Below, in pieces: positions 1-64,000 of a stretch of DNA of 64,000 nucleotides. The notes below the pieces were generated by a model. That model did no database searches. It was not told the DNA's origin and was given only the letters and a program-made list of their open reading frames with translations. The stretch is taken from contig NZ_AP021889.1 in assembly GCF_011398355.1 (NCBI RefSeq), positions 1,736,001 to 1,800,000 on the forward strand, read 5' to 3'. How positions within the stretch are numbered: position 1 is the stretch's first letter; each line of letters opens with the position of its first letter. The stretch comes from Thiosulfatimonas sediminis. Its GTDB lineage: Bacteria > Pseudomonadota > Gammaproteobacteria > Thiomicrospirales > Thiomicrospiraceae. Both the position numbers and the translations under genes were made by a program.

Positions 1-2
1 GC

Positions 3-857
3 CAAAAAGATGGGGTCAATATCCAAACTTGGCCGGTCAAAGGCATCTATATGCCGGACACCATCACCAACTATAGCGTTGCTGGTACAACTTACCTACT
101 TACCGCTAACGAAGGCGATGATCGCCAAGACTGGCTGGAAAATGTCACCGATCAGGCGACTTGCGAAGCATCGGGTTACTTCTTCGACGCCAAAGATAAT
201 TGTGTCGATGCCTTCTCGGCAAAAGATTATTACGCTAACGACAATGTCACGCTCAGCTCAGGTATCGCCGATAACGGCGGTTTCGGCGGCGATAATCAAC
301 TGTTGCGTCTAAAGTTCTCTTACCACACCACGGTAGCAAAAAACGGCGGCACAGCATTTAACGAACTCTATGCTTACGGCGGACGCTCCTTCTCAATATA
401 CAACGCCGAAACCGGCGAACAGGTGTTTGATTCCGGCGATGACTTCGAGCAAATGACCGCCGAAATTTTCGGTGCCGATTTCAACAACGACAATGCCGAA
501 AACAGCGGCGATGACCGTTCGGACAATAAAGGACCGGAACCGGAAGCCTTGGCCATCGGTCAAGTCGGTACTCAGACTTATGCATTTGTCGGCTTAGAGC
601 GCATGGGCGGCATTATGGTCTATAACATTACCGACCCTGCAAATAGCACCTTCGTGCAGTATTTTAACGACCGTGACACCAGCGAAGATGTCCAAGCCTC
701 GATTGAAGCGGGCAATGCGGTAGATTATGGCCCGGAAGGCATCGAGTTTGTTGCCGCGCAAGACAGTCCGAACGGCAAACCGATGTTGATTGTCGCCAAC
801 GAAATCAGTGGCACCACCAGTTTCTTTGCGATTAATGAAATCTTCGACGCGAAATAA
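3..857 (+). CDS. choice-of-anchor I family protein, C-terminal part (5' truncated by window edge)
   Basis: The reading frame is open from the first bases of the window, so the N-terminus lies outside; the ATG at 51 is internal. The visible part carries phrases typical of choice-of-anchor I / PhoX-like beta-propeller secreted proteins: LLTANEGDDR near the start, GPEPEALAIG, a YAFVGLERMGGIMVYNI segment and a late GPEGIEFV motif followed by MLIVANE. Members of this family are large extracellular or periplasmic proteins, often annotated as alkaline phosphatase-like, but their substrate is generally unknown. The protein is rich in Asp and Asn, compatible with calcium binding and secretion. A bidirectional terminator follows directly. 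Family assignment is confident; the activity is not. Confidence 0.75.
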   Translation, partial: QKDGVNIQTWPVKGIYMPDTITNYSVAGTTYLLTANEGDDRQDWLENVTDQATCEASGYFFDAKDNCVDAFSAKDYYANDNVTLSSGIADNGGFGGDNQLLRLKFSYHTTVAKNGGTAFNELYAYGGRSFSIYNAETGEQVFDSGDDFEQMTAEIFGADFNNDNAENSGDDRSDNKGPEPEALAIGQVGTQTYAFVGLERMGGIMVYNITDPANSTFVQYFNDRDTSEDVQASIEAGNAVDYGPEGIEFVAAQDSPNGKPMLIVANEISGTTSFFAINEIFDAK

Positions 858-871
858 TCGCTCAAACGCTT

Positions 872-911
872 AAAAAAACCTCCAAGCGGTAAAATCGCAA
901 GGAGGTTTTTT
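872..911. terminator. bidirectional intrinsic terminator
   Basis: An A-run plus CCTCC pairs with GGAGG plus a T-run across a 17-base loop. It lies between the convergent ends of the choice-of-anchor I gene and the MBL-fold hydrolase and can serve both. Confidence 0.8.
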
Positions 912-916
912 ATAGG

Positions 917-1738
917 TTACTCCAGCGTGAGACTCTGTCCGGGCTGCATCACCTGCATGGGCGTCGTTACGCCCTCTTGCTTCAAGAATCCGGCAAACTG
1001 CTCCGGCGTACCGCGTAATAACGGGAAAGTACCGAAGTGATTCGGAATCACCATTTTACGCGGTTGCACCAGTTTTACCGCGTGCGCAGCGCGTTTTGGC
1101 CCCATGGTAAAGGTATCGCCGATGGCCGCCAGCATCACATCGACGGGCCCGAACAAATTAATTAACGCCATATCCTGAAACACATCGGTATCGCCGGTAT
1201 GATAAAAACTCGGACCGTCTTTAATTTGAATATGCAAGCCGGTGACCGTCCCGCCATAATAGGTTTCCGTACCGTCTGCTAAGGGAACGCCAACACTGGA
1301 ACTGTGAATCGCTTGCGTAAAGCCGACCTGAATATCCCCGTTTAACAGCGGAATTTGCCCGCCAATATTACCGGTGGTCGGAAAACCGAATTGGTCTTTG
1401 GGGAAATCTAACTTCTCGACCATTACTTTTCCCAAATCAAAATTGGTGACTAGTTTTGCGCCTGTCTGCTTGGCGATGGCCACCGTGTCGCCGATATGAT
1501 CGAAATGCCCATGCGTTAATAAAATCAAATCCACTTTTTTTAAAGCTTTAAGCTGCGCTTCGCCTTGCGGATTTTTCGGGTTGGTCAGCCAAGGGTCAAT
1601 CATAATCACATGGCCTTGCGGGGTAACAATTTTATAACCGGCTTGACCGTAATAGGTCAATTCGGTCTTCGCCTGAGCGGCAATTGAAAACAGTTGGGTC
1701 ACCGCAAAACCGGTTGCCAGTAACAAAGGCTTAAACAT
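917..1738 (-). CDS. exported metallo-beta-lactamase-fold metal-dependent hydrolase (UPF0173-like)
   Basis: The protein has a classical signal peptide (MFKPLLLATGFAVTQLFSIAAQA) followed by an MBL fold. The metal-ligand motif HGHFDH (T-H-x-H-x-D-H type) follows strand LILLTHG. Further ligands are visible in YHTGDTDVF and in the C-terminal IPNHFGTFP, as in the UlaG/UPF0173 branch of metal-dependent hydrolases. I place the start at 1738 because GGAG sits 7 bases upstream of that ATG; an upstream ATG at 1756 would precede the ribosome binding site and spoil the signal peptide. The physiological substrate is unknown. The export signal is unusual, since most UPF0173 proteins are cytoplasmic. Confidence 0.85.
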   Translation of the reverse strand: MFKPLLLATGFAVTQLFSIAAQAKTELTYYGQAGYKIVTPQGHVIMIDPWLTNPKNPQGEAQLKALKKVDLILLTHGHFDHIGDTVAIAKQTGAKLVTNFDLGKVMVEKLDFPKDQFGFPTTGNIGGQIPLLNGDIQVGFTQAIHSSSVGVPLADGTETYYGGTVTGLHIQIKDGPSFYHTGDTDVFQDMALINLFGPVDVMLAAIGDTFTMGPKRAAHAVKLVQPRKMVIPNHFGTFPLLRGTPEQFAGFLKQEGVTTPMQVMQPGQSLTLE

Positions 1739-1991
1739 ACAAACACTCCACAACATAATCGAATCAATATTGGAAAAAGAGTAAAAAACCTATCTATCAA
1801 AACCGGAAAGCTTACGCGTGTGAACTTAGTTATATTTATCCATTCTAAAAAAATTCTTATAAGTAAACATAATAGCAACACTTAAAAAACTATTATGATG
1901 TAAACCAGTGCATAAACCCAAACAACAACTCACTTCAACTATACTATGAACCTTGAAATTGCCCTTTAAAAAAGAATAACAGGAGAAAACG

Positions 1992-3296
1992 ATGCCGTTA
2001 AAACCGATTATTACCACGCTCGCCTTTGGAATGATGGCTAACGTCGCTTACGCTAAACCCATGATCATTGATGGTGAAGATAAAGGCACACTGGATTTCA
2101 TGGTCAAAGCGATTACCGTTCTGGATGGAAAAAACAATAACTTTGATCCAAACTACGGTACCGCAGAACTACTTAAAATGAAATACACATCCGTACGTTG
2201 GAACGGCATCAATCTGGTGGCCGGTTTTTATATGGACGGCGACTTACTGGGCAATAATCTAGACAATCCGAGTGCACAAGATCGCTTGGCACGAGGCCTT
2301 TACACCAGCAATGATCAAGGTGCAAACGGCCTAATGGGTGAACTGAAATTGACCGGACAACATGGCGATTTCGGCTGGTTTGTCGGACGCACTCTCTTCA
2401 ACTCGCCGCTAACGACTAGCGCAGACAGTACCATGCCGAGTTTTCACAGTGGCTATGGAATTGACTACAAGGTGAACGACTCGCTTCGGGTAAGCGCTAC
2501 CCAGATCAACCGCATCGCCTTAGGCGCACGCACCGCAACTGAATGGAGTCTGATCGGCGAAGGAACCGGAACCGCCGGCACCGCCATTAACCCGACGGCA
2601 ACCCAAGCAGAGTTCATCAGCATTGCCGATGCAACCATCGTCAATAACACGCGCAAAACCAACGGCATCAGCATCGTTAATCTTGAGGTTAAGCCCACTC
2701 AAGCAAGCCAAATTTCGTTATGGAATTACTACGCCGATGACATCAGCAACAATTTTTACATCAACGGCGAGCAAAAATTCAAATTGGCCAATCAAGACAG
2801 TGTCAAACTGCAAGCCCAGCTTCTTAACCAACAAGAGATCGGCGCGGCACTCGGCGGCCAACGGGACTTCAATCTGCTGGGCGCGCAAGCCACCTACATC
2901 AAGCCGACATGGAGCGCCTACTTGGCGGCCAACCACAGCTCCGGCGACAGTGCCATGTTAAACGCATGGGGCGGCGATCCGGCTTACACCAGCAGCACTT
3001 TCTCGCGGAATGCCTATCGTGAAAACGTCACCGCTTATAAGCTTGGCGGCCAATACAAAATCACACCTAACTGGATTCTGGCTGCAAGTTATGCCGACTA
3101 CGGGCAATCCGACACCACTGTCGGCAGTTTGAGCGCCGATACCGATGCGACCGAATTTGATATGAGTCTGACTTGGAAATACAGCAAAGCCTTAACATTC
3201 AAAGTCTTCCATGCTAGCCGTACCAGCGAGTACGACACCGACAGCACAGACCGAACTCAAGCACATAGTCGCTTAGTCGTTGTTTGGAAATACTAA
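1992..3296 (+). CDS. OprD/Opr-like outer-membrane porin
   Basis: The 434-residue protein has a short signal peptide (MPLKPIITTLAFGMMANVAYA) and then alternating amphipathic beta segments rich in Gly, Asn and aromatic residues. It ends in the aromatic strand LVVVWKY, with a C-terminal Tyr expected for BAM-dependent insertion. Phrases such as SVRWNGINLVAGFYMDGDLLGNN, GYGIDYKVNDSLRVSATQ and YKLGGQYKITPNWILAASYADYG resemble the Opr family of porins found in sulfur-oxidising and epsilonproteobacterial species. The start is supported by AGGAGAAAACG just before the ATG. It stands alone, with its own upstream region and a terminator downstream. Substrate specificity cannot be read from the sequence. 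Confidence 0.75.
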   Translation: MPLKPIITTLAFGMMANVAYAKPMIIDGEDKGTLDFMVKAITVLDGKNNNFDPNYGTAELLKMKYTSVRWNGINLVAGFYMDGDLLGNNLDNPSAQDRLARGLYTSNDQGANGLMGELKLTGQHGDFGWFVGRTLFNSPLTTSADSTMPSFHSGYGIDYKVNDSLRVSATQINRIALGARTATEWSLIGEGTGTAGTAINPTATQAEFISIADATIVNNTRKTNGISIVNLEVKPTQASQISLWNYYADDISNNFYINGEQKFKLANQDSVKLQAQLLNQQEIGAALGGQRDFNLLGAQATYIKPTWSAYLAANHSSGDSAMLNAWGGDPAYTSSTFSRNAYRENVTAYKLGGQYKITPNWILAASYADYGQSDTTVGSLSADTDATEFDMSLTWKYSKALTFKVFHASRTSEYDTDSTDRTQAHSRLVVVWKY

Positions 3297-3316
3297 TATT
3301 GCTATTCGACTAAAAT

Positions 3317-3356
3317 AAAAATGGCCGAACGAAATCGCATTCGTTCAGCCATTTTT
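3317..3356. terminator. bidirectional intrinsic terminator
   Basis: AAAATGGC and GAACGAA pair with TTCGTTC and GCCATTTTT around a short loop. It separates the porin from the convergent PilZ gene. Confidence 0.8.
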
Positions 3357-3376
3357 ATCGTGCAACATTCTGTTAA

Positions 3377-4231
3377 TTAAGCTTCTGGGTTTTCCCGTAA
3401 CTCAGCATACAAACTATCTTGCTGGATTTTTTCGGCATGGAACAAGGCTTCTTGCGGCGCCATTCCTTGGTGCATATAGTCGAAAGCAATCTGCAATTTT
3501 TCACTCAAAAAGCGATTCTCAAAATCCGCCAACACCGTTTTCCACGCTTTTTTATCGATACTCTCTTTGGGTGTATGCGCAATCAGTTTCGCCAAAATCC
3601 CCAATGCGATAGCCGAATTGCCAACTTGCTGGAAAAACCGCTCAAACTGCTCAAGCGATTGCTGAAGGGGAGCCATGGTAGCGTCGTTGGATTGCGGCCA
3701 TTTAAGCTGTTGCAACATCTCTGCCAGATGCTGCTCACCGACCTGTTGATTGGCTTGCATTTCCGCGACAGCCAAATCCAATGCCATTAACGCCTCTTGC
3801 AAATCCGCGCAATCTGTCGATATTGGCGAACCACTCTCGATAAAATTAAACTCTCGCATCTCTGAGCCGGACATCGAAATATCCGCTGTTTTGGCATCGG
3901 TAATGACAAGACGGTGGTGGCTCAGTAGCTGCGAACTGGTAATTTGCTTAATATGACAGCCACACAAAAAACGCCCTGAACGCGGTTGAATATGCACCAC
4001 TGTTAATGAATCAAAACAGTAAGTTTCGCCACTTTCTAAATTTCGTACCCGTAAACTGACTTCTTGGTTGGGCAAAAACCAATCAGCCTCATCCACCCAA
4101 AAGCTCAGACCGGTTAAATTGACATCATAACCATCAAATGGTTCTGAAAAATCCAGGTCGTCAAAATCAGTTACTTCAAAACTTCGTGCCACCCGATAGG
4201 ATTGGCGCTGTTCCATATCCAATTCAAACAT
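3377..4231 (-). CDS. PilZ-domain protein
   Basis: The protein is 284 residues long from the chosen start (MFELDMEQRQSYRV). Near the N-terminus it carries the RxxxR arginine motif of PilZ c-di-GMP receptors (RQSYR, residues 9-13). After about 30 residues comes NLTGLS, in place of the usual D/N-x-S-x-x-G, so the second half of the binding site is degenerate. The remaining ~170 residues are helical (runs such as ALMALDLAVAEMQANQQVGE) with no recognised domain. It is the last gene of a leftward operon after a TolC-like, an HlyD-like and a small membrane protein gene. That context suggests c-di-GMP control of an envelope or secretion function. An upstream ATG at 4351 would overlap the previous gene by more than 100 bases. 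No strong ribosome binding site decides between 4231 and 4216. Confidence 0.7.
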   Translation of the reverse strand: MFELDMEQRQSYRVARSFEVTDFDDLDFSEPFDGYDVNLTGLSFWVDEADWFLPNQEVSLRVRNLESGETYCFDSLTVVHIQPRSGRFLCGCHIKQITSSQLLSHHRLVITDAKTADISMSGSEMREFNFIESGSPISTDCADLQEALMALDLAVAEMQANQQVGEQHLAEMLQQLKWPQSNDATMAPLQQSLEQFERFFQQVGNSAIALGILAKLIAHTPKESIDKKAWKTVLADFENRFLSEKLQIAFDYMHQGMAPQEALFHAEKIQQDSLYAELRENPEA

Positions 4232-4241
4232 CAGAAGAGGC

Positions 4242-4526
4242 TTAAGGCTGAACTTTGGGTTTAAAACCCAAAGCCAAACATTCCGCTTCCGGTAACCAAC
4301 CCAAACAGCTGCGAACTTTAAGGGACTGGTAGTTACGCACAATCGGCACAATCGTCAAAATACCAAAAAGAATCTGATACCAATGCCAACCAATTGCTGA
4401 CGGCTGGGCAGCCCACCAAAGATTATTCACCCCAAAATGCTTGGTTTTAAAAATTAGGTGAATGGCTAAACGCCAATATTTTAATCCGTATTTAATTCGT
4501 GTTGCCCACATACCCTTTCCATCCAT
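4242..4526 (-). CDS. small membrane protein of unknown function
   Basis: This 94-residue protein starts one base after the stop of the HlyD-like gene (TAA A ATG), a spacing that implies translational coupling. The N-terminal third is basic and aromatic (MDGKGMWATRIKYGLKYWRL). A central hydrophobic stretch (WHWYQILFGILTIVPIV) is a good single transmembrane helix, and the tail is short and partly charged. I do not recognise the family. Its place between a periplasmic adaptor and a PilZ protein makes it a candidate inner-membrane link between the two, which is inference. Confidence 0.6.
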   Translation of the reverse strand: MDGKGMWATRIKYGLKYWRLAIHLIFKTKHFGVNNLWWAAQPSAIGWHWYQILFGILTIVPIVRNYQSLKVRSCLGWLPEAECLALGFKPKVQP

Positions 4527-4527
4527 T

Positions 4528-5067
4528 TTAAGGCGCCAATTCAACCAGAGGACTGTTCTCTTGAAAAACAGTGCTTCCGACCGGCGCAAAAATTTTGCTA
4601 ATTTTACCGCTTATCGGCGCACGAATGTACACATACTTAGCCCAGGCTTGATGCATTTTCAAATCTGCTTGCGCAATTTGCGACTCCGCTTTCGCTTTAA
4701 GGTGCGCCAATTTTGCCGCATCTAAAGTACGGCGTGAAGTGACCGTGCGATCGAATAAATCTAACGCTTGATCTAATTCAATCTGAGCATCTTGCAGCTG
4801 CGCATTGGCTAGGGTCACTTTGGCCTGCAGTAACTCGGTTTTCGCTCGGTAGCGCGCATCGTCTAAATCCATCAATTTCTGCCCCGCCTTCACCGTTTGA
4901 CCTTCTTGCACATACACGGTTTGCACTTGCGAAACCACCAATGAACCGATCAGCACATTTTGCGCTTGCACAACCGACGCGTGCAAACCAAGGCCCAGCA
5001 CCAATAACCAAGGCGCTAAAGCTGGAATTTTGTTAAACGATAAGATTGATTTCATTGCTATTCTCAT
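4528..5067 (-). CDS. short HlyD/RND-type periplasmic adaptor (membrane fusion) protein
   Basis: The 179-residue protein has an N-terminal signal peptide or anchor (PWLLVLGLGLHASVVQA), then the first half of a lipoyl/biotinyl-like domain (VQEGQTVKAGQKLMDLD). A long alpha-helical hairpin follows (TELLQAKVTLANAQLQDAQ through KAESQIAQADLKMHQAWA), then the second lipoyl half (IRAPISGKISKIFAPVGSTV). The beta-barrel and membrane-proximal domains of ordinary membrane fusion proteins are missing; those usually exceed 300 residues. The ATG directly follows the TAG stop of the TolC-like gene, so the two are cotranslated. It probably pairs with that channel, yet no inner-membrane transporter is encoded nearby. 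Confidence 0.8.
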   Translation of the reverse strand: MRIAMKSILSFNKIPALAPWLLVLGLGLHASVVQAQNVLIGSLVVSQVQTVYVQEGQTVKAGQKLMDLDDARYRAKTELLQAKVTLANAQLQDAQIELDQALDLFDRTVTSRRTLDAAKLAHLKAKAESQIAQADLKMHQAWAKYVYIRAPISGKISKIFAPVGSTVFQENSPLVELAP

Positions 5068-6492
5068 CTAGTTTGGGACCTTAAAAGCCGGCACCGTTAA
5101 CGCCAATGGCTTACCTTGCAGAAAATCTAATTGTGCCCACAAAAGCGCCTGCTTAAATTGCCACTCGGTCATGTTAAAGTTCGCTTCAGAAAGGCGCACC
5201 ATCGAATCGCCCAAATCTGTAGCCGTTTCATTTTCATAAAGTGCGCGACTATAATCCAAATACAAATCAGCGTAATCGCCAAACAAAGCGTGTTTTTTCT
5301 GTTCGGTTTTGAGGAGTTGAATTTGAAAGTACAGATCCGTAATCTGCTCGCGCAGTTGCCGTGCCAAATCATCATATTGCGCTTGGTACAAATTCAAAGT
5401 CGCCTGCTCTTTTTCAATTTGCGCTTGTTGAAGACCTGAATCATACAACGGCAAATGCAAACTCAAATCCGCGCGCCAATTCCCCTCACGAAGTTCTGGA
5501 TAACTCGATAACTGCCCAGCCCAAGCGTCAGCACGAATGGTTGGCCGATTACTGCTGCGGGCCGTGGCGACTTTTTGCTGTTGAGCCACCCACTGCTGCT
5601 TTAAAGCGCGTAATTGCGGATGGTCGGCAACCGACTGCTGTAACGCTTCCAAGTTTAATGTTTTGGCATCACGCTGCGCATAAACCGCCAAGTTCGGGAA
5701 CTGTAATTTATCCGGCCGGGCGTCAGCATATCCGAGAGTATTGGCCAATAAAAGACGCATTTTTAATAAATTCTGCTCGGCTCGTGAACGAGCCAATAAA
5801 GCTTGCTGATAATTCGATTCCGCCTCCAGCAAATCCACATCCGATACCCGACCTAAACTGTGACGGTCTTTCATTTTATCAAACGCGATGTATTCAATCG
5901 CCATGGCTTCATTATCTATACGAAACTGAAAGTCAGCCAAGATGGCGTTAAAAAAAGCCTGCATAACTTGTATTTTATGTCGTTCAAGTTCTGCAACAAA
6001 ACGCATCTGCTCTGCATCCGCCATTCCCATTAAAGCTTTCTGCTGTAAACGCGTTGCATCCCCGTCATACAAAACCTTACCGAAATGCAATGCTAAAAGA
6101 TGATTGTTTTGCGCCTCGTTATTAAATTCGCGACGAGACAAGCGCCCTTCAATATCCAACATCGCCAGATTCTGTTTCGCGAGTACACCCGCTTCGGCTT
6201 GAATCACACCCGATTGGGCTTGATTGATGCTGGCGAGTGCTGAATGCAGCGGAAAGTCATTAAGCAGATACCCCAACGTTAACGGATTCGGTAAAGCTTG
6301 CGCGGGCTTTTGGCTAGCTGACGCCCAAACCTCTGGGCCGCCGCTCGACTGTGCGACAAGGGCATTTGTTGCAGTTGCATTATCTGCCGCGGCAGCAGTG
6401 CAATACAGCGTACTCGCCAACGCCAAGTGAAACGCATACCCAACCAACCGAGGGCTGCCGTTAAGCGGAGCAAAGAAGACAGAAAGGTTCAA
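5068..6492 (-). CDS. TolC-family outer-membrane channel protein
   Basis: The protein consists of two repeated long helical pairs, as in OEP/TolC proteins (for example SYQQALLARSRAEQNLLKMR in the first half and EKEQATLNLYQAQYDDLARQ in the second), with interspersed strands. I choose the TTG at 6492 because AAAGGAA lies 7 bases upstream, just after the stop of the thioredoxin-like gene. From there the protein begins with a plausible signal peptide ending in TLYCTAAAA. The ATG at 6582 would overlap the upstream gene by 71 bases. From the TTG the product has 474 residues. It is cotranscribed with the adaptor downstream. Its partner pump is not apparent. Confidence 0.8.
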   Translation of the reverse strand: MNLSVFFAPLNGSPRLVGYAFHLALASTLYCTAAAADNATATNALVAQSSGGPEVWASASQKPAQALPNPLTLGYLLNDFPLHSALASINQAQSGVIQAEAGVLAKQNLAMLDIEGRLSRREFNNEAQNNHLLALHFGKVLYDGDATRLQQKALMGMADAEQMRFVAELERHKIQVMQAFFNAILADFQFRIDNEAMAIEYIAFDKMKDRHSLGRVSDVDLLEAESNYQQALLARSRAEQNLLKMRLLLANTLGYADARPDKLQFPNLAVYAQRDAKTLNLEALQQSVADHPQLRALKQQWVAQQQKVATARSSNRPTIRADAWAGQLSSYPELREGNWRADLSLHLPLYDSGLQQAQIEKEQATLNLYQAQYDDLARQLREQITDLYFQIQLLKTEQKKHALFGDYADLYLDYSRALYENETATDLGDSMVRLSEANFNMTEWQFKQALLWAQLDFLQGKPLALTVPAFKVPN

Positions 6493-6511
6493 GATCAAAT
6501 TCCTTTCGAAT

Positions 6512-7081
6512 TTAAGGATTTTCAGCGCGTTTACGCGTACGTTTATAAGCGGTAAACGATTGATTTTTGTAAGCACCGTCAAGCACGTAATCGGCTATCC
6601 ATAGAAACTCTTCTTGGGTTCGTGTTGGGCCGGTATAGCGCACAATTGGATTGCCATCCAAGTCAAAAATAATCATGACTGGGGTCGCGCGCACGCGGAA
6701 TACTTTTTCAGCCATGTCTTTCGAGGTCATCGCCTGACCATCAAAACCGATAACTTCATTACTGCCTTCAATATCATGCATATAGGTCAAAAAATGGCTG
6801 CGAAAGCGGTCTATGACTGTTTTATCTTGCAGAATCGTAGTACGCATACGATGACAAAACGGACATTCTTCCATATGAAAAAAAATAAAAATGCCTTTTT
6901 TGCCATTGTCTTTAGCGGTCTGTAAATCCTCATGGTAATTACCAAAAGATTCATCAAAAAACGGATCTGCGGCAAAGCTGTTTGACGAATTTAGAGCCGC
7001 TAGACCCAACAGACTCGCCAATAATCCTGTGCGTATTGACCGAAATGCGACACCGATTGCGTCCTGAATCGTGAATACCAT
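6512..7081 (-). CDS. SoxW-like periplasmic thioredoxin-fold protein
   Basis: The protein has a signal peptide (region FRSIRTGLLASLLGLAALNSSNSFA) and a thioredoxin fold with redox motif CPFC in FFHMEECPFCHRM. The cis-proline loop is RVRATPVMIIFD. It resembles COG2143 (SoxW-type) thioredoxins, which handle disulfides in the periplasm and often sit near sulfur-oxidation genes. I chose the ATG at 7081 because GGGAG lies 6 bases upstream; the ATG at 7102 has no such site. It is the first gene of the operon with the TolC-like, HlyD-like and PilZ genes. Whether it reduces those partners or an exported substrate is unknown. Confidence 0.8.
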   Translation of the reverse strand: MVFTIQDAIGVAFRSIRTGLLASLLGLAALNSSNSFAADPFFDESFGNYHEDLQTAKDNGKKGIFIFFHMEECPFCHRMRTTILQDKTVIDRFRSHFLTYMHDIEGSNEVIGFDGQAMTSKDMAEKVFRVRATPVMIIFDLDGNPIVRYTGPTRTQEEFLWIADYVLDGAYKNQSFTAYKRTRKRAENP

Positions 7082-7492
7082 GCGAGACTCCCATACGTTC
7101 ATTAACTAAAGAAAACCAGACCAAACAAACCAAACAAGCGATTCACACTTTCTGATGGGAAATATATCAACTTAAGTAAATCGGCTAAAGACTCTTTAAG
7201 TGAAATTTTACGTAAGAAATTTTGATGCGGGCCTAAAAAAAATCAAAAGACCTCTACTGAGTTTGGTAAAACCGACAAATCGAAGGCACCAAAGACTGGC
7301 TACCTTGCAGATTTAAATAATTTGGGTAATTCCCAAGTTGTGCTCTTGTCGACTCTAAAAACCCGTTTGCAAAGCCCCGCATTACTCAACCAATAGTTGC
7401 TAAAGCACGGTAATAGAGTTGGGCATTTTCAGCGAATCCACGCGAGACAACACAATGAATAATCTCGCGCGCGCTTCAAACCGCAGGGTTAG
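7082..7492. other. intergenic leader region, no gene seen
   Basis: About 410 bases separate the tlpA-like gene from the SoxW-like operon. I see no supported coding region. On the minus strand, 7442-7471 holds a 7-bp hairpin (CGCGAGA/TCTCGCG), which could end the tlpA-like transcript although it lacks a T-run. Around 7270-7310 a GC-richer stem (AAGGT..GCCA/TGGTGCCTT) lies in the 5' leader of the SoxW-like operon. I looked for a c-di-GMP-I riboswitch because of the PilZ gene, but the conserved core is not present. Confidence 0.4.
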
Positions 7493-8002
7493 CTATTGAT
7501 AGTTGTTGATAAAATCTTCCAACATTTTGCCATCGACCATCCCCGTTCGTGCCGCGACAATTTTACCTTCCGGAGTAATCATATAGGTTGTCGGTAAACC
7601 TTGCAGTTTACCAAATGGCGTAGTGCGTCCATCCACCTTGCCTTCAAAGCGAACAATCGGATAGTTAACCAATTGTGACTCAGCAAAATTCTTCACTTTT
7701 TGTGGATCAATATCTTCGTAATTAACCCCAATCACAATCGCATCTTTCTTGGCATGATCTTCGTGAAACATCACCAAATCCGGAATTTCTTTTAGGCACG
7801 GAGGACACCAAGTCGCCCACAGATTAACGACCACCCATTTGCCGCGATAATCAGACAACTTGCTTGACTTACCATCTAAATCAATAAAAGTGATCTCCGG
7901 TGTCTCTTGTGCTTGGCTTGGCGTCATAAATAAACCTGCCGATGCAAAAAGCGTGGCCGCTAGCAAAAAATGTCTGCGGCTTGCAGAAAAGAGTGATTTC
8001 AT
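7493..8002 (-). CDS. TlpA-type periplasmic thioredoxin
   Basis: The mature protein is a redoxin/TlpA domain with WATWCPPC as the redox centre (WCPPC) and the cis-Pro loop LQGLPTTYMI. The N-terminus, ASRRHFLLAATLFASAGLFMTPSQA, reads like a twin-arginine signal peptide (S-R-R-x-F-L). I place the start at 8002, where GGAAACG precedes the ATG; a longer reading to 8089 would bury the signal. Such proteins reduce or oxidise thiols during cytochrome or respiratory enzyme assembly. It is followed by an untranslated hairpin region and seems to be a single-gene unit. Confidence 0.85.
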   Translation of the reverse strand: MKSLFSASRRHFLLAATLFASAGLFMTPSQAQETPEITFIDLDGKSSKLSDYRGKWVVVNLWATWCPPCLKEIPDLVMFHEDHAKKDAIVIGVNYEDIDPQKVKNFAESQLVNYPIVRFEGKVDGRTTPFGKLQGLPTTYMITPEGKIVAARTGMVDGKMLEDFINNYQ

Positions 8003-8127
8003 AATCGTTTCCGTTTTTTGAATAAATTTAATGTACGCTATTGTAAGAAATATCCAGTAGCCAACCAAGCAACAAGGCTTGACCGCCATTATCTGTTCAT
8101 CATTGCGAAGCGCGACGCTTAAAGTAA

Positions 8128-8841
8128 TTAATCTACGGTGTGTGGCAGTACAGATTTGACTAACGAAAGGGTCAAGCGGCGTTTTTCAACCAAAGTGGCT
8201 TCTTCAAGCACATTCAGTAATTCCATCAAGTCCGGTAATTTTTGTGAGCAGTGCTTGACCAAATACTCCCCAACATTATGCGGCAATTCAAAACCGCGTT
8301 TGCGACTATGGCGCTGCAGAGCAACAATCAATTCTCCAGTATCGGCTAAAGGAAGAAGCTCGACGGGTAACACACTCACTAAAGCCTTAGCCAAATCCGG
8401 TAACACAATATTCCAATGAGAAATATGCGTGCTGCCTGCAAAAATCAACGTATTTCCTTGTACATTAGACTTTACAATCAAATTGGCCAGCGCGGCTTCC
8501 CAATGTTTTTTACCGATAATGACATCTACATCATCCAAACACACTAAAGTTGTCTGCTCCAAGCCATGCAATACATCCGGTATCAATGGTAGAGATTCAT
8601 CGCCCATTGGCAAATACACGCTGGCTTGATTACGCTCCGTAACAAAGCGACACGCAGCCTGTAAAACATGGGTTTTGCCTACTCCGGCTTCGCCGCACAG
8701 ATAAAAAGCGCCACCACGAACACCGCTTAAGGTCGTTTGTAATGCATTGAGTGCCACAGCAACGGATTCTTGCTCAGCAACAAAGGTTTCAAAGCTAGCG
8801 TCATCTCTAAGCCCCATTTTTAACGGCATTTGTACAAACAC
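8128..8841 (-). CDS. hda: DnaA regulatory inactivator Hda
   Basis: The 237-residue protein is a DnaA-like AAA+ ATPase with Walker A GEAGVGKTH and Walker B LVCLDDVDVI, and no C-terminal DNA-binding domain. In known systems Hda binds the DNA clamp and stimulates ATP hydrolysis by DnaA after initiation. The N-terminal QMPLKMGLRDDASFETF contains the clamp-binding-like stretch QMPLKM. Location next to the DUF2066 gene and purM is the standard gammaproteobacterial arrangement. Confidence 0.92.
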   Translation of the reverse strand: MFVQMPLKMGLRDDASFETFVAEQESVAVALNALQTTLSGVRGGAFYLCGEAGVGKTHVLQAACRFVTERNQASVYLPMGDESLPLIPDVLHGLEQTTLVCLDDVDVIIGKKHWEAALANLIVKSNVQGNTLIFAGSTHISHWNIVLPDLAKALVSVLPVELLPLADTGELIVALQRHSRKRGFELPHNVGEYLVKHCSQKLPDLMELLNVLEEATLVEKRRLTLSLVKSVLPHTVD

Positions 8842-8916
8842 AGTGCTTTTTCTCCCTTAACTCTGACAACTAATTTTATGATTATTTTATAATTTAGACG
8901 GTTTCAGCGCGCCATT

Positions 8917-10143
8917 TTACTCACCGCGACTCGGCGGTTCGATGTAAGTAAATTTAGCATCAACTTGGCGCAACATTTCTGACGAGCGTAAAATTTCAAA
9001 TTGCGGCAAACTCGCTAACCACGCCATCAAATTGGCGTAATCACCACGAAAAGCAATTTGCAACTGCGCCAACTGCTGCTCAACCGTCACTAATCGCAAG
9101 TCGGTTAAGGTTGGAATGGTTTGCTCTAGCTGTTGAGTCGCCTGGCCAATGGCTTGCAAATCACGAATATTGGTCAAGTTAATGACTACTTGGTCATTTA
9201 CCTCTAATAAATCGCGATTCAACTCAACCAAACGGGCCAAGACCAAATTAACCATGTCGTTAAAAAGTACGTTTCGCTCGGTTGAATTGGCTTTACCCTT
9301 TGCTAAAACCGTTCCATTTTGCGCAAACAGATACCAGCTCAACTCGAAGTCATCAACGCGATGGTTGAGCTTATAACTGAGCAACTTATCTTGACTAGTT
9401 TGCACCATGACATCTTGCAAAGGGCCGATGTTATTCGCCGGATTCATCGGATAAACCCACGTCGTTGCATCAACCGGAACCATTGCCGGAAGCGCCAATT
9501 GGGCAAATTGCTCAAGCAGATTAACATCAACCCGATATTGCAGTGCCTCTTTATTAAGCTTGGTGACCGAATTGTTTTCCACCAAGGTGCCCATCAATAA
9601 CAACTTTGGACGTAAATTAAGCGGCCATATTTTAATCTGTGCTTGCGCTAAGGCGCTTTTAACCGCGATTTCGTCAAAGGTTAAGCGTAACTTACGCCCA
9701 ACCTGTACACCTTCTTGCACAATCGGGACATAATCATAGGTTTTCAATAGATTTCGAGGATTGGCAAGTAAAATTGCGGCACGCGGTGATGCCAAAAGCG
9801 CCTTCTTCCCCGTCAAACGCAACAACAGCTGGCGAATCGCTTGTGCGCTTAAAGCGTTTAACTCAGGGTCACTCAAAACAGCATTACCACGCTGCGAGTC
9901 GTGCGCTAATTCAACTTGATATAAATTTTTCGAGGTAATTTGCGTCATCTGGACTGGCGGCGGAAGATCGGTTTCAGAGATAACTATGGGTAATGAGGTA
10001 ATTGGCTCCGCTGAGAGCATGGGCGGATTAGGTGCGACAACGGCTGGTTTGAGCGGCGCGCCTTCGGCATAAGCAGACTGTACATTTATTACCGATGGCA
10101 GGATAAATACAGAGGCGAGTAATAATTGCTGAAAAGTTCTCAT
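8917..10143 (-). CDS. DUF2066 domain-containing exported protein
   Basis: The 408-residue protein has a signal peptide (LLLASVFILPSVINVQSAYA). A DUF2066 region follows, visible as ALSAQAIRQLLLRLTGKKALL, then VGRKLRLTFDE and a later portion aligned to the NLTNIRDLQAI segment. The family is periplasmic and of unknown function. It is conserved between hda and purM in gammaproteobacteria, divergent from purM, as here. The C-terminal region (LAWL..QFEILRSSEMLRQ) is probably a second small alpha-beta domain. Confidence 0.85.
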   Translation of the reverse strand: MRTFQQLLLASVFILPSVINVQSAYAEGAPLKPAVVAPNPPMLSAEPITSLPIVISETDLPPPVQMTQITSKNLYQVELAHDSQRGNAVLSDPELNALSAQAIRQLLLRLTGKKALLASPRAAILLANPRNLLKTYDYVPIVQEGVQVGRKLRLTFDEIAVKSALAQAQIKIWPLNLRPKLLLMGTLVENNSVTKLNKEALQYRVDVNLLEQFAQLALPAMVPVDATTWVYPMNPANNIGPLQDVMVQTSQDKLLSYKLNHRVDDFELSWYLFAQNGTVLAKGKANSTERNVLFNDMVNLVLARLVELNRDLLEVNDQVVINLTNIRDLQAIGQATQQLEQTIPTLTDLRLVTVEQQLAQLQIAFRGDYANLMAWLASLPQFEILRSSEMLRQVDAKFTYIEPPSRGE

Positions 10144-10319
10144 ATAGCGGCCTAAAAATTTCGTTACAATATCATAATATTTTTTTGGTCGGCTTTAGCG
10201 TTTTTTACTGGGTCATTTGCCCGTTTAAAACCGCTTTGGTCATTAAACCCATTCATTCATATCCATTTAAGCTCCGGCTTAATTGAATCAATGCAGATTT
10301 AAAAGTTAGATAGAAGATT

Positions 10320-11369
10320 ATGACGCAAAAAACCCAATCAATCAGTTATAAAGACGCAGGTGTAGACATTGATGCTGGCAACGCGCTAGTTCAGGCAATT
10401 AAACCGATAGCTAAAGCGACAGCACGTCCAGAGGTTCCCTCTTCTCTTGGCGGATTCGGTGCGCTTTTTGAATTGGATATGAGCAAGTATAAAAATCCTA
10501 TCTTAGTTTCTGGAACCGACGGCGTAGGCACCAAATTGCGCTTGGCCATCGACAGTGGCAAACATGACCAAGTCGGTATCGACTTAGTCGCCATGTGTGT
10601 CAACGACTTGATTGTGCAAGGCGCAGAACCCCTGTTTTTCTTAGACTACTACGCAACCGGCAAACTAGAATTAGACGTAGCGACTGCCGTTGTTAAAGGT
10701 ATTGGTGACGGCTGTTTACAATCTGGTTGTGCACTGATCGGCGGCGAAACCGCGGAAATGCCGGGCATGTATCCAAAAGGGGATTATGACCTTGCCGGCT
10801 TCTGTGTTGGGATTGTCGAAAAAGCCGATTTGATTGACGGCAGCAAAGTTAAAGCTGGCGATATCATGCTTGGATTGGCTTCCAGCGGCCCACACTCAAA
10901 CGGTTATTCGCTCATTCGTAAAATCATCGAGGTGAATGAAGCGGATCTAAGTCAAGAAGTGGACGGCCAGCCGCTTATTGACGCGCTTATGGCACCGACG
11001 CGTATTTATGTAAAATCGATTCTAAACCTGATGCAAGAGATTAACATTCACGCACTATCGCACATCACTGGTGGCGGACTATTAGAAAACCTACCGCGTG
11101 TTATGCCAAACAATACCAAAGCAAAAATTAACACCAATGCATGGAATCGCCCAGCGGTATTTGATTGGATTGCCGAAAAAGGCAATGTTGAGTTTGAAGA
11201 AATGCACCGTACATTAAACTGCGGGATTGGGATGGTCGTCGTCGTTGACGCGGCAGACCAAGAAAAAGCCATCGCCGCTCTTCAAGCTTCTGGTGAAAAC
11301 GTTTCTGTCATCGGTGTCATTGAAGACTCTGCTGCCGAAGAACCAAGCGTTGAACTGACTTCTCACTAA
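10320..11369 (+). CDS. purM: phosphoribosylformylglycinamidine cyclo-ligase (AIR synthetase)
   Basis: The 349-residue protein matches PurM along its length: [13 protein letters not shown] at the N-terminus, [15 protein letters not shown] for nucleotide and substrate binding, [33 protein letters not shown] and [13 protein letters not shown]. It closes the imidazole ring of AIR in purine synthesis, using ATP. It is followed by purN at a short distance, forming the usual purMN pair. The upstream 176 bases hold the promoter region, divergent from the DUF2066 gene. Confidence 0.96.
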
Positions 11370-11448
11370 GTCGGTAAGCCTTAAACGGGAATGTCGAGAG
11401 GCATTGCCGTTTACGCTAATCCGCATCAATACTCCGCCATACATTCCA

Positions 11449-12114
11449 ATGACAAACACGACACGTGCAAACTCCCCAAAAAAAATTGCCGTACTTATTT
11501 CCGGCAATGGTTCTAACTTACAAGCGCTGATTGACGATCAGACGCAGGTTCCTGAACTCTACGAAATCGCCTTAGTTGTTTCCAACCGCCCTGACGCATT
11601 TGGCTTAAAACGCGCTCAACAAGCCGGTATTCCTTCGCTTTGTATTGATCATACTGCTTATGATTCACGCGAAGCCTTTGATGCCACTGTGCAAAACGTG
11701 CTTGAACAAGCAACGATCGACTTTGTGGTTCTTGCTGGATTTATGCGCATTTTAACGCAAGCATTCACTCGAAATTTTCTTGGTAAAATGGTGAATATTC
11801 ATCCATCCCTTTTGCCTAAGTACACCGGTTTACATACTCATAGACGGGCTTTAGAAGCTGGTGAAAGTGAGCATGGCTTGAGCATCCACTTTGTCACCCC
11901 CGAATTAGATGGTGGGCCGGTTATTTTACAAGCCAAAGTTGCCATTGAACCGGATGAGACGGAACAGAGTCTGCAACAAAAGGTATACCACCAAGAACAC
12001 ATCGCCTATCCATTAGTGATTCGTTGGCTGTGTCGCGGCGAGGTTTCTTTAGCAGACAACCACGTTATTTATCAACAGCGCCGATTGGAGCATCCGCTAA
12101 CCATCGACGCTTAA
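11449..12114 (+). CDS. purN: phosphoribosylglycinamide formyltransferase
   Basis: The protein carries the PurN motifs: KIAVLISGNGSNLQALID at the N-terminus, MVNIHPSLLPKYTGLHTHRRAL with catalytic Asn and His, and ELDGGPVILQAKV with the catalytic Asp. It uses 10-formyl-tetrahydrofolate to formylate GAR. The ATG at 11449 gives a length near that of E. coli PurN but lacks a clear ribosome binding site. A TTG at 11404, with GAGAGG two bases upstream, is the alternative. It follows purM and probably shares its transcript. Confidence 0.93.
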   Translation: MTNTTRANSPKKIAVLISGNGSNLQALIDDQTQVPELYEIALVVSNRPDAFGLKRAQQAGIPSLCIDHTAYDSREAFDATVQNVLEQATIDFVVLAGFMRILTQAFTRNFLGKMVNIHPSLLPKYTGLHTHRRALEAGESEHGLSIHFVTPELDGGPVILQAKVAIEPDETEQSLQQKVYHQEHIAYPLVIRWLCRGEVSLADNHVIYQQRRLEHPLTIDA

Positions 12115-12152
12115 TTTTACGGTTACCGTTAACTCCTTAGGAAAGCGCCAGT

Positions 12153-12944
12153 TTGCCAAACATAGGTTTAGTACACGTTCTCAAACATCACGTCCGCAAA
12201 TTTGGTTTTGTTGGCCTATGCTTGCTTACCGTCAGCGCGCATTCCGCAGCCACTGATTCAAACTCAAAAAACCCAGCGTTAAAGGAGTTTAGTGCCGACT
12301 TTGGCCTCCATCTTTACGGCATGGATGTTGGCATAAGCCAACACCAGCTGCACTGCAACATAAAGCAAACGGATAGCCCAGCAAACTGCCAACTCACAAC
12401 GCAGTCTTCGCCGCAAGGTATGGCGCGCTGGTTTGTTAAGGATTCCGCTAAAGAAACAATTCAGCTTCATCAAAGCCAGACTGAATTTAGCTGGCATGGT
12501 TACCAAAAACAGGTTATTCGTCCGTCAGGCAGTCAAAAAAAAGATAAATTCACCACCTACCAAGTGGCTAACCAAGAGCTTCTTTATTTAGAAAAAAATC
12601 TCAAATTCACGTGGTCACCTGGATTATTTGATAGCACCTCAATTGTCTACGCGATTCAATGGTATGCCAAACAACATCGAGATTTGAACCAAGCCAAATT
12701 GCAATTACACGTCGGCAAAAAACAATATCCTCTGCATTTCAGCGAACAATACCAAGCAGCCATGGTGCAACTTGGCTATGGACGTAGCGCCGCAGAAAAA
12801 TTCCGTTTTGGAAACCAGCGCTATGAGATAGACTTATGGTTATTACCACAAGTGGAGTATTTTCCTGGCAAAGTACGCATTTACGACCGAGAAGAAAAAC
12901 AAACTCTGCTACTCACCTTACAAAAATTGCCCAAATTCAATTAA
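12153..12944 (+). CDS. DUF3108 domain-containing exported protein
   Basis: The start is a TTG with AGGAAAG 8 bases upstream. The product has an N-terminal hydrophobic export segment (FVGLCLLTVSAHSAA). The body fits DUF3108, a beta-rich periplasmic family: YGMDVGISQHQL near the start, FDSTSIVYAIQWYAKQH in the middle and FPGKVRIYDREEKQTLLLTL at the end. DUF3108 genes commonly follow purMN in gammaproteobacteria. The function is unknown. It lies 12 bases from dcd and is probably in the same operon. Confidence 0.8.
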   Translation: MPNIGLVHVLKHHVRKFGFVGLCLLTVSAHSAATDSNSKNPALKEFSADFGLHLYGMDVGISQHQLHCNIKQTDSPANCQLTTQSSPQGMARWFVKDSAKETIQLHQSQTEFSWHGYQKQVIRPSGSQKKDKFTTYQVANQELLYLEKNLKFTWSPGLFDSTSIVYAIQWYAKQHRDLNQAKLQLHVGKKQYPLHFSEQYQAAMVQLGYGRSAAEKFRFGNQRYEIDLWLLPQVEYFPGKVRIYDREEKQTLLLTLQKLPKFN

Positions 12945-12956
12945 AAAGAAATCCTT

Positions 12957-13592
12957 ATGAAACTCAGTGACCGTGATATCAAGAAACACCTCAATGCCGG
13001 CAAAATTGCCATTTCACCGACACCGGACGACAGTAAAATCAAAGGGATTAGCGTTGATTTACGCTTAGACAACAAATTCCGCGTTTTCAACGACCACACC
13101 GCCCCATATATTGATTTAAGCGGCCCACGCGATGATGTTCAAAAAATCATGGACACCGTGATGGGCGATGAAATTGAAATTGCCGAAGGTGCTGCATTCT
13201 TCCTACACCCTGGTGAATTGGCTCTGGCAGCCACTTATGAGTCCGTCTCAATTCCAGATAACTTAGTAGGCTGGCTCGATGGCCGTTCCAGCTTAGCGCG
13301 TCTTGGTTTAATGGTTCATGTCACTGCGCATCGCATTGACCCAGGCTGGGAAGGGCAAATCGTTTTAGAAATTTTTAATAGCGGAAAACTGCCCTTAGCA
13401 CTTCGTCCGGGCATGGACATCTGCGCGATTAATTTCGAAACCTTATCCAGCCCTTCCGAACAACCTTACAATAAACGTTTGGATGCCAAATACCGCAATC
13501 AAAAAGGGCCAACAGCCAGCCGAATCAACCAAGACCAAAAAGAGAGCGCACAATACGCAATCAGTCCGCAACTCGATTTACTCGGCGAATAA
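12957..13592 (+). CDS. dcd: dCTP deaminase
   Basis: The protein matches Dcd strongly: [47 protein letters not shown] and the active-site segment [27 protein letters not shown], then LPLALRPGM and [15 protein letters not shown]. It deaminates dCTP to dUTP for dTMP synthesis. At 211 residues it is about 18 longer than the E. coli enzyme because of a C-terminal tail ([18 protein letters not shown]). It ends the purM-to-dcd run. Confidence 0.95.
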
Positions 13593-13658
13593 CGCCCCTC
13601 CCGATTCTGAGTTTTACCCAAAACGTATCTGGGGGTAATTTTGCACAATTTGTTTTGT

Positions 13659-13782
13659 AATACGTCGCTCTTTTTTGCTTTACCTGCGCTTAAAAATGCT
13701 GATAATGCAATTTTCAGACAAACCGTAAACACCGCGCTTTTCGAGCGGTAATTTTCCGATTTTTTTCGCAATACATCGCTCT
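13659..13782. repeat. imperfect direct repeat in the dcd-gshB gap
   Basis: AATACGTCGCTCT at 13659-13671 recurs as AATACATCGCTCT at 13770-13782, one mismatch in 13. Between them, ACCGC/GCGGT at 13731-13749 forms a small hairpin. This is the only visible structure in the 250-base gap; function unknown. Confidence 0.4.
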
Positions 13783-13844
13783 GCTCGCCTTATAAAATTA
13801 AGGCAGCCGAACGCAACTTTAGCCATTCGATTTGAGGTAGCACC

Positions 13845-14888
13845 ATGCATATTGGCTTTATGATTAGTCACTGGGAAGAATTAACCCCGAGCAAAAACTC
13901 TACAATCCTCGTGATTAGAGAATGCCTCAAACGCGGCCATAAGGTGTCGTTAATTTACACGGAACATCTAACCGTTAAAAACAACGTTGCTTTTGCCAAA
14001 ATGTTGCGCTTGCAGCCAATGGATAAAGTGCCGGACAACATTGTGCAATTCCATAAAAAAGCGGAATTTAAAACCGTGCAAATGCCGTTGCACAGTCTGG
14101 ATAGTTTAATGATTCGTAAAGATCCGCCGATTGACGCGGTCATTTTTAACTTCCTAGATTCGATTAAAAACCAATGCGTCATCATCAACGATGTAGATGG
14201 GATTCGTAAAGCGAACAACAAACTGTTCACCACGACTTTCAGCGATCCAAACAACGATTACTTGCCGATTACTCATGTTTCTAAAGACAAAGCCTATATT
14301 CGCCAAACCATTGAAGCCATGCCCGGCGACAAAGTGATTCTTAAACCCTTAGTCGGTTCAGGCGGCCATGGGGTTATCGTACTGGAAAAAAATGCCAAAT
14401 CGAATATCAGCTCGATTTTAGACTTTTACATTTCCGGCAAAGAAGACGGCAACTATGTGATTGTACAAGAATACATTGAAGGCGCTGAAAACGGCGATGT
14501 CCGCGTATTAATGCTTAACGGTAAATACATCGGCGCCTACAATCGCCGCCCACCAGAAGGGGATATTCGGGCGAATATCCAAGTCGGAGGTACTGCGCAC
14601 AAATACACCATGACCGACTCTCAAATGAAAGTGTGTCGCAAAATAGGCCCGCGCCTTGCTGCAGATGGCCTCTATTTTGTTGGCGTGGATATGATTGGCG
14701 ACAAAATTTTGGAAGTAAACGTACTCAATCCGGGCGGCATCAGTAACATCAACAAACTGGATAAACTGAAACTGCAAATCGAAGTGGTCGATTTTATCGA
14801 AGAAATGGTTGATGAAAAACAGGAAAAACACGCCGAACTTGAGTTCTTACTCAAACGCCTGAGCGACCTGCGTCAAACGGATCATTAA
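13845..14888 (+). CDS. glutathione synthetase-like ATP-grasp enzyme
   Basis: The 347-residue protein has the GshB arrangement. The N-terminal domain includes IRKDPPIDAVIFNFLDSI. The ATP-grasp domain includes VILKPLVGSGGHGVIVLEK (the KPL.G.GG nucleotide loop), YVIVQEYIEGAENGDVRVLMLNGK, NRRPPEGDIRANIQVGG and the metal-binding DMIGDKILEVNVLNPGGI. GshB joins gamma-glutamylcysteine and glycine. The sequence is divergent, so a related amide ligase cannot be excluded. GAGGTAGCACC precedes the ATG. It stands alone between dcd and a terminator. Confidence 0.75.
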   Translation: MHIGFMISHWEELTPSKNSTILVIRECLKRGHKVSLIYTEHLTVKNNVAFAKMLRLQPMDKVPDNIVQFHKKAEFKTVQMPLHSLDSLMIRKDPPIDAVIFNFLDSIKNQCVIINDVDGIRKANNKLFTTTFSDPNNDYLPITHVSKDKAYIRQTIEAMPGDKVILKPLVGSGGHGVIVLEKNAKSNISSILDFYISGKEDGNYVIVQEYIEGAENGDVRVLMLNGKYIGAYNRRPPEGDIRANIQVGGTAHKYTMTDSQMKVCRKIGPRLAADGLYFVGVDMIGDKILEVNVLNPGGISNINKLDKLKLQIEVVDFIEEMVDEKQEKHAELEFLLKRLSDLRQTDH

Positions 14889-14920
14889 GATGACTAAACC
14901 AATACAAAGTTGATTGACCT

Positions 14921-14958
14921 AAAAAGCCGCGAGGATGAATAGATCCACGCGGCTTTTT
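14921..14958. terminator. bidirectional intrinsic terminator
   Basis: AAAAAGCCGCG pairs perfectly with CGCGGCTTTTT, 11 bp, around a 16-base loop. It separates the gshB-like gene from the convergent nirB. Confidence 0.9.
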
Positions 14959-14985
14959 GGCTTTACATTTTGAGAATCTTTTTGA

Positions 14986-17553
14986 TTAAAGCGCAACAAC
15001 TTGTGAATAGCTGCTCTTGGCCTTCACTTCAACGGCGATACCATCAAGCTTTTCTTTCGATGTGGCCGGTCTGACTTGGCCCCGTTCAATGGTAAAAACT
15101 TGTGCCGCTGGCATATCCGTATTCACAAACGATTTAAAGCGTTTGGTAAATTCCGGATTTTCAATCGCACGTTTCCAATCGCATTCATAACCCTCAATTA
15201 ACTGAGCCATTTGTGCCTCAAGTTGTTCACCGATTCCCAAAGAATCTTGCAATACAACTTGTTGCAAATATTCTAAACCGCCTTCCAAATTATCCATCCA
15301 AGTGGCGGTACGCTGCAAACGGTCGGCCGTTTTAATATAGAACATCAACAGACGATCGACGTATTTAAACACCTCTTCCTTGGACAGTTTCGTGGCAAAC
15401 AGATCCGCATGACGCGGTTTCATCCCGCCATTACCACAAACAAATAGGTTCCAACCTTCTTCGGTGGAAATTAAACCAATGTCTTTGGCTTGCGCTTCAG
15501 CACATTCACGAGTACATCCCGAAACGCCCATTTTTAATTTATGCGGTGAACGCAACCCTTTGTAGCGGTTTTCAATCTCTATCGCCATGGTGACTGAATC
15601 ATCTAAACCATAGCGACACCAAGTGGAACCAACACAAGATTTAACGGTACGCAACGATTTCGCATAAGCTTGCCCTGACTCAAAGCCAGCCGCAATAAGA
15701 TCTGTCCATATGGCCGGCAAATCGTTCATTTGTGCGCCAAATAAAACGATACGCTGGCCCCCGTTCACTTTCGTGTAAAGACTGAATTTTTTAGCCACTT
15801 CCCCTAACACAATCAATTTATCGGGCGTAATTTCCCCACCCGGAACACGAGGAATCACCGAATAGGTGCCGTCTTTCTGCATATTGCCTAGATAGTTGTC
15901 ATTCGTGTCTTGCAAAGGAATTTTATCTTGTTCTAAGGCATAGCTGTTCCACAAAGAGCCGAAAATGCTTCCCACAGCTTGTTTACAAACCGGACAACCA
16001 TGCCCTTTGCCGTGCGTGTGCAACAACGTATCAAAGGTTTTAATCTCTTCAACTTGACATAGATGGTATAACTCTTGACGCGAGTACGGGAAGTGTTCGC
16101 AGATGTCTTTACTGACCTCAACGCCACGTTTTTCCAGTTCATTATTCAACACATTGGTAACCAACTGCGTACAGCCACCGCAGCCGGTACAGGCTTGTGT
16201 GCAAGACTTAATATCCGCTAAACACATGGCACCAGCATTTACCGCGTTCACCACATCGCCTTTGGTCACATCATAACAAGAGCAAAGTTGTGCCGTTTCC
16301 GGCAAGGCATCAGGACCAAACAAAGCACCTGCTGAACCATCGCGATTTGGCAGTATTAGCCTATCCGGATGCTCTGGCAATTCCATATCATTCAATTTGA
16401 GTTGCAATAGATTACCGTAGTCATCACAGTCGCCGACCAACACAGCACCGAGCAATTTTTTGCCGTCTTTACTGACAACAATTTTTTTGTAAATTTCTTC
16501 TGGCCCGTTTTCATACACATAGCTTAAGGCTTCTTCGTCACTGCCATGAGGATCGCCAATGGAAGCCACATCAACCCCCATCAGTTTCAACTTGGTACTC
16601 ATATCAGCACCATCAAAACGGTTTTCCGTTAGATTCAATTGATCAACCACCACTTGCGCCATCGCATAACCAGGCGCAACCAATCCGTAAATCATGCCGT
16701 CGTGCAACGCACACTCGCCCACCGCAAAAATACTTGGGTCAGAGGTTTGGCAATGGGCATTAATCACAATCCCACCACGAGGCCCCATCTCTAAATCGGC
16801 TTGTTTCGCTAACTCATCTCGCGGACGAATCCCCGCGGAAAACAGCACAATATCGGTCTCTAAGGTTTGCCCATCCGCAAATTCCATTTTGTTAACACTG
16901 CCCTCACCGGCGCTAATCAATTGCGTCACTTTTGAGGTATGTACCTTTACCCCCAACTTTTGAATTTTACGTTTAAGCAGTGCCGCCCCACCTTCATCTA
17001 ACTGTACCGGCATCAAACGCGGTGCAAATTCAACCACGTGCGTTTCCAAACCAAGATCGCGCAACGCTTTAGCCGCTTCTAAACCAAGTAATCCGCCACC
17101 AACCACGGTGCCGATTTTGCCACTCTGAGCGGCCGCTTGAATCGCATCCAAATCTTCAATCGTGCGGTACACTAAACAACCGGCACGGTCATTTCCCGGA
17201 ATCGGCGGAACAAAGGGATAAGAACCGGTCGCCATCACTAAACGATCATAAGCCTGAACAAAACCGTCATCCGTGGTCACTGTTTTTGCCTGACGATCAA
17301 TACTGACAACTTTTGAATTGAGTCGAATTTCCACGCCGTTTTCTTCATAAAAACCAGGCTTAACCAAACTTAAATCATCGGCTGTTTTACCTGAAAAATA
17401 GGCCGACAGATAGACGCGATCATAGGCTTTGCGAGGTTCCTCGCCAAACACAATGATTTCATAATTTTGGCGCGCGGCGCTTTTCACTAATTTTTCCACA
17501 AAACTGTGGCCAACCATGCCGTTACCAATGACGATTATTTTTTGTTGTTGCAT
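14986..17553 (-). CDS. nirB: NAD(P)H nitrite reductase large subunit
   Basis: The 855-residue protein has the NirB layout. An N-terminal FAD/NAD oxidoreductase (IIVIGNGMVGHSF, then IGTVVGGGLLGLEAAKAL) is followed by a BFD-like [2Fe-2S] domain (CSCYDVTKGDVVNAV and CTQACTGCGGC). The C-terminal half is the ferredoxin-like sulfite/nitrite reductase domain, with TVKSCVGSTWCRYG (C-x5-C) and GVSGCTRECAEAQAKD (C-x3-C) ligating the 4Fe-4S/siroheme centre. It reduces nitrite to ammonium in the cytoplasm. AGGAG stands before the start. It is the last gene of the nitrate-assimilation operon. No nirD small-subunit gene follows, which is unusual. Confidence 0.95.
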   Translation of the reverse strand: MQQQKIIVIGNGMVGHSFVEKLVKSAARQNYEIIVFGEEPRKAYDRVYLSAYFSGKTADDLSLVKPGFYEENGVEIRLNSKVVSIDRQAKTVTTDDGFVQAYDRLVMATGSYPFVPPIPGNDRAGCLVYRTIEDLDAIQAAAQSGKIGTVVGGGLLGLEAAKALRDLGLETHVVEFAPRLMPVQLDEGGAALLKRKIQKLGVKVHTSKVTQLISAGEGSVNKMEFADGQTLETDIVLFSAGIRPRDELAKQADLEMGPRGGIVINAHCQTSDPSIFAVGECALHDGMIYGLVAPGYAMAQVVVDQLNLTENRFDGADMSTKLKLMGVDVASIGDPHGSDEEALSYVYENGPEEIYKKIVVSKDGKKLLGAVLVGDCDDYGNLLQLKLNDMELPEHPDRLILPNRDGSAGALFGPDALPETAQLCSCYDVTKGDVVNAVNAGAMCLADIKSCTQACTGCGGCTQLVTNVLNNELEKRGVEVSKDICEHFPYSRQELYHLCQVEEIKTFDTLLHTHGKGHGCPVCKQAVGSIFGSLWNSYALEQDKIPLQDTNDNYLGNMQKDGTYSVIPRVPGGEITPDKLIVLGEVAKKFSLYTKVNGGQRIVLFGAQMNDLPAIWTDLIAAGFESGQAYAKSLRTVKSCVGSTWCRYGLDDSVTMAIEIENRYKGLRSPHKLKMGVSGCTRECAEAQAKDIGLISTEEGWNLFVCGNGGMKPRHADLFATKLSKEEVFKYVDRLLMFYIKTADRLQRTATWMDNLEGGLEYLQQVVLQDSLGIGEQLEAQMAQLIEGYECDWKRAIENPEFTKRFKSFVNTDMPAAQVFTIERGQVRPATSKEKLDGIAVEVKAKSSYSQVVAL

Positions 17554-17576
17554 CTTTCACTCCTTACCAGTCGCTT

Positions 17577-18824
17577 TTAAGCGACTGAATTAAATCCTTG
17601 TCCAAACAACAGCGTCTCTCTAATTGCGGAGACGTCTGTGGCTTGCTGTAATAATTCAAAAAACCAATTAGCGTCATAGGTATCGCCATACAGTAATGCG
17701 CCAACGATTTTGCTCTCTTCCAACACCAATTTACGGTATACACCCGCGTGCAAATCTTGAAAAACGAGTGTTTGAGATGCCTCAGACCCATTAAAATCGC
17801 CGGCAGAAAACAGCTCCACTCCCGTCACTTTCAATTTTGTTGCGGTTAACGAACCTTGATAAGCAACGTCATCATGGCCATTCAACACTTGCGCGAGTAC
17901 CTTGGCCTGTTCGTATAAAGGTGCCACCAATCCATACGTTTGCCCACGATGTTCAACACATTCGCCCAAAGCATAAATATGCGCGTCATTCGTCAGCAAC
18001 TGATCATCCACCACAATGCCGCGATTAACCGTTAAATCGGCCTGTACGGCGAGCTCGGTATGTGGACGAATCCCAATCGCCATCACCAATAAATCACACG
18101 CTATATGACGACCATCTTTCAACCGAACTGCGCTAATATGCGTACCGGCTTGGTTCGCAATAATCTCAACCACTTCGTTGCCCATATAAAACTGCATCCC
18201 ACTGCGCTCAGTGCCATCCGCTGACAGTTGGGCTTGTAACAAGGTTGCTGCAGGCTGATCAAGTTGCGCGTTCATTAAAATGTCACTGCGATGCACTACC
18301 GCCACTTGCATCGCGTATTTTTGCAGACCGTAAGCGGCCTCTAAACCCAATAAACCACCGCCAATAATCACGGCATTTTTTCCACCTTCGGCGGCTTTTT
18401 GAATTTTCTGAACATCGGCAATGTCACGAAAACTGACCACGCCAGCCAAATTCGTATTCTCAATAGATAAAACTAGTGGCTTGGCCCCAGTGGCAATCAC
18501 CAATTTGTCATACTCAAATACGGTGCCATCAGAGACCACAACGCACTGCTTTTGACGGTCTATCGCCACCACCGTTTTATCGGTATGCAGTTGAATACCT
18601 TGTTCCGCAAACCACGCTGGACTGTGCGTTATAATCTGCTCTAGGCTCTTTTCACCCGCCAACACGGGCGAGAGCATAATACGGTTGTAGCCGCCCTGCG
18701 CTTCGCGATTTAGCACGGTAATGTGGTAGGTGTCGCCCAGCGCCAAAAGCTCATCGAGCAAACGGGTGGCCGCCATACCTGCACCGATAACCAGCAATTT
18801 AGGCGCTCTAACAACGGCTGTCAT
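17577..18824 (-). CDS. FAD/NAD(P)-dependent oxidoreductase of the nitrate-assimilation operon
   Basis: The 415-residue protein is a rubredoxin-reductase-like flavoprotein, similar to the N-terminal reductase module of NirB. It has an FAD-binding GAGMAATRLLDEL near the start, a NAD-binding VIIGGGLLGLEAAYGL near residue 150 and IYALGECVEHRGQTYGLVAPL for the second FAD contact. It lacks the iron-sulfur and siroheme domains. In related nitrate-assimilation clusters such a protein (NasB-like) passes electrons from NAD(P)H to the assimilatory nitrate reductase. No nitrate reductase gene is in this window, so the partner is inferred. AGAGG lies 5 bases upstream of the second ATG, which I take as the start. 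It sits 23 bases before nirB. Confidence 0.85.
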   Translation of the reverse strand: MTAVVRAPKLLVIGAGMAATRLLDELLALGDTYHITVLNREAQGGYNRIMLSPVLAGEKSLEQIITHSPAWFAEQGIQLHTDKTVVAIDRQKQCVVVSDGTVFEYDKLVIATGAKPLVLSIENTNLAGVVSFRDIADVQKIQKAAEGGKNAVIIGGGLLGLEAAYGLQKYAMQVAVVHRSDILMNAQLDQPAATLLQAQLSADGTERSGMQFYMGNEVVEIIANQAGTHISAVRLKDGRHIACDLLVMAIGIRPHTELAVQADLTVNRGIVVDDQLLTNDAHIYALGECVEHRGQTYGLVAPLYEQAKVLAQVLNGHDDVAYQGSLTATKLKVTGVELFSAGDFNGSEASQTLVFQDLHAGVYRKLVLEESKIVGALLYGDTYDANWFFELLQQATDVSAIRETLLFGQGFNSVA

Positions 18825-18833
18825 CATCGCCTC

Positions 18834-19628
18834 TCAATGCTCTACTTTGCGCTGCTTTTCATACAGGAAACGCAGCACTTCAGAACGGTAATGGTTATAA
18901 GTCGGATCGTCAGCCAACGCCAAGCGATTACGCGGATGCGGTAAATCAATCTTTAGAATTTCACCAATCGTGGCCGCCGGACCATTGGTCATCATCACAA
19001 TGCGATCCGACAGCAGAACAGCCTCGTCCACATCATGGGTGATCATAATGACGGTGTTATTTAAAGTTTTCTGAATTTCCATCAGCGAATCCTGCAAATG
19101 CGCACGAGTCAAGGCATCCAGCGCCCCAAAAGGTTCATCCATCAGCATGATTTTTGGCTGCATCGCCAAGGCACGAGCAATCCCTACCCGCTGTTTCATA
19201 CCACCGGAAATCTCGTCTGGACGTTTATGCATGGCATGATCCATATGGACCAATTTTAAATTGTGTTCAATCCACGCCTTTTTTTCAGCCGGGGTTTTGC
19301 TTTTCTTAAAAACTTGGTCCACTGCCAACTCAACATTCTCGTAAGCACTTAACCACGGCAAGAGCGAATGGTTTTGGAAGACAACCGCACGCTCTGGCCC
19401 TGGAGAATCGACCTCTCGTCCAGCCAGTAAAACACCCCCTTCGGTTGCGCCATACAAACCGGCGACAATATTCAGAACGGTCGATTTACCACAACCGGAG
19501 TGTCCGATTAACGAGATAAATTCGCCCTCTTCAATTTTTAGATTAACGTCTTTTAATGCACGAAACGCGCCTTTGGGTGTCGGAAATTCAATGCCGACAC
19601 CAGTAAGTTCTAAATGAGTTTCTGACAT
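18834..19628 (-). CDS. nrtD: nitrate ABC transporter, ATP-binding protein
   Basis: The 264-residue ABC ATPase has Walker A GHSGCGKST, signature SGGMKQRVGIARALAM, Walker B KIMLMDEPFGALD and switch MITHDVDEAVLLSDRI. Close resemblance to the NrtD/SsuB/TauB group and its place directly after an nrtB-like permease identify it as energising nitrate uptake. It lacks the C-terminal binding-protein-like regulatory domain found in NrtC. It ends 10 bases before the flavoprotein start, so they are cotranscribed. Confidence 0.9.
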   Translation of the reverse strand: MSETHLELTGVGIEFPTPKGAFRALKDVNLKIEEGEFISLIGHSGCGKSTVLNIVAGLYGATEGGVLLAGREVDSPGPERAVVFQNHSLLPWLSAYENVELAVDQVFKKSKTPAEKKAWIEHNLKLVHMDHAMHKRPDEISGGMKQRVGIARALAMQPKIMLMDEPFGALDALTRAHLQDSLMEIQKTLNNTVIMITHDVDEAVLLSDRIVMMTNGPAATIGEILKIDLPHPRNRLALADDPTYNHYRSEVLRFLYEKQRKVEH

Positions 19629-19638
19629 CGATTTCTCC

Positions 19639-20637
19639 TTAACGTAAAGCGACAGATTTATCCCAAGAGACCGCGCCTTGGACCATTAACATCAAGCGAT
19701 CAAGAACAAAGCCCACTACACCGATAACCAATACAGCGACCATAATGCGCCCTAGTGAATCTGAGCTGCCGTTCTGGAATTCATCCCAAACAAACTTACC
19801 CAACCCTGGGTTTTGCGCCAACATCTCTGCGGCAATCAACACCATCCATGCAATTCCCAAAGAGATACGCAGACCAGTGAACATCATCGGAATCGAGCAT
19901 GGTAGAACGATTTTGCGAACGTGCGTCCACCAACTTAAGTTCAATACTTGACTGACGTTTTTCAAATCTTGCGTCACCGTGGCGACACCAGCCGCGGTGT
20001 TGATAATTGTCGGCCACAAACAGCACAACAGAACCGTAAACATCGAGTTTAAAAACGCTTTATCAAACATCGGGTCATCAGTAACATAGACCGCCGAAAC
20101 CACCATTGTTACCAACGGCAACCAAGCCAAAGGTGAGACCGGTTTAAAAAGCTGAATCAGTGGATTGACTGCCGCGTATACATTGCTACTAAGCCCAATC
20201 ACGATGCCAATCGGAATCGCTATAATCGATGCCAAAACAAACCCACTCATCACCGTAATCAAACTGCGCTCTATCTGCTCAAAAAAGGTTGGCGGACCAA
20301 CATAATCACGAATTTTCGGTTCATAATTCGGATCTTGCGCCATGCGTTCAGCATTGCGCTCATCCTGACGTTGATAAAATTCAGCCTCTTTTAGGGCTGC
20401 CGCTTGCGCTTCATCCGTTAAGGAAACAAACTGTTCAAATGTTTGTGCCGGCCCAGGAAATTGCCCAAGCGAGGTATTGATATGGCTAGACGCGCCTTGC
20501 CATAAGATTAAAAACAACACCAAACCGACCAATGGCAAACCTAACCCTTTTACGATTAGGCTAACTTGCCCCCTACGGTCTTCACCGATAATCAATTTAT
20601 GAAAAGGCTCAATCAAAGCCCACTTTAATGGATTCAT
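19639..20637 (-). CDS. nrtB: nitrate ABC transporter, permease protein
   Basis: The 332-residue protein has an N-terminal transmembrane helix (LPLVGLVLFLILW), a long polar periplasmic insert and then the BPD-type permease domain. The EAA loop appears around NTAAGVATVTQDLKNVSQVL, followed by LPCSIPMMFTGLRISLGIAWMVLIAAEML, which is diagnostic of NrtB/TauC/SsuC permeases. The residues FEQIERSLITVMSGFVLASI open the domain. It works with the neighbouring NrtA and NrtD proteins. Confidence 0.92.
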   Translation of the reverse strand: MNPLKWALIEPFHKLIIGEDRRGQVSLIVKGLGLPLVGLVLFLILWQGASSHINTSLGQFPGPAQTFEQFVSLTDEAQAAALKEAEFYQRQDERNAERMAQDPNYEPKIRDYVGPPTFFEQIERSLITVMSGFVLASIIAIPIGIVIGLSSNVYAAVNPLIQLFKPVSPLAWLPLVTMVVSAVYVTDDPMFDKAFLNSMFTVLLCCLWPTIINTAAGVATVTQDLKNVSQVLNLSWWTHVRKIVLPCSIPMMFTGLRISLGIAWMVLIAAEMLAQNPGLGKFVWDEFQNGSSDSLGRIMVAVLVIGVVGFVLDRLMLMVQGAVSWDKSVALR

Positions 20638-20668
20638 GGTTTACCCCAATAATTCATCAATTGCCCTA

Positions 20669-20690
20669 GACGCGCCCGTCTTGGCGCGTC
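20669..20690 (-). other. intercistronic hairpin between nrtA and nrtB
   Basis: GACGCGCC and GGCGCGTC form a perfect 8-bp stem with a 6-base loop and no T-run. In binding-protein-dependent transporter operons such hairpins often protect the 3' end of the binding-protein message and raise its level above the permease. That role here is inference. Confidence 0.6.
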
Positions 20691-20709
20691 CCCTCTGGTT
20701 GCGCTCGCT

Positions 20710-22083
20710 CTATGGCTTATCAGCCGCTTTCAAACCGATCTTCATACTGTTGATATAGGCATTTGGCTGGGTACCGTCATAAGCGATGCCATCCATAAAA
20801 TCCGTTTGCACACCACGATAACCATCACTTTGTAGCACTTCAGTAAACTCGCTCTGTTTGAATTTGCCCTCTTTGACTAACTCTGCAACAGCCAGTTTAT
20901 AAATATCCGGACGATAGACTTTTTTTGCCATATCCTTGTACCAATCATCCGACTGCTGCTCGGCAATTTGCCCCCAACGTCGCATTTGCGTCATGTACCA
21001 GATCGCATCCGAATAGTACGGATAAGTGGCGTTGTAACGGAAGAACACGTTGAAGTCAGGTTCAGAACGCTTATCTCCTTTTTCATACTCAAACGTCCCC
21101 GTCATCGAATTCGCGATCACCTCTGGATCCGCACCGACATAATTTGGTTTCGCCAGAATCTGCACCGCTTCACGACGATTTTTGTTGTTCTGTTCATCTA
21201 GCCAATGGGCTGCGCGAATCATCGCTTTGACCACTCGCACCGTGGTATTTGGGTATTTCTCGTAAAAGTCTTCGCGCAAACCGAACACCTTCTCTGGGTT
21301 ATTCTTTTGAATTGAATTATCGGAAATAACCGGCACACCAATGCCTTTAAAAACCGCTTGCTGATTCCAAGGCTCACCCACACAGTAGCCTTCAATTGTG
21401 CCGGCTTCCATAGTGGCCGGCATTTGTGGTGGTGGAGTTACCGAAAGTAAAACATCCGCTTTAATCGTGCCGGAGGTATCGCCATTCGACGGATCATAGA
21501 ACCCAGGATTTAAACCACCGGCAGCGAGCCAATAACGCAACTCATAGTTATGCGTGGAAACCGGAAACACCATGCCCATCTTGAACGGCTTGCCCGCATC
21601 TTTATAGGATTTAACCACTGGCGCCAAAGCGCTTGCAGAAATCGGATGGATCGGCTTGCCATCTTGCATAGGCACATTCGGTTTCATCGCGGCCCACGCC
21701 TTATTCGAAACGGTAATTGCATTGCCGTTTAAATCCATCGAAATTGGCGTAATGACATTGGATTTGGTGCCATACCCCAAGGTGGCTGCAATCGGCTGTC
21801 CAGCTAACATGTGCGCGCCATCCAACTGACCGTCAATCACGCGGTCTAACAACACCTTCCAATTGGCTTGTGCTTCCAATTTGACATACAAACCTTCGTC
21901 TTCAAAAAAGCCCTTTTCATAGGCAATCGCTAATGGCGCCATGTCGGTGAGTTTGATAAATCCAAATTTAAGTTCTTCTTTTTCCGGATAACCGACAGCG
22001 TACGCACTGGTCGAGCCTATTGCGGTTGCCATGGCCATGGATAGAAGTGTCTTTTTGATTAATGTTCGGCGATTTAATTGCAT
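20710..22083 (-). CDS. nrtA: nitrate ABC transporter, substrate-binding protein
   Basis: The 457-residue protein has a twin-arginine-like signal (NRRTLIKKTLLSMAMATAIG...AYA) and a NrtA/SsuA-type binding domain. Recognisable stretches are LKFGFIKLTDMAPLAIAYEKGFFEDEGL, LDRVIDGQLDGAHMLAGQPIAAT, FPVSTHNYELRYWLAAGGLNPG and EAGTIEGYCVGEPWNQQAV. It captures nitrate or nitrite in the periplasm and delivers it to NrtB. Its 5' leader contains a terminator and an ANTAR-type hairpin, so its expression is probably controlled by the NasR-like protein encoded just upstream. Confidence 0.93.
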   Translation of the reverse strand: MQLNRRTLIKKTLLSMAMATAIGSTSAYAVGYPEKEELKFGFIKLTDMAPLAIAYEKGFFEDEGLYVKLEAQANWKVLLDRVIDGQLDGAHMLAGQPIAATLGYGTKSNVITPISMDLNGNAITVSNKAWAAMKPNVPMQDGKPIHPISASALAPVVKSYKDAGKPFKMGMVFPVSTHNYELRYWLAAGGLNPGFYDPSNGDTSGTIKADVLLSVTPPPQMPATMEAGTIEGYCVGEPWNQQAVFKGIGVPVISDNSIQKNNPEKVFGLREDFYEKYPNTTVRVVKAMIRAAHWLDEQNNKNRREAVQILAKPNYVGADPEVIANSMTGTFEYEKGDKRSEPDFNVFFRYNATYPYYSDAIWYMTQMRRWGQIAEQQSDDWYKDMAKKVYRPDIYKLAVAELVKEGKFKQSEFTEVLQSDGYRGVQTDFMDGIAYDGTQPNAYINSMKIGLKAADKP

Positions 22084-22122
22084 CGTAAAAACCTCTTAGC
22101 TGGTAGCGGTAGTAAATTTGGC

Positions 22123-22171
22123 AAAAAAAAACGCCCACTCCCTTCCCGCTTCGCGAAAAAAGAGTGAGCGT
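22123..22171 (-). terminator. leader terminator upstream of nrtA (attenuator)
   Basis: On the minus strand ACGCTCACTC pairs with GAGTGGGCGT (10 bp, one G-U), followed by nine T. It lies 40-90 bases before the nrtA start codon, inside the leader rather than behind a gene. It would stop transcription of the nitrate operon unless antiterminated. Confidence 0.85.
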
Positions 22172-22180
22172 CTTTGCTCA
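22165..22180 (-). promoter_or_regulatory. ANTAR-type hexaloop hairpin (antiterminator P2 candidate)
   Basis: On the minus strand TGAGC-AAAGAC-GCTCA forms a 5-bp stem with a hexanucleotide loop having A at position 1 and G at position 4, the two bases conserved in RNA hairpins bound by ANTAR domains. Its 3' strand is part of the 5' arm of the leader terminator, so the two structures exclude each other. The upstream partner hairpin (P1) is not clear in the AT-rich sequence. Confidence 0.7.
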
Positions 22181-22334
22181 ATAAATTTACTACTTATTAA
22201 CTAGATACAGGCCAAAAAAATATAAAAACTTAAATATCAATAAGTTAAGTTATTTTAAATCATTTAATAGACTGCCAACAGCCGGTCACTGCACCAATAG
22301 TTAAGTACCAATGCACCACAAAATCCAGTTTGAC

Positions 22335-23543
22335 CTATTTCTCAATCAACTGTTTGGCTAAATCAATTAAGCGCATCCCCTGCTGCATGGCAGCTTGCTG
22401 CATTTTACGGTGCGCCGCTTCTTCACTTAGCCCTAACTGCTTCATAATTTTGGCTTTGGCTTGTTGAATCACCCGCTGTTCTAAGAGAGTCTGTTTACTG
22501 GCGGTCAAGGCTTGCTGAGTCTGTTTAAGATCTTTTCCCTGCTGGTTCAACTTATCCATCAACATCGAGGTCGCACTGCTGGCCGCACCAATCACGATAG
22601 CGCGCTCTTGAATATTGTCGGCAATCCAACGCTGGTCTTGATTCAACAACTGGTCCGCTTGATGCAACGCTTTTGCACTGTACAACTGCAACAATTGAAT
22701 TAAGCACTCCTCAATCTTTTGAATCGCCTCAATCCGCAAAGTGCAAGCAGCAAACCACTGTTGCGCTTGCTCAACGCCCAATAACGCTTCGTTTTCAAAA
22801 GCGTTGCGTAAAACAGTTAAACCCTGTTCTTGCTTTACGGCTTGATAAGCCGCAGCGGTCTCTGGCGGCGCAAAGTCCTCAAAACTACTGAAATAGTAGT
22901 GCTGCATATCAATCAAACCTTGGCGCTGCTCAGCTAATTCCTTATCCCTAATCAAACCTGAAGCGATGATATAAGTACCGTAAGCACGCTCTTGACCGGC
23001 GAGCTCTTTGGCATTGAGAATCTGAATTAAGGCCACCATCAACTTCGCGATTTTGGGCTCTTGGGTTAACTCAGTCATCTCAACAATGACACTGAGTAAA
23101 TCCTTAATCACCGCACTGATCGCTTTGGCCGCCTGTAAGGATGAAATCGCACGCGCGTCAATCTCGCGGCGCACTTGAAACAATGGCTGATCTAACGACT
23201 CCAACGCCTTAGCCAAACTAATAAACACACCACCGGCCAGAATCTTACCTTCGCACTCTTCAATCCATTTTTGCAGTAGCAAATTAAACGCGGCATGCTC
23301 TTCACAAAACGCTTTGCGATAGACTCGGTAATTAATATCATCCGGTAGCGTTTGCTCTTCCACCAAAAACAAGACGCTCGAGCCGCGTTCAAGTTGAAGG
23401 TAGTGCATCATTTTGCGCAAGTGCGCAATCAACTGTGACAACTCAAACAAAACTTGCAACGAGTGAATCTCGGCTCGTTTGGAAGCGAGCCACAGTTTGG
23501 CGATATTTTCGGCTAATGGCATTTCGTTAGACATAACCATCAC
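22335..23543 (-). CDS. nasR: NasR-like nitrate sensor and transcription antiterminator (NIT + ANTAR)
   Basis: The 402-residue protein is helical. Residues from about 40 to 290 fit the nitrate- and nitrite-sensing NIT domain: HYLQLERGSSVLFL near the start, then ELAGQERAYGTYIIASG, matching the RG.. and QERA motifs of NasR. The C-terminal ~70 residues are an ANTAR domain (VIQQAKAKIMKQLGLSEEAAHRKMQQAAM), which binds paired RNA hairpins. In Klebsiella, NasR with nitrate prevents termination in the nasF leader. A matching leader is present here before nrtA. The start overlaps the stop of the thioredoxin gene (ATGA). Confidence 0.9.
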   Translation of the reverse strand: MMVMSNEMPLAENIAKLWLASKRAEIHSLQVLFELSQLIAHLRKMMHYLQLERGSSVLFLVEEQTLPDDINYRVYRKAFCEEHAAFNLLLQKWIEECEGKILAGGVFISLAKALESLDQPLFQVRREIDARAISSLQAAKAISAVIKDLLSVIVEMTELTQEPKIAKLMVALIQILNAKELAGQERAYGTYIIASGLIRDKELAEQRQGLIDMQHYYFSSFEDFAPPETAAAYQAVKQEQGLTVLRNAFENEALLGVEQAQQWFAACTLRIEAIQKIEECLIQLLQLYSAKALHQADQLLNQDQRWIADNIQERAIVIGAASSATSMLMDKLNQQGKDLKQTQQALTASKQTLLEQRVIQQAKAKIMKQLGLSEEAAHRKMQQAAMQQGMRLIDLAKQLIEK

Positions 23544-23875
23544 ACTTCATTAAATAACATGCCATAAGGACGCTGAATGTCATTCATCAATTTACCGATA
23601 CTGAAACTACGAACTTCTTCAATAAATTTCTGGCCAGTAAAATAAATCTGTACCACCGGCAGACTGAAAATACCATTCTGCGAACAAATCTCGGTGGTTT
23701 TGTGACAATCCACATAGACCATCTGCATTTTTGGGTAGCGCGCGCTAATCTGCTCGATAATTTGCGGCTTGATCACATGACAAACATTACACTCGCTGCC
23801 GCCGTACAACACCAACAACGCCTCCGCTTCGTATTGTAAGCTTTGCAACTCTTCTAAGGTGATGACGTCTTTCAC
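23540..23875 (-). CDS. small thioredoxin-fold protein
   Basis: The 111-residue cytoplasmic protein has the thioredoxin pattern LLVLYGGSECNVCHVIKPQI, with redox pair CNVC, then MQMVYVDCHK and the cis-Pro loop GIFSLPVVQIYFTGQ. No signal peptide is present. It overlaps nasR by 4 bases and follows the ROK kinase by 9 bases, so the three are one operon. A redox link to nitrate sensing or reduction is possible but not shown. Confidence 0.8.
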   Translation of the reverse strand: MKDVITLEELQSLQYEAEALLVLYGGSECNVCHVIKPQIIEQISARYPKMQMVYVDCHKTTEICSQNGIFSLPVVQIYFTGQKFIEEVRSFSIGKLMNDIQRPYGMLFNEV

Positions 23876-23884
23876 AAAAAACTC

Positions 23885-24802
23885 CTATTTAATCGCGTTA
23901 TTCTGTTGCGCGTGAGCTAACCAAGCCGCACCGCGCACCCCACTGGCATCGCCAAAGGTCGGCGCCACCAGTTTGGTAAGCGCCGGCTCATTACTAAAAA
24001 TCCATTGGTCCCAAATTTTCGGCACCTCAGTATACAAACACTGGATATTCGACATGCCGCCACCCAGTACAATCACATCTGGGTCAAGTAGATTAATCAC
24101 CGATGCCAAGCCTTTCGCCAGCCAGACAATGTAATCCTGCCGCAAAGTGTGTGCTTGCTTAACACCCTGCTCAGCAAGCGCCATAATCTGTTTTGCCTCC
24201 AAGCTTACGCCACTGCGCTGTTGGTAATGGTTTTGCAAACCGGTACCGGACAAAAAAGTTTCAATACAGCCTTTTTGGCCACAATAACAGTCAAGCGGCA
24301 TCGCATCCACCGCCCACGGCAACGGATTATGCCCCCATTCGCCGCCAATCCAATTCACACCGGTTAACACTTGCCCGTCCATCACGACACCGCCACCACA
24401 CCCCGTGCCGATAATCACGCCAAACACCACTTTAGCGCCCTTGGCACTGCCATCGACCGCCTCGGATAGAGCAAAACAGTTGGCATCATTGGCCACAAAC
24501 ACTTCACGTTGAAGACGGCGTTGCAAATCGCCTTTTAAATCCTGACCGATTAAACAGACTGAATTGGCGTTTTTCACCAAACCATTTTTATTCGACAAAG
24601 CGCCCGGAATACCAACTCCAACCGAACCCTGCTGCCCCAAAGTGCGCTCACACTGCGCAACCAAAGCGACGACCGCGTCCAGCGTTGCCAAATAATCCCC
24701 TTTGGGCGTTGCCACACGCTGCTCAAACCGCGTCTGCCCATCTGCATCCAACGCAATTATCGCGATTTTGGTGCCACCTAAATCAATGCCAATTCGTATC
24801 AT
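23885..24802 (-). CDS. ROK-family sugar kinase (fructokinase / N-acetylglucosamine kinase type)
   Basis: The 305-residue protein starts with the ATP-binding IRIGIDLGGTKIAI. It has the ROK signature around GVIIGTGCGGGVV and GGEWGHNPLPW, and the zinc motif C-x-C-x4-C in CYCGQKGC. Catalytic Asp is in VANDANCFALSEA. These features fit Mak/NagK-type kinases that phosphorylate fructose, glucose or GlcNAc with ATP. The exact sugar cannot be told. It is the first gene of the unit leading into thioredoxin and nasR. Confidence 0.88.
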   Translation of the reverse strand: MIRIGIDLGGTKIAIIALDADGQTRFEQRVATPKGDYLATLDAVVALVAQCERTLGQQGSVGVGIPGALSNKNGLVKNANSVCLIGQDLKGDLQRRLQREVFVANDANCFALSEAVDGSAKGAKVVFGVIIGTGCGGGVVMDGQVLTGVNWIGGEWGHNPLPWAVDAMPLDCYCGQKGCIETFLSGTGLQNHYQQRSGVSLEAKQIMALAEQGVKQAHTLRQDYIVWLAKGLASVINLLDPDVIVLGGGMSNIQCLYTEVPKIWDQWIFSNEPALTKLVAPTFGDASGVRGAAWLAHAQQNNAIK

Positions 24803-24889
24803 CTTGTTGTGCTTTATTTAATTGAGTTCAACCGCTAACCTTACTACAGGTATTTAACTCTGGGTCACCTAAGGGTAATGGTGTTTTGT

Positions 24890-25687
24890 TCAAAGGGTTT
24901 TTAACCATGCAATTTCTTGTGCAGAAAACCCCGCTTGCTGACGGGCTTCATAATTAAATGGGCCTCGTAAATCGCCGTGAAAATACTCTTTAACCAAAGC
25001 CGTAAACTGCGTAAACGGATTGGCATCGCGTTGTGCACACAGATAGCGAAACCAACGGCTGCCTACTTCAACATGACCGATTTCATCACGCAATAGAATT
25101 TTTAAGATTTCCACTCCGCGTTTATCACCTATCGCACGCAATTTTTGAATCATCGCCGGAGTCACGTCCAAACCGCGCGCTTCTAAAGTACGCGGCACTA
25201 ACGCCATACGCACCAGCGGATCATGATCGGTTTCGTAAGTGGTCATCCACAAACCGTCATGCGCAGGGAAGTCACCGTATTCATACCCCAAATGATAAAG
25301 GTGCTCACGAATCATCTGAAAGTGATATGACTCCTCACCCGCAACGCCAAGCCAATCGCCATAATACTGCTGCGGCATTTCTTGAAACCGATAAACCGCA
25401 TCCAGTGCTAAATTGATTGCGTTAAATTCAATATGCGCTATCGAATGCATCAAAGCAGCATGACCTTCTTTAGTGCCAATCCCACGACGCGGCAAGGCCT
25501 TGGGCGAAACCAAATCCGGTTTAGCCGGACGTCCCGGATCCGGAATACGCTCAATCGGACCACGAGCAGAAAAATCTAAAGCGTCTTGCGTCCATAAGTC
25601 GAGCAACTGATTCAATTGTTGCAGTTTGCGTTCCAAATCACTTTCCTGCAAACACTGTAAACTCAAATCGAATAGGTTATTAGACAT
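24890..25687 (-). CDS. DUF455 family ferritin-like protein
   Basis: The 265-residue protein from the ATG at 25687 (MSNNLFDLSL) matches DUF455. Visible motifs are LMHSIAHIEFNAINLALDAVYRF and LGVAGEESYHFQMI (E..H metal-ligand pattern), and ILLRDEIGHVEVGSRWF near the end, the second E..H pair. Together they predict a four-helix, probably di-iron, ferritin-like fold. Function is unknown. The longer reading to 25867 would run through the neighbouring terminator and gene and is rejected. Confidence 0.85.
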   Translation of the reverse strand: MSNNLFDLSLQCLQESDLERKLQQLNQLLDLWTQDALDFSARGPIERIPDPGRPAKPDLVSPKALPRRGIGTKEGHAALMHSIAHIEFNAINLALDAVYRFQEMPQQYYGDWLGVAGEESYHFQMIREHLYHLGYEYGDFPAHDGLWMTTYETDHDPLVRMALVPRTLEARGLDVTPAMIQKLRAIGDKRGVEILKILLRDEIGHVEVGSRWFRYLCAQRDANPFTQFTALVKEYFHGDLRGPFNYEARQQAGFSAQEIAWLKTL

Positions 25688-25735
25688 AGTAAATAAATCC
25701 TTGCTGGCGAGACGCTGGGGCGCTTCTTCAAAATC

Positions 25736-25762
25736 AAAAAGCCGGAACAAAGTCCGGCTTTT
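25736..25762 (-). terminator. intrinsic terminator
   Basis: AAAAGCCGGA/TCCGGCTTTTT on the minus strand, 6-base loop. It ends the transcript of the small exported protein gene just upstream. Confidence 0.85.
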
Positions 25763-25790
25763 AGCGCAATAACTGTTTTTTTGTCTTATT

Positions 25791-26168
25791 TTAGAAAGAC
25801 ATATGAGGCATAGAACGGTAGTAAGCCGCAAAGCGGTATTCTTGGCCTGTGAATTTCTTCGCGTCAATAGCGTTGAAAAGTTTAGACCACTTTAGCTTGT
25901 CTTCTGCACTCATTACTGAAGAAGGATTTAACGCACGAGTTTTATCGCCGTATTTCGCTTCAATTTTGTCTAGTTCTGCAAAACATTGTGCTACCGTAGT
26001 TTTTTGCTCTAGCGCTTTTGCAGCAGTAGAACCGTCTTTAACAGTAGTTTCAACAATATTACGTGCATCTGCTAGACACTGGCCGTAAACATCGTCTGCC
26101 GCTTGTACGTTAGCCGCAACAGCTAGCGTAGCAGAGATGAATAGAGCTTTTAAAGTCATAGTTTTCAT
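25791..26168 (-). CDS. small exported protein of unknown function
   Basis: The 125-residue protein has a clear signal peptide (MKTMTLKALFISATLAVAANVQA), cleaved before ADDVYGQ. The mature part is about 100 residues, mostly helical, with two cysteines (GQCLADAR and VAQCFAELDKIEAKYG) that could form a disulfide. It ends in YYRSMPHMSF. I do not recognise a family. It is a single-gene unit with its own terminator. Confidence 0.7.
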   Translation of the reverse strand: MKTMTLKALFISATLAVAANVQAADDVYGQCLADARNIVETTVKDGSTAAKALEQKTTVAQCFAELDKIEAKYGDKTRALNPSSVMSAEDKLKWSKLFNAIDAKKFTGQEYRFAAYYRSMPHMSF

Positions 26169-26282
26169 CTAAATTAAACTCCGAGGTTTTAATCGTTTTC
26201 GCTTAAACGGGTCAATTCTGCCGCTTTTTACCCGAAATTGCAACCCGATTGATAGCAGAAAATAATGAAATGCTTATAAGCA

Positions 26283-26780
26283 TTATTTATCATTTTGCAT
26301 TAAACGCCAAGCCCAGCCAATAAGCACAATAAAAACAACAAGATACAACAGCTGATAAATACCATGAATTTGCATAAATAAAACCCATTCAGCAGCTTGC
26401 TTGTCTAAACCTTGCGGATAGTGGGCTTTAATCTCAGCCATCCACGACCCTAAAACAAAATGCGCGAAAGCAGTGAACAACAAAACCAACCAAACTGGCC
26501 ATCTGGCGAGTGACCGGCCTACCGATGATGCGCCATATAAAATAAGCAAGCTTAACAGCGCAAAGAACATCACCACATAACTAAAAAACGCAAACAAAAA
26601 AGCCGCTAAATCGCCAGCGGTTTTACTGTCTAATTTAGCAAACAGGAGTGGCGTAACCAGATAGCCCAAAGTCGCTTGCACGGTAGCCGCCAACAAGGTG
26701 AGACTAAATAATGCCACGCGCCAGCCATATAATGACTTTGGCGTTGTTATCTTAAATGTATTGGACTTTGATGATTTCAT
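26283..26780 (-). CDS. DUF4149 domain integral membrane protein
   Basis: Four hydrophobic helices are visible: [67 protein letters not shown] and [18 protein letters not shown]. Spacing and the G-R..R-W-P segment fit DUF4149 (TMEM205-like). The start at 26780 (MKSSKSNTF) overlaps the end of greA by 29 bases, so translation is probably coupled. Function is unknown. Confidence 0.7.
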
Positions 26781-27228
26781 AGTCAATATTGCCGCCCGGC
26801 GCAAGCACCAACACTTCATCACCCTCTTCTTTGGCAATCAGCGCGCGTGCTATCGGTGAACCGACCGATACCTTATTATGTTTAATGTCCGCTTCTTCAT
26901 CGCCAACAATTTTATAGGTCACTTCTTCGTCCGTGTCCAAATTCAATAAAGTCACTGTGGTGCCAAACACAACCTTACCGGTTTGTGGCAATTTAGTAAC
27001 ATCAATAATTTGCGAATGCGACAATACCGATTCAATCTGTTTGATACGCGCTTCAACCATACCTTGCTGCTCACGCGCTGCATGGTACTCGGCATTTTCT
27101 TTCAAATCACCATGCTCACGCGCATCGGCAATATCTTGAGTAATTCTAGGACGCTCTTCTTTTTTCAGACGGTTTAACTCCATCTGCAACGCATCTGCGC
27201 CTTCTTTGGTCATAGGATGTTTATTCAT
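26752..27228 (-). CDS. greA: transcription elongation factor GreA
   Basis: The 158-residue protein has the GreA coiled-coil N-terminal domain ([44 protein letters not shown]) and the C-terminal FKBP-like domain ([27 protein letters not shown]). It rescues backtracked RNA polymerase by stimulating transcript cleavage. It lies downstream of carB, the common carAB-greA arrangement, but a terminator intervenes. Confidence 0.95.
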
Positions 27229-27272
27229 AATAATCTCCCCTATTAATCTATTCTTTATGGCTTTAATAAAAC

Positions 27273-27333
27273 AAAAAACGCCAAGGTAAGGAGCGATTGA
27301 AACTCAACCGATGCTCTAATATACCTTGACGTT
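27273..27333 (-). terminator. intrinsic terminator after carB
   Basis: On the minus strand AACGTCAAGGTA pairs with TACCTTGGCGTT (one mismatch) around a loop that itself contains GAGC/GCTC, followed by a run of six T. Confidence 0.75.
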
Positions 27334-27353
27334 ATTTTGCGATGATTCTGATA

Positions 27354-30300
27354 TTAGTGGATATCTTGCAAACGCGTCACCGGCTGATCATCCAGATAAT
27401 CCATCGCGGCGACCATTGCGAACGCACCTGCAATGGTGGTGGTGTAACATGTTTTATGCATCAACGCTTCGCGACGAATACTCGATGAGTCCTGAATACT
27501 GGTCGAACCATCCGAGGTATTGACGATTAACGCAATCTCTTCATTAACAATCGAATCGACTATGTTCGGACGCCCTTCGGTAACTTTATTGACCATTTCA
27601 CAAGCCACACCCGCATCAATCAATGAATTGGCTGTGCCACGTGTGGCAACAATCTTAAAGCCTTTGGCGACTAAGCGCTGTGCCAAATCAATCACATGAC
27701 CACGATCCGCTTTACGTACGCTTAAAAACACCGTACCAGAGCGCGGTAACACCGTACCGGCAGCTAACTGGGCTTTAGCATAAGCTTGTGCGAAGTTTTC
27801 GCCAATCCCCATGACTTCACCAGTCGATTTCATTTCAGGCCCAAGAATCGGGTCAACTCCTAAAAACTTGATAAACGGGAAGACCGCTTCTTTAACCGAA
27901 TAATGCTTAGGCGTCACTTCTTCGGTAAAGCCTTGCGTAACCAATTTTTGACCCACCATACAGCGCGCAGCAATCATAGCTAACGGCTTACCAATCGCTT
28001 TTGACACAAACGGCACTGTACGAGAGGCACGCGGGTTAACTTCTAGGACATAAATATCTTCGCCTTTGACCGCAAACTGCGTATTCATTAAACCGACGAC
28101 ACCTAATGCTTTTGCCATTTTCGCGACCTGCTCGCGAATGCGGTCTTGAATATCGGCAGAAATCGAATACGGAGGAATCGAACAAGCGGAATCACCCGAG
28201 TGGATCCCTGCTTGTTCAATGTGTTCCATAATGCCGCCAATAACCACGGTATCACCGTCGCAAACCGCATCCACATCCAGCTCAACCGCATCATCCAAGA
28301 AACGGTCCAATAGGACTGGAGAATCGTTAGAGACTTTAACCGCCGCGTCCATATAACGACGTAGATTGGTTTCGTCATACACGATTTCCATGCCGCGACC
28401 ACCCAAAACATAAGAAGGACGCACAACTAATGGATAACCAATTTCTTTCGCCAACGTCACGGCTTGCTCGGTAGACATCGCTGTTCGGTTAGGCGGCTGC
28501 AATAAACCTTCTTCGTTAAGAATTTGCTGGAAACGCTCACGGTCTTCTGCCAAGTCGATTGACTCAGGCGAGGTTCCAATAATCGGCACACCTGCTTCTT
28601 CCAAATCCTCAGCCAGTTTCAACGGCGTTTGACCGCCGTACTGCACAATCACCCCTTTCGGTTTCTCAACTTCGACAATCTCTAACACATCTTCCAATGT
28701 TAAAGGCTCGAAATACAAGCGGTCCGACGTGTCGTAATCGGTCGAAACCGTTTCTGGGTTACAGTTCACCATAATGGTTTCGTAACCATCTGCGCGCAAC
28801 GCCATAACCGCGTGCACACAACAATAATCAAACTCAATCCCTTGACCGATTCGGTTTGGCCCACCGCCTAATACCATAATCTTGTCGCGATTGGTTGGAC
28901 GCGCTTCGCACTCTTCGTCATAGGTGGAATACATATAAGCGGTAGACGTTTCAAATTCCGCCGCACAGGTATCGACACGCTTGAACACTGGACGGATGTT
29001 CAAGGTATGACGGAATTTACGAATAAAGGCGGCATCGGTACTCAACAATTTAGCAAGACGATTATCCGAGAAACCTTTACGTTTTAAACGAATCAAGCTG
29101 TCCTTATCCAAGGCATCCAAACCGCGTTGCTTAATATCGTCTTCAAGATGAATCAACTCTTCAATTTGTGCTAAAAACCATGGATCAATTTCACTGGCAT
29201 TAAAAATCTCATCCAATGTCCAACCAGCGCGGAACGCATCAGCGACATACCACAAACGATCAGGTCCTGGGTTGCGCAACTCTTGGCGCAAAATGTCTCG
29301 CACTTCACGCTCGTCCATGGTCGCTAAATCAAGAATTTCGTCAAAACCATTTTTGTCGGTTTCTAAACCACGCAACGCTTTTTGTAACGACTCTTGGAAA
29401 TTACGTCCCAGCGCCATCACCTCTCCAACGGATTTCATTTGCGTGGAAAGACGCTGTTGCGCTTGTGGGAATTTTTCAAACGTAAAACGTGGAATTTTGG
29501 TGACGACGTAATCGATAGTTGGCTCAAAAGAAGCCGGCGTAGCACCATTGGTGATGTCGTTTTGCAACTCATCTAAGGTGTAACCCACGGCCAGTTTCGC
29601 GGCCACTTTCGCAATTGGGAAGCCCGTCGCTTTTGAAGCCAAAGCCGAAGAACGCGACACACGTGGATTCATTTCGATAATAATCATTCGACCGGTTTGC
29701 GGGTTTAAGGCAAACTGCACGTTAGAACCACCCGTCTCAACACCGATTTCACGCAATACGGCCAAGGAGGCGTTACGCATGATTTGGTATTCTTTATCGG
29801 TCAGAGTTTGCGCCGGAGCGACCGTGATCGAATCGCCGGTATGCACCCCCATTGGGTCAAGGTTTTCGATGGAACAGACGATGATGGCGTTATCCTTTTT
29901 ATCGCGGATAACTTCCATTTCAAACTCTTTCCATCCAACGATTGACTCTTCAATCAAAAGTTCTTTTGTTGGCGACAAATCCAAACCAAATTTACAGATT
30001 TGCTCAAATTCAGCCTTGTTGTAAGCGATACCACCGCCCGAGCCACCTAAGGTGAAAGACGGACGAATCACCGTTGGGAAACCAACACGCTCTTGAATCA
30101 CCCAAGCTTCTTCTAAATTGTGCGCCACATCCGAGATGGGCATATCCAAACCAATTTTGGTCATCGCATGACGGAAACGATCTCGGTTTTCCGCTTTATC
30201 AATCGCATCCGCATCCGCGCCAATTAGCTCGACACCAAACTTTTCCAAAATGCCATTGTCATGCAAATCCAAAGCGCAATTCAGCGCTGTCTGTCCACCC

Positions 30301-30569
30301 ATCGTCGGCAGGATAGCATCCGGACGCTCTTTTTCAATAATGCTGGCAACGGTTTTCCACTCGATTGGCTCGATGTAGGTTGCATCGGCCAAATCCGGAT
30401 CGGTCATAATGGTGGCTGGGTTTGAGTTCACCAAAACAACGCGGTAACCTTCTTCTTTCAGCGCTTTACACGCCTGTACGCCTGAATAATCAAATTCGCA
30501 TGCCTGACCGATAATAATAGGCCCGGCACCAATAATCATAATACTTTTTAGATCACTTCTCTTTGGCAT
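27354..30569 (-). CDS. carB: carbamoyl-phosphate synthase large subunit
   Basis: The 1071-residue protein has the two homologous ATP-grasp halves of Car[23 protein letters not shown] and [15 protein letters not shown] in the first, [21 protein letters not shown] and [15 protein letters not shown] in the second. A C-terminal allosteric MGS-like domain follows ([19 protein letters not shown]). It makes carbamoyl phosphate for pyrimidine and arginine synthesis. It starts 15 bases after carA. Confidence 0.97.
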
Positions 30570-30584
30570 CGTTTTGTCCTATTA

Positions 30585-31718
30585 CTATGCTTTTTTTGCA
30601 GATTTAATGTTATCGATAAACTGATCAAACAGGGGCGCGACATCATGTGGACCCGGGCTCGCCTCCGGGTGACCCTGAAAACTGAATGCCGACTTATCGG
30701 TACGTGAAATACCTTGCAAAGTGCCGTCGAAAAGTGATTTATGAGTAGCTTGTAGATTCGCTGGCAGTGAGGACTCTTCTACAGCAAAACCATGGTTCTG
30801 CGCCGTAATCATCACTCGACCAGTCGCCGAATCTTGCACTGGATGGTTGCCACCGTGGTGACCAAATTTCATCTTGACGGTTTTCGCACCTGAAGCCAAT
30901 GCCAACAACTGATGACCTAAACAGATACCAAATACCGGAACATCAGCCTCCAAGATCGCTTGAATCGCCTCAATCGCATAATCACAAGGCGCCGGATCAC
31001 CAGGACCATTCGATAAGAACACGCCGTCAGGATTCAGGGCTAAAACCTCCGCCGCAGGGGTTTGGGCAGGCACAACAGTTAGTTTACAACCACGATCAGC
31101 AAGCATACGTAGAATATTGCGCTTCACCCCGTAGTCGTAAGCGACCACATGAAACTGGGCATCCGCAGCTTTATCAGGATGACCAACACCTAACTGCCAA
31201 GAACCTTCAGTCCAAGCATAAGGTGCGCTGGTGGTGACCTCCTTGGCCAAATCCAAACCGTTCAAACCGCTAAAAGCTTGCGCTTTAGCAACGGCTGCTG
31301 TAGCGTCAATATTGTCGCCAGCCACAATCACACCGGCCTGAGCGCCTTTGTCCCGCAAAATACGGGTTAATTTACGCGTATCGATGTCTGCAATCGCAAC
31401 CACATTTTGTTCTAACAAATATTGCGGCAGCGATTTTTGCGCACGAAAATTACTCATGCGTGGCGGACAGTCTTTCACGATTAAGCCTTGCGCCATGATT
31501 CCAGACGACTCTGCATCTTCATCATTTACCCCAACATTACCGATATGCGGATATGTCAGCGTAACAATCTGTTTAAAATACGAAGGGTCAGTCAAAATTT
31601 CCTGATACCCAGTCAGTGAGGTATTAAATACCACTTCACCAACCGTTTCACCTTCAGCACCCAGTGAAGTTCCCCAAAATAGGGTTCCGTCTTCTAATGC
31701 GAGCAAAGCCTGAGTCAT
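30585..31718 (-). CDS. carA: carbamoyl-phosphate synthase small (glutaminase) subunit
   Basis: The protein opens with [20 protein letters not shown] and has the class I glutamine amidotransferase triad: nucleophile in [14 protein letters not shown], with [12 protein letters not shown] before it and [14 protein letters not shown] containing the catalytic His/Glu. It supplies ammonia to CarB. The ATG at 31718 is chosen as the family start; ATGs at 31730 and 31742 are alternatives. The upstream leader holds a promoter and an attenuator-like terminator. Confidence 0.96.
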
Positions 31719-31855
31719 TGATACATCCATCCAAAAAATCAAAGGTGATTAAAAATCATGTCGTGCGAATGCCGATTTAACGGCTAAGGGTCGTCTGTTA
31801 TGGCTTTTGCCAAACCCAACTCAGTGAAACCGAGTTGTTTTTAGCAACAGTGTAT

Positions 31856-31897
31856 ATAAAAAAACGGAGCCAGTTCCCGCGAGAACTCACTCCGTTT
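31856..31897 (-). terminator. attenuator-like terminator in the carA leader
   Basis: On the minus strand AAACGGAG pairs with CTCCGTTT, with inner GTTC/GAAC, then seven T. It lies about 140 bases upstream of carA and downstream of a good promoter, so it is either a pyrimidine-type attenuator or a late terminator for the NlpC/P60 gene. Confidence 0.75.
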
Positions 31898-31925
31898 CTT
31901 TTGAATCCTGAATGACTAATGCCAT
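31887..31925 (-). CDS. possible carA leader peptide
   Basis: A 12-codon frame, MALVIQDSKETE, starts after GACGGAG and stops inside the 5' half of the attenuator-like hairpin. Ribosomes translating it would cover the terminator stem, as in pyrBI-type attenuation. A second tiny frame (MTKNHAVRR, 31975-31946) precedes it. The ribosome binding site is badly spaced, so this is only a candidate. Confidence 0.25.
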   Translation of the reverse strand: MALVIQDSKETE

Positions 31926-31990
31926 CTCCGTCTTACACCCCATAATTAACGCCTAACGGCATGATTTTTAGTCATTTAAAAGTTACGCGG

Positions 31991-32019
31991 ATTTTACTGT
32001 ATTTAGCACTCCTTGTCCA
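31991..32019 (-). promoter_or_regulatory. sigma-70 promoter for carAB
   Basis: TGGACA and TAAAAT are separated by exactly 17 bases on the minus strand. A GC-rich discriminator (CCGCG) follows, the kind seen in promoters under stringent or growth-rate control. Confidence 0.65.
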
Positions 32020-32120
32020 CAGACAAGAAGAATAAATACACGCTAAATCAAGTCTCTAGTGGTTTACCTACAGAGCGAGATGTCAGCCTGCAAAATCCAG
32101 ACTAAAAAAACCAAATGAAG

Positions 32121-32822
32121 TCAATTCAACAGACGACGTGCTTCAAGAAAACGCTTTTGCCAATAATCCTCACTCAGACTTGAAAGAATCACACCTTTCG
32201 TGGAGGACGCGTGCATAAAACGCGAATCACCCAAATAAATTCCGTTGTGGTAAGTACGCCAGCCGGTTTTAAAAAACAAAACATCACCGGCCTTAAGCTG
32301 ACTGCGCTTAACCGGCTTGCCTTGTCGACGTTGCAATTCGGTGGTGCGCGGTAAATTGATTTGAAACTGTCGTGCATAAGCGATCTGCACCAAAGCCGAA
32401 CAATCCACACCGCGCTTACTGTTACCACCATAACGATAAGGAGTACCCTGCCAATCATCAAAATAACGCATTAAACGTCCATAAACAGTGTCACTCACAT
32501 GCTGAGCAGGTGACGACTTTTGCACGAAATTCGTTGACGCGGACTGCGACACCCCTAATACCAAGGCGTCAAGCTCACGCCAAGCCTGGTCACTGATCGT
32601 AACATCAACCGGCGACTGACCTAAACCAACCTCGGCAGATGAACGTAAAGGCAGTTCAGTCGAGGACGGGGACGGCGACTGAGGTTGCGCCGGTTGTAAG
32701 ACGTGTAAACCCGATTCTGCTTGTGGCGCAGCGAATTTCCCAGACGAACACCCTACAACCAGTCCGAACCAACCAACACTCAGTACGGTCAGATACACTA
32801 TTTGCCTAAAAACCCAACGCAT
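32121..32822 (-). CDS. NlpC/P60-family lipoprotein
   Basis: From the ATG at 32822 the protein has a lipoprotein signal (VLSVGWFGLVVGCSS, lipobox ending in Cys) and a Ser/Pro-rich linker. An NlpC/P60 domain follows: YRYGGNSKRGVDCSALVQIAYA with catalytic Cys, HNGIYLGDSRFMHAS with His. Such proteins cleave peptide cross-links in peptidoglycan (Spr/YafL type). It is a single gene between the carA leader and dapB. No strong ribosome binding site was seen. Confidence 0.88.
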   Translation of the reverse strand: MRWVFRQIVYLTVLSVGWFGLVVGCSSGKFAAPQAESGLHVLQPAQPQSPSPSSTELPLRSSAEVGLGQSPVDVTISDQAWRELDALVLGVSQSASTNFVQKSSPAQHVSDTVYGRLMRYFDDWQGTPYRYGGNSKRGVDCSALVQIAYARQFQINLPRTTELQRRQGKPVKRSQLKAGDVLFFKTGWRTYHNGIYLGDSRFMHASSTKGVILSSLSEDYWQKRFLEARRLLN

Positions 32823-32884
32823 TAATAAAACATCACCTGATTTACAGAAGCACTGTTTTGATTGTAACCACCTTTGTTGCAACA

Positions 32885-32919
32885 AAAAAGCCGAGTAAGA
32901 AAATTCTTACTCGGCTTTC
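32885..32919 (-). terminator. intrinsic terminator after dapB
   Basis: GCCGAGTAAGAA pairs with TTCTTACTCGGC, 12 bp, followed by a T-run on the minus strand. Confidence 0.9.
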
Positions 32920-33017
32920 ACGAGAACCATTCACCACATTAAGCGCGATCAGTTATCGCATCCCAGAACCCCCGCACACCAAAGCATAGGTGTAAAGGTA
33001 TCTTGCGTCTTCTTAGC

Positions 33018-33830
<813 letters not shown>

Positions 33831-34997
33831 TTATTTCCAAGGGCCGTCGCTGTCAGATTTATCACTGTCATCACCGGTAAAAAAGTTTTTCACTGAGTCT
33901 AACCAGCTATGCTCTTTTGGCGAGTGCTGCTTATGATGCTTGCCTTTTAGACTGGCATCAAACTCTTCCAGCAACTCTTTTTGACGGTTTGTCAGCTTGA
34001 CAGGCGTTTCAATATGCACCTGAACCACTAAATCACCCACCATATTGGAGCGCACCGACTTAACGCCTTTACTGGTTAATTTAAAACGCTGACCAGATTG
34101 CGTGCCCGCTGGAATTTTCAAACTGGCTTTGCCATTAAGCGTCGGCACATCCAAAGAACCACCCAAAGCCGCCGTGGTAAAACTCAGCGGAATCTGACAA
34201 TACAGATTATTACCATCACGCTCAAATACAGCATGGCGGGTTACATGAATACGCACATATAAATCACCTTTTGGCGCACCCGGTTCACCCGCTTCCCCTT
34301 TGCCTTGGATACGAATGCGATCACCGGTATCCACCCCTGCTGGAACAGAGACCGACAAGGTTTTATGACTGTGCGTATAGCCTTCGCCGTGACACTGTTT
34401 GCATGGGTTGGTAATCTCTTTGCCCGAACCATGACAACTTGGACACGTCGTATTGACCGCAAAGAAACCTTGCTGCATACGTACCTGACCAACGCCACCG
34501 CAGGTCGAACAGGTTTTAACATCACTGGCGGACTGCGCCCCCGTACCGTCACAAGCGTCACAAATGTCTTTCGTTGGAATACGAATATCAATTTTGGCGC
34601 CAGCAACCGCTTGCTCTAAGGTAATTTCCAACTCATACTGTAAATCCGCTCCCGGACGTGGTCCGCGACGACCGCCGCCGAAACCACCGCCACCGCCGAA
34701 CAAATCTTCAAAAATATCGCCAAATCCGCCGAAGCCACCGCCACCAAATCCGCCGCGGCCACCACCTTGTCCATCAACACCAGCATGACCAAATTGATCA
34801 TAAGCCGCGCGCTTTTGAGGATCTGACAAAATCTCATAAGCCTCAGACGCTTCTTTAAATTTATCTTCCGCTTCTTTGTTATCGGGGTTACGGTCCGGAT
34901 GATACTTCATCGCCATCTTCCGATAGGCTTTTTTAATTTCACCTTCTGAAGCGGTTTTAGCAACGTCTAAAACGCTGTAATAATCTCTTTTTGACAT
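33831..34997 (-). CDS. dnaJ: chaperone DnaJ
   Basis: The 388-residue protein has the full type I layout. The J domain carries [14 protein letters not shown] with HPD. A Gly/Phe-rich linker follows ([16 protein letters not shown]). The zinc-finger domain has four CxxCxGxG repeats: [24 protein letters not shown] and CKQCHGEG. Then comes the substrate-binding C-terminal domain. It stimulates DnaK ATPase. It is separated from dnaK by 320 bases with a nested hairpin. Confidence 0.97.
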
Positions 34998-35317
34998 AAT
35001 TCAAATATCTATTCTTTAGCTTTAGAAATTTACAAATAAAAACCTTAATCGGCCGTTAGGGTCTGTTAAAAATTTTTATTTAAAAACTCAAAAAGTTAGG
35101 GCGACACAGAACAAGTTCCGATTGACTTCAGCGCCGGATGGCATGGCAAAACACGTCTCTGCCGGAAGTTATTAGAACCTACACTGCGCCCCCTTAGGAT
35201 TTAAAAAGTTGCGCGTATTTAAACATAAAAGCACGAAGCGTTTGAATCGTCTTAAAAATTAAGCATTCACTTTTAAGACATTCATAGCTTCGTGCCAATA
35301 AGATAAAACGCTAAAAA
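34998..35317. other. dnaK-dnaJ spacer, no gene seen
   Basis: This spacer is long for a dnaK-dnaJ pair. Apart from the nested hairpin at 35231-35295, the middle part (35100-35210) is GC-richer than its flanks and shows GCCGG repeats but no convincing reading frame. A small RNA or a dnaJ-specific promoter may lie here. Confidence 0.3.
35231..35295 (-). other. nested inverted repeat between dnaK and dnaJ
   Basis: Outer arms GCACGAAGC/GCTTCGTGC and inner arms GTCTTAAAA/TTTTAAGAC are both perfect 9-bp pairs, with short asymmetric gaps. On the minus strand TTTTATGTTT follows. It may be a weak terminator or processing site reducing dnaJ transcription relative to dnaK. Confidence 0.6.
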
Positions 35318-37234
35318 TTACTTTTTAGAGTCGTTAACTTCTTCAAACTCGGCATCAACGATATCATCGTCATCTGCTTTGCTTGAACCTTGCTGTTGCG
35401 CTGGCTCACCGCCGGCTTGCTGTTGAGCTTGCGCCTTTTGAGCGATACCTTGGCTGGCTTCTGCCAGTTTTTGAACCGCTTCCTCGATTGTCGCTTTATT
35501 GTCGCCTTTGATCGCTTCTTCAACGGCTTTAATGGCTGCTTCAACCGGTGCTTTTTCTTCAGCTGTTACCGAATCACCTGCATCTTTGATCATTTTATTG
35601 GTTGCATGCACCATCGCATCTGCTTGGTTACGAGACTCAACCAACTCTTTCATCTTTCTGTCTTCTTCAGCATGGGCTTCGGCATCTTTGACCATCGCTT
35701 CGATTTCTGCATCAGACAGACCTGAAGACGCTTGAATCGTAATATGCTGTTCTTTACCGGTATTTTTGTCTTTTGCGGAAACATTCAAAATACCATTTGC
35801 GTCAATGTCAAAAGTCACTTCGATTTGCGGCATACCGCGTGGTGCAGCAGGAATCTCATCCAAATTAAACTGCCCTAGCGACTTGTTGCCAGAAGCCATT
35901 TCACGCTCACCTTGTAACACATGAACGGTTACTGCCGATTGATTGTCATCCGCAGTTGAGAAAACTTGCGACTTACGCGTTGGGATGGTCGTGTTTTTCT
36001 CAATCAACTTAGTCATGACACCACCCATGGTTTCAATACCAAGAGACAGTGGCGTTACGTCAAGCAGAAGTACGTCGTTTACATCACCAGAAAGAACGCC
36101 ACCTTGAATCGCCGCCCCCATGGCAACCGCTTCATCTGGGTTTACGTCTTTACGAGGCTCTTTTCCGAAGAACGCTTTTACTTTCGCTTGAACCATTGGC
36201 ACACGGGTTGAACCACCGACCAAAATCACGTCATCAATTTCAGAAGCCGATAACCCAGCGTCTTTCAAAGCAATGCGGCAAGGCTCGATCGAACGCTGTA
36301 CCAAATCTTCAATCAATGATTCAAACTTGGCGCGAGTAATTTTCATATTCAAGTGTTTCGGGCCAGTTGCATCTGCGGTCACATAAGGCAGATTAATGTC
36401 GGTTTGCTCACGCGATGACAGCTCGATTTTGGCTTTTTCAGACGCTTCGCGTACACGTTGCAGCGCCAATTTATCCAGTTTTAGGTTAACATTCTGGTCT
36501 TTTTGGAACTCCGTTGCGATGTAATCAACAATCACGTTATCGAAGTCTTCACCACCTAAGAAAGTATCACCGTTGGTTGACAGTACCTCAATTTGTTTTT
36601 CACCATCTAAATCGGCAACTTCGATGATTGAAATATCGAATGTACCACCACCTAAATCGTAAACTGCGATTTTGCTGTCTGACTTAACTTTATCCATACC
36701 GTAAGCCAAGGCTGCCGCAGTCGGCTCATTGATAATACGTTTTACTTCCAGACCAGCAATTTTACCCGCATCTTTCGTCGCTTGACGCTGTGAGTCGTTA
36801 AAGTAAGCCGGAACAGTGATAACCGCTTCAGTCACTTCGTGACCCAAGTAATCTTCTGCTGTCTTCTTCATTTTCATCAACGTACGCGCCGAGACTTCTT
36901 GTGGCGACAACTTTTTACCTTTCACTTCAACCCAAGCATCACCGTTATCTGCCGCAACGATTTCATAAGGCACCATGTCTTTATCTTTGGCGACCACTTT
37001 GTCATCCGCACGACGACCGATAAGACGCTTGATAGCAAACAAAGTGTTTTCTGGGTTTGTGACCGCTTGGCGTTTTGCCGAATCACCAACCAAAATTTCG
37101 TCATCGGTGTAAGCAACGATAGATGGGGTTGTGCGCGCACCTTCGGCGTTAGGGATGACTTTTACTTCTTTACCGTCCATGACCGCTACACAAGAGTTTG
37201 TTGTACCTAAGTCAATACCAATAATTTTACCCAT
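35318..37234 (-). CDS. dnaK: chaperone DnaK (Hsp70)
   Basis: The 638-residue protein shows [18 protein letters not shown], the phosphate-binding [26 protein letters not shown] and the linker/substrate domain beginning [21 protein letters not shown]. The C-terminal lid ends in a Gln/Ala-rich tail and the acidic [15 protein letters not shown]. It is the ATP-dependent Hsp70 partner of DnaJ and GrpE. A sigma-32-type promoter lies upstream. Confidence 0.98.
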
Positions 37235-37307
37235 TGATTTTCTCCAATTTGATTCTCAACTGATTTGAGGTGAGTTAACTGTTATAAATTTTTCTTCGTT
37301 GGATTGT

Positions 37308-37335
37308 TTATAGGGATAACACTTCTTGTTTCAAG
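37308..37335 (-). promoter_or_regulatory. sigma-32 (heat-shock) promoter for dnaK
   Basis: CTTGAAA, 13 bases, then CCCTATAA on the minus strand. The -35 matches the sigma-32 consensus fully and the -10 partly (CCCCATNT expected). Confidence 0.65.
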
Positions 37336-37429
37336 GGAGTTTTTAAAAAAAAACGAAAATATTTCCAGACCCGCCTACTCAACCCAGTAACAAATTGATT
37401 TTTATGCACTTTTCAGTGTTTCAAAAAAC

Positions 37430-37464
37430 AAAAACCGGCTCGAACTCGTATCAAACCGGTTTTT
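37430..37464 (-). terminator. intrinsic terminator after grpE
   Basis: AAAAACCGG pairs with CCGGTTTTT and further T follow on the minus strand. It separates grpE from dnaK, which therefore needs its own promoter. Confidence 0.8.
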
Positions 37465-37487
37465 GATTGAAGTGTCATGCACGATAA

Positions 37488-38057
37488 TTATTGAGCAACA
37501 ATCACACGTGCCGGACGAACCAAGCGATCGTTTAGTTTGTAACCCTTTTGAATGACATCCACAATCATTTGCGACTCATGGTCCGGTGATGGAATCATGG
37601 TCATCGCTTCGTGATCCTGTGGATTAAACTTCTCACCTTGCGGATCAATACGTTCAACATTAAAGGCCGCTAAAACGTCCAGCATCTGCTTGAACGTCAT
37701 CTCAATGCCTTCACTGATTGTCTCTTTAGTGGCTTCCTCTTTGGCTGCCGCTTGCATTCCCATCTCCATCGAATCCATCGCCGGAATCAGTGCATCGACG
37801 AATTTTTTCAACGCAAATTTATGCGCTTCTTCTAAATCCAAACGCGTACGACGACGTAGGTTTTCCATATCTGCCTGTAAACGCAACGCCAAATCACGGT
37901 TTTTCGCCGCTTCATCTTGCGCTTGGGCAAGTAACGCATCTAAGTCGTGCTCGACTTGTTGCTGTGCTTGCTCTAAGTTTTCGTCTGCTTGTTGCGCCGC
38001 TTGCTCAGCGCTCACATCTTGGTTAATTTGTTCTTGTGTTTGATTTTGTTCAGCCAC
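37488..38057 (-). CDS. grpE: nucleotide exchange factor GrpE
   Basis: The 189-residue protein has an acidic Gln-rich N-terminus and a long coiled coil (NRDLALRLQADMENLRRRTRLD). The GrpE C-terminal beta domain includes NPQDHEAMTMIPSPDHESQMI and the signature VIQKGYKLNDRLVRPARVIV. It drives ADP release from DnaK. A near-consensus heat-shock promoter lies about 70 bases upstream. Confidence 0.96.
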   Translation of the reverse strand: MAEQNQTQEQINQDVSAEQAAQQADENLEQAQQQVEHDLDALLAQAQDEAAKNRDLALRLQADMENLRRRTRLDLEEAHKFALKKFVDALIPAMDSMEMGMQAAAKEEATKETISEGIEMTFKQMLDVLAAFNVERIDPQGEKFNPQDHEAMTMIPSPDHESQMIVDVIQKGYKLNDRLVRPARVIVAQ

Positions 38058-38123
38058 AATTCAACCCCTATTGGTTTAGTTATCTAAATATTGATTAATT
38101 CTGCATTTTTGGAATATTGAACA

Positions 38124-38152
38124 ACATGGGGCCGAAGCGGTTTTTTTTCAAG
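38124..38152 (-). promoter_or_regulatory. sigma-32 (heat-shock) promoter for grpE
   Basis: CTTGAAA, 14 bases, CCCCATGT on the minus strand: a full match to the consensus CTTGAAA-N11-16-CCCCATNT. Confidence 0.85.
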
Positions 38153-38284
38153 ACCCGCAGAATTTTTTTTGCTTTGCCACGCTCGATTGCAGCCTGCTCA
38201 GGTATAATCCGAGAGCATTCAAATTTACTTTTTTGGCACAACTTTATGTACCCTTTGGCCACGTCATCAAGAGGACATTGCAGC

Positions 38285-39160
38285 ATGTTTCACCGTATCG
38301 GCATCTTCGGAAAATACAACGGCATCGCGTGTTGGGACACCATTGACCGCCTGTTGCAACACTTAATCAGCAGCGACAAAACGGTTTTATTGGACTCCGC
38401 CTCATGCGCTGACTTCCCGCATCAGCGCTATGGCGTGGACGTTGTCGAACGCGAAGAACTGGGTAAACAGATTGATATCGCCATCGTGGTGGGTGGCGAC
38501 GGTACTTTTTTAGATGTTGCGCGCTCCATTGTCGATTACGACGTACCGATTCTTGGCATCAACCTTGGCCGTCTTGGTTTCTTGACCGACATCTCCCCTA
38601 AAGAAATGCTCAACATTATTGACGAAGTCATGCAAGACCAATATGCCGGCGAAGAACGCAATCTCATTCGCGTGCAAATCGAAAAAGACAACGTCATCGA
38701 ATTTGATCAACTCGCATTAAATGATGTGGTCATCCACAAAACCGAATCGCCAAGAATGATTGAATTTGAAACCTGTGTCGATGGACGCTTCTTAAACAGC
38801 CAACGCTCAGATGGCATGATTATTTCCACGCCAACCGGCTCAACAGCCTATGCCCTCTCCGCTGGCGGGCCTTTATTAGATCCTCGTCTTGATGTTTTCT
38901 GCTTAGTGTCCATCAATCCTCACACCATGAGCACGCGACCATTTGTTTTACCAGGCAGCAGCGTTGTCACCATTCGTCCGCATGAAAACTGCAACGGCTT
39001 GGCACAAATCATCTGTGATGGGCAATTAACGCATCACATTGGGGTCAACCACAAAGCCACAATTACCCGCCACAAAAAATTCATTAAAATGCTTCACCCT
39101 GCTGGACATGATCACTTCGAACTACTGCGAGCCAAACTGCGCTGGGGCGACAAACTTTAA
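38285..39160 (+). CDS. nadK: NAD kinase
   Basis: The protein starts MFHRIGIFGKYNG at the ATG preceded by AGAGGA. It has VVGGDGTFLDVARS (GGDG catalytic motif), GINLGRLGFLTDI and STPTGSTAYALSAGGP. It phosphorylates NAD to NADP with ATP. It is divergent from grpE and followed by recN after 103 bases, the conserved grpE-nadK-recN order. Confidence 0.95.
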   Translation: MFHRIGIFGKYNGIACWDTIDRLLQHLISSDKTVLLDSASCADFPHQRYGVDVVEREELGKQIDIAIVVGGDGTFLDVARSIVDYDVPILGINLGRLGFLTDISPKEMLNIIDEVMQDQYAGEERNLIRVQIEKDNVIEFDQLALNDVVIHKTESPRMIEFETCVDGRFLNSQRSDGMIISTPTGSTAYALSAGGPLLDPRLDVFCLVSINPHTMSTRPFVLPGSSVVTIRPHENCNGLAQIICDGQLTHHIGVNHKATITRHKKFIKMLHPAGHDHFELLRAKLRWGDKL

Positions 39161-39263
39161 ACCCCAAAATATCTCCTATTTAGCGAGCTTTAACGGAATT
39201 ATTTGGATTGTGTAACATTTTTCAAGTAAGCTATTCGTGCAACAGTACTTTTGAGAGTGAAAC

Positions 39264-40934
39264 ATGTTAAGCGAACTATCCATTCAAAACTTGGCGTTAA
39301 TTGAAAAACTGACTTTACACTTCCAATCTGGATTTAGCACACTCACCGGTGAAACCGGCGCAGGCAAATCAATCTTGCTGGATGCGCTCGGCTTAGCACT
39401 GGGCGACCGAGCCGACAGTTCGCTGGTGCGTTATGAAACAGCACGTGCAGACATTAGCGCACGTTTTGACCTAACCCATTTAGCGCACGTTCAACACTGG
39501 CTTGAACAGCAAGAGCTGGATGAGGCCGGAGAAAAAAGCTGTATTTTGCGCCGTACCTTGACCACAGAAGGACGTTCAAAAGCTTATGTAAATGGCATTC
39601 CAATCGCGCTTAGCCAACTTAAAACGCTCAGCGCCATGTTAATTGACATCCACGGCCAGCACGAACACCAATCGCTACTCAATTCAACCAAACAGCTCGA
39701 GCTACTGGATGCGTTTGCCGCCCATCCCGATTTAGTCGAAAGCTGTCGCCACAACTTTAAGCTTTGGCAAAAGTCTAAACAGCGCTTACGCGAGTTACAG
39801 AGCGAACAACAAGACTACCAAAGCAAATTAGAATTGCTGCAATTTCAGCAACAGGAATTTTCCGACTTAGCCCCACAAATCGATGAATTTGAGCAGCTTG
39901 AAATCGAACAACATAGCTTGTCACACGCCAGTGAAATTAAACACAATAGCGAATTGGCTTATCAGCTTTTGGAAGACGAAAACGGTGCCAGCGATGTGAT
40001 TAGCCGCGCCATTTATAGTCTAGAAAAAATTTGTGATTTTGACACTCGCTTTAACGCGCCTTTGCATCAGCTCAACAGCGCGCTGATTGAAGTGCAAGAA
40101 GCTGCCTCAGAAATTCAGTCGCTCAATGAACGAATCGAACTTGACCCACAACTCCTCAATCAAGTAGAAGAGCGCTTATCCGCACTGTTTGCAACCGCCA
40201 AAAAATACCAAATCGAACCCTCTGAATTACCCCAGAAACAGCAGTTAATTGAGCAAAGCTTGGCCGATTTACAGCACAACAACGACGCTTTAGATGAGCT
40301 ACAAACCCTCATCAGCCAACAACACGACGCTTTCCATTTCGCCGCCAAACAGCTGCATGAATCACGTCTAAAGGCAGCGAAAAAACTCGATAAGCAAATT
40401 ACCGACGGAATGCGCCAATTAGGAATGGCTAATGGAAAATTTGCCGTAGACCTTAGCCCTGCCGCCAGCGCTTCAGCAATGGGCATGGACCTATGCCAAT
40501 TCCAAGTCACCGCCAATAAAGGACAGCCATTACAGGCACTGGCCAAGGTCGCTTCAGGCGGGGAGTTATCACGCATTAGCTTAGCGATTCAAGTGGCAAC
40601 GGCGGAGGTTGCGCAGCTGCCAACACTGATTTTTGATGAAGTGGATGTCGGTATCGGCGGTGGAATCGCCGAAGTCGTTGGTGAAAAAATGCGTCAGCTT
40701 GGCTGCCACAAACAGATTTTATCCATCACACATTTGGCGCAAGTTGCGGCGCATGGCAATCAACATTTACGCATCAGCAAGTTCGATAAAAAATCAGCCA
40801 CGCAAACAAAGGTAGACTACTTAACCGAAACCGAACGCACGGCAGAATTAGCCCGAATGCTGGGTGGCATGACCATCACTGAACAGACTGAAAAGATGGC
40901 CACAGAAATGTTACAGCAAGCTCAGCAGAAATAG
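39264..40934 (+). CDS. recN: DNA repair protein RecN
   Basis: The 556-residue SMC-like ATPase has Walker A LTGETGAGKSILLDAL at the N-terminus and a long coiled-coil middle. The C-terminal signature is KVASGGELSRISLAI, with Walker B LPTLIFDEVDVGIGG. It acts in double-strand-break repair. It is followed by a bidirectional terminator shared with fur. No LexA box was evident by eye. Confidence 0.96.
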   Translation: MLSELSIQNLALIEKLTLHFQSGFSTLTGETGAGKSILLDALGLALGDRADSSLVRYETARADISARFDLTHLAHVQHWLEQQELDEAGEKSCILRRTLTTEGRSKAYVNGIPIALSQLKTLSAMLIDIHGQHEHQSLLNSTKQLELLDAFAAHPDLVESCRHNFKLWQKSKQRLRELQSEQQDYQSKLELLQFQQQEFSDLAPQIDEFEQLEIEQHSLSHASEIKHNSELAYQLLEDENGASDVISRAIYSLEKICDFDTRFNAPLHQLNSALIEVQEAASEIQSLNERIELDPQLLNQVEERLSALFATAKKYQIEPSELPQKQQLIEQSLADLQHNNDALDELQTLISQQHDAFHFAAKQLHESRLKAAKKLDKQITDGMRQLGMANGKFAVDLSPAASASAMGMDLCQFQVTANKGQPLQALAKVASGGELSRISLAIQVATAEVAQLPTLIFDEVDVGIGGGIAEVVGEKMRQLGCHKQILSITHLAQVAAHGNQHLRISKFDKKSATQTKVDYLTETERTAELARMLGGMTITEQTEKMATEMLQQAQQK

Positions 40935-41005
40935 CGGTTTTAAGCATGCAAAACATCACACATTGCACCTTATTCCTGAGCTTCTTGATACCAGTAAAAA
41001 CCAAA

Positions 41006-41036
41006 AAGCCGATAAAAAAAGATTTTTTATCGGCTT
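41006..41036. terminator. bidirectional intrinsic terminator
   Basis: AAGCCGATAAAAAA pairs with TTTTTTATCGGCTT. It separates recN from the convergent fur. Confidence 0.8.
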
Positions 41037-41077
41037 CTTAAATGATGTCACGCCATTTCACGCGCACATTCAGCACT

Positions 41078-41503
41078 TTATTTTATCGCAGGATCAAGCT
41101 CTTCTTTATAAGCGCCGTAAATTACCAAATTATGGCCTGAGAGATCATAACCCAACTCTTTAGAAATTTCTTGAATGCGCTCCTCAATCACACTATCAAC
41201 AAACTCACGAACGCGTCCAGTTTTGATACAAACAATATGGTCGTGATTATCGCCGGTGTCTAATTCAAAAATTGACACATTGTTTTCAAAATTCAGACGA
41301 CGCACAATGCCAGCTTGCTCAAACTGGGTTAACACACGGTAAACCGTGGCTAAGCCGACTTCTTCACCCTGTTCAAGTAGAATCTTAAATACGTCTTCCG
41401 CTGAAAGATGATGATCTTCTCCAGCACTCTCTAAAATCTCTAATATTTTTAGCCTTGGCAAAGTCACCTTTAAGCCAACTTTTTTTAATTCAGCACCGCT
41501 CAT
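41078..41503 (-). CDS. fur: ferric uptake regulator Fur
   Basis: The 141-residue protein has the winged-helix N-terminal domain (GLKVTLPRLKILEIL, GLATVYRVLTQFEQAGIV) and the metal-binding C-terminal domain (DTGDNHDHIVCIKTGRVREF). Only one Cys is present where many Fur proteins have C-x2-C, as also in Pseudomonas Fur. It represses iron-uptake genes with Fe(II). It is divergent from bamE, the common gammaproteobacterial arrangement. Confidence 0.95.
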   Translation of the reverse strand: MSGAELKKVGLKVTLPRLKILEILESAGEDHHLSAEDVFKILLEQGEEVGLATVYRVLTQFEQAGIVRRLNFENNVSIFELDTGDNHDHIVCIKTGRVREFVDSVIEERIQEISKELGYDLSGHNLVIYGAYKEELDPAIK

Positions 41504-41681
41504 CGTACCCTCTAATATTTTCTTGTCTGGCCCCGTTTTAACGAGTTTTAACTACCATGAAAAAAAGCAGACTGACAAATGCTTGAAATCTGCTTAACGA
41601 GATTGAAAATCATAATTACGGTGTATAATAACGCAATTCTAATTTTTTTTGACTAAAAACCAATAAAAGAGACTTCCTCCA

Positions 41682-42098
41682 ATGCGTCTAAACCCAAACG
41701 CCACAGAACGCCGCACCCCCATTTTCACTCGCACTGCTCTTGCTTTGATTATCGCGGCAAACGGCCTTGTTTTAAGCGGATTATCCGGTTGTTCTTATCT
41801 GGCACCTTACAAAGCACCAGTGACGCAAGGCAATGTGATGACAACGGAATCAGTTGAACTTTTACAAGCGGGCTTAAACCAGACTCAAGTACGCAAATTA
41901 CTGGGCCCACCGATGGGTGAAAATGCGTTTAACCCATACCATTGGGAATACGTTTTTTACACCACCGATTCAGATTCTAATGTCGAAGTACGCAAACAGC
42001 TAATCATCAATTTTGATCAAGCGCGCTATTTAACCGACTGGAAAGTGCAGGAAGCCAAAGTGGATATGCAAGATGAAGATACGTTCTTCGGTTTATAA
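41682..42098 (+). CDS. bamE: outer membrane assembly lipoprotein BamE
   Basis: The 138-residue protein has a lipoprotein signal (LALIIAANGLVLSGLSGC, lipobox LSGC). The SmpA/OmlA domain follows: VTQGNVMTTESVELLQAGLNQTQVRKLLGPP, then WEYVFYT. It is an accessory subunit of the BAM complex at the inner face of the outer membrane. The N-terminal region before the hydrophobic core is longer than usual (MRLNPNATERRTPIFTR). Confidence 0.92.
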   Translation: MRLNPNATERRTPIFTRTALALIIAANGLVLSGLSGCSYLAPYKAPVTQGNVMTTESVELLQAGLNQTQVRKLLGPPMGENAFNPYHWEYVFYTTDSDSNVEVRKQLIINFDQARYLTDWKVQEAKVDMQDEDTFFGL

Positions 42099-42133
42099 AC
42101 CAGCTTTATTGTCTTGTCATTCTACACTCTTAC

Positions 42134-42159
42134 ATAAAGCGGCTTTTTAGTCGCTTTAT
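42134..42159. terminator. possible terminator between bamE and rnfH
   Basis: ATAAAGCG pairs with CGCTTTAT around a T-rich loop. The T-run after the stem is weak. Confidence 0.45.
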
Positions 42160-42174
42160 TGATTTGACCAACAA

Positions 42175-42459
42175 CTAAAGCGATTTTTGAGCACTGCGCT
42201 CTTGATTCACTTTTTCACGCCGCCGATCTCGCGGATCGGCTTTGAGGGGGCGATATACCTCGATACGATCCATTTCTCGCAACACCGTATCCGCGTCAAC
42301 CAACTTGCCAAAAATCCCCACTTTCTCAAGATTTAAATCGGGAAAACGCCGCAATAATTCAGATTGCTGCAAAGCTTGCGCTACAGTGCAACCCTCGGCA
42401 ACCTGCTCCACAAATAAAAACTGTTCTTCTTTTAACGCGTAAGCAACTTCAATCTTCAT
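42175..42459 (-). CDS. rnfH: RnfH family (RatB) ubiquitin-like protein
   Basis: The 94-residue protein fits RnfH: MKIEVAYALKEEQFLFVEQV, then VGIFGKLVDADTVLREMDRIEVYRPLKADPRDRRREK, the conserved C-terminal block. It has a small beta-grasp fold of unclear function. It follows ratA by 8 bases, the standard ratAB pair. Confidence 0.92.
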   Translation of the reverse strand: MKIEVAYALKEEQFLFVEQVAEGCTVAQALQQSELLRRFPDLNLEKVGIFGKLVDADTVLREMDRIEVYRPLKADPRDRRREKVNQERSAQKSL

Positions 42460-42467
42460 AGTGTTTC

Positions 42468-42911
42468 TTAGTCAAAGGGATTAGGGTAAATTTGTTTGGC
42501 TCGCTCACAAAAAGAGTCCACCAATGAACTGGCAATTTGTTCAAAAACAGGACCAATGGCTAAATTCAACAAGCCACTTTTTACTTCAAACTCAATTTCA
42601 AACAGTATTTTACACGCATCAGCATCCAATGCCTTAAAGCTCCACTCCCCTCGCAACGCTTTGAAAGGACCGTCAATTAACTGCATTTCAATACGTTTTG
42701 CTTCAACCAAATGATTTTGCGTGGTAAACGTTTGACTAAGGCCGGCTTTAGCAATGGTGACCGATGCGCGCATATCAGAATCGCTCTGCTCTAAAATATC
42801 GGCTCCGCCACACCAAGGTAGAAACTGCGGATAAGCGCGCACATCATTCACCAAATCATACATCTGTTTTGCGGAGTAAGGCAAAAGTGCCGTGCGAGTG
42901 ATTTTTTTCAT
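42468..42911 (-). CDS. ratA: RatA / coenzyme Q-binding START-like protein
   Basis: The 147-residue protein from ATG 42911 shows SAKQMYDLVNDVRAYPQFLPWCGGADIL, ASVTIAKAGLSQTFTTQNHL and a C-terminal FCERAKQIYP, all typical of the COQ10/RatA family. In E. coli RatA is reported to hinder 70S ribosome assembly; homologues bind ubiquinone. It is divergent from the next gene. smpB lies close by as usual, with one extra gene between. Confidence 0.92.
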   Translation of the reverse strand: MKKITRTALLPYSAKQMYDLVNDVRAYPQFLPWCGGADILEQSDSDMRASVTIAKAGLSQTFTTQNHLVEAKRIEMQLIDGPFKALRGEWSFKALDADACKILFEIEFEVKSGLLNLAIGPVFEQIASSLVDSFCERAKQIYPNPFD

Positions 42912-43080
42912 GCCAGATTCCATATTTAGCCAAGCTTGACAGCCTTGACTTTGCGCAAGCTTGTGCAGATTCTTGTATGCTTGTTATGATTGCATAACGG
43001 TTGGGGGCACATTATAGCAAAGTCATCCAGCAATCAGCGCCTCCGAATCCATACAATCGCCTATCCGCAAGGGAGCTCCA

Positions 43081-43812
43081 ATGCACAAAGCGTTACAATC
43101 TGTTTATTCTCTTTTATCGGCCGTTGCGTTGTTCAGTTTAAATACCTCAGCCTTAGCTGGCAATGAACGTTATACCGAAAATGCCAACTGGCCCAAAAAC
43201 GCTTGGCAAGTCGACTATGAGTACGATGACTTTAGCGAGCAAGTTACCCATGCTCAATTGATTTTTATTCCCGAAAATTATGGTGCGCAAAAGGCTTTTT
43301 TTCTCCGCTGCCAACCCTATTACACTAATTTTTCAGTGGCCTTTATTGAGCCGCGGACAGCGATTATGGAGGACGGCAAACTGCATAACAATGCCCCCAA
43401 ATTTAATCAACACGGATTTGTATACTCACAAGAGCGGCCAATTCGTTTTAACGTTGCCGGCAAGAAATTCCATGAAGACGTTGATGTTGGCGGACAAAAT
43501 CGTGGCATCTCCGAGTGGCTAAAACCGACACAACTCAGTCTAGCGAACAACCAGTTACAAATGTCTTTTTTTGCTTCATTCGCTTATGACAATATGCCAT
43601 CGTTTGCTCGTAACACCTCTAACGACTTTAGTCGCAGTCTATTTACCGCCCTGAAAACCGCCCTTCTTAAAGAGCAAAATGTGGAATTTGAATTACAACT
43701 GCCAAATGAGAATACCGCGCGATTTGAACTCAATGGTAAACGTTTAAAAGACTTTGCTCCGCAAGCAGTATTAGACTTCTGTTTACTAAAACGTCAATTA
43801 AGCAATGACTAA
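43081..43812 (+). CDS. exported protein of unknown function
   Basis: The 243-residue protein has a signal peptide (SVYSLLSAVALFSLNTSALA) and a beta-rich mature part with paired cysteines (FFLRCQPYY and LDFCLLKRQ). I recognise no domain. It lies between ratA and smpB, which are usually adjacent divergent genes, so it looks like an insertion into a conserved neighbourhood. GGGAGCTCCA precedes the ATG. Confidence 0.7.
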   Translation: MHKALQSVYSLLSAVALFSLNTSALAGNERYTENANWPKNAWQVDYEYDDFSEQVTHAQLIFIPENYGAQKAFFLRCQPYYTNFSVAFIEPRTAIMEDGKLHNNAPKFNQHGFVYSQERPIRFNVAGKKFHEDVDVGGQNRGISEWLKPTQLSLANNQLQMSFFASFAYDNMPSFARNTSNDFSRSLFTALKTALLKEQNVEFELQLPNENTARFELNGKRLKDFAPQAVLDFCLLKRQLSND

Positions 43813-44093
43813 AACGTGCAAAAAGATGTAAATACTTTTAAAGGCTTATCTAAAACCCAAATTTGCAACCGTTCTTGAAAAAACAAGAAATAGATTCCAA
43901 TGGTTTCCACCAAACAACAAGCAAAACACAATTAAGTTAAGCAAGACGGCTGCTTACGATCATGTCCAAAGCAGACACTATAACAGCCAGCGCAACTAAA
44001 TTATTCAAAGCCCCGTTTGGTAAGGCGATGGTATAATCGCTCAAATTCAATTCAAGACTGCGCACAGCGCAAGCAGAAAATAAGGTCTGAAGC

Positions 44094-44573
44094 ATGGCAA
44101 AGGGAAATAAAAGTAAAACGCCTGCCAACATCATCGTACAAAACAAAAAGGCGCGTTTTGAGTATTTTATTGAGCAAGAGTTTGAAGCGGGTCTAGCACT
44201 CGAAGGCTGGGAAATCAAAAGCCTACGTCAACATAAAATCCAGCTGAACGAAAGTTATATTCTTTTAAAGAATAACGAAGCTTGGTTATTTGGCGCTTTG
44301 ATTACACCGTTAATCTCCACTTCAACCCACTTAATTGCTGATCCGCTGCGATTACGTAAACTGCTAATGCATCGCCGAGAAATTGACCGTTTAATCGGAG
44401 CAGTTGATCAAAAAGGCCTAACCCTCATACCATTAAACTTGCACTGGGCGCGAGGCAAAGTCAAATTAAGCTTGGCATTGGCGAAAGGTAAGAAATTACA
44501 TGACAAACGTGCCACTGAAAAAGACCGTGAATGGAATCGAGACAAACAACGAGTCATGAAACTCACTCGCTAA
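44094..44573 (+). CDS. smpB: SsrA-binding protein SmpB
   Basis: The 159-residue protein has [55 protein letters not shown] and the basic C-terminal tail [19 protein letters not shown]. It binds tmRNA and is needed for trans-translation. The tmRNA gene itself lies 1.8 kb downstream, beyond a GGDEF gene. Confidence 0.97.
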
Positions 44574-44594
44574 ACTTTTCTAAAGAACTTATAA

Positions 44595-44632
44595 CCGCCA
44601 GCTTAGCAATCAACGCTGGCGGTGTTTTTTTT
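44595..44632 (+). terminator. intrinsic terminator after smpB
   Basis: CCGCCAGC pairs with GCTGGCGG and a run of eight T follows. Confidence 0.9.
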
Positions 44633-44639
44633 ACAACCG

Positions 44640-46007
44640 CTATTGGCTAAAACAGACAACCTGATTACGCCCATTTTCTTTCGCCTGGTATAAACAAATA
44701 TCGGTCTTCTCAAACCAGGTTTTTGGCTCCCAGCGCTCATGCAACTGACAAAGTCCAAAGCTGCAGGTTAATTGAATCTGTTTCGGCCAATGTGTTGATT
44801 CCACCTTAATACGGAGTTTTTCAACGACAGCCAAAGCCTCATTCTGGGTAGTCATCGGCATCAATATCGCAAACTCCTCGCCGCCCCAGCGTGCCAATAA
44901 ATCGGTTTGCCGCAAACCGTCTTTCGCCACTTGATAAAATGCCTTTAAGACGTCATCCCCCACTAAATGCCCGTGCGTATCGTTAACGCTTTTGAAATGA
45001 TCCAAATCACAAATCACCAAGCAAATAGGGTCTCTATGGCGTTGGAACTCGTGAACCGCTTGATAAATAAATTCATCAAACACCCGACGATTCAAAGCCC
45101 CGGTTAACTGGTCGTGATTAGCTTGATTTTGCAATGACTGCTCACGAGTGATATTTTCAGCAATCAGCAAAAAGCCGCTTTTCTCTCCAAATAAATTGTA
45201 TTCAGGCTTAATCACCGCATCCAACCAATAGCTTTTAGCCCCCATTTCAATATACAGAATCCCCTCCCAATTGCTGCGATCCTGCTGCCAAATTTTTGGA
45301 TCGGTACTTAAGGAGATTAAGCCCAACTCGGCAAAATTCTTGCCAATAATCGCATTCACTCCCTTACCAAGAAGATGTGCAATCGCCAAACTAGCGTAAA
45401 TAATCTTCCCATCAGGCGTGATTTTGAGCATCGGAATACTGCTATCAACAATTTTTTGTTGATACTCCAATTCACGATTAACTTCGCTTAAATTAAGTTC
45501 GGATTTGATAAAAAACTCTTTCACGACTAATAACAACACCGTCATCGCTAATAAAGCAAAAGCAGCTCCGGAATAACTGGCAGAATCAAGCGGTAAATAC
45601 TTATCCGGAAATGGCAACAATAACGGAATTAAAAAAAGCGCCAACCAACCTATCTGTAACCAAAATCGATTTAAAAATACATTCACAATCGGCAGGACTA
45701 ATATCCAATAATAAACCTCAGAAGTCGCCCCCAAATTGATAAATACATTCGCCAAAAAAATCAAATAGAGCGATGCCATGAATAACTGAGTAGCCAATAC
45801 ACCGCGATGCGCTTGATGTGCCTGAAAGCTCAATAAAAAGCCGACTAGACTGAGGGCAAACACACCGGTCATCAAATACTTTTCAACAATTAAACCGTGA
45901 AAAATCGTCAACAAGGTAATCGGGATAAATAGCAACAGAGCAAACCAACGAATCCGCGCGGCAAGTTGTTGCTGGTAACTTAAATAATCTTTATCAATGG
46001 CTGACAT
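44640..46007 (-). CDS. membrane PAS-GGDEF diguanylate cyclase
   Basis: From the ATG at 46007 (MSAIDKDYLSYQQQ) the 455-residue protein has about six N-terminal transmembrane helices and a short coiled coil (ELNLSEVNRELEYQQKIVDS). A PAS domain follows (MLKITPDGKIIYASLAIAHLLG). The GGDEF domain includes DQLTGALNRRVFDEF, CDLDHFKSVNDTHGH and WGGEEFAILMP. The active-site GGEEF is intact, and RQTD five residues before it is a product-inhibition I-site. It should make c-di-GMP. It is a paralogue of the gene at 47202, mirrored across the tmRNA gene. Confidence 0.88.
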   Translation of the reverse strand: MSAIDKDYLSYQQQLAARIRWFALLLFIPITLLTIFHGLIVEKYLMTGVFALSLVGFLLSFQAHQAHRGVLATQLFMASLYLIFLANVFINLGATSEVYYWILVLPIVNVFLNRFWLQIGWLALFLIPLLLPFPDKYLPLDSASYSGAAFALLAMTVLLLVVKEFFIKSELNLSEVNRELEYQQKIVDSSIPMLKITPDGKIIYASLAIAHLLGKGVNAIIGKNFAELGLISLSTDPKIWQQDRSNWEGILYIEMGAKSYWLDAVIKPEYNLFGEKSGFLLIAENITREQSLQNQANHDQLTGALNRRVFDEFIYQAVHEFQRHRDPICLVICDLDHFKSVNDTHGHLVGDDVLKAFYQVAKDGLRQTDLLARWGGEEFAILMPMTTQNEALAVVEKLRIKVESTHWPKQIQLTCSFGLCQLHERWEPKTWFEKTDICLYQAKENGRNQVVCFSQ

Positions 46008-46330
46008 ATTGGCTAAATTCTTCCTTAATAAGATATGTTCTATGGCGCTTCCAACAAAGCACCCTAAAGACAAAAACACACCCTAACGCAATAACCCTAA
46101 ATTAGGTGCAATACAAAACGCAAATGTCGCAAAATGTTCATCAACACTTGCGTCTCTAAGCATTCACTCCGTATCACGGATCTCAACAAAGAAAACCTTA
46201 ACACGAATCAATTCAATCGCGTTAAACAAGCCACGCATAATCTGCACTTTTTTTGAGGGCGGGTAAATTGTTCTCACAAAAATCCCTAAATCTACTATAA
46301 TGCGCTGGTTATAAACTTTACTTCAATTAT
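46008..46330. other. upstream region shared by GGDEF gene and ssrA
   Basis: No gene is seen. TATAAT at 46296-46301 lies about 30 bases before mature tmRNA and is the likely ssrA -10 element; a -35 box is not clear. Confidence 0.4.
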
Positions 46331-46687
46331 GGGGCTGTACTGGTTTCGACGGGGAGTTCAAAGTTTAAAATGCATGTCGTGCCTGAATGATGCACGTAAA
46401 TCTTTATTTCACTTTTGTTATAGTTGCAAACGACGATAACTACGCTCTAGCGGCTTAATCCCGCTAGTGCAGGCTAGACCAGTTGCCTTTGGCCCCTAGC
46501 CTGTATCGACTTACAAAGGATCGTGTATGCCGCGTGCTTGGGTGGCCGTCACTAAACTTAACAAACTCGCTTGATGTGATCCCTGCTGGTCGGGCAACAT
46601 TTAAGTTAAATGAATAGACCAAATAAACATGTAGATTTTTAGATGGCGGCTTTGCGGACGGGGGTTCGACTCCCCCCAGCTCCACCA
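46331..46687 (+). ncRNA. ssrA: transfer-messenger RNA (tmRNA, ssrA)
   Basis: The 5' end GGGGCTGTACTGGTTTCGACG and the 3' end GGTTCGACTCCCCCCAGC with TCCACCA form the tRNA-like acceptor and T arm. The tag reading frame at 46426-46458 starts at GCA and encodes ANDDNYALAA before TAA, ending in the usual ALAA degradation signal. About 357 bases long and one-piece. It rescues stalled ribosomes with SmpB. CCA is encoded. Confidence 0.97.
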
Positions 46688-47201
46688 AATATTAAAACTA
46701 AGTGATTGATTTTCAATGACTTAGCTTTTTTTATGTCTCGTATTTGTGACTCAGTTAAGTTAATTGAAAAACCTTACCAGATTGATAAAAACTTAATACG
46801 GCCTAAATAATACTTCAAACCAAACACTTCTTTGCAACTTTGATAAACATACGCAAGTTTTTTAAAAAATTCATAATTACCTATGAACGCAGATTAAGCT
46901 GTTAGTGTTTAGTTTTTAACATGCCCACGTCCTATTAATTTGTACAGAGAACCATCAACCTTAAGAAACCAACCTTAATCTTGGTAAATCTTATCCATCT
47001 TTGACTATCACGTTTGATTCTTACCCCATAAATCATCTTTAGATCAAAGAGAAAAGTACAGTTGATAGGATCTACAACCTATCTCAAATCGCGCCATTTA
47101 AATCAGGTAAATCAATTCCGTGACATTCTGTTAAGTAATAATTGCGCATATCGCTACAATAAAGTAAGTTTTACAGTCACGGTTTGACTCAGTGGATTAC
47201 G
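46688..47201. other. AT-rich intergenic region, no gene seen
   Basis: The 514 bases between ssrA and the rightward GGDEF gene hold no supported reading frame. They presumably contain the promoter of that gene. No direct repeat of the ssrA 3' end, as expected from an integrated element, is seen here. Confidence 0.4.
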
Positions 47202-48608
47202 ATGTTAAAGAGCCTTATTAATTGGACCAAAGAGCATGATTTTTATCAGCAGCAAATCAATCTGACGCTGCTGCGATTTATGCTGATCATTGCTGTACCG
47301 GCACTAGTCGTTATTATGTCGATTTCTTTTTATAAAACCCAGTACACTTTCTCACTGATTAGCGCTCTTAGCTTTGCAGTGGTACTGTTTGCATTGCAGA
47401 TGACGCGCAATCCAGAAAATCAGCAGGTCGCCAAGAACATCGCACTGGCTGCTATGATTGTCCCCTATTTAACGACCCTTTTTTTCTTGAGTCCAAACAG
47501 CTTAGGTTTCTTGTGGATTACAATTATCCCAATTATCTTCGTCTTTTTGAACACACCCAAAGAACTCACACTCTGGGGTTTATTGCTGACATCACCACTG
47601 CTGGCAATTATCTTAATTGACTACTTTGAAGTCTCTCAAGCCAACTTAAGCTACCGACAAGGAATCAGTATCTTGTTTGGTTTTTTAATCGAATCAATCA
47701 TGTTGAGCTTTATCAAATTCGCCATATTTGACGACCAGCTGGAACTCAAATTCAAAAATCGTCAACTCGAATTTAACAAACAGCTAATTGACCAAAAAGT
47801 CCCTATTTTATCATTGGATTTAGAAGGCAAAATCACGCAGGCAAATAATGCGTTTATGGAAATCACCGGCTACCGAAAAATGGCGCTCATCGGAAAAACG
47901 TTTAACGAACTGGACATCATTAACGACAGTTTGAATGAATTTAACCTGAGCAAAATGCTAAAAAACAGAAGTTGGAATGGCGAATTGCATGGTCATCGCC
48001 GCAGTGGCGCTCAGTTCTGGATGCAAATCACGCTACGAGAAAAATACAACTCTCAATACGAAAAAACTGGCTACATGGCGATTTGTGAAGACATCACCTC
48101 TCAACAACTGCTTAAATTACACGCCAATAACGACCAACTCACCGGCGCATTAAACCGCCGTGTATTTGACCAATTTATTCAAAAAGCAGTGTTTGAGTTT
48201 CAACGATATCGCGAACCCTTTAGTCTATTAATTTGCGATATTGATCACTTTAAAAAGATTAACGATAATTTTGGTCATAATTTTGGGGATGAAGTGATCA
48301 AACAACTCCATCAAGAACTCAGTAAAATTTTGCGCTCATCCGACACCATCGCTCGCTGGGGTGGCGAAGAGTTTGCCATACTTTTACCAAAAACAGGGTT
48401 AGATATTGCTGTCGCCGTGGCCGACAAAGTTCGAGAACACATTTTGAATGCCGAGTTTGTCGGCCAATATCCGGTCACCATCAGTATTGGCGTATCAGAA
48501 TTACGCATTGAAGACAAAGCGGAAGAATGGTTTGCCCGTGCAGACAAGGCACTGTATCACGCCAAAGAATCTGGACGAAATAGGGTAAGTTTTAACGGCC
48601 AAAGCTAG
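47202..48608 (+). CDS. membrane PAS-GGDEF diguanylate cyclase
   Basis: The 468-residue protein has about six N-terminal transmembrane helices (for example FMLIIAVPALVVIMSISFY and LGFLWITIIPIIFVFLN). A PAS domain follows (ILSLDLEGKITQANNAFMEITGY). The GGDEF domain includes DQLTGALNRRVFDQF, CDIDHFKKINDNFGHNFGD and WGGEEFAILLP. GGEEF is intact and RSSD is the I-site. I take the ATG at 47202, which has GTGGA 8 bases upstream; a TTG at 47184 is the alternative. It closely matches the leftward GGDEF gene on the other side of ssrA. Confidence 0.88.
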   Translation: MLKSLINWTKEHDFYQQQINLTLLRFMLIIAVPALVVIMSISFYKTQYTFSLISALSFAVVLFALQMTRNPENQQVAKNIALAAMIVPYLTTLFFLSPNSLGFLWITIIPIIFVFLNTPKELTLWGLLLTSPLLAIILIDYFEVSQANLSYRQGISILFGFLIESIMLSFIKFAIFDDQLELKFKNRQLEFNKQLIDQKVPILSLDLEGKITQANNAFMEITGYRKMALIGKTFNELDIINDSLNEFNLSKMLKNRSWNGELHGHRRSGAQFWMQITLREKYNSQYEKTGYMAICEDITSQQLLKLHANNDQLTGALNRRVFDQFIQKAVFEFQRYREPFSLLICDIDHFKKINDNFGHNFGDEVIKQLHQELSKILRSSDTIARWGGEEFAILLPKTGLDIAVAVADKVREHILNAEFVGQYPVTISIGVSELRIEDKAEEWFARADKALYHAKESGRNRVSFNGQS

Positions 48609-48948
48609 GTTGAATTGAGTTTACCAAAACCACTACTCGCCGAATCCAAGCCCAGACAAATTAGATGAAGACAAATGAGGCAAAAACTTCATTTTAATAA
48701 ACGTAACAGAAACGTATACATTAGAACAATTGATGCGCTTACAAGGATTCCAATCCCCACCCTCTCACTCCGGAGGGCTTCATCAACCACCAAAATCACA
48801 CCAAGAGCAACACTCGATTTTTATGAAAGTTTAGGGCTACGCCGAATTGTATTTTTACTGAAAAATTTTTGAATGTTGTTTTTGGTAAAAATCAGAAAAA
48901 CTTTCAATCTCAATGCTCAAACCCTTATAATACGGGCGTTCACAAAAC
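48609..48948. other. intergenic region before tRNA-Arg
   Basis: No convincing gene is seen; a 65-codon frame at 48675 lacks any protein-like character. TATAAT at 48926-48931 followed by ACGGGCG is the likely tRNA promoter -10 with a GC-rich discriminator. Confidence 0.4.
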
Positions 48949-49023
48949 GCGCTCATGGTGAAAGGGATATCACAAGATCCTCCGGAGATCTGGTTAGAGG
49001 TTCGAGTCCTCTTGAGCGCGCCA
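48949..49023 (+). tRNA. tRNA-Arg (anticodon CCG)
   Basis: Acceptor GCGCTCA pairs with TGAGCGC. The anticodon stem AGATC/GATCT encloses loop CTCCGGA with anticodon CCG. The T arm is AGAGG-TTCGAGT-CCTCT. CCA is encoded. It reads CGG arginine codons. Confidence 0.93.
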
Positions 49024-49248
49024 TCTATTTTCCTAGCTTAACTCTCAAACTCTAATTTCCAACCTTTGACTGATTTGTGCCAACCTTGGTGTCGTCAAAA
49101 CCAAGTAAACTCGTGTATCTTTTTTCTAGTCACTGCTTTATTTCATTTGTTCAGCACTACAAGAGTTGTACATGAAGAATGGATATCTTCTTTCCTTACC
49201 CATACAAAGAATCACTCTTTGCAACGGGAATAACCATTCCAGAAGACG

Positions 49249-49300
49249 AAAAAAAGCCAGCAACCGACTCTACCATCCTTGGTCCGTATCGGTTGCTAGC
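49249..49300 (-). terminator. intrinsic terminator for the leftward HTH gene
   Basis: On the minus strand AGCAACCGA pairs with TCGGTTGCT, extended by GC pairs, and is followed by seven T, just after the gene's stop codon. Confidence 0.85.
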
Positions 49301-49306
49301 GAAATC

Positions 49307-49564
49307 TTAATATTCGTAACGCTCTTCTTTTTTGTTACTTAGATTATGAGCACTGATTGCGACAGAAGGATCAATATTAAGACCATAGGCAATCATTTCA
49401 GGCCAGACTTCTTGCAATTTCTCAATGTTGGATGATTTCATCGTACTGGTTCCGTTGAGAAAACGAAAGAAGGCACTTGGCGTGATTTGTGCCACTTCCG
49501 CAACGCGATGTTTAATAATGCCTTTCGCTTCAATATACGATTTTATTCTTTGGTTAAAATTCAT
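49307..49564 (-). CDS. small HTH protein, paralogue 1
   Basis: The 85-residue protein (start at 49564, with GGGAG 6 bases upstream) has a Cro/C1-type helix-turn-helix: RIKSYIEAKGIIKHRVAEVA then ITPSAFFRFLNGTSTMKSS. A conserved tail IEKLQEVWPEMIAYGLNIDPSV follows. It is clearly homologous to the proteins at 50007 and 50615. Proteins of this size are usually transcription regulators, but no known family name can be given. A palindrome (TATCTTAAGATA, 49712-49723) lies upstream and could be its operator. Confidence 0.75.
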   Translation of the reverse strand: MNFNQRIKSYIEAKGIIKHRVAEVAQITPSAFFRFLNGTSTMKSSNIEKLQEVWPEMIAYGLNIDPSVAISAHNLSNKKEERYEY

Positions 49565-49711
49565 TTTCATCTCCCTTTTATGTAATTCGACAACGTGCGA
49601 ATATCGAACGATTTTTAAGTCACATCTCCAAATTACACTGCTAACATGTATAAAAAAAGAGTGAAAATAATTCACTCATAACTATTACCTATATACTGTG
49701 TTTAAATGAAG

Positions 49712-49723
49712 TATCTTAAGATA
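49712..49723. promoter_or_regulatory. 12-bp palindrome, operator candidate
   Basis: TATCTTAAGATA is a perfect palindrome about 150 bases upstream of HTH paralogue 1. Function is inferred from location only. Confidence 0.35.
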
Positions 49724-49818
49724 GTTTAACTAACTACAACTTTTACCAGCGTTATATCGTTAAATGCGTAACCAAGTGGTTATTTTTACTAAATCATTAT
49801 TAAAAGTAGAGTATTAAG

Positions 49819-49869
49819 GTGTTATGAACACTTAAGGCATGCCTAATATATTCTATACTTTTGTATAGA
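49819..49869. promoter_or_regulatory. group of palindromes upstream of HTH paralogue 2
   Basis: Three inverted repeats lie close together: GTGTT-ATG-AACAC (49819-49831), GGCATGCC (49836-49843) and TCTATAC-TTTT-GTATAGA (49852-49869). The last one overlaps the expected -35 region of a promoter whose -10 would be TATAAT at 49888-49893, a typical repressor position. Confidence 0.45.
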
Positions 49870-49903
49870 CTAATTCTCTTTGCACGCTATAATGACACCG
49901 AAT

Positions 49904-49922
49904 CACAAATTATTGATGCGAC
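49904..49922 (+). repeat. direct repeat copy 1
   Basis: CACAAATTATTGATGCGAC. It recurs with two changes at 50404-50422, in both cases upstream of an HTH paralogue. Confidence 0.6.
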
Positions 49923-50006
49923 TCTTTTAGGGTCATCTGAGTAAAAAACCAAGGACAGGAATTTTCTCTGTTTCTCCCCAGCAGCGAAACTTTGTAGGTG
50001 CACAGA

Positions 50007-50240
50007 ATGCCATTGGCTAAAAGAATGCGACGCTATATGCAAATTAAGAACTTAAGTGCTCAAGAAGTGGCTGAAAAATGTGGAATTCCACTTTCAGAGT
50101 TGCAAAATTTTTTGGACGGCATTGGTGCAATTGACTCGATGCATTTTGAAACTTTGAACTCAATTTGGCCAGAATTGGTTGCCTACACCTTTAATGTTGA
50201 TGCGAGTGTTTGTACGGATTTCCCAATAACCAAGCACTAA
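50007..50240 (+). CDS. small HTH protein, paralogue 2 (divergent)
   Basis: The 77-residue protein (ATG at 50007 with TAGGTG 6 bases upstream) has KRMRRYMQIKNLSAQEVAEKCGIPLSELQNFLDG as HTH, then LNSIWPELVAYTFNVDASV. The tail motif WPE-x-V/I-A-Y/F is shared with its two neighbours, though the HTH is much diverged. Probably a DNA-binding regulator; target unknown. Confidence 0.7.
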   Translation: MPLAKRMRRYMQIKNLSAQEVAEKCGIPLSELQNFLDGIGAIDSMHFETLNSIWPELVAYTFNVDASVCTDFPITKH

Positions 50241-50614
50241 TACACTAAACGTCTATCACTTCTACCTGCTGTTTCGTGTCAAACGACACCCGATTGAATC
50301 AGCCCCACCTATAAGTACTTATACTTAACACTGAGATTCTCGCGATAATGAAAGATAATCTCCCACTTAAATCTATACCTTTGAAATCCTTAAAGATAAG
50401 AACCACAAATTATTGACGCAACAACTGAGAATGTATAAATTTTCAGCTATAATGGGTTGGATAACAGAATTAGATTAATTTTGTTAAGTGCGTTAAGGAC
50501 ATAAGTACTAAAAAACAATCTAGCAGCAATGTTAATTAACATTTTTCTAAATGCGTTTAACAATAAGTTACCATTGCAAGGTATTAGAGATAATCAAAAT
50601 AGCAGGAGCAGGAA
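50241..50614. promoter_or_regulatory. palindrome-rich region before HTH paralogue 3
   Basis: The 374 bases contain the palindromes ATAAGTACTTAT (50311-50322) and ATGTTAATTAACAT (50529-50542) and a TATAAT (50448-50453). They also hold repeat copy 2. No gene is seen. Confidence 0.45.
50404..50422 (+). repeat. direct repeat copy 2
   Basis: CACAAATTATTGACGCAAC, 17 of 19 bases identical to copy 1 at 49904. Confidence 0.6.
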
Positions 50615-50905
50615 ATGAAATTTCATGAGAGAGTGAAATTCTATATCGAATGGAAAGGCATTACGAAAAAGCGTGTGGCGGAAGTCGCTGGAATAACTCA
50701 AAGTGCCCTTTATCGATTCCTTAACGGAACCAGTACAATGAAGTCCTCACACCTACAAAAAATTAATGAAGAATGGCCAGAAATGGTTGCATTTAGTTTT
50801 GACATCAGCCCTCATATTGCGAACGAAGCACAGCGCATCAATGAACAGGATTTTCAAGCTTTTGTCGCAAAGTTAAAAGCAGTAGACGCATCTAAAACCG
50901 TGTAG
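50615..50905 (+). CDS. small HTH protein, paralogue 3
   Basis: The 96-residue protein starts MKFHERVKFYIEWKG after AGGAGCAGGAA. The HTH region KKRVAEVAGITQSALYRFLN is followed by GTSTMKSSHLQKINEEWPEM and VAFSFDISPH. It is the closest relative of paralogue 1 (RVAEVA, FLNGTSTMKSS and WPEM shared). It has an extra C-terminal tail (QDFQAFVAKLKAVDASKTV). Regulator role is inferred. Confidence 0.75.
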   Translation: MKFHERVKFYIEWKGITKKRVAEVAGITQSALYRFLNGTSTMKSSHLQKINEEWPEMVAFSFDISPHIANEAQRINEQDFQAFVAKLKAVDASKTV

Positions 50906-50946
50906 CCAACGTTTTCAATTATTATTTTGCAATGTCCCTACAATTG

Positions 50947-50980
50947 AAAAGCCGACCTCCTTTATCTTGTCGGCTTTTTT
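50947..50980. terminator. bidirectional intrinsic terminator
   Basis: AAAAGCCGAC pairs with GTCGGCTTTT around a 12-base loop, T-run on both strands. It separates HTH paralogue 3 from tatD. Confidence 0.88.
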
Positions 50981-51004
50981 ATTGATTGCCAAATGACACT
51001 GCAC

Positions 51005-51781
51005 TTATGCGAAGTTCGTAGAGAAAAGTCGATTGAAATTTTGCGTGGTGACCTTGGCGATTTCCGCTAAACCGACCCCTCTTAAATCCGCAATTTCTTG
51101 AGCAACATAATGCGTATAACCTGGTAAATTCGTTTTCCCGCGATACGGAACTGGCGCCAAGTAAGGTGAATCCGTCTCCAGCAGAATACGATCTAATGGC
51201 ACTTGCGCAGCAACCTCTTTTAAAGCCTTTGCATTTTTAAAGGTAACAATACCGGAAAACGAGATATAGAATCCTAATGCCATTGCCTGTTCAGCAATTT
51301 CCATATCTTCCACAAAACAATGCATAATCCCGCCAACCTGTTCGGCATGTTCTTCCGCAAGAATACGCAAACAGTCCGGCGTGGAATTACGCGTATGAAT
51401 CACCACCGGTTTATTAAGTTGCTTTGCAACCCGAATCTGTTGACGAAAACGCTCATGCTGCCAGTGCATATCCTCATCGTCAAAATGAAAATAGTCCAAC
51501 CCGATTTCGCCAATCGCCAACACCTTTGGGTGTGATGCTGCGGCAAGCAACTGCTCATCGGTAATTACCACATCAGGCTTTTCACAAGGATGCACGCCAA
51601 TCGCCGCATAGATTTCTTCATGCTGTTCAGCCAATTGCAAAACCTCATGCCATTTATCCGGATTTATCGCGATGCACATCATGCGCTCCACCCCGAGTTG
51701 CTTTGCCTGAGCAATCACTTCATCAATTGAACCAGCCTCTGCCGGCAAAATATTTAAATGACAGTGCGAGTCGATAATCAT
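51005..51781 (-). CDS. TatD-family metal-dependent hydrolase
   Basis: The 258-residue protein has [12 protein letters not shown] (H-x-H metal ligands), IGEIGLDYFHFDD, PVVIHTRNSTPDCL, IMHCFVEDMEIAEQAM and LETDSPYLAPVPYRGKTN. This is the TatD/YcfH deoxyribonuclease or deacylase family. Its start overlaps the end of holB. The position after holB matches ycfH of E. coli. Confidence 0.94.
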   Translation of the reverse strand: MIIDSHCHLNILPAEAGSIDEVIAQAKQLGVERMMCIAINPDKWHEVLQLAEQHEEIYAAIGVHPCEKPDVVITDEQLLAAASHPKVLAIGEIGLDYFHFDDEDMHWQHERFRQQIRVAKQLNKPVVIHTRNSTPDCLRILAEEHAEQVGGIMHCFVEDMEIAEQAMALGFYISFSGIVTFKNAKALKEVAAQVPLDRILLETDSPYLAPVPYRGKTNLPGYTHYVAQEIADLRGVGLAEIAKVTTQNFNRLFSTNFA

Positions 51782-52803
51782 AACAATCCTCTGCGTAATT
51801 TTTCATGAAACAATTTTTGTCGCATCTCGGATTTGGATTGGTCGTTTTGCTGTACCCACAAAGCCAACAAATTTTCCAAAACCAACTCTTTATTGGCGTT
51901 TCCCTGCCAAGCGTTTTTCGCTTGCAGCACTTGCTGCTGGAACTGCAACAGTTCAAGCACTGCCGCTTTGTCCTCAAGCACTGATGCCGCGTATACGATT
52001 TTACGATTCTGCATTAACGCCCAAAAATAAAAATAATCAAACACACGAAGCGGGTTCGGCCATTTCAACCAAGGCAAAATCACTTTTGAAAGCACTTTTT
52101 TATTCGATTGCGCTTGCTTTAAACCCTCTTGCCACTCGGCGTATTCTTGCACGCCCCCCTTATCAATCCAAGTCAATGCCATCAAAGGTGCGCCCCAATT
52201 TAAGCGTAACGCTCTTTTTAACAAAGCTTGATCAAACTGCGGACGCTGCTGAGCTAACCAACTTAAAGCCATGGCCAATTCCGGCGTCGAAACCGTCATT
52301 TTTTGGCATCGGCTTTTAATGGTTGCAGGCAATCTTGACTGCTGCGCACACGTTAAAATAAACAGTGTTCTCTGTGCCGGCTCTTCTAAAGTTTTAAGGA
52401 GCGCATTGAAAGCCGCAAGTTTGAGATTTTCGACCTCGGCAACGACGATAACTTTATACCCACCTTGGTGAGAGGTTTCGTTTTGTTTTTCAATCAGTTG
52501 GCGTACTTGATCCACCCCGACCGTGGTTTTATCTTCAAGCCGTTGCAGTTGGAAAAAATCTGGATGCTGACCGGAAGAAAATAATTGACAAGAAACGCAC
52601 TGACCGCAAGCCCCTTGTGAGGATGCGTGCTGACAAAGAGCTTGTTTTGCCATCTGCTCAACCATTAACTCAATGCCAATACCCTGTGCAGAAAGAAGTA
52701 AATAGGCGTGTCCCAAACGGTCTTGCAACTGCTGCCATTGCAACCAAGGAGCGCGCAACCAAGGCAGTTGTGCTAACGGATACAAGGGCGCTTCCATCAA
52801 CAA
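51778..52803 (-). CDS. holB: DNA polymerase III subunit delta prime
   Basis: The 341-residue protein is a AAA+ clamp-loader subunit: [21 protein letters not shown] at the Walker A position (degenerate, as is normal for delta'), zinc site [34 protein letters not shown] and [31 protein letters not shown] (SRC motif). It is overlapped by tmk upstream and tatD downstream. Confidence 0.93.
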
Positions 52804-53432
52804 ATTAAACCCAATTTGCTCGCCAATTGCTGACGAATCTGGCTCTGTACCACCACTAAACTCTGCGCGGCATCCACAACAGCATAACGCTGCGGCGCGG
52901 CTTCAGCGCGCTCTAAGTAAGCATTCCGGACGTTTTCAAAAAACGTTTTTTGTTCTTGTTCAAAGCGATCCACGACCGCCCCTCGAGATTTGACTCGCTG
53001 CATCCCAATTGCTATCGGTAAATCAAATACCAGCGTTAAATCAGGCGCAAATCCTTGCTGCACCCAGTTTTCTATCGGCTCAATACGCGCAAACCCCATC
53101 CCGCGTGCCGCCCCCTGATAAGCGTAAGAGGCGTCGGTAAAACGATCAGAAATAACCCAAGCCCCTCGCTGCAATGCCGGTTGGATTTTTTCAAAAATAT
53201 GCTGTGCACGCGCAGCAAACATCAATAAGAGTTCGGTATCCTGATGCATTGCCGTGTTTTCTGGGTCAAGCAGTAAAGCCCGAATTTTTTCGCCAATCTC
53301 TGTGCCACCCGGTTCACGCGTGGTAACAACTTCCAAACCTTGTGCTTGTAGAAGCTCTTGAATATACGCTAAATTCGTTGATTTACCGGCGCCTTCGGAG
53401 CCTTCCAAAGTAATAAATTTACCTTGCTGCAT
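52797..53432 (-). CDS. tmk: thymidylate kinase
   Basis: The 211-residue protein has P-loop [16 protein letters not shown], the DRx-like [38 protein letters not shown] and a LID region with [16 protein letters not shown]. It makes dTDP from dTMP. Overlap with holB by 7 bases and a short gap after mltG show one operon. Confidence 0.96.
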
Positions 53433-53446
53433 TGGCTAAGCCTTTG

Positions 53447-54469
53447 TTATTTATTCAAAATGTATTTTTGCACTGCGCGATTATGGGCTTCTAGCGTCTC
53501 TGAAAAAATGTGCTGACCGCCCCCTTTTGCAACAAAATACAGTGCTTTAGTTTGGTTGGGCTGCAGCACCGCTTGAATCGCCTCTCGACTCGGGTTAGCA
53601 ATCGGCGTTGGCGGCAAACCACTCATCTGGTAGGTGTTATAGGCGGTGGCGGCATTTAAATCTTTTTTGCGAATATTGCCATCATAGTCCTGTCCAATGC
53701 CATAAATGACCGTTGGATCGGTTTGCAGGCGCATCTTTTTACGCAAGCGGTTAACAAACACCCCTGCGATTTCAGCGCGTTCTGGGGCAAAACCAGTCTC
53801 TTTCTCAACAATCGAGGCCAACACTAACGCTTCTTGTGGCGATTTCAAAGGCAAGTCCGCTTGACGTTTCTCCCAAGCAGCCTGTAAAACATCATTCAAC
53901 GCCTGCTGAGCACGCAATAAAATCGTTTTATCACTGTCGCCAGCATGAAAATAGTACGTCTCAGGTAAAAAACGCCCTTCCAAATTTGCATAGGGATATT
54001 TATCAGCGATTTCTCCCGAAAGAGTAAACGCTTTTTGAAGTCCTTTTATATCCTCAAGTGACAGCTCTTTTTTCAATTTTGGTAAAGCATGAAGTTGTTG
54101 CAAAGTCTGAGCAAAGGTATGCCCAGCAATAATGGTCGCTTCATAGCGCACTGCCTCGCCTTTGATGAGAGCATCAATCAGTTCATCCACGGTAAAATTC
54201 GGTTGAATGGCAAATTCGCCTGCTTTCAAGAGATGTTGTTTTTCTTGATAGCGTAGATACCAAACAAACAACTGAGGCTTTGCTAAAAAACCCTGTTGGT
54301 GCAATAGATTGGCTATTTGTTTGGCATTGGCGCCTTTAGGCACAACCAAAACAATCGATTCGCTCTGTTTAGAAAGCGGCTGAGTAATAAAACCCTGCCA
54401 AGTTATCCAAGCCAATGCTGCTAACAATGACAGCACAATCAACCAAGTTATCAAAAAAAACTTACGCAC
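53447..54469 (-). CDS. mltG: endolytic murein transglycosylase MltG
   Basis: The 340-residue protein has one N-terminal membrane helix (FFLITWLIVLSLLAALAWI) and a YceG domain: LEGRFLPETYYFHAGD, LVLASIVEKETGFAPERAEIAGVFVNRL with the catalytic Glu, and LQTDPTVIYG followed by YNTYQMSGLPPTPIANP. It cuts nascent glycan strands and sets chain length. It is between pabC and tmk as in E. coli. Confidence 0.95.
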   Translation of the reverse strand: MRKFFLITWLIVLSLLAALAWITWQGFITQPLSKQSESIVLVVPKGANAKQIANLLHQQGFLAKPQLFVWYLRYQEKQHLLKAGEFAIQPNFTVDELIDALIKGEAVRYEATIIAGHTFAQTLQQLHALPKLKKELSLEDIKGLQKAFTLSGEIADKYPYANLEGRFLPETYYFHAGDSDKTILLRAQQALNDVLQAAWEKRQADLPLKSPQEALVLASIVEKETGFAPERAEIAGVFVNRLRKKMRLQTDPTVIYGIGQDYDGNIRKKDLNAATAYNTYQMSGLPPTPIANPSREAIQAVLQPNQTKALYFVAKGGGQHIFSETLEAHNRAVQKYILNK

Positions 54470-54472
54470 CTT

Positions 54473-55366
54473 TTATCGGCCTATTTCATTTACTAAAGAG
54501 ATTGCCGTTGCAGATTGATAATCATCAAAATACGCGCCAATTCGTGCAATATCCAACAGGGACTCGCTGGCAAAATGATGTTCACTCTGATCCGCCATGT
54601 GCAAAGCAGCAACCGGCACAATACCGCGAATTGCGTTACTCAAAAAGAGCCCATCGGCCTCCAACACTTGCGCCCATTGAACAGGTTGTTCACGCCAACG
54701 ATAACCAAGCTGCACAGAAAGCTGTTCTAACGCATAACGCACTGTGCCATGCACACCGCTTTCGTGCAACAACGGGGTAGTCAGTTCATCGCCACGTAAT
54801 AAAAACAGATTGGCTTGACTGGAGCAGATGACGTCCTGTCGAGCGTTACACATTAAACCGTCGCTAAACCCTAAATGCGCTAACTCGTTTTTGGCAAGCA
54901 CATTGTCCAAACGGTTTAAATGTTTGATACCCGCCGTTGCTGTATTCAAACTCAGCGGCGTTTGGCACTCCCACAGCGTTAGAGGAGGCGTTGCGTTCAA
55001 ATCACTCGGCGCGGCAGACCACTGTATAATTAATGTTGGCTGACTCGGTTCTGGAGGTTGATAGCCGCGTCCGCCCACCCCTCGGGTAACCATGATTTTT
55101 AGTACCAAAGAGTGAGTGTTTAGCTCACCAAGCTGGGCATAGCTGGCGCAAATTTGCTTCAATAAATCGGCGCTATCCAGTGCAGGAAAATGCAATTTTT
55201 CAGTACTTTGTTGCAAACGCCACAGATGTGCGGACCCATTTAACCAAGCCCCATTACGCACCAAAGCGGTAGTAAAAAAACCATCGCCATAGCTTAGACC
55301 ACGGTCAAAGACATTCAAGAATGACGTTTCTGATCCATTAATCCATACACGAGGCGAAGCAAGCAT
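54473..55366 (-). CDS. pabC: aminodeoxychorismate lyase
   Basis: The 297-residue PLP enzyme of fold type IV shows FDRGLSYGDGFFTTALVRNG, IMVTRGVGGRGYQPP, IKHLNRLDNVLAKNE with the PLP Lys, and FLLRGDELTTPLLHESGVHGTVR. It releases p-aminobenzoate and pyruvate for folate synthesis. It sits 3 bases from mltG and 4 bases from pabB. Confidence 0.93.
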   Translation of the reverse strand: MLASPRVWINGSETSFLNVFDRGLSYGDGFFTTALVRNGAWLNGSAHLWRLQQSTEKLHFPALDSADLLKQICASYAQLGELNTHSLVLKIMVTRGVGGRGYQPPEPSQPTLIIQWSAAPSDLNATPPLTLWECQTPLSLNTATAGIKHLNRLDNVLAKNELAHLGFSDGLMCNARQDVICSSQANLFLLRGDELTTPLLHESGVHGTVRYALEQLSVQLGYRWREQPVQWAQVLEADGLFLSNAIRGIVPVAALHMADQSEHHFASESLLDIARIGAYFDDYQSATAISLVNEIGR

Positions 55367-55370
55367 CCGC

Positions 55371-56825
55371 TTAAGCGTCTTTTAAGCCAAACGCACGCAA
55401 CAATCCGCGAGCTTTATGACGAGTTTCGACCAATTCAAATTGTGCATCAGAATCTGCGACTATTCCGGCACCAGCACGAAACTGAATGACCGACTCGCCT
55501 TGCTGTTGATACTGAATTAAGGTGCGAATCAGTATATTCAAATCCAAACTGCCATCCAGATTAATGTAACCCAAAGAGCCGGTATAGGCTTCGCGCGGCA
55601 TTTTTTCAAGTTCAGCGACAATCTCCATGCAGCGGATTTTCGGGCAACCGGTAATCGTGCCGCCTGGAAAAAGCGCATGCACAATATCCAATGGTGAAAA
55701 GCCATCGCGCAATTTACCACGCACGTTAGAGACAATGTGATGCACGTGCTGGTATGACTCAACCACCATTAATTCATTCACCTCAACCGTACCTGGCTGG
55801 CAAATGCGCCCCAAATCATTACGCTCCAAATCGATCAGCATAATATGTTCGGCACGCTCTTTTGGATGAGCAATTAACTCGTCCATCAAAGCCTTATCCG
55901 CCGCAACATCTTCACTACGACGGCGCGTACCGGCAATGGGTCGCGTATCTACCCAGCAATGGTCAAACTTCACCAGACGCTCAGGCGAAGAACTAATAAT
56001 CTGCCAAGGGGCTTGATGCTGATCTTGCAAACACGCTAAAGCAGCAAAAGGCGCTGGATTATTCAAACGCAAAGCTTGATAGACTTGTAGATAATCTTGT
56101 TCTGCGGCCAAATTTGCTTGCCACAAACGCGATAAATTTACCTGAAACACATCACCAGCCAAAATGTATTCCTTAATGGCATCGACACCTGCTAAATATT
56201 TTTGCGGATCTTCTTCTTGAAGATTGTTAATGACCACATAGCTCGCCGGTTTATCCTCTTGAAGCAACACCTCTTCAATCTCGGCAAGTATTTCACTCAA
56301 TAGATGCGCATAGTCTGCCTCGACCAAAATCCACAGCTGATGCCTGTTGTGGTCAAGCGTTACCGACGCATGGCATCGCGTTAGATTCGCCAACGGCAAC
56401 TGCGATGTCGGTAACTGTAAAACCGGCTCAACCACCTGTGCATAATCGTAACTAAAGTAGCTAAACCAGCCGCTCTTAAAAGGCAATTGATTGGCTTGAT
56501 GCAGCAACGCACCGACCGCCACATTACTAAATAACGCCGACACACCATGTAACGTGATGGCAAATTCACACTGCGCACAGTCGACAAACGCCTGTTGCGC
56601 CTGAGCGACAAAGAGTTCACTAGGCGCACCGGGGTTTAGTTGCATTGATTCGCTTGGCTGCGCCATTAGAATCGAAAAGTCACCTTGTTCACTTTTGGCA
56701 ACACTTTCCAATAAAAAAGGGTAGCGCTGTGGATTTAACCGGTGCAATGCAGAGAGGTCGATTGTTTCAGCTTCTGCCAAAAAAACAGGCTGTGCAATCA
56801 CAGCCTGAGTTACTAATTGATTCAT
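55371..56825 (-). CDS. pabB: aminodeoxychorismate synthase component I
   Basis: The 484-residue protein has the chorismate-binding domain: EYILAGDVFQVNLSRLWQ, ISSSPERLVKF, TRPIAGTRRR, ERAEHIMLIDLERNDLGRIC, HALFPGGTITGCPKIRCMEI and ETRHKARGLLRAFG. The PIAGT motif marks PabB; anthranilate synthase has a different sequence there. It works with a glutaminase PabA encoded elsewhere. The pair pabB-pabC supplies folate precursors. Confidence 0.92.
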   Translation of the reverse strand: MNQLVTQAVIAQPVFLAEAETIDLSALHRLNPQRYPFLLESVAKSEQGDFSILMAQPSESMQLNPGAPSELFVAQAQQAFVDCAQCEFAITLHGVSALFSNVAVGALLHQANQLPFKSGWFSYFSYDYAQVVEPVLQLPTSQLPLANLTRCHASVTLDHNRHQLWILVEADYAHLLSEILAEIEEVLLQEDKPASYVVINNLQEEDPQKYLAGVDAIKEYILAGDVFQVNLSRLWQANLAAEQDYLQVYQALRLNNPAPFAALACLQDQHQAPWQIISSSPERLVKFDHCWVDTRPIAGTRRRSEDVAADKALMDELIAHPKERAEHIMLIDLERNDLGRICQPGTVEVNELMVVESYQHVHHIVSNVRGKLRDGFSPLDIVHALFPGGTITGCPKIRCMEIVAELEKMPREAYTGSLGYINLDGSLDLNILIRTLIQYQQQGESVIQFRAGAGIVADSDAQFELVETRHKARGLLRAFGLKDA

Positions 56826-56877
56826 AAGTTTCTATACACAAGGCAAATCAAATCGCCTGAAATGAAAGGGAATTTAA

Positions 56878-58116
56878 TTATACTTTGGCTAAAATAAGGG
56901 TGGCGTTGGTTCCACCAAAACCAAATGAGTTAGAAAGCGCATAATCAAACGAATAATCACGTGCTTCATTAGCGACGTAATCTAAATCACAACCCTCTTG
57001 AGGATTGTCTAAATTGATGGTCGGCGGCAATTGCTGATTTTTTAGCGCCAAGGCGGTAAATACCGCTTCCATTGCACCGGCGGCACCTAAGGCGTGGCCC
57101 GTCATCGACTTGGTGGAGCTCATACATAAATCATAAGCCGCAGCACCAAATACCGATTTCACCGCACTGGTCTCACATAAATCGCCTGCTGGGGTGGAGG
57201 TTCCATGCGCATTAATGTAACCAATCTGGTCAACATTTAATCCTGCATTACTTAAGGCGGCTTGCATACAGCGCGCAGCACCGGCGCCGCCAGCGGCGGG
57301 TAAGGTCATATGATAAGCATCACCACTCATCCCAAACCCGATTACTTCAGCGTACATGGTTGCACCGCGTGCTTTGGCATGTTCATACTCTTCCAAGACC
57401 ACCGCACCGGCACCATCCGCCAACACAAAACCGTCACGGTCTTTATCCCAAGGACGGCTTGCCGCTTGTGGGTTATCATTGCGTGTGGAGAGCGCGCGTG
57501 CCGCTGCAAAACCGGCCAAGCCTAATTCCGTGGTAGCGTATTCAGCACCACCAGCAATCATGACATCCGCATCACCGTATTGAATCATGCGCGCCGCATC
57601 GCCAATGGAATGTGTTCCAGTGGCACAGGCGGTACCAATTGCCATATTCGGCCCTTGTAAACCAAACATAATCGACAAATTTCCAGAAATCATATTGATG
57701 ATTGAACTTGGCACAAAAAAAGGTGAGACGCGGCGCGGTCCAGATTTTAAATAAGCATGGTGTTGTGTTTCAATCGAACCAATACCACCAATACCCGAAC
57801 CGATAGACACGCCAATACGCGGCGCATTCTGTTCAGTCACTTGCAGACCAGAGTCACGCAATGCTTGTGCACCTGCCGCAATGCCATAATGAATAAATGG
57901 ATCCATCTTCTTCGCTTCTTTTGGACTGATATAGTCCGCAGCATTAAAGCCTTTCAATTCACCACCAAAGCTGACTGCAAACGGTTCGGTATCAAACTTG
58001 GTTAAGTAATCAATCCCACTTTTTCCGGCGAGAAGATTATTCCAGTTTTCTTGCACACTTAGGCCAACGGCAGATAAAACACCCAGACCAGTAATTACAA
58101 CACGACGCTTTGTCAA
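56878..58116 (-). CDS. fabF: beta-ketoacyl-ACP synthase II
   Basis: The 412-residue protein has active-site Cys in [17 protein letters not shown] and catalytic His in [12 protein letters not shown] and [16 protein letters not shown]. The C-terminal [15 protein letters not shown] is also typical. It elongates acyl-ACP chains. The ATG follows AGAGGGTGTCG. It lies after acpP with a terminator between them, so read-through or its own promoter is needed. Confidence 0.96.
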
Positions 58117-58240
58117 AACGACACCCTCTTGCTAATTTAATTTTGGGTTTACCGTATTTAATATTATTCGGCAAACTGAGTTTGGATGATTTTATGGGGA
58201 CTTGTTGTGAATGTCTAGGGCTGGCTAAACAGACAGACAT

Positions 58241-58270
58241 AAAAAAAGGCCGCTGAGGGCGACCTTTTTT
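58241..58270 (-). terminator. intrinsic terminator after acpP
   Basis: AAAAGGTCGC pairs with GCGGCCTTTT (one G-U), followed by a T-run on the minus strand. Confidence 0.85.
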
Positions 58271-58298
58271 ACAATCGGCTCTGAAAATCAGAACGTGA

Positions 58299-58532
58299 TT
58301 ATAGATTTGCTTCTACGTAAGACACTGCTTGCGCTAGCGTAGAGATTTTTTCTGCTTCTTCATCAGGAATTTCACAGTCAAATTCTTCTTCTAACGCCAT
58401 AACCAATTCAACGGTATCAAGTGAGTCAGCACCTAGATCGTCAACGAAAGACGCATCAGCAGTTACCTGATCTTCTTCTACACCAAGTTGCTCAACAACA
58501 ATTTTTTTAACGCGTTCTGAAATATCGCTCAT
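58299..58532 (-). CDS. acpP: acyl carrier protein
   Basis: The 77-residue acidic protein starts [20 protein letters not shown]. It contains the phosphopantetheine site [20 protein letters not shown] with Ser in DSL, and ends SYVEANL. The ATG at 58532 has GGAG upstream; a longer reading from 58628 would not fit the family. Confidence 0.97.
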
Positions 58533-58681
58533 TTTGGAAATTCTCCAATTAGGGTTTGTATAAAAATAAAGTGGGGGTATTTTCGCTTTATGTTTTAGGT
58601 TTTTCAAGCATTTTTGCACTTTTTGCACTGCAAAGAACTTTATGACTGCAGAAACAAAACGGTATCAATTAAAATGCCACA

Positions 58682-59422
58682 TCAAACCATGTACATACCG
58701 CCGTTTACATTCAGTGTTTGGCCGGTAATATAAGCACCGCCGTCACCCGCTAAAAAGGTCACTGCTTTAGCTATATCTTCCGGCTCGCCGAGGCGATTTA
58801 ACGGAATTTGTCCGGTCAGCATCTGACGCTGTTCATCCGGTAATGCACGAGTCATATCGGTATCAATAAAACCCGGTGCAATGGTATTAACAGTAATATT
58901 GCGAGCACCAACTTCACGCGCTAGCGATTTACTAAAGCCGATAATGCCTGCCTTCGCTGCGGCATAATTTGTTTGCCCTGCATTCCCCATTACGCCAACG
59001 ACTGACGCAATATTGATAATACGGCCGCCTTTGGCTTTCATCATGCCACGCAAACAGGCTTTCGACATACGGAAAACAGAACTCAAGTTGGTCTGAATAA
59101 TCTCATCCCACTCGTCATCTTTCATTCGCATTAGTAAGTTATCGCGAGTAATCCCAGCGTTGTTAACCAAAATTGTCGGTGTACCGAACTCTTTTGTTAC
59201 CATCGCCAATAATTCGGTAATCATTTCTGGTTCCGTGACATTCAAACAAGCACCACGCCCTTGTGCGCCGGCAGCTTGTAAATAATCACTAATGGCTTGG
59301 GCGCCGTTTTCTGACGTTGCCGTACCAATGACAATGGCACCTTGTGCGGCAAGATCAAGCGCTATCGCTTTACCGATTCCTCGGCTTGCGCCAGTAACCA
59401 ACGCAACCTGATTTGTTAACAT
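58682..59422 (-). CDS. fabG: 3-oxoacyl-ACP reductase
   Basis: The 246-residue short-chain dehydrogenase has ALVTGASRGIGKAIALDLA, ILVNNAGITRDNLLMRM, the catalytic YAAAKAGIIGFSKSLA (Tyr-x3-Lys) and VNTIAPGFIDTDMT. It reduces 3-ketoacyl-ACP with NADPH. It lies between fabD and acpP, the canonical order. Confidence 0.96.
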   Translation of the reverse strand: MLTNQVALVTGASRGIGKAIALDLAAQGAIVIGTATSENGAQAISDYLQAAGAQGRGACLNVTEPEMITELLAMVTKEFGTPTILVNNAGITRDNLLMRMKDDEWDEIIQTNLSSVFRMSKACLRGMMKAKGGRIINIASVVGVMGNAGQTNYAAAKAGIIGFSKSLAREVGARNITVNTIAPGFIDTDMTRALPDEQRQMLTGQIPLNRLGEPEDIAKAVTFLAGDGGAYITGQTLNVNGGMYMV

Positions 59423-59475
59423 CGTTTATACCCTTTATGGTTAATACGTACTCTTAAGAATTTAGTTCACCAATT

Positions 59476-60399
59476 CTATAGGCTTGCTACGGCTTTTTCC
59501 AGTGTCGCAGTATCAAACACCGCCTGCATCGCCATTTTACGGTCAATGCGGCGATTTAACCCCATCAACACCTTACCGGGACCAATCTCAAATAAGTCCG
59601 TAACGCCAGCCGCTTTCATGGCCGCAACGGTCTTCACCCACTGCACTGGTTGATACAACTGCTTTACCAGCAAATCTTTGATCTCATCCGGAGTGCTCGC
59701 TTGAGCGAAATGCACGTTATGCAGCACAGGCACCGTTGGCATCTGGATTGTCACCAAGGCCAATTTTTCTGCCAACTGCTCTGCAGCGGGCTTCATTAAA
59801 GAACAGTGTGACGGAACACTCACCGGTAAAGGCACAACACGCGAAGCGCCAGCCGCAAGCGCAGCTTCTTGCGCCGCATCCACGGCTGCCTTTTTACCGG
59901 CAATCACCACTTGACCCGGTGAATTAAAATTAACCGCTTCAACAATGCCATCGACGGCAGCACAAACTTGCACGACGACCTCATCTTCTAACCCCAACAC
60001 GGCGGCCATAGCTCCAGTGCCTGCTGGCACGGCACTCTGCATTAAACGACCGCGCAAGGCGACCAGCTCAATCCCCTGCTCAAGCGTCATAGCACCAGCC
60101 GCAACCAAAGCGGTATATTCACCCAATGAGTGCCCCGCAACAAAAGCCGGAGCCACGGATTTTTGCGCCTTAAGCACTTCAAATACTGCCATCCCAGCTG
60201 CCAACATCGCCGGTTGTGTTACATCTGTTTGATTCAATTTGCCACTGTCATCATTCTGCACTAAATCCCACAGGTCATATCCCAACACCGCTGAAGCACG
60301 TTGAAATACTTCGGCGACTTGCGAATGATTCACAGCCAAGTCAGCCAGCATCGCTGGCGATTGCGAACCTTGCCCTGGAAAAACAAATGCATAACTCAT
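59476..60399 (-). CDS. fabD: malonyl-CoA:ACP transacylase
   Basis: The 307-residue protein starts YAFVFPGQGSQSPAML and has the nucleophile elbow VAGHSLGEYTALVAAGA and the His in PVSVPSHCSLMKPAA. It transfers malonyl groups to ACP. Small inverted repeats (GGCG/CGCC type) lie in the 84-base gap before it, near 60428-60475. Confidence 0.96.
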   Translation of the reverse strand: MSYAFVFPGQGSQSPAMLADLAVNHSQVAEVFQRASAVLGYDLWDLVQNDDSGKLNQTDVTQPAMLAAGMAVFEVLKAQKSVAPAFVAGHSLGEYTALVAAGAMTLEQGIELVALRGRLMQSAVPAGTGAMAAVLGLEDEVVVQVCAAVDGIVEAVNFNSPGQVVIAGKKAAVDAAQEAALAAGASRVVPLPVSVPSHCSLMKPAAEQLAEKLALVTIQMPTVPVLHNVHFAQASTPDEIKDLLVKQLYQPVQWVKTVAAMKAAGVTDLFEIGPGKVLMGLNRRIDRKMAMQAVFDTATLEKAVASL

Positions 60400-60483
60400 T
60401 TTGACTTTAACCTCTATTCTTTTTTTAAGGCGTCAATTGCGCCCTTTATAAAAAACGCCTCAACAAAAAGGCGCTTTCAACAA

Positions 60484-61461
60484 TTAATACTTAATGAGTG
60501 CCGAACCCCAAGTAAAACCACCACCAAACGCTTCCAGTAAAATGGTTTCGCCACGCTGAATGCGACCATCACGTACCGCCTCATTCAAAGCCAATGGAAT
60601 CGACGCACTTGAGGTATTGGCGTGCTTATTGACGGTCACCACGGTTTGGTCTGGCCCTAACTTCAATTTGCGCGCAGTGGCGGTAATAATACGTAGATTA
60701 GCTTGGTGCGGAACCAACCAATCCAAATCTTCTTTTTGCATATTATTAGCCTGTAGCGTCTCACTCGCGACCTTAGATAAGGTATTTACCGCAACCTTAA
60801 AGACTTCATTGCCTTTCATCGACATGGTACGCTCAGCGATGTCATCACTTTGCGGAAGCTTGGATGGGCCTGATGGCACGTGCAATAACTCTTCAAACTC
60901 ACCATCAGCATGAATATGTGTGGAAAGAATCCCCGGCTCGCTTGAGGCCTCCAATAAAACCGCTCCAGCGCCGTCACCGAATAGCACGCAAGTGTTACGG
61001 TCTTGCCAGTTAGTGATTCGCGATAAGGTTTCCGCACCAATGACCAACGGACGCTTAACCATACCACTTTTGACAAATTGATCAGCAACCGATAGAGCAT
61101 ACACAAAGCCAGAACAGACGGCTTGAACATCAAATGCCGGGCAGCCGTGAATCTTCAAACGCTGCTGAATCAAACAGGCCGTGCTTGGAAAAATTTTATC
61201 CGGCGTCGTGGTGGCAACAATAATCATATCAATGCTGTTGACCGCAACACCCGCCATTTCGATGGCAGCAAGCGCCGCTTTCTCACCTAAATCTGCAGTG
61301 GTTTCACCTTCCGCAGCGATATGACGTTGCTCAATACCCGTGCGCTCTCGAATCCATTCATCGCTGGTTTCGACAATTTTTTCCAAATCAAAATTGGTCA
61401 ATATCTTTTCTGGCAGGTAGCCGCCGGTGCCGATAATACGGCTATATATTTTTTGGCTCAT
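60484..61461 (-). CDS. fabH: beta-ketoacyl-ACP synthase III
   Basis: The 325-residue protein has [20 protein letters not shown], active-site Cys in [14 protein letters not shown], His in [11 protein letters not shown] and Asn in [12 protein letters not shown]. It starts fatty acid synthesis by condensing acetyl-CoA with malonyl-ACP. A hairpin lies between it and plsX. Confidence 0.96.
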
Positions 61462-61526
61462 AAATTCAACATCTTTGCGTTGATTGCGGTCCAGCTGTTA
61501 CCAACTGCCGTCATTGCATCGAAAGA

Positions 61527-61544
61527 GAGCGGCTTATGCCGCTC
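61527..61544 (-). other. intercistronic hairpin between plsX and fabH
   Basis: GAGCGGC and GCCGCTC form a perfect 7-bp stem with a 4-base loop and no T-run. It may tune message stability. Confidence 0.5.
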
Positions 61545-61575
61545 ACTAAGAAAGAGGATTAAGAAAAGGAGAGAC

Positions 61576-62589
61576 TTAAATATCGCCTTGAATAAGCTTT
61601 GATACTTCAGCAGAAATGCGCTCTGGCACATTCTTACTCACTTCCAAGCGAGCTTCTGCAATCGCTTGCAAGAAGGCGAATTGGTCGGCTCCACCATGGC
61701 TCTTAATCACAATTTTGCGTAATCCTAAAAGTGATGCACCATTATAGCGGCGCGGATCGACCTTGTCTTTAAAAGACTTTAGTACGGGATAGGCGATTAA
61801 ACCAGCAATCTTAGTAAAGATATTACGGTTAAAAGCTTCTCTTAGATAAAAGGCGATCATTTTGGCGACACCTTCGCTCGATTTTAAGGCGATATTCCCA
61901 TCAAAACCATCACAGACAACCACATCCGTATTGCCTTTGTAGATATCATCCCCTTCGATATAACCCACATAGTTAATCGAAGTCTCTTGAATGAGCAGAT
62001 GCGCATCTTTAATTCGCTGATGCCCTTTAATTTCTTCTTCGCCAATATTGAGTAATCCCACGCGCGGCGTCGCATTACCATCCACCGCACTGGCAAGTAC
62101 TGAACCCATTACAGCAAATTGCAATAGATTTTCGCCCGTACAACCGACATTCGCCCCCAAATCCAAAACATGCACATGGCCTTGCATTGTCGGCATAGAG
62201 GTACAAATAGCCGGACGATCAATATCAGGAAGGGTTTTTAAGACAAATTTTGCCACCGCCATCAGCGCACCCGTATTACCGGCACTGACACAGGCTTGCG
62301 CCTCATTCTCTTTCACCAAATTCAAGGCAATACGCATCGAGGACTGGCGTTTATTACGCAGCGCTTTAGAAGGAAGCTCATCCATATCAACCACTTGCTC
62401 GGCATGAACCACAGTGATACGAGAAGAATCGTACTGATATCCGGCAAGAACTTGCTCTATTTCAGCTTGTTTACCGACAAGAATGACGTGAATGTCTGAG
62501 AATTTTTTGAGTGCATCGATCGATGCCGGAACCGTGACCGCAAGACCGCGGTCACCGCCCATGGCGTCAATTGCTATATTGATAGCCAA
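61576..62589 (-). CDS. plsX: phosphate acyltransferase PlsX
   Basis: The 337-residue protein shows INIAIDAMGGDRGLAVTVP, ACVSAGNTGALMAVAKFVL, VGLLNIGEEEIKGHQRIKDAH and VVVCDGFDGNIALKSSEGVAKM. It makes acyl-phosphate from acyl-ACP for phospholipid synthesis. It begins 6 bases after rpmF, in the conserved yceD-rpmF-plsX-fab order. Confidence 0.95.
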   Translation of the reverse strand: MAINIAIDAMGGDRGLAVTVPASIDALKKFSDIHVILVGKQAEIEQVLAGYQYDSSRITVVHAEQVVDMDELPSKALRNKRQSSMRIALNLVKENEAQACVSAGNTGALMAVAKFVLKTLPDIDRPAICTSMPTMQGHVHVLDLGANVGCTGENLLQFAVMGSVLASAVDGNATPRVGLLNIGEEEIKGHQRIKDAHLLIQETSINYVGYIEGDDIYKGNTDVVVCDGFDGNIALKSSEGVAKMIAFYLREAFNRNIFTKIAGLIAYPVLKSFKDKVDPRRYNGASLLGLRKIVIKSHGGADQFAFLQAIAEARLEVSKNVPERISAEVSKLIQGDI

Positions 62590-62595
62590 GATAAA

Positions 62596-62772
62596 TTACG
62601 CCTTATCTTGTACGACTTTTTTACCTTTATAGTAACCGTCAGCAGTCACGTGGTGACGACGGTGTACTTCACCAGTAGTTGGATCTTGGGTTAGCGTAGT
62701 TGCCGTTAGCGCATCGTGTGAACGACGCATACCACGCTTAGATGGGGTTTTACGATTTTGTTGAACAGCCAT
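62596..62772 (-). CDS. rpmF: 50S ribosomal protein L32
   Basis: The 58-residue basic protein reads [20 protein letters not shown] at the start and ends in [10 protein letters not shown], with a central HRRHHV. This is L32 without zinc-binding cysteines, as in E. coli. GGAGAGTATC precedes the ATG. Located between yceD and plsX as expected. Confidence 0.95.
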
Positions 62773-62793
62773 GATACTCTCCTAAATAAATAA

Positions 62794-63333
62794 TTACTTC
62801 TTCAGTCCTTGTAAGGCAGCGAACGGATTCCTGCTTACCGGCTGAGACTCTTGCGAGTCGTTGGTCTCCGACTGCTGATTATCATATGTGTTTGTATAAG
62901 CCAAAGAGCTATTTGGATCTACTGGCACCATCGGCACACAGAGTAACAACTCTTCTTCGACCAACTCGTGTAAAGAGAACTTCTCTTGCGTGAGTTCAAA
63001 CACTTCAATATCTTCAGGCAAATCATCAACCAGCGCCATCGTTTCGGTAAACACACCTCTGACTTCCGTATGAATCGGACATTCAAAATTACGTAACGAT
63101 CGTTGACACTGTAAATTCAATTCGGTTGCAAGCTGCATTTCAAACATAGGAAAACGAATAACCTTGTTGTAATAGAACTTGATATCAACCGTCACTTCTC
63201 GACTATCGTTTATATCCGTCGTAAGCAATTCGCCAAGACGCTTTAAACGCGAAAGTTTGACTGTGCCAACATAATGTTTATCATGTTTGACCGCATACAG
63301 TGGATCGATAAAATCGGGTAGCTTATTTAACAT
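62794..63333 (-). CDS. yceD: YceD family (DUF177) protein
   Basis: The 179-residue protein fits YceD: ATELNLQCQRSLRNFECPI (the conserved C-x-R-x-L block), then a C-terminal EEELLLCVPMVPVDPNS and FAALQGLKK. YceD is linked to 23S rRNA or ribosome assembly in the literature; the gene is nearly always directly before rpmF, as here. Confidence 0.93.
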   Translation of the reverse strand: MLNKLPDFIDPLYAVKHDKHYVGTVKLSRLKRLGELLTTDINDSREVTVDIKFYYNKVIRFPMFEMQLATELNLQCQRSLRNFECPIHTEVRGVFTETMALVDDLPEDIEVFELTQEKFSLHELVEEELLLCVPMVPVDPNSSLAYTNTYDNQQSETNDSQESQPVSRNPFAALQGLKK

Positions 63334-63697
63334 AGGCGCGCATCATACCCACAAGCAGACATTAAGTCAAAAAATAACACACAAAAAAGAAGAGAAAATT
63401 TTGCTTTTTAAATCCCTCTTTTTAACCCTTAGATTGCGTCACTGGCATGTCACACTATGCCAAGGTCAAAAAGACTCTAAACAACCACTTTAAAAAACCC
63501 AAAATCAATAAAAAATAATCAATAAAAACAATAAATTAAAGATAAAAAATCAATAAAATATCATGATTCAAACCAGCGCAATCACACCAAGAAAAATGAC
63601 TTCGTCCACGGATAATTAAACGACCAAGCCATACTTAGCTAATGCATTTAATCACCCCAAAAAAACCTTTACCGACCCAGCCTCAAGGAGAAAAACT
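63334..63697. other. AT-rich divergent region between yceD and maf
   Basis: No gene is seen in 364 bases. Between about 63500 and 63565 the motif AATCAATAAAA occurs three times in very AT-rich sequence. This region should hold the promoters of the yceD-rpmF-fab cluster and of the maf gene. Confidence 0.4.
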
Positions 63698-64000
63698 ATG
63701 CAAGATACCCACCGGTTATCCACAAGACACCCACAACTTCTCCCACTCGTTCTGGCATCCACTTCGATCTACCGACAACAGATGCTTCAAAAACTTCAGC
63801 TCCCCTTTATGACTTGCAAACCCGAAGTCGATGAAGCGCCGCTTGCCAACGAGAGCACACAACAGATGGTACAACGGCTATCACTCGCCAAAGCCCTAGC
63901 CCCAGCCCCTGCTTTTCCAGACCATCTTATTATCGGCTCTGATCAAAGCGCGGTGTTAAATGACCATCCGCTCGGTAAACCACACACTTTTAGTAATGCG
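63698..64000 (+). CDS. Maf family nucleotide pyrophosphatase (YceF-like), 3' cut by window
   Basis: The first 101 codons are present. The ATG follows AAGGAGAAAAACT. The protein shows PLVLASTSIYRQQMLQKLQL (Maf phosphate loop S-T-S-x-Y-R), the metal-site PEVDEAPL and LIIGSDQSAVL with catalytic Asp. The SDQSA pattern, not SADT, fits YceF-type m7GTP pyrophosphatases. Divergent from yceD, which is the E. coli arrangement too. Confidence 0.9.
   Translation, partial: MQDTHRLSTRHPQLLPLVLASTSIYRQQMLQKLQLPFMTCKPEVDEAPLANESTQQMVQRLSLAKALAPAPAFPDHLIIGSDQSAVLNDHPLGKPHTFSNA

Follow-up and report, generated by a model that had tools for sequence, protein, structure and literature searches.

In the nasR-nasF system of Klebsiella, the leader RNA contains two hairpins, P1 and P2, of which P1 is reported to be essential (PMC3369936). 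NasR is reported to bind P2 alone at approximately 12 µM, compared with 1 µM for both hairpins (PMC7496416), so that binding to one hairpin is possible. The model of 2012 is a two-hairpin model and its search for ANTAR targets required two hairpins; the Enterococcus eut leaders, on which EutV acts, are described in the same source as having two, with a linker of 5-12 nt (PMC3369931). According to the account of the 2022 structure, the minimal binding site is a single hexaloop, yet two are needed for read-through, and termination is prevented only if the ANTAR dimer contacts both, one after the other (PMC8934654). In the NasS-NasT systems, with a receiver-ANTAR regulator, nitrate genes likewise stand behind leaders with hexaloops that contain A at position 1 and G at position 4 (A1/G4).

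Here, we describe a leader in Thiosulfatimonas sediminis, which belongs to a sulfur-oxidising group; the leader is very probably, judging by its sequence, a NasR-type nitrate antitermination leader. It very probably works like the NasR leader, but we class it as a variant and not as an ordinary example, since it is without the feature reported to be essential elsewhere. The window, which is the whole stretch of 64,000 nucleotides that was analysed, contains the leader between the end of a NIT-ANTAR gene (22335) and the ATG of nrtA (22083), both on the minus strand. The genes are as follows:

22335..23543, minus strand: nasR-like gene, 402 aa, NIT nitrate/nitrite sensor and C-terminal ANTAR RNA-binding domain (Pfam NIT 119.6 bits, ANTAR 47.7 bits)
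20710..22083, minus strand: nrtA-like, substrate-binding protein of a nitrate ABC transporter, first in the operon (NMT1_2, 327 bits)
19639..20637, minus strand: nrtB-like permease (best NCBIfam match ntrB, 165 bits, under the family cut-off of 209)
18834..19628, minus strand: nrtD-like ATPase (NCBIfam ntrCD, 350.7 bits, above the cut-off)
17577..18827, minus strand: NAD(P)H flavoprotein, like the N-terminal half of NirB (domain and family matches)
14986..17553, minus strand: nirB, nitrite reductase large subunit (NCBIfam PRK14989, 1320 bits)

Two features of NasR-type leaders are present in this arrangement: a NIT-ANTAR regulator gene adjoins the leader, and nitrate assimilation genes stand downstream of it. 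The locus in Klebsiella pneumoniae also has nasR followed by an nrtA-like gene. Pfam recovered both of the domains that the first-pass annotation had assigned to the protein encoded directly upstream, and this protein is the sole ANTAR protein found in the genome. It differs in domain structure from the receiver-ANTAR regulators of the eut and NasS-NasT systems. The leader is present in a single copy in the genome, and a repeat or mobile element was rejected on this basis. Similar DNA was found in 39 plasmid records at 60-80% identity, covering the nrtA-nrtB part where shown. Elsewhere in the window, a thioredoxin-like gene with a CNVC motif (23540-23875, minus strand) shares 4 nt with the start of the nasR-like gene, and a tmRNA gene is located at 46331-46687 on the plus strand (193.4 bits). 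In genome G048, an orphan homolog of the thioredoxin-like gene (L152) has a short terminator downstream of it that contains a P2-like hexaloop.

Hairpins, terminator and candidate promoter of the leader

The elements identified in the leader are the following:

22313..22318, minus strand: first TGGTGC box, possible half-site of an NtrC-type activator (enriched in the family leaders compared with shuffles)
22291..22296, minus strand: second TGGTGC box, 22 bp from the first (enriched in the same way)
22198..22215, minus strand: possible sigma54 -24/-12 promoter, TTGGCCTGTATCTAGTTA, with GT instead of GC at -12 (score 11.9, reached by 128 of 2000 shuffles; weak alone)
22188, minus strand: transcription start inferred from the sigma54 spacing rule, 8 nt upstream of P2
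22165..22180, minus strand: P2 antiterminator hairpin, TGAGC[AAAGAC]GCTCA, with an A1 and G4 hexaloop (sequence, folding and covariation)
22131..22171, minus strand: stem-loop of an intrinsic terminator with 19 contiguous pairs, which cannot coexist with P2 (terminator scan, folding and covariation)
22123..22131, minus strand: run of nine T, the first of which is also in the stem (sequence)
22109..22193, no strand: long imperfect dyad that encloses the terminator, with arms of 41 nt and an outer pair of 11 bp, GTAGTAAATTT / AAATTTACTAC

The hexaloop hairpin reported in the first-pass annotation, with its A1, its G4 and its overlap with the 5' arm of the terminator, was confirmed at 22180-22165 (TGAGC 22180-22176, AAAGAC 22175-22170 and GCTCA 22169-22165, with a C:G closing pair). 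The 3' arm of P2 is also the start of the 5' arm of the terminator, another feature of NasR-type leaders. The terminator and its nine T also stood, but the length of 10 bp given for it was an undercount, as the arms (22171-22153 and 22149-22131, loop GAA) form 19 contiguous pairs. Including the G-U pairs, the stem has a folding energy of -27.7 kcal/mol, which was equalled by none of 200 shuffles, and it was also listed by a separate terminator scan. The outer 11-bp pair of the dyad overlaps the inferred transcription start and is not present in the same form in the two nearest relatives, Thiomicrorhabdus marina (L004) and Hydrogenovibrio sp. SC-1 (L005). No Rfam model matched the leader at its gathering score; two microRNA models, caused by the long hairpin, scored far under theirs.

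A hexaloop of the A1/G4 type overlapping a terminator is shared with the Klebsiella locus, which has a strong sigma54-like promoter where the window has a weak candidate, and a hairpin of this type that excludes the terminator is shared with the Enterococcus eut leaders. The difference lies upstream of P2. Under a strict rule for P1 (A1, G4, a C:G closing pair and at least three pairs, within 90 nt), the Klebsiella control contains the hairpin CGAACC[AATGGC]GGTTCG 9 nt before P2, whereas P1 is absent in the window. In a wider set, 14 of 31 leaders contain a strict P1, including L007, L009 and L010 (Thiomicrospira microaerophila) within the family. The window, L004 and L005 contain no C:G-closed A1/G4 hexaloop with at least three pairs anywhere between nasR and P2, and the dual-hexaloop ANTAR RNA motif, two such hairpins with a short linker, is not present in the window leader, which in this respect also differs from the leaders of the eut and NasS-NasT systems. 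If any closing pair is allowed, the window has one A1/G4 hexaloop with at least three pairs, CAGTG[ACCGGC]TGTTG, located 95 nt from P2 and including three G-U pairs. Under the same relaxation, L004 has two, at 157 and 76 nt from P2, and L005 has one at 103 nt and a second, AAA[ATTGAA]TTT, at 1 nt, none of them with G-C pairs. The doubt about P1 voiced in the first-pass annotation was borne out, as none was found in the whole leader.

The NasR-like proteins of the window, L004 and L005 form one clade with 100/100 support in trees of 31 and 30 proteins, the smaller set omitting L044, which was translated in the wrong frame. The single-hexaloop clade comprises three genomes only. The loss of P1 is not unique to this clade: a strict P1 is also missing from 14 other leaders, among them those of Thiomicrospira (L006, L011-L013) and Rheinheimera (L058, L059). 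In four of the 14 (L055, L063, L071 and L174), an A1/G4 hexaloop is closed by a different pair. What makes the window's clade the extreme case is that there is seemingly no room for P1. Shuffles of these AT-rich leaders contained a C:G-closed P1 in 0 of 1000 cases, so that its absence alone is not improbable; what matters is the lack of an element that is otherwise conserved. No description of a P2-only leader was found in the open-licence papers that were searched.

The transcription start was placed by the fixed spacing that separates it from the -24/-12 element of sigma54 promoters. Each of the 27 leaders scored has a candidate -24/-12 element ahead of P2. In 24 of them, the element was reached by at most 26 of 2000 shuffles, the exceptions being L006 (67 of 2000), the window (128 of 2000) and L004 (score 9.9, 550 of 2000). 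The element in L005 has a score of 13.4 and was reached by 5 of 2000 shuffles. The implied distance from the start to P2 is 8 nt in the window, 12 nt in L004 and 13 nt in L005, and at least 22 nt at the other 24 places; the likely distance in the Klebsiella locus is 48 nt, compared with approximately 8 nt in the window. The absence of P1 is independent of the promoter assignment. Further upstream, the TGGTGC box occurs 21 times in the 12 family leaders, always on the coding strand (0.74 expected from shuffles), and the boxes are 21 or 22 bp apart in six of the nine leaders with two. We take these boxes to fit the sites of an NtrC-type activator, and the genome encodes both ntrC (666 bits, above the cut-off) and rpoN.

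It is unlikely, although it deserves more weight than the other alternatives, that the leader is an ordinary dual-hairpin NasR leader with an odd P1, for example AACTTA-TTGATATT-TAAGTT, which would be included in the RNA if transcription began further upstream or read through from nasR. The 14 related leaders with a strict P1, the four more with another closing pair and the sigma54 element of the window, which is weak alone, are consistent with this explanation, as are a sigma70-like pair at 22248-22219 and the fact that read-through from nasR would cover the whole gap. However, a single sigma70-like pair was found where the shuffle mean was 1.0, so that such pairs are equally frequent in shuffles, and the one A1/G4 hexaloop upstream in the window lies 95 nt from P2 and has three G-U pairs in its stem. 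The AACTTA/TAAGTT pairing that the first-pass annotation had pointed out exists (22246-22241 and 22232-22227) and encloses 8 nt, as it had said; it was rejected as a P1 as the loop is not a hexaloop. The pairing lies upstream of the likely promoter.

Conservation and co-occurrence with NIT-ANTAR genes

To place the overlap of the hairpin and the terminator against chance, we used a scan pattern consisting of an A1/G4 hexaloop with a stem of at least four pairs, the 3' arm of which is partly shared with a terminator that has a T run. It was found at one place on the two strands of the 64-kb window, even at a laxer terminator score of 15, and once in 2.57 Mb strand-bases of dinucleotide-shuffled DNA at a score of 18. 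The overlap is more than chance. A scan of 85 related loci returned 24 places in 23 loci; the pattern was present in 23 of the 35 loci in which the match covered both NIT and ANTAR, compared with none of the 50 control loci in which the match ended at or before residue 300, in the NIT part. The scan allows one G-U pair and missed some true cases, such as L060, which was found by the covariance model R1 described below. Among ten further loci of the class (L125-L134), three were found by the scan and three more, which had not gone into the model, by R1 (38.8-41.3 bits); neither method found anything in L128, L130, L131 and L132, for which the flanks are only 1.5 kb.

The NIT-ANTAR gene is present in 12 of the 62 genomes of the family. 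In all 12 loci, the order is nasR, an intergenic leader and an nrtA-like gene, and the gene downstream of the leader belongs to NMT1_2, the family that includes NrtA. The A1/G4 rule holds in 11 of the 12 leaders; the twelfth, in G021, has U at loop position 1 and scores 24.8 bits with R1. The first-pass annotation had made its reading depend on conservation of the hexaloop and the terminator in related genomes, and the two are kept in the 12 family loci and in the nasR locus of Klebsiella pneumoniae.

R1 was built on an alignment, A3, of 23 of the 27 places (L013, L050, L063 and the second place in L071 were left out). The window leader scores 52.9 bits but is itself part of the model, so its own match proves nothing by itself. 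Outside the model, R1 identified the leaders of Klebsiella pneumoniae (35.3 bits), Pantoea dispersa (37.0 bits) and Ideonella (45.3 bits), and gave no match in the Azospirillum locus L173. Among the 12 NIT-ANTAR loci missed by the first scan, it gave matches in nine, seven of which were weak (E 0.28); L043, L047 and L052 gave none. Scores above 30 bits were obtained in 11 of the 12 NIT-ANTAR genomes of the family, where the matches are leaders that went into the model or a near copy of one, and in three of the 50 family genomes without a NIT-ANTAR gene, all three of which have other ANTAR proteins. In the genome of the window, R1 finds one site, based on 90 of 686 first-look candidates that were scored, so that others could be missed. 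The two molybdopterin oxidoreductase genes of this genome (G000:C1, 1717703-1718953 and 1882742-1883782) are both located outside the operon, and the R1 match near the first of them (L169) scores no better than chance (13.7 bits, E 0.23).

The 23 aligned leaders show covariation in both helices. In the terminator helix, 7 of 12 pairs changed on both sides, which was reached by 1 of 500 shuffles, and in the P2 helix this was the case for 3 of 4 pairs, reached by 7 of 500 shuffles. One 3' arm thus covaries with each of two partners, which is what a pair of mutually exclusive structures should produce. Entry into A3 required that the scan found both P2 and the terminator, so that the covariation leans towards these structures, and the proportion of paired cells cannot serve as independent evidence since the sequences were chosen in this way. 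The window, L004 and L005 have GAG./GCTC in the P2 stem, compared with GGA./GTCC in 18 of the other 20 aligned leaders, which is a compensated change.

These data also bear on the explanation that the stem-loop is a constitutive terminator that ends nasR, with a hexaloop because bidirectional terminators often carry AAAGGCG/CGCCTTT. The great strength of the terminator fits with this explanation, and so does the P2-like terminator after the orphan thioredoxin-like gene in G048 (32.1 bits), a genome in which no NIT-ANTAR gene was found, which indicates that such shapes can arise elsewhere. We nevertheless consider it very unlikely, as the P2 stem shows covariation just as the terminator stem does, the pattern follows the NIT-ANTAR loci rather than the control loci, and it recurs inside the operon in G053 and G052, where a terminator for nasR makes no sense. 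In these two genomes (L163 in G053 and L164 in G052), a second leader of the P2/terminator type, preceded by a strong sigma54-like promoter of its own, is located between the ABC ATPase and flavoprotein genes; in the window, the two genes are 6 nt apart and there is no second leader.

Two family genomes without a NIT-ANTAR gene, G001 and G004, have dual-hexaloop leaders (L149, L150 and L165; P1 loops AACGAA and AATGAT) that precede molybdopterin oxidoreductase, sirohaem-synthase-type and nrtA-like genes. They encode short ANTAR proteins of 198 and 207 aa, respectively, of which the one in G004 consists of a receiver and an ANTAR domain and is encoded close to the nrtA-like gene with a dual-hexaloop leader. 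G004 presumably uses NasT.

The NasR-like protein and the proposed mechanism

A profile of the NasR-like family matches the solved nitrate regulatory protein 4akk, which we take to be Klebsiella NasR, with an E-value of 5.9e-64. The GQER motif of the NIT domain is invariant in the 12 family proteins and is also present in 4akk. By our mapping, this motif would hold E175 and R176, which are predicted to belong to the nitrate pocket (PMC7496416).

In the ANTAR domain, the residue that matches R142 of EutV, by alignment and an inferred numbering offset of two, is Gln356 in the window and Gln in L004 and L005, compared with Arg in the nine other family members. EutV R142 is reported to contact P2, and its change to Ala to cut the affinity eight-fold (PMC8934654). 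Lysines at positions 340, 368 and 380 are present in the window, L004 and L005 and in none of the nine others, and may compensate. Among 30 NIT-ANTAR proteins, none of the 8 without this Arg is associated with a strict P1, compared with 14 of the 22 that have it, although in two of these 8 a hexaloop is closed by a different pair and counts as a P1 under the relaxed rule. The association of Arg 356 with P1 gives Fisher p-values of 0.0027 (strict) and 0.034 (relaxed), both of which ignore phylogeny; it amounts to about three independent changes, a number too small for a test that takes phylogeny into account, and was seen after the fact.

That control was lost with P1, that NasR no longer acts and that the decaying attenuator merely lowers expression through its terminator is the least probable explanation, since in the clade that has lost both P1 and the Arg, and whose ANTAR scores (49.3-52.5 bits) are below those of all other NIT-ANTAR proteins among the family's 12 (56.8-62.1 bits), the P2 stem, A1, G4 and the overlap are nevertheless kept in all three leaders, with compensated stem changes, despite identities of 57 and 44% between the relatives' proteins and that of the window.

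In line with the first-pass annotation, our preferred reading of the leader is that of a NasR-type nitrate-responsive attenuator for nrtA-nrtB-nrtD-flavoprotein-nirB, which probably works with one hexaloop rather than two. Under nitrogen limitation, the sigma54 promoter with its NtrC-type boxes would start transcription approximately 8 nt before P2. Without nitrate, the RNA is computed to fold into the 19-pair terminator, and a transcript of approximately 66 nt would end in the T run. In the presence of nitrate or nitrite, by analogy with Klebsiella NasR, the NIT domain would release the ANTAR domains of the NasR-like dimer, and the freed domains would bind the AAAGAC hexaloop of the emerging P2. 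With GCTCA held in P2, the terminator could not form. As no P1 of the known kind was found by the scan, a P2-only leader would have to manage without a loading step.

The chances seem evenly balanced that, in the lineage of the window, L004 and L005, the attenuator was reduced to a single hexaloop, placed right where a sigma54 transcript begins, and that the ANTAR dimer changed with it. If this is true, the second hairpin would be a loading aid that evolution can drop, and not part of the switch itself. The 2012 model and the 2022 structure leave room for either view on whether an ANTAR dimer needs both hexaloops or one at a time. With a natural leader that lacks P1, the question of one versus two hexaloops becomes testable in vitro, with near relatives that have P1 as controls, and a single-hexaloop leader would widen the searches for ANTAR targets.
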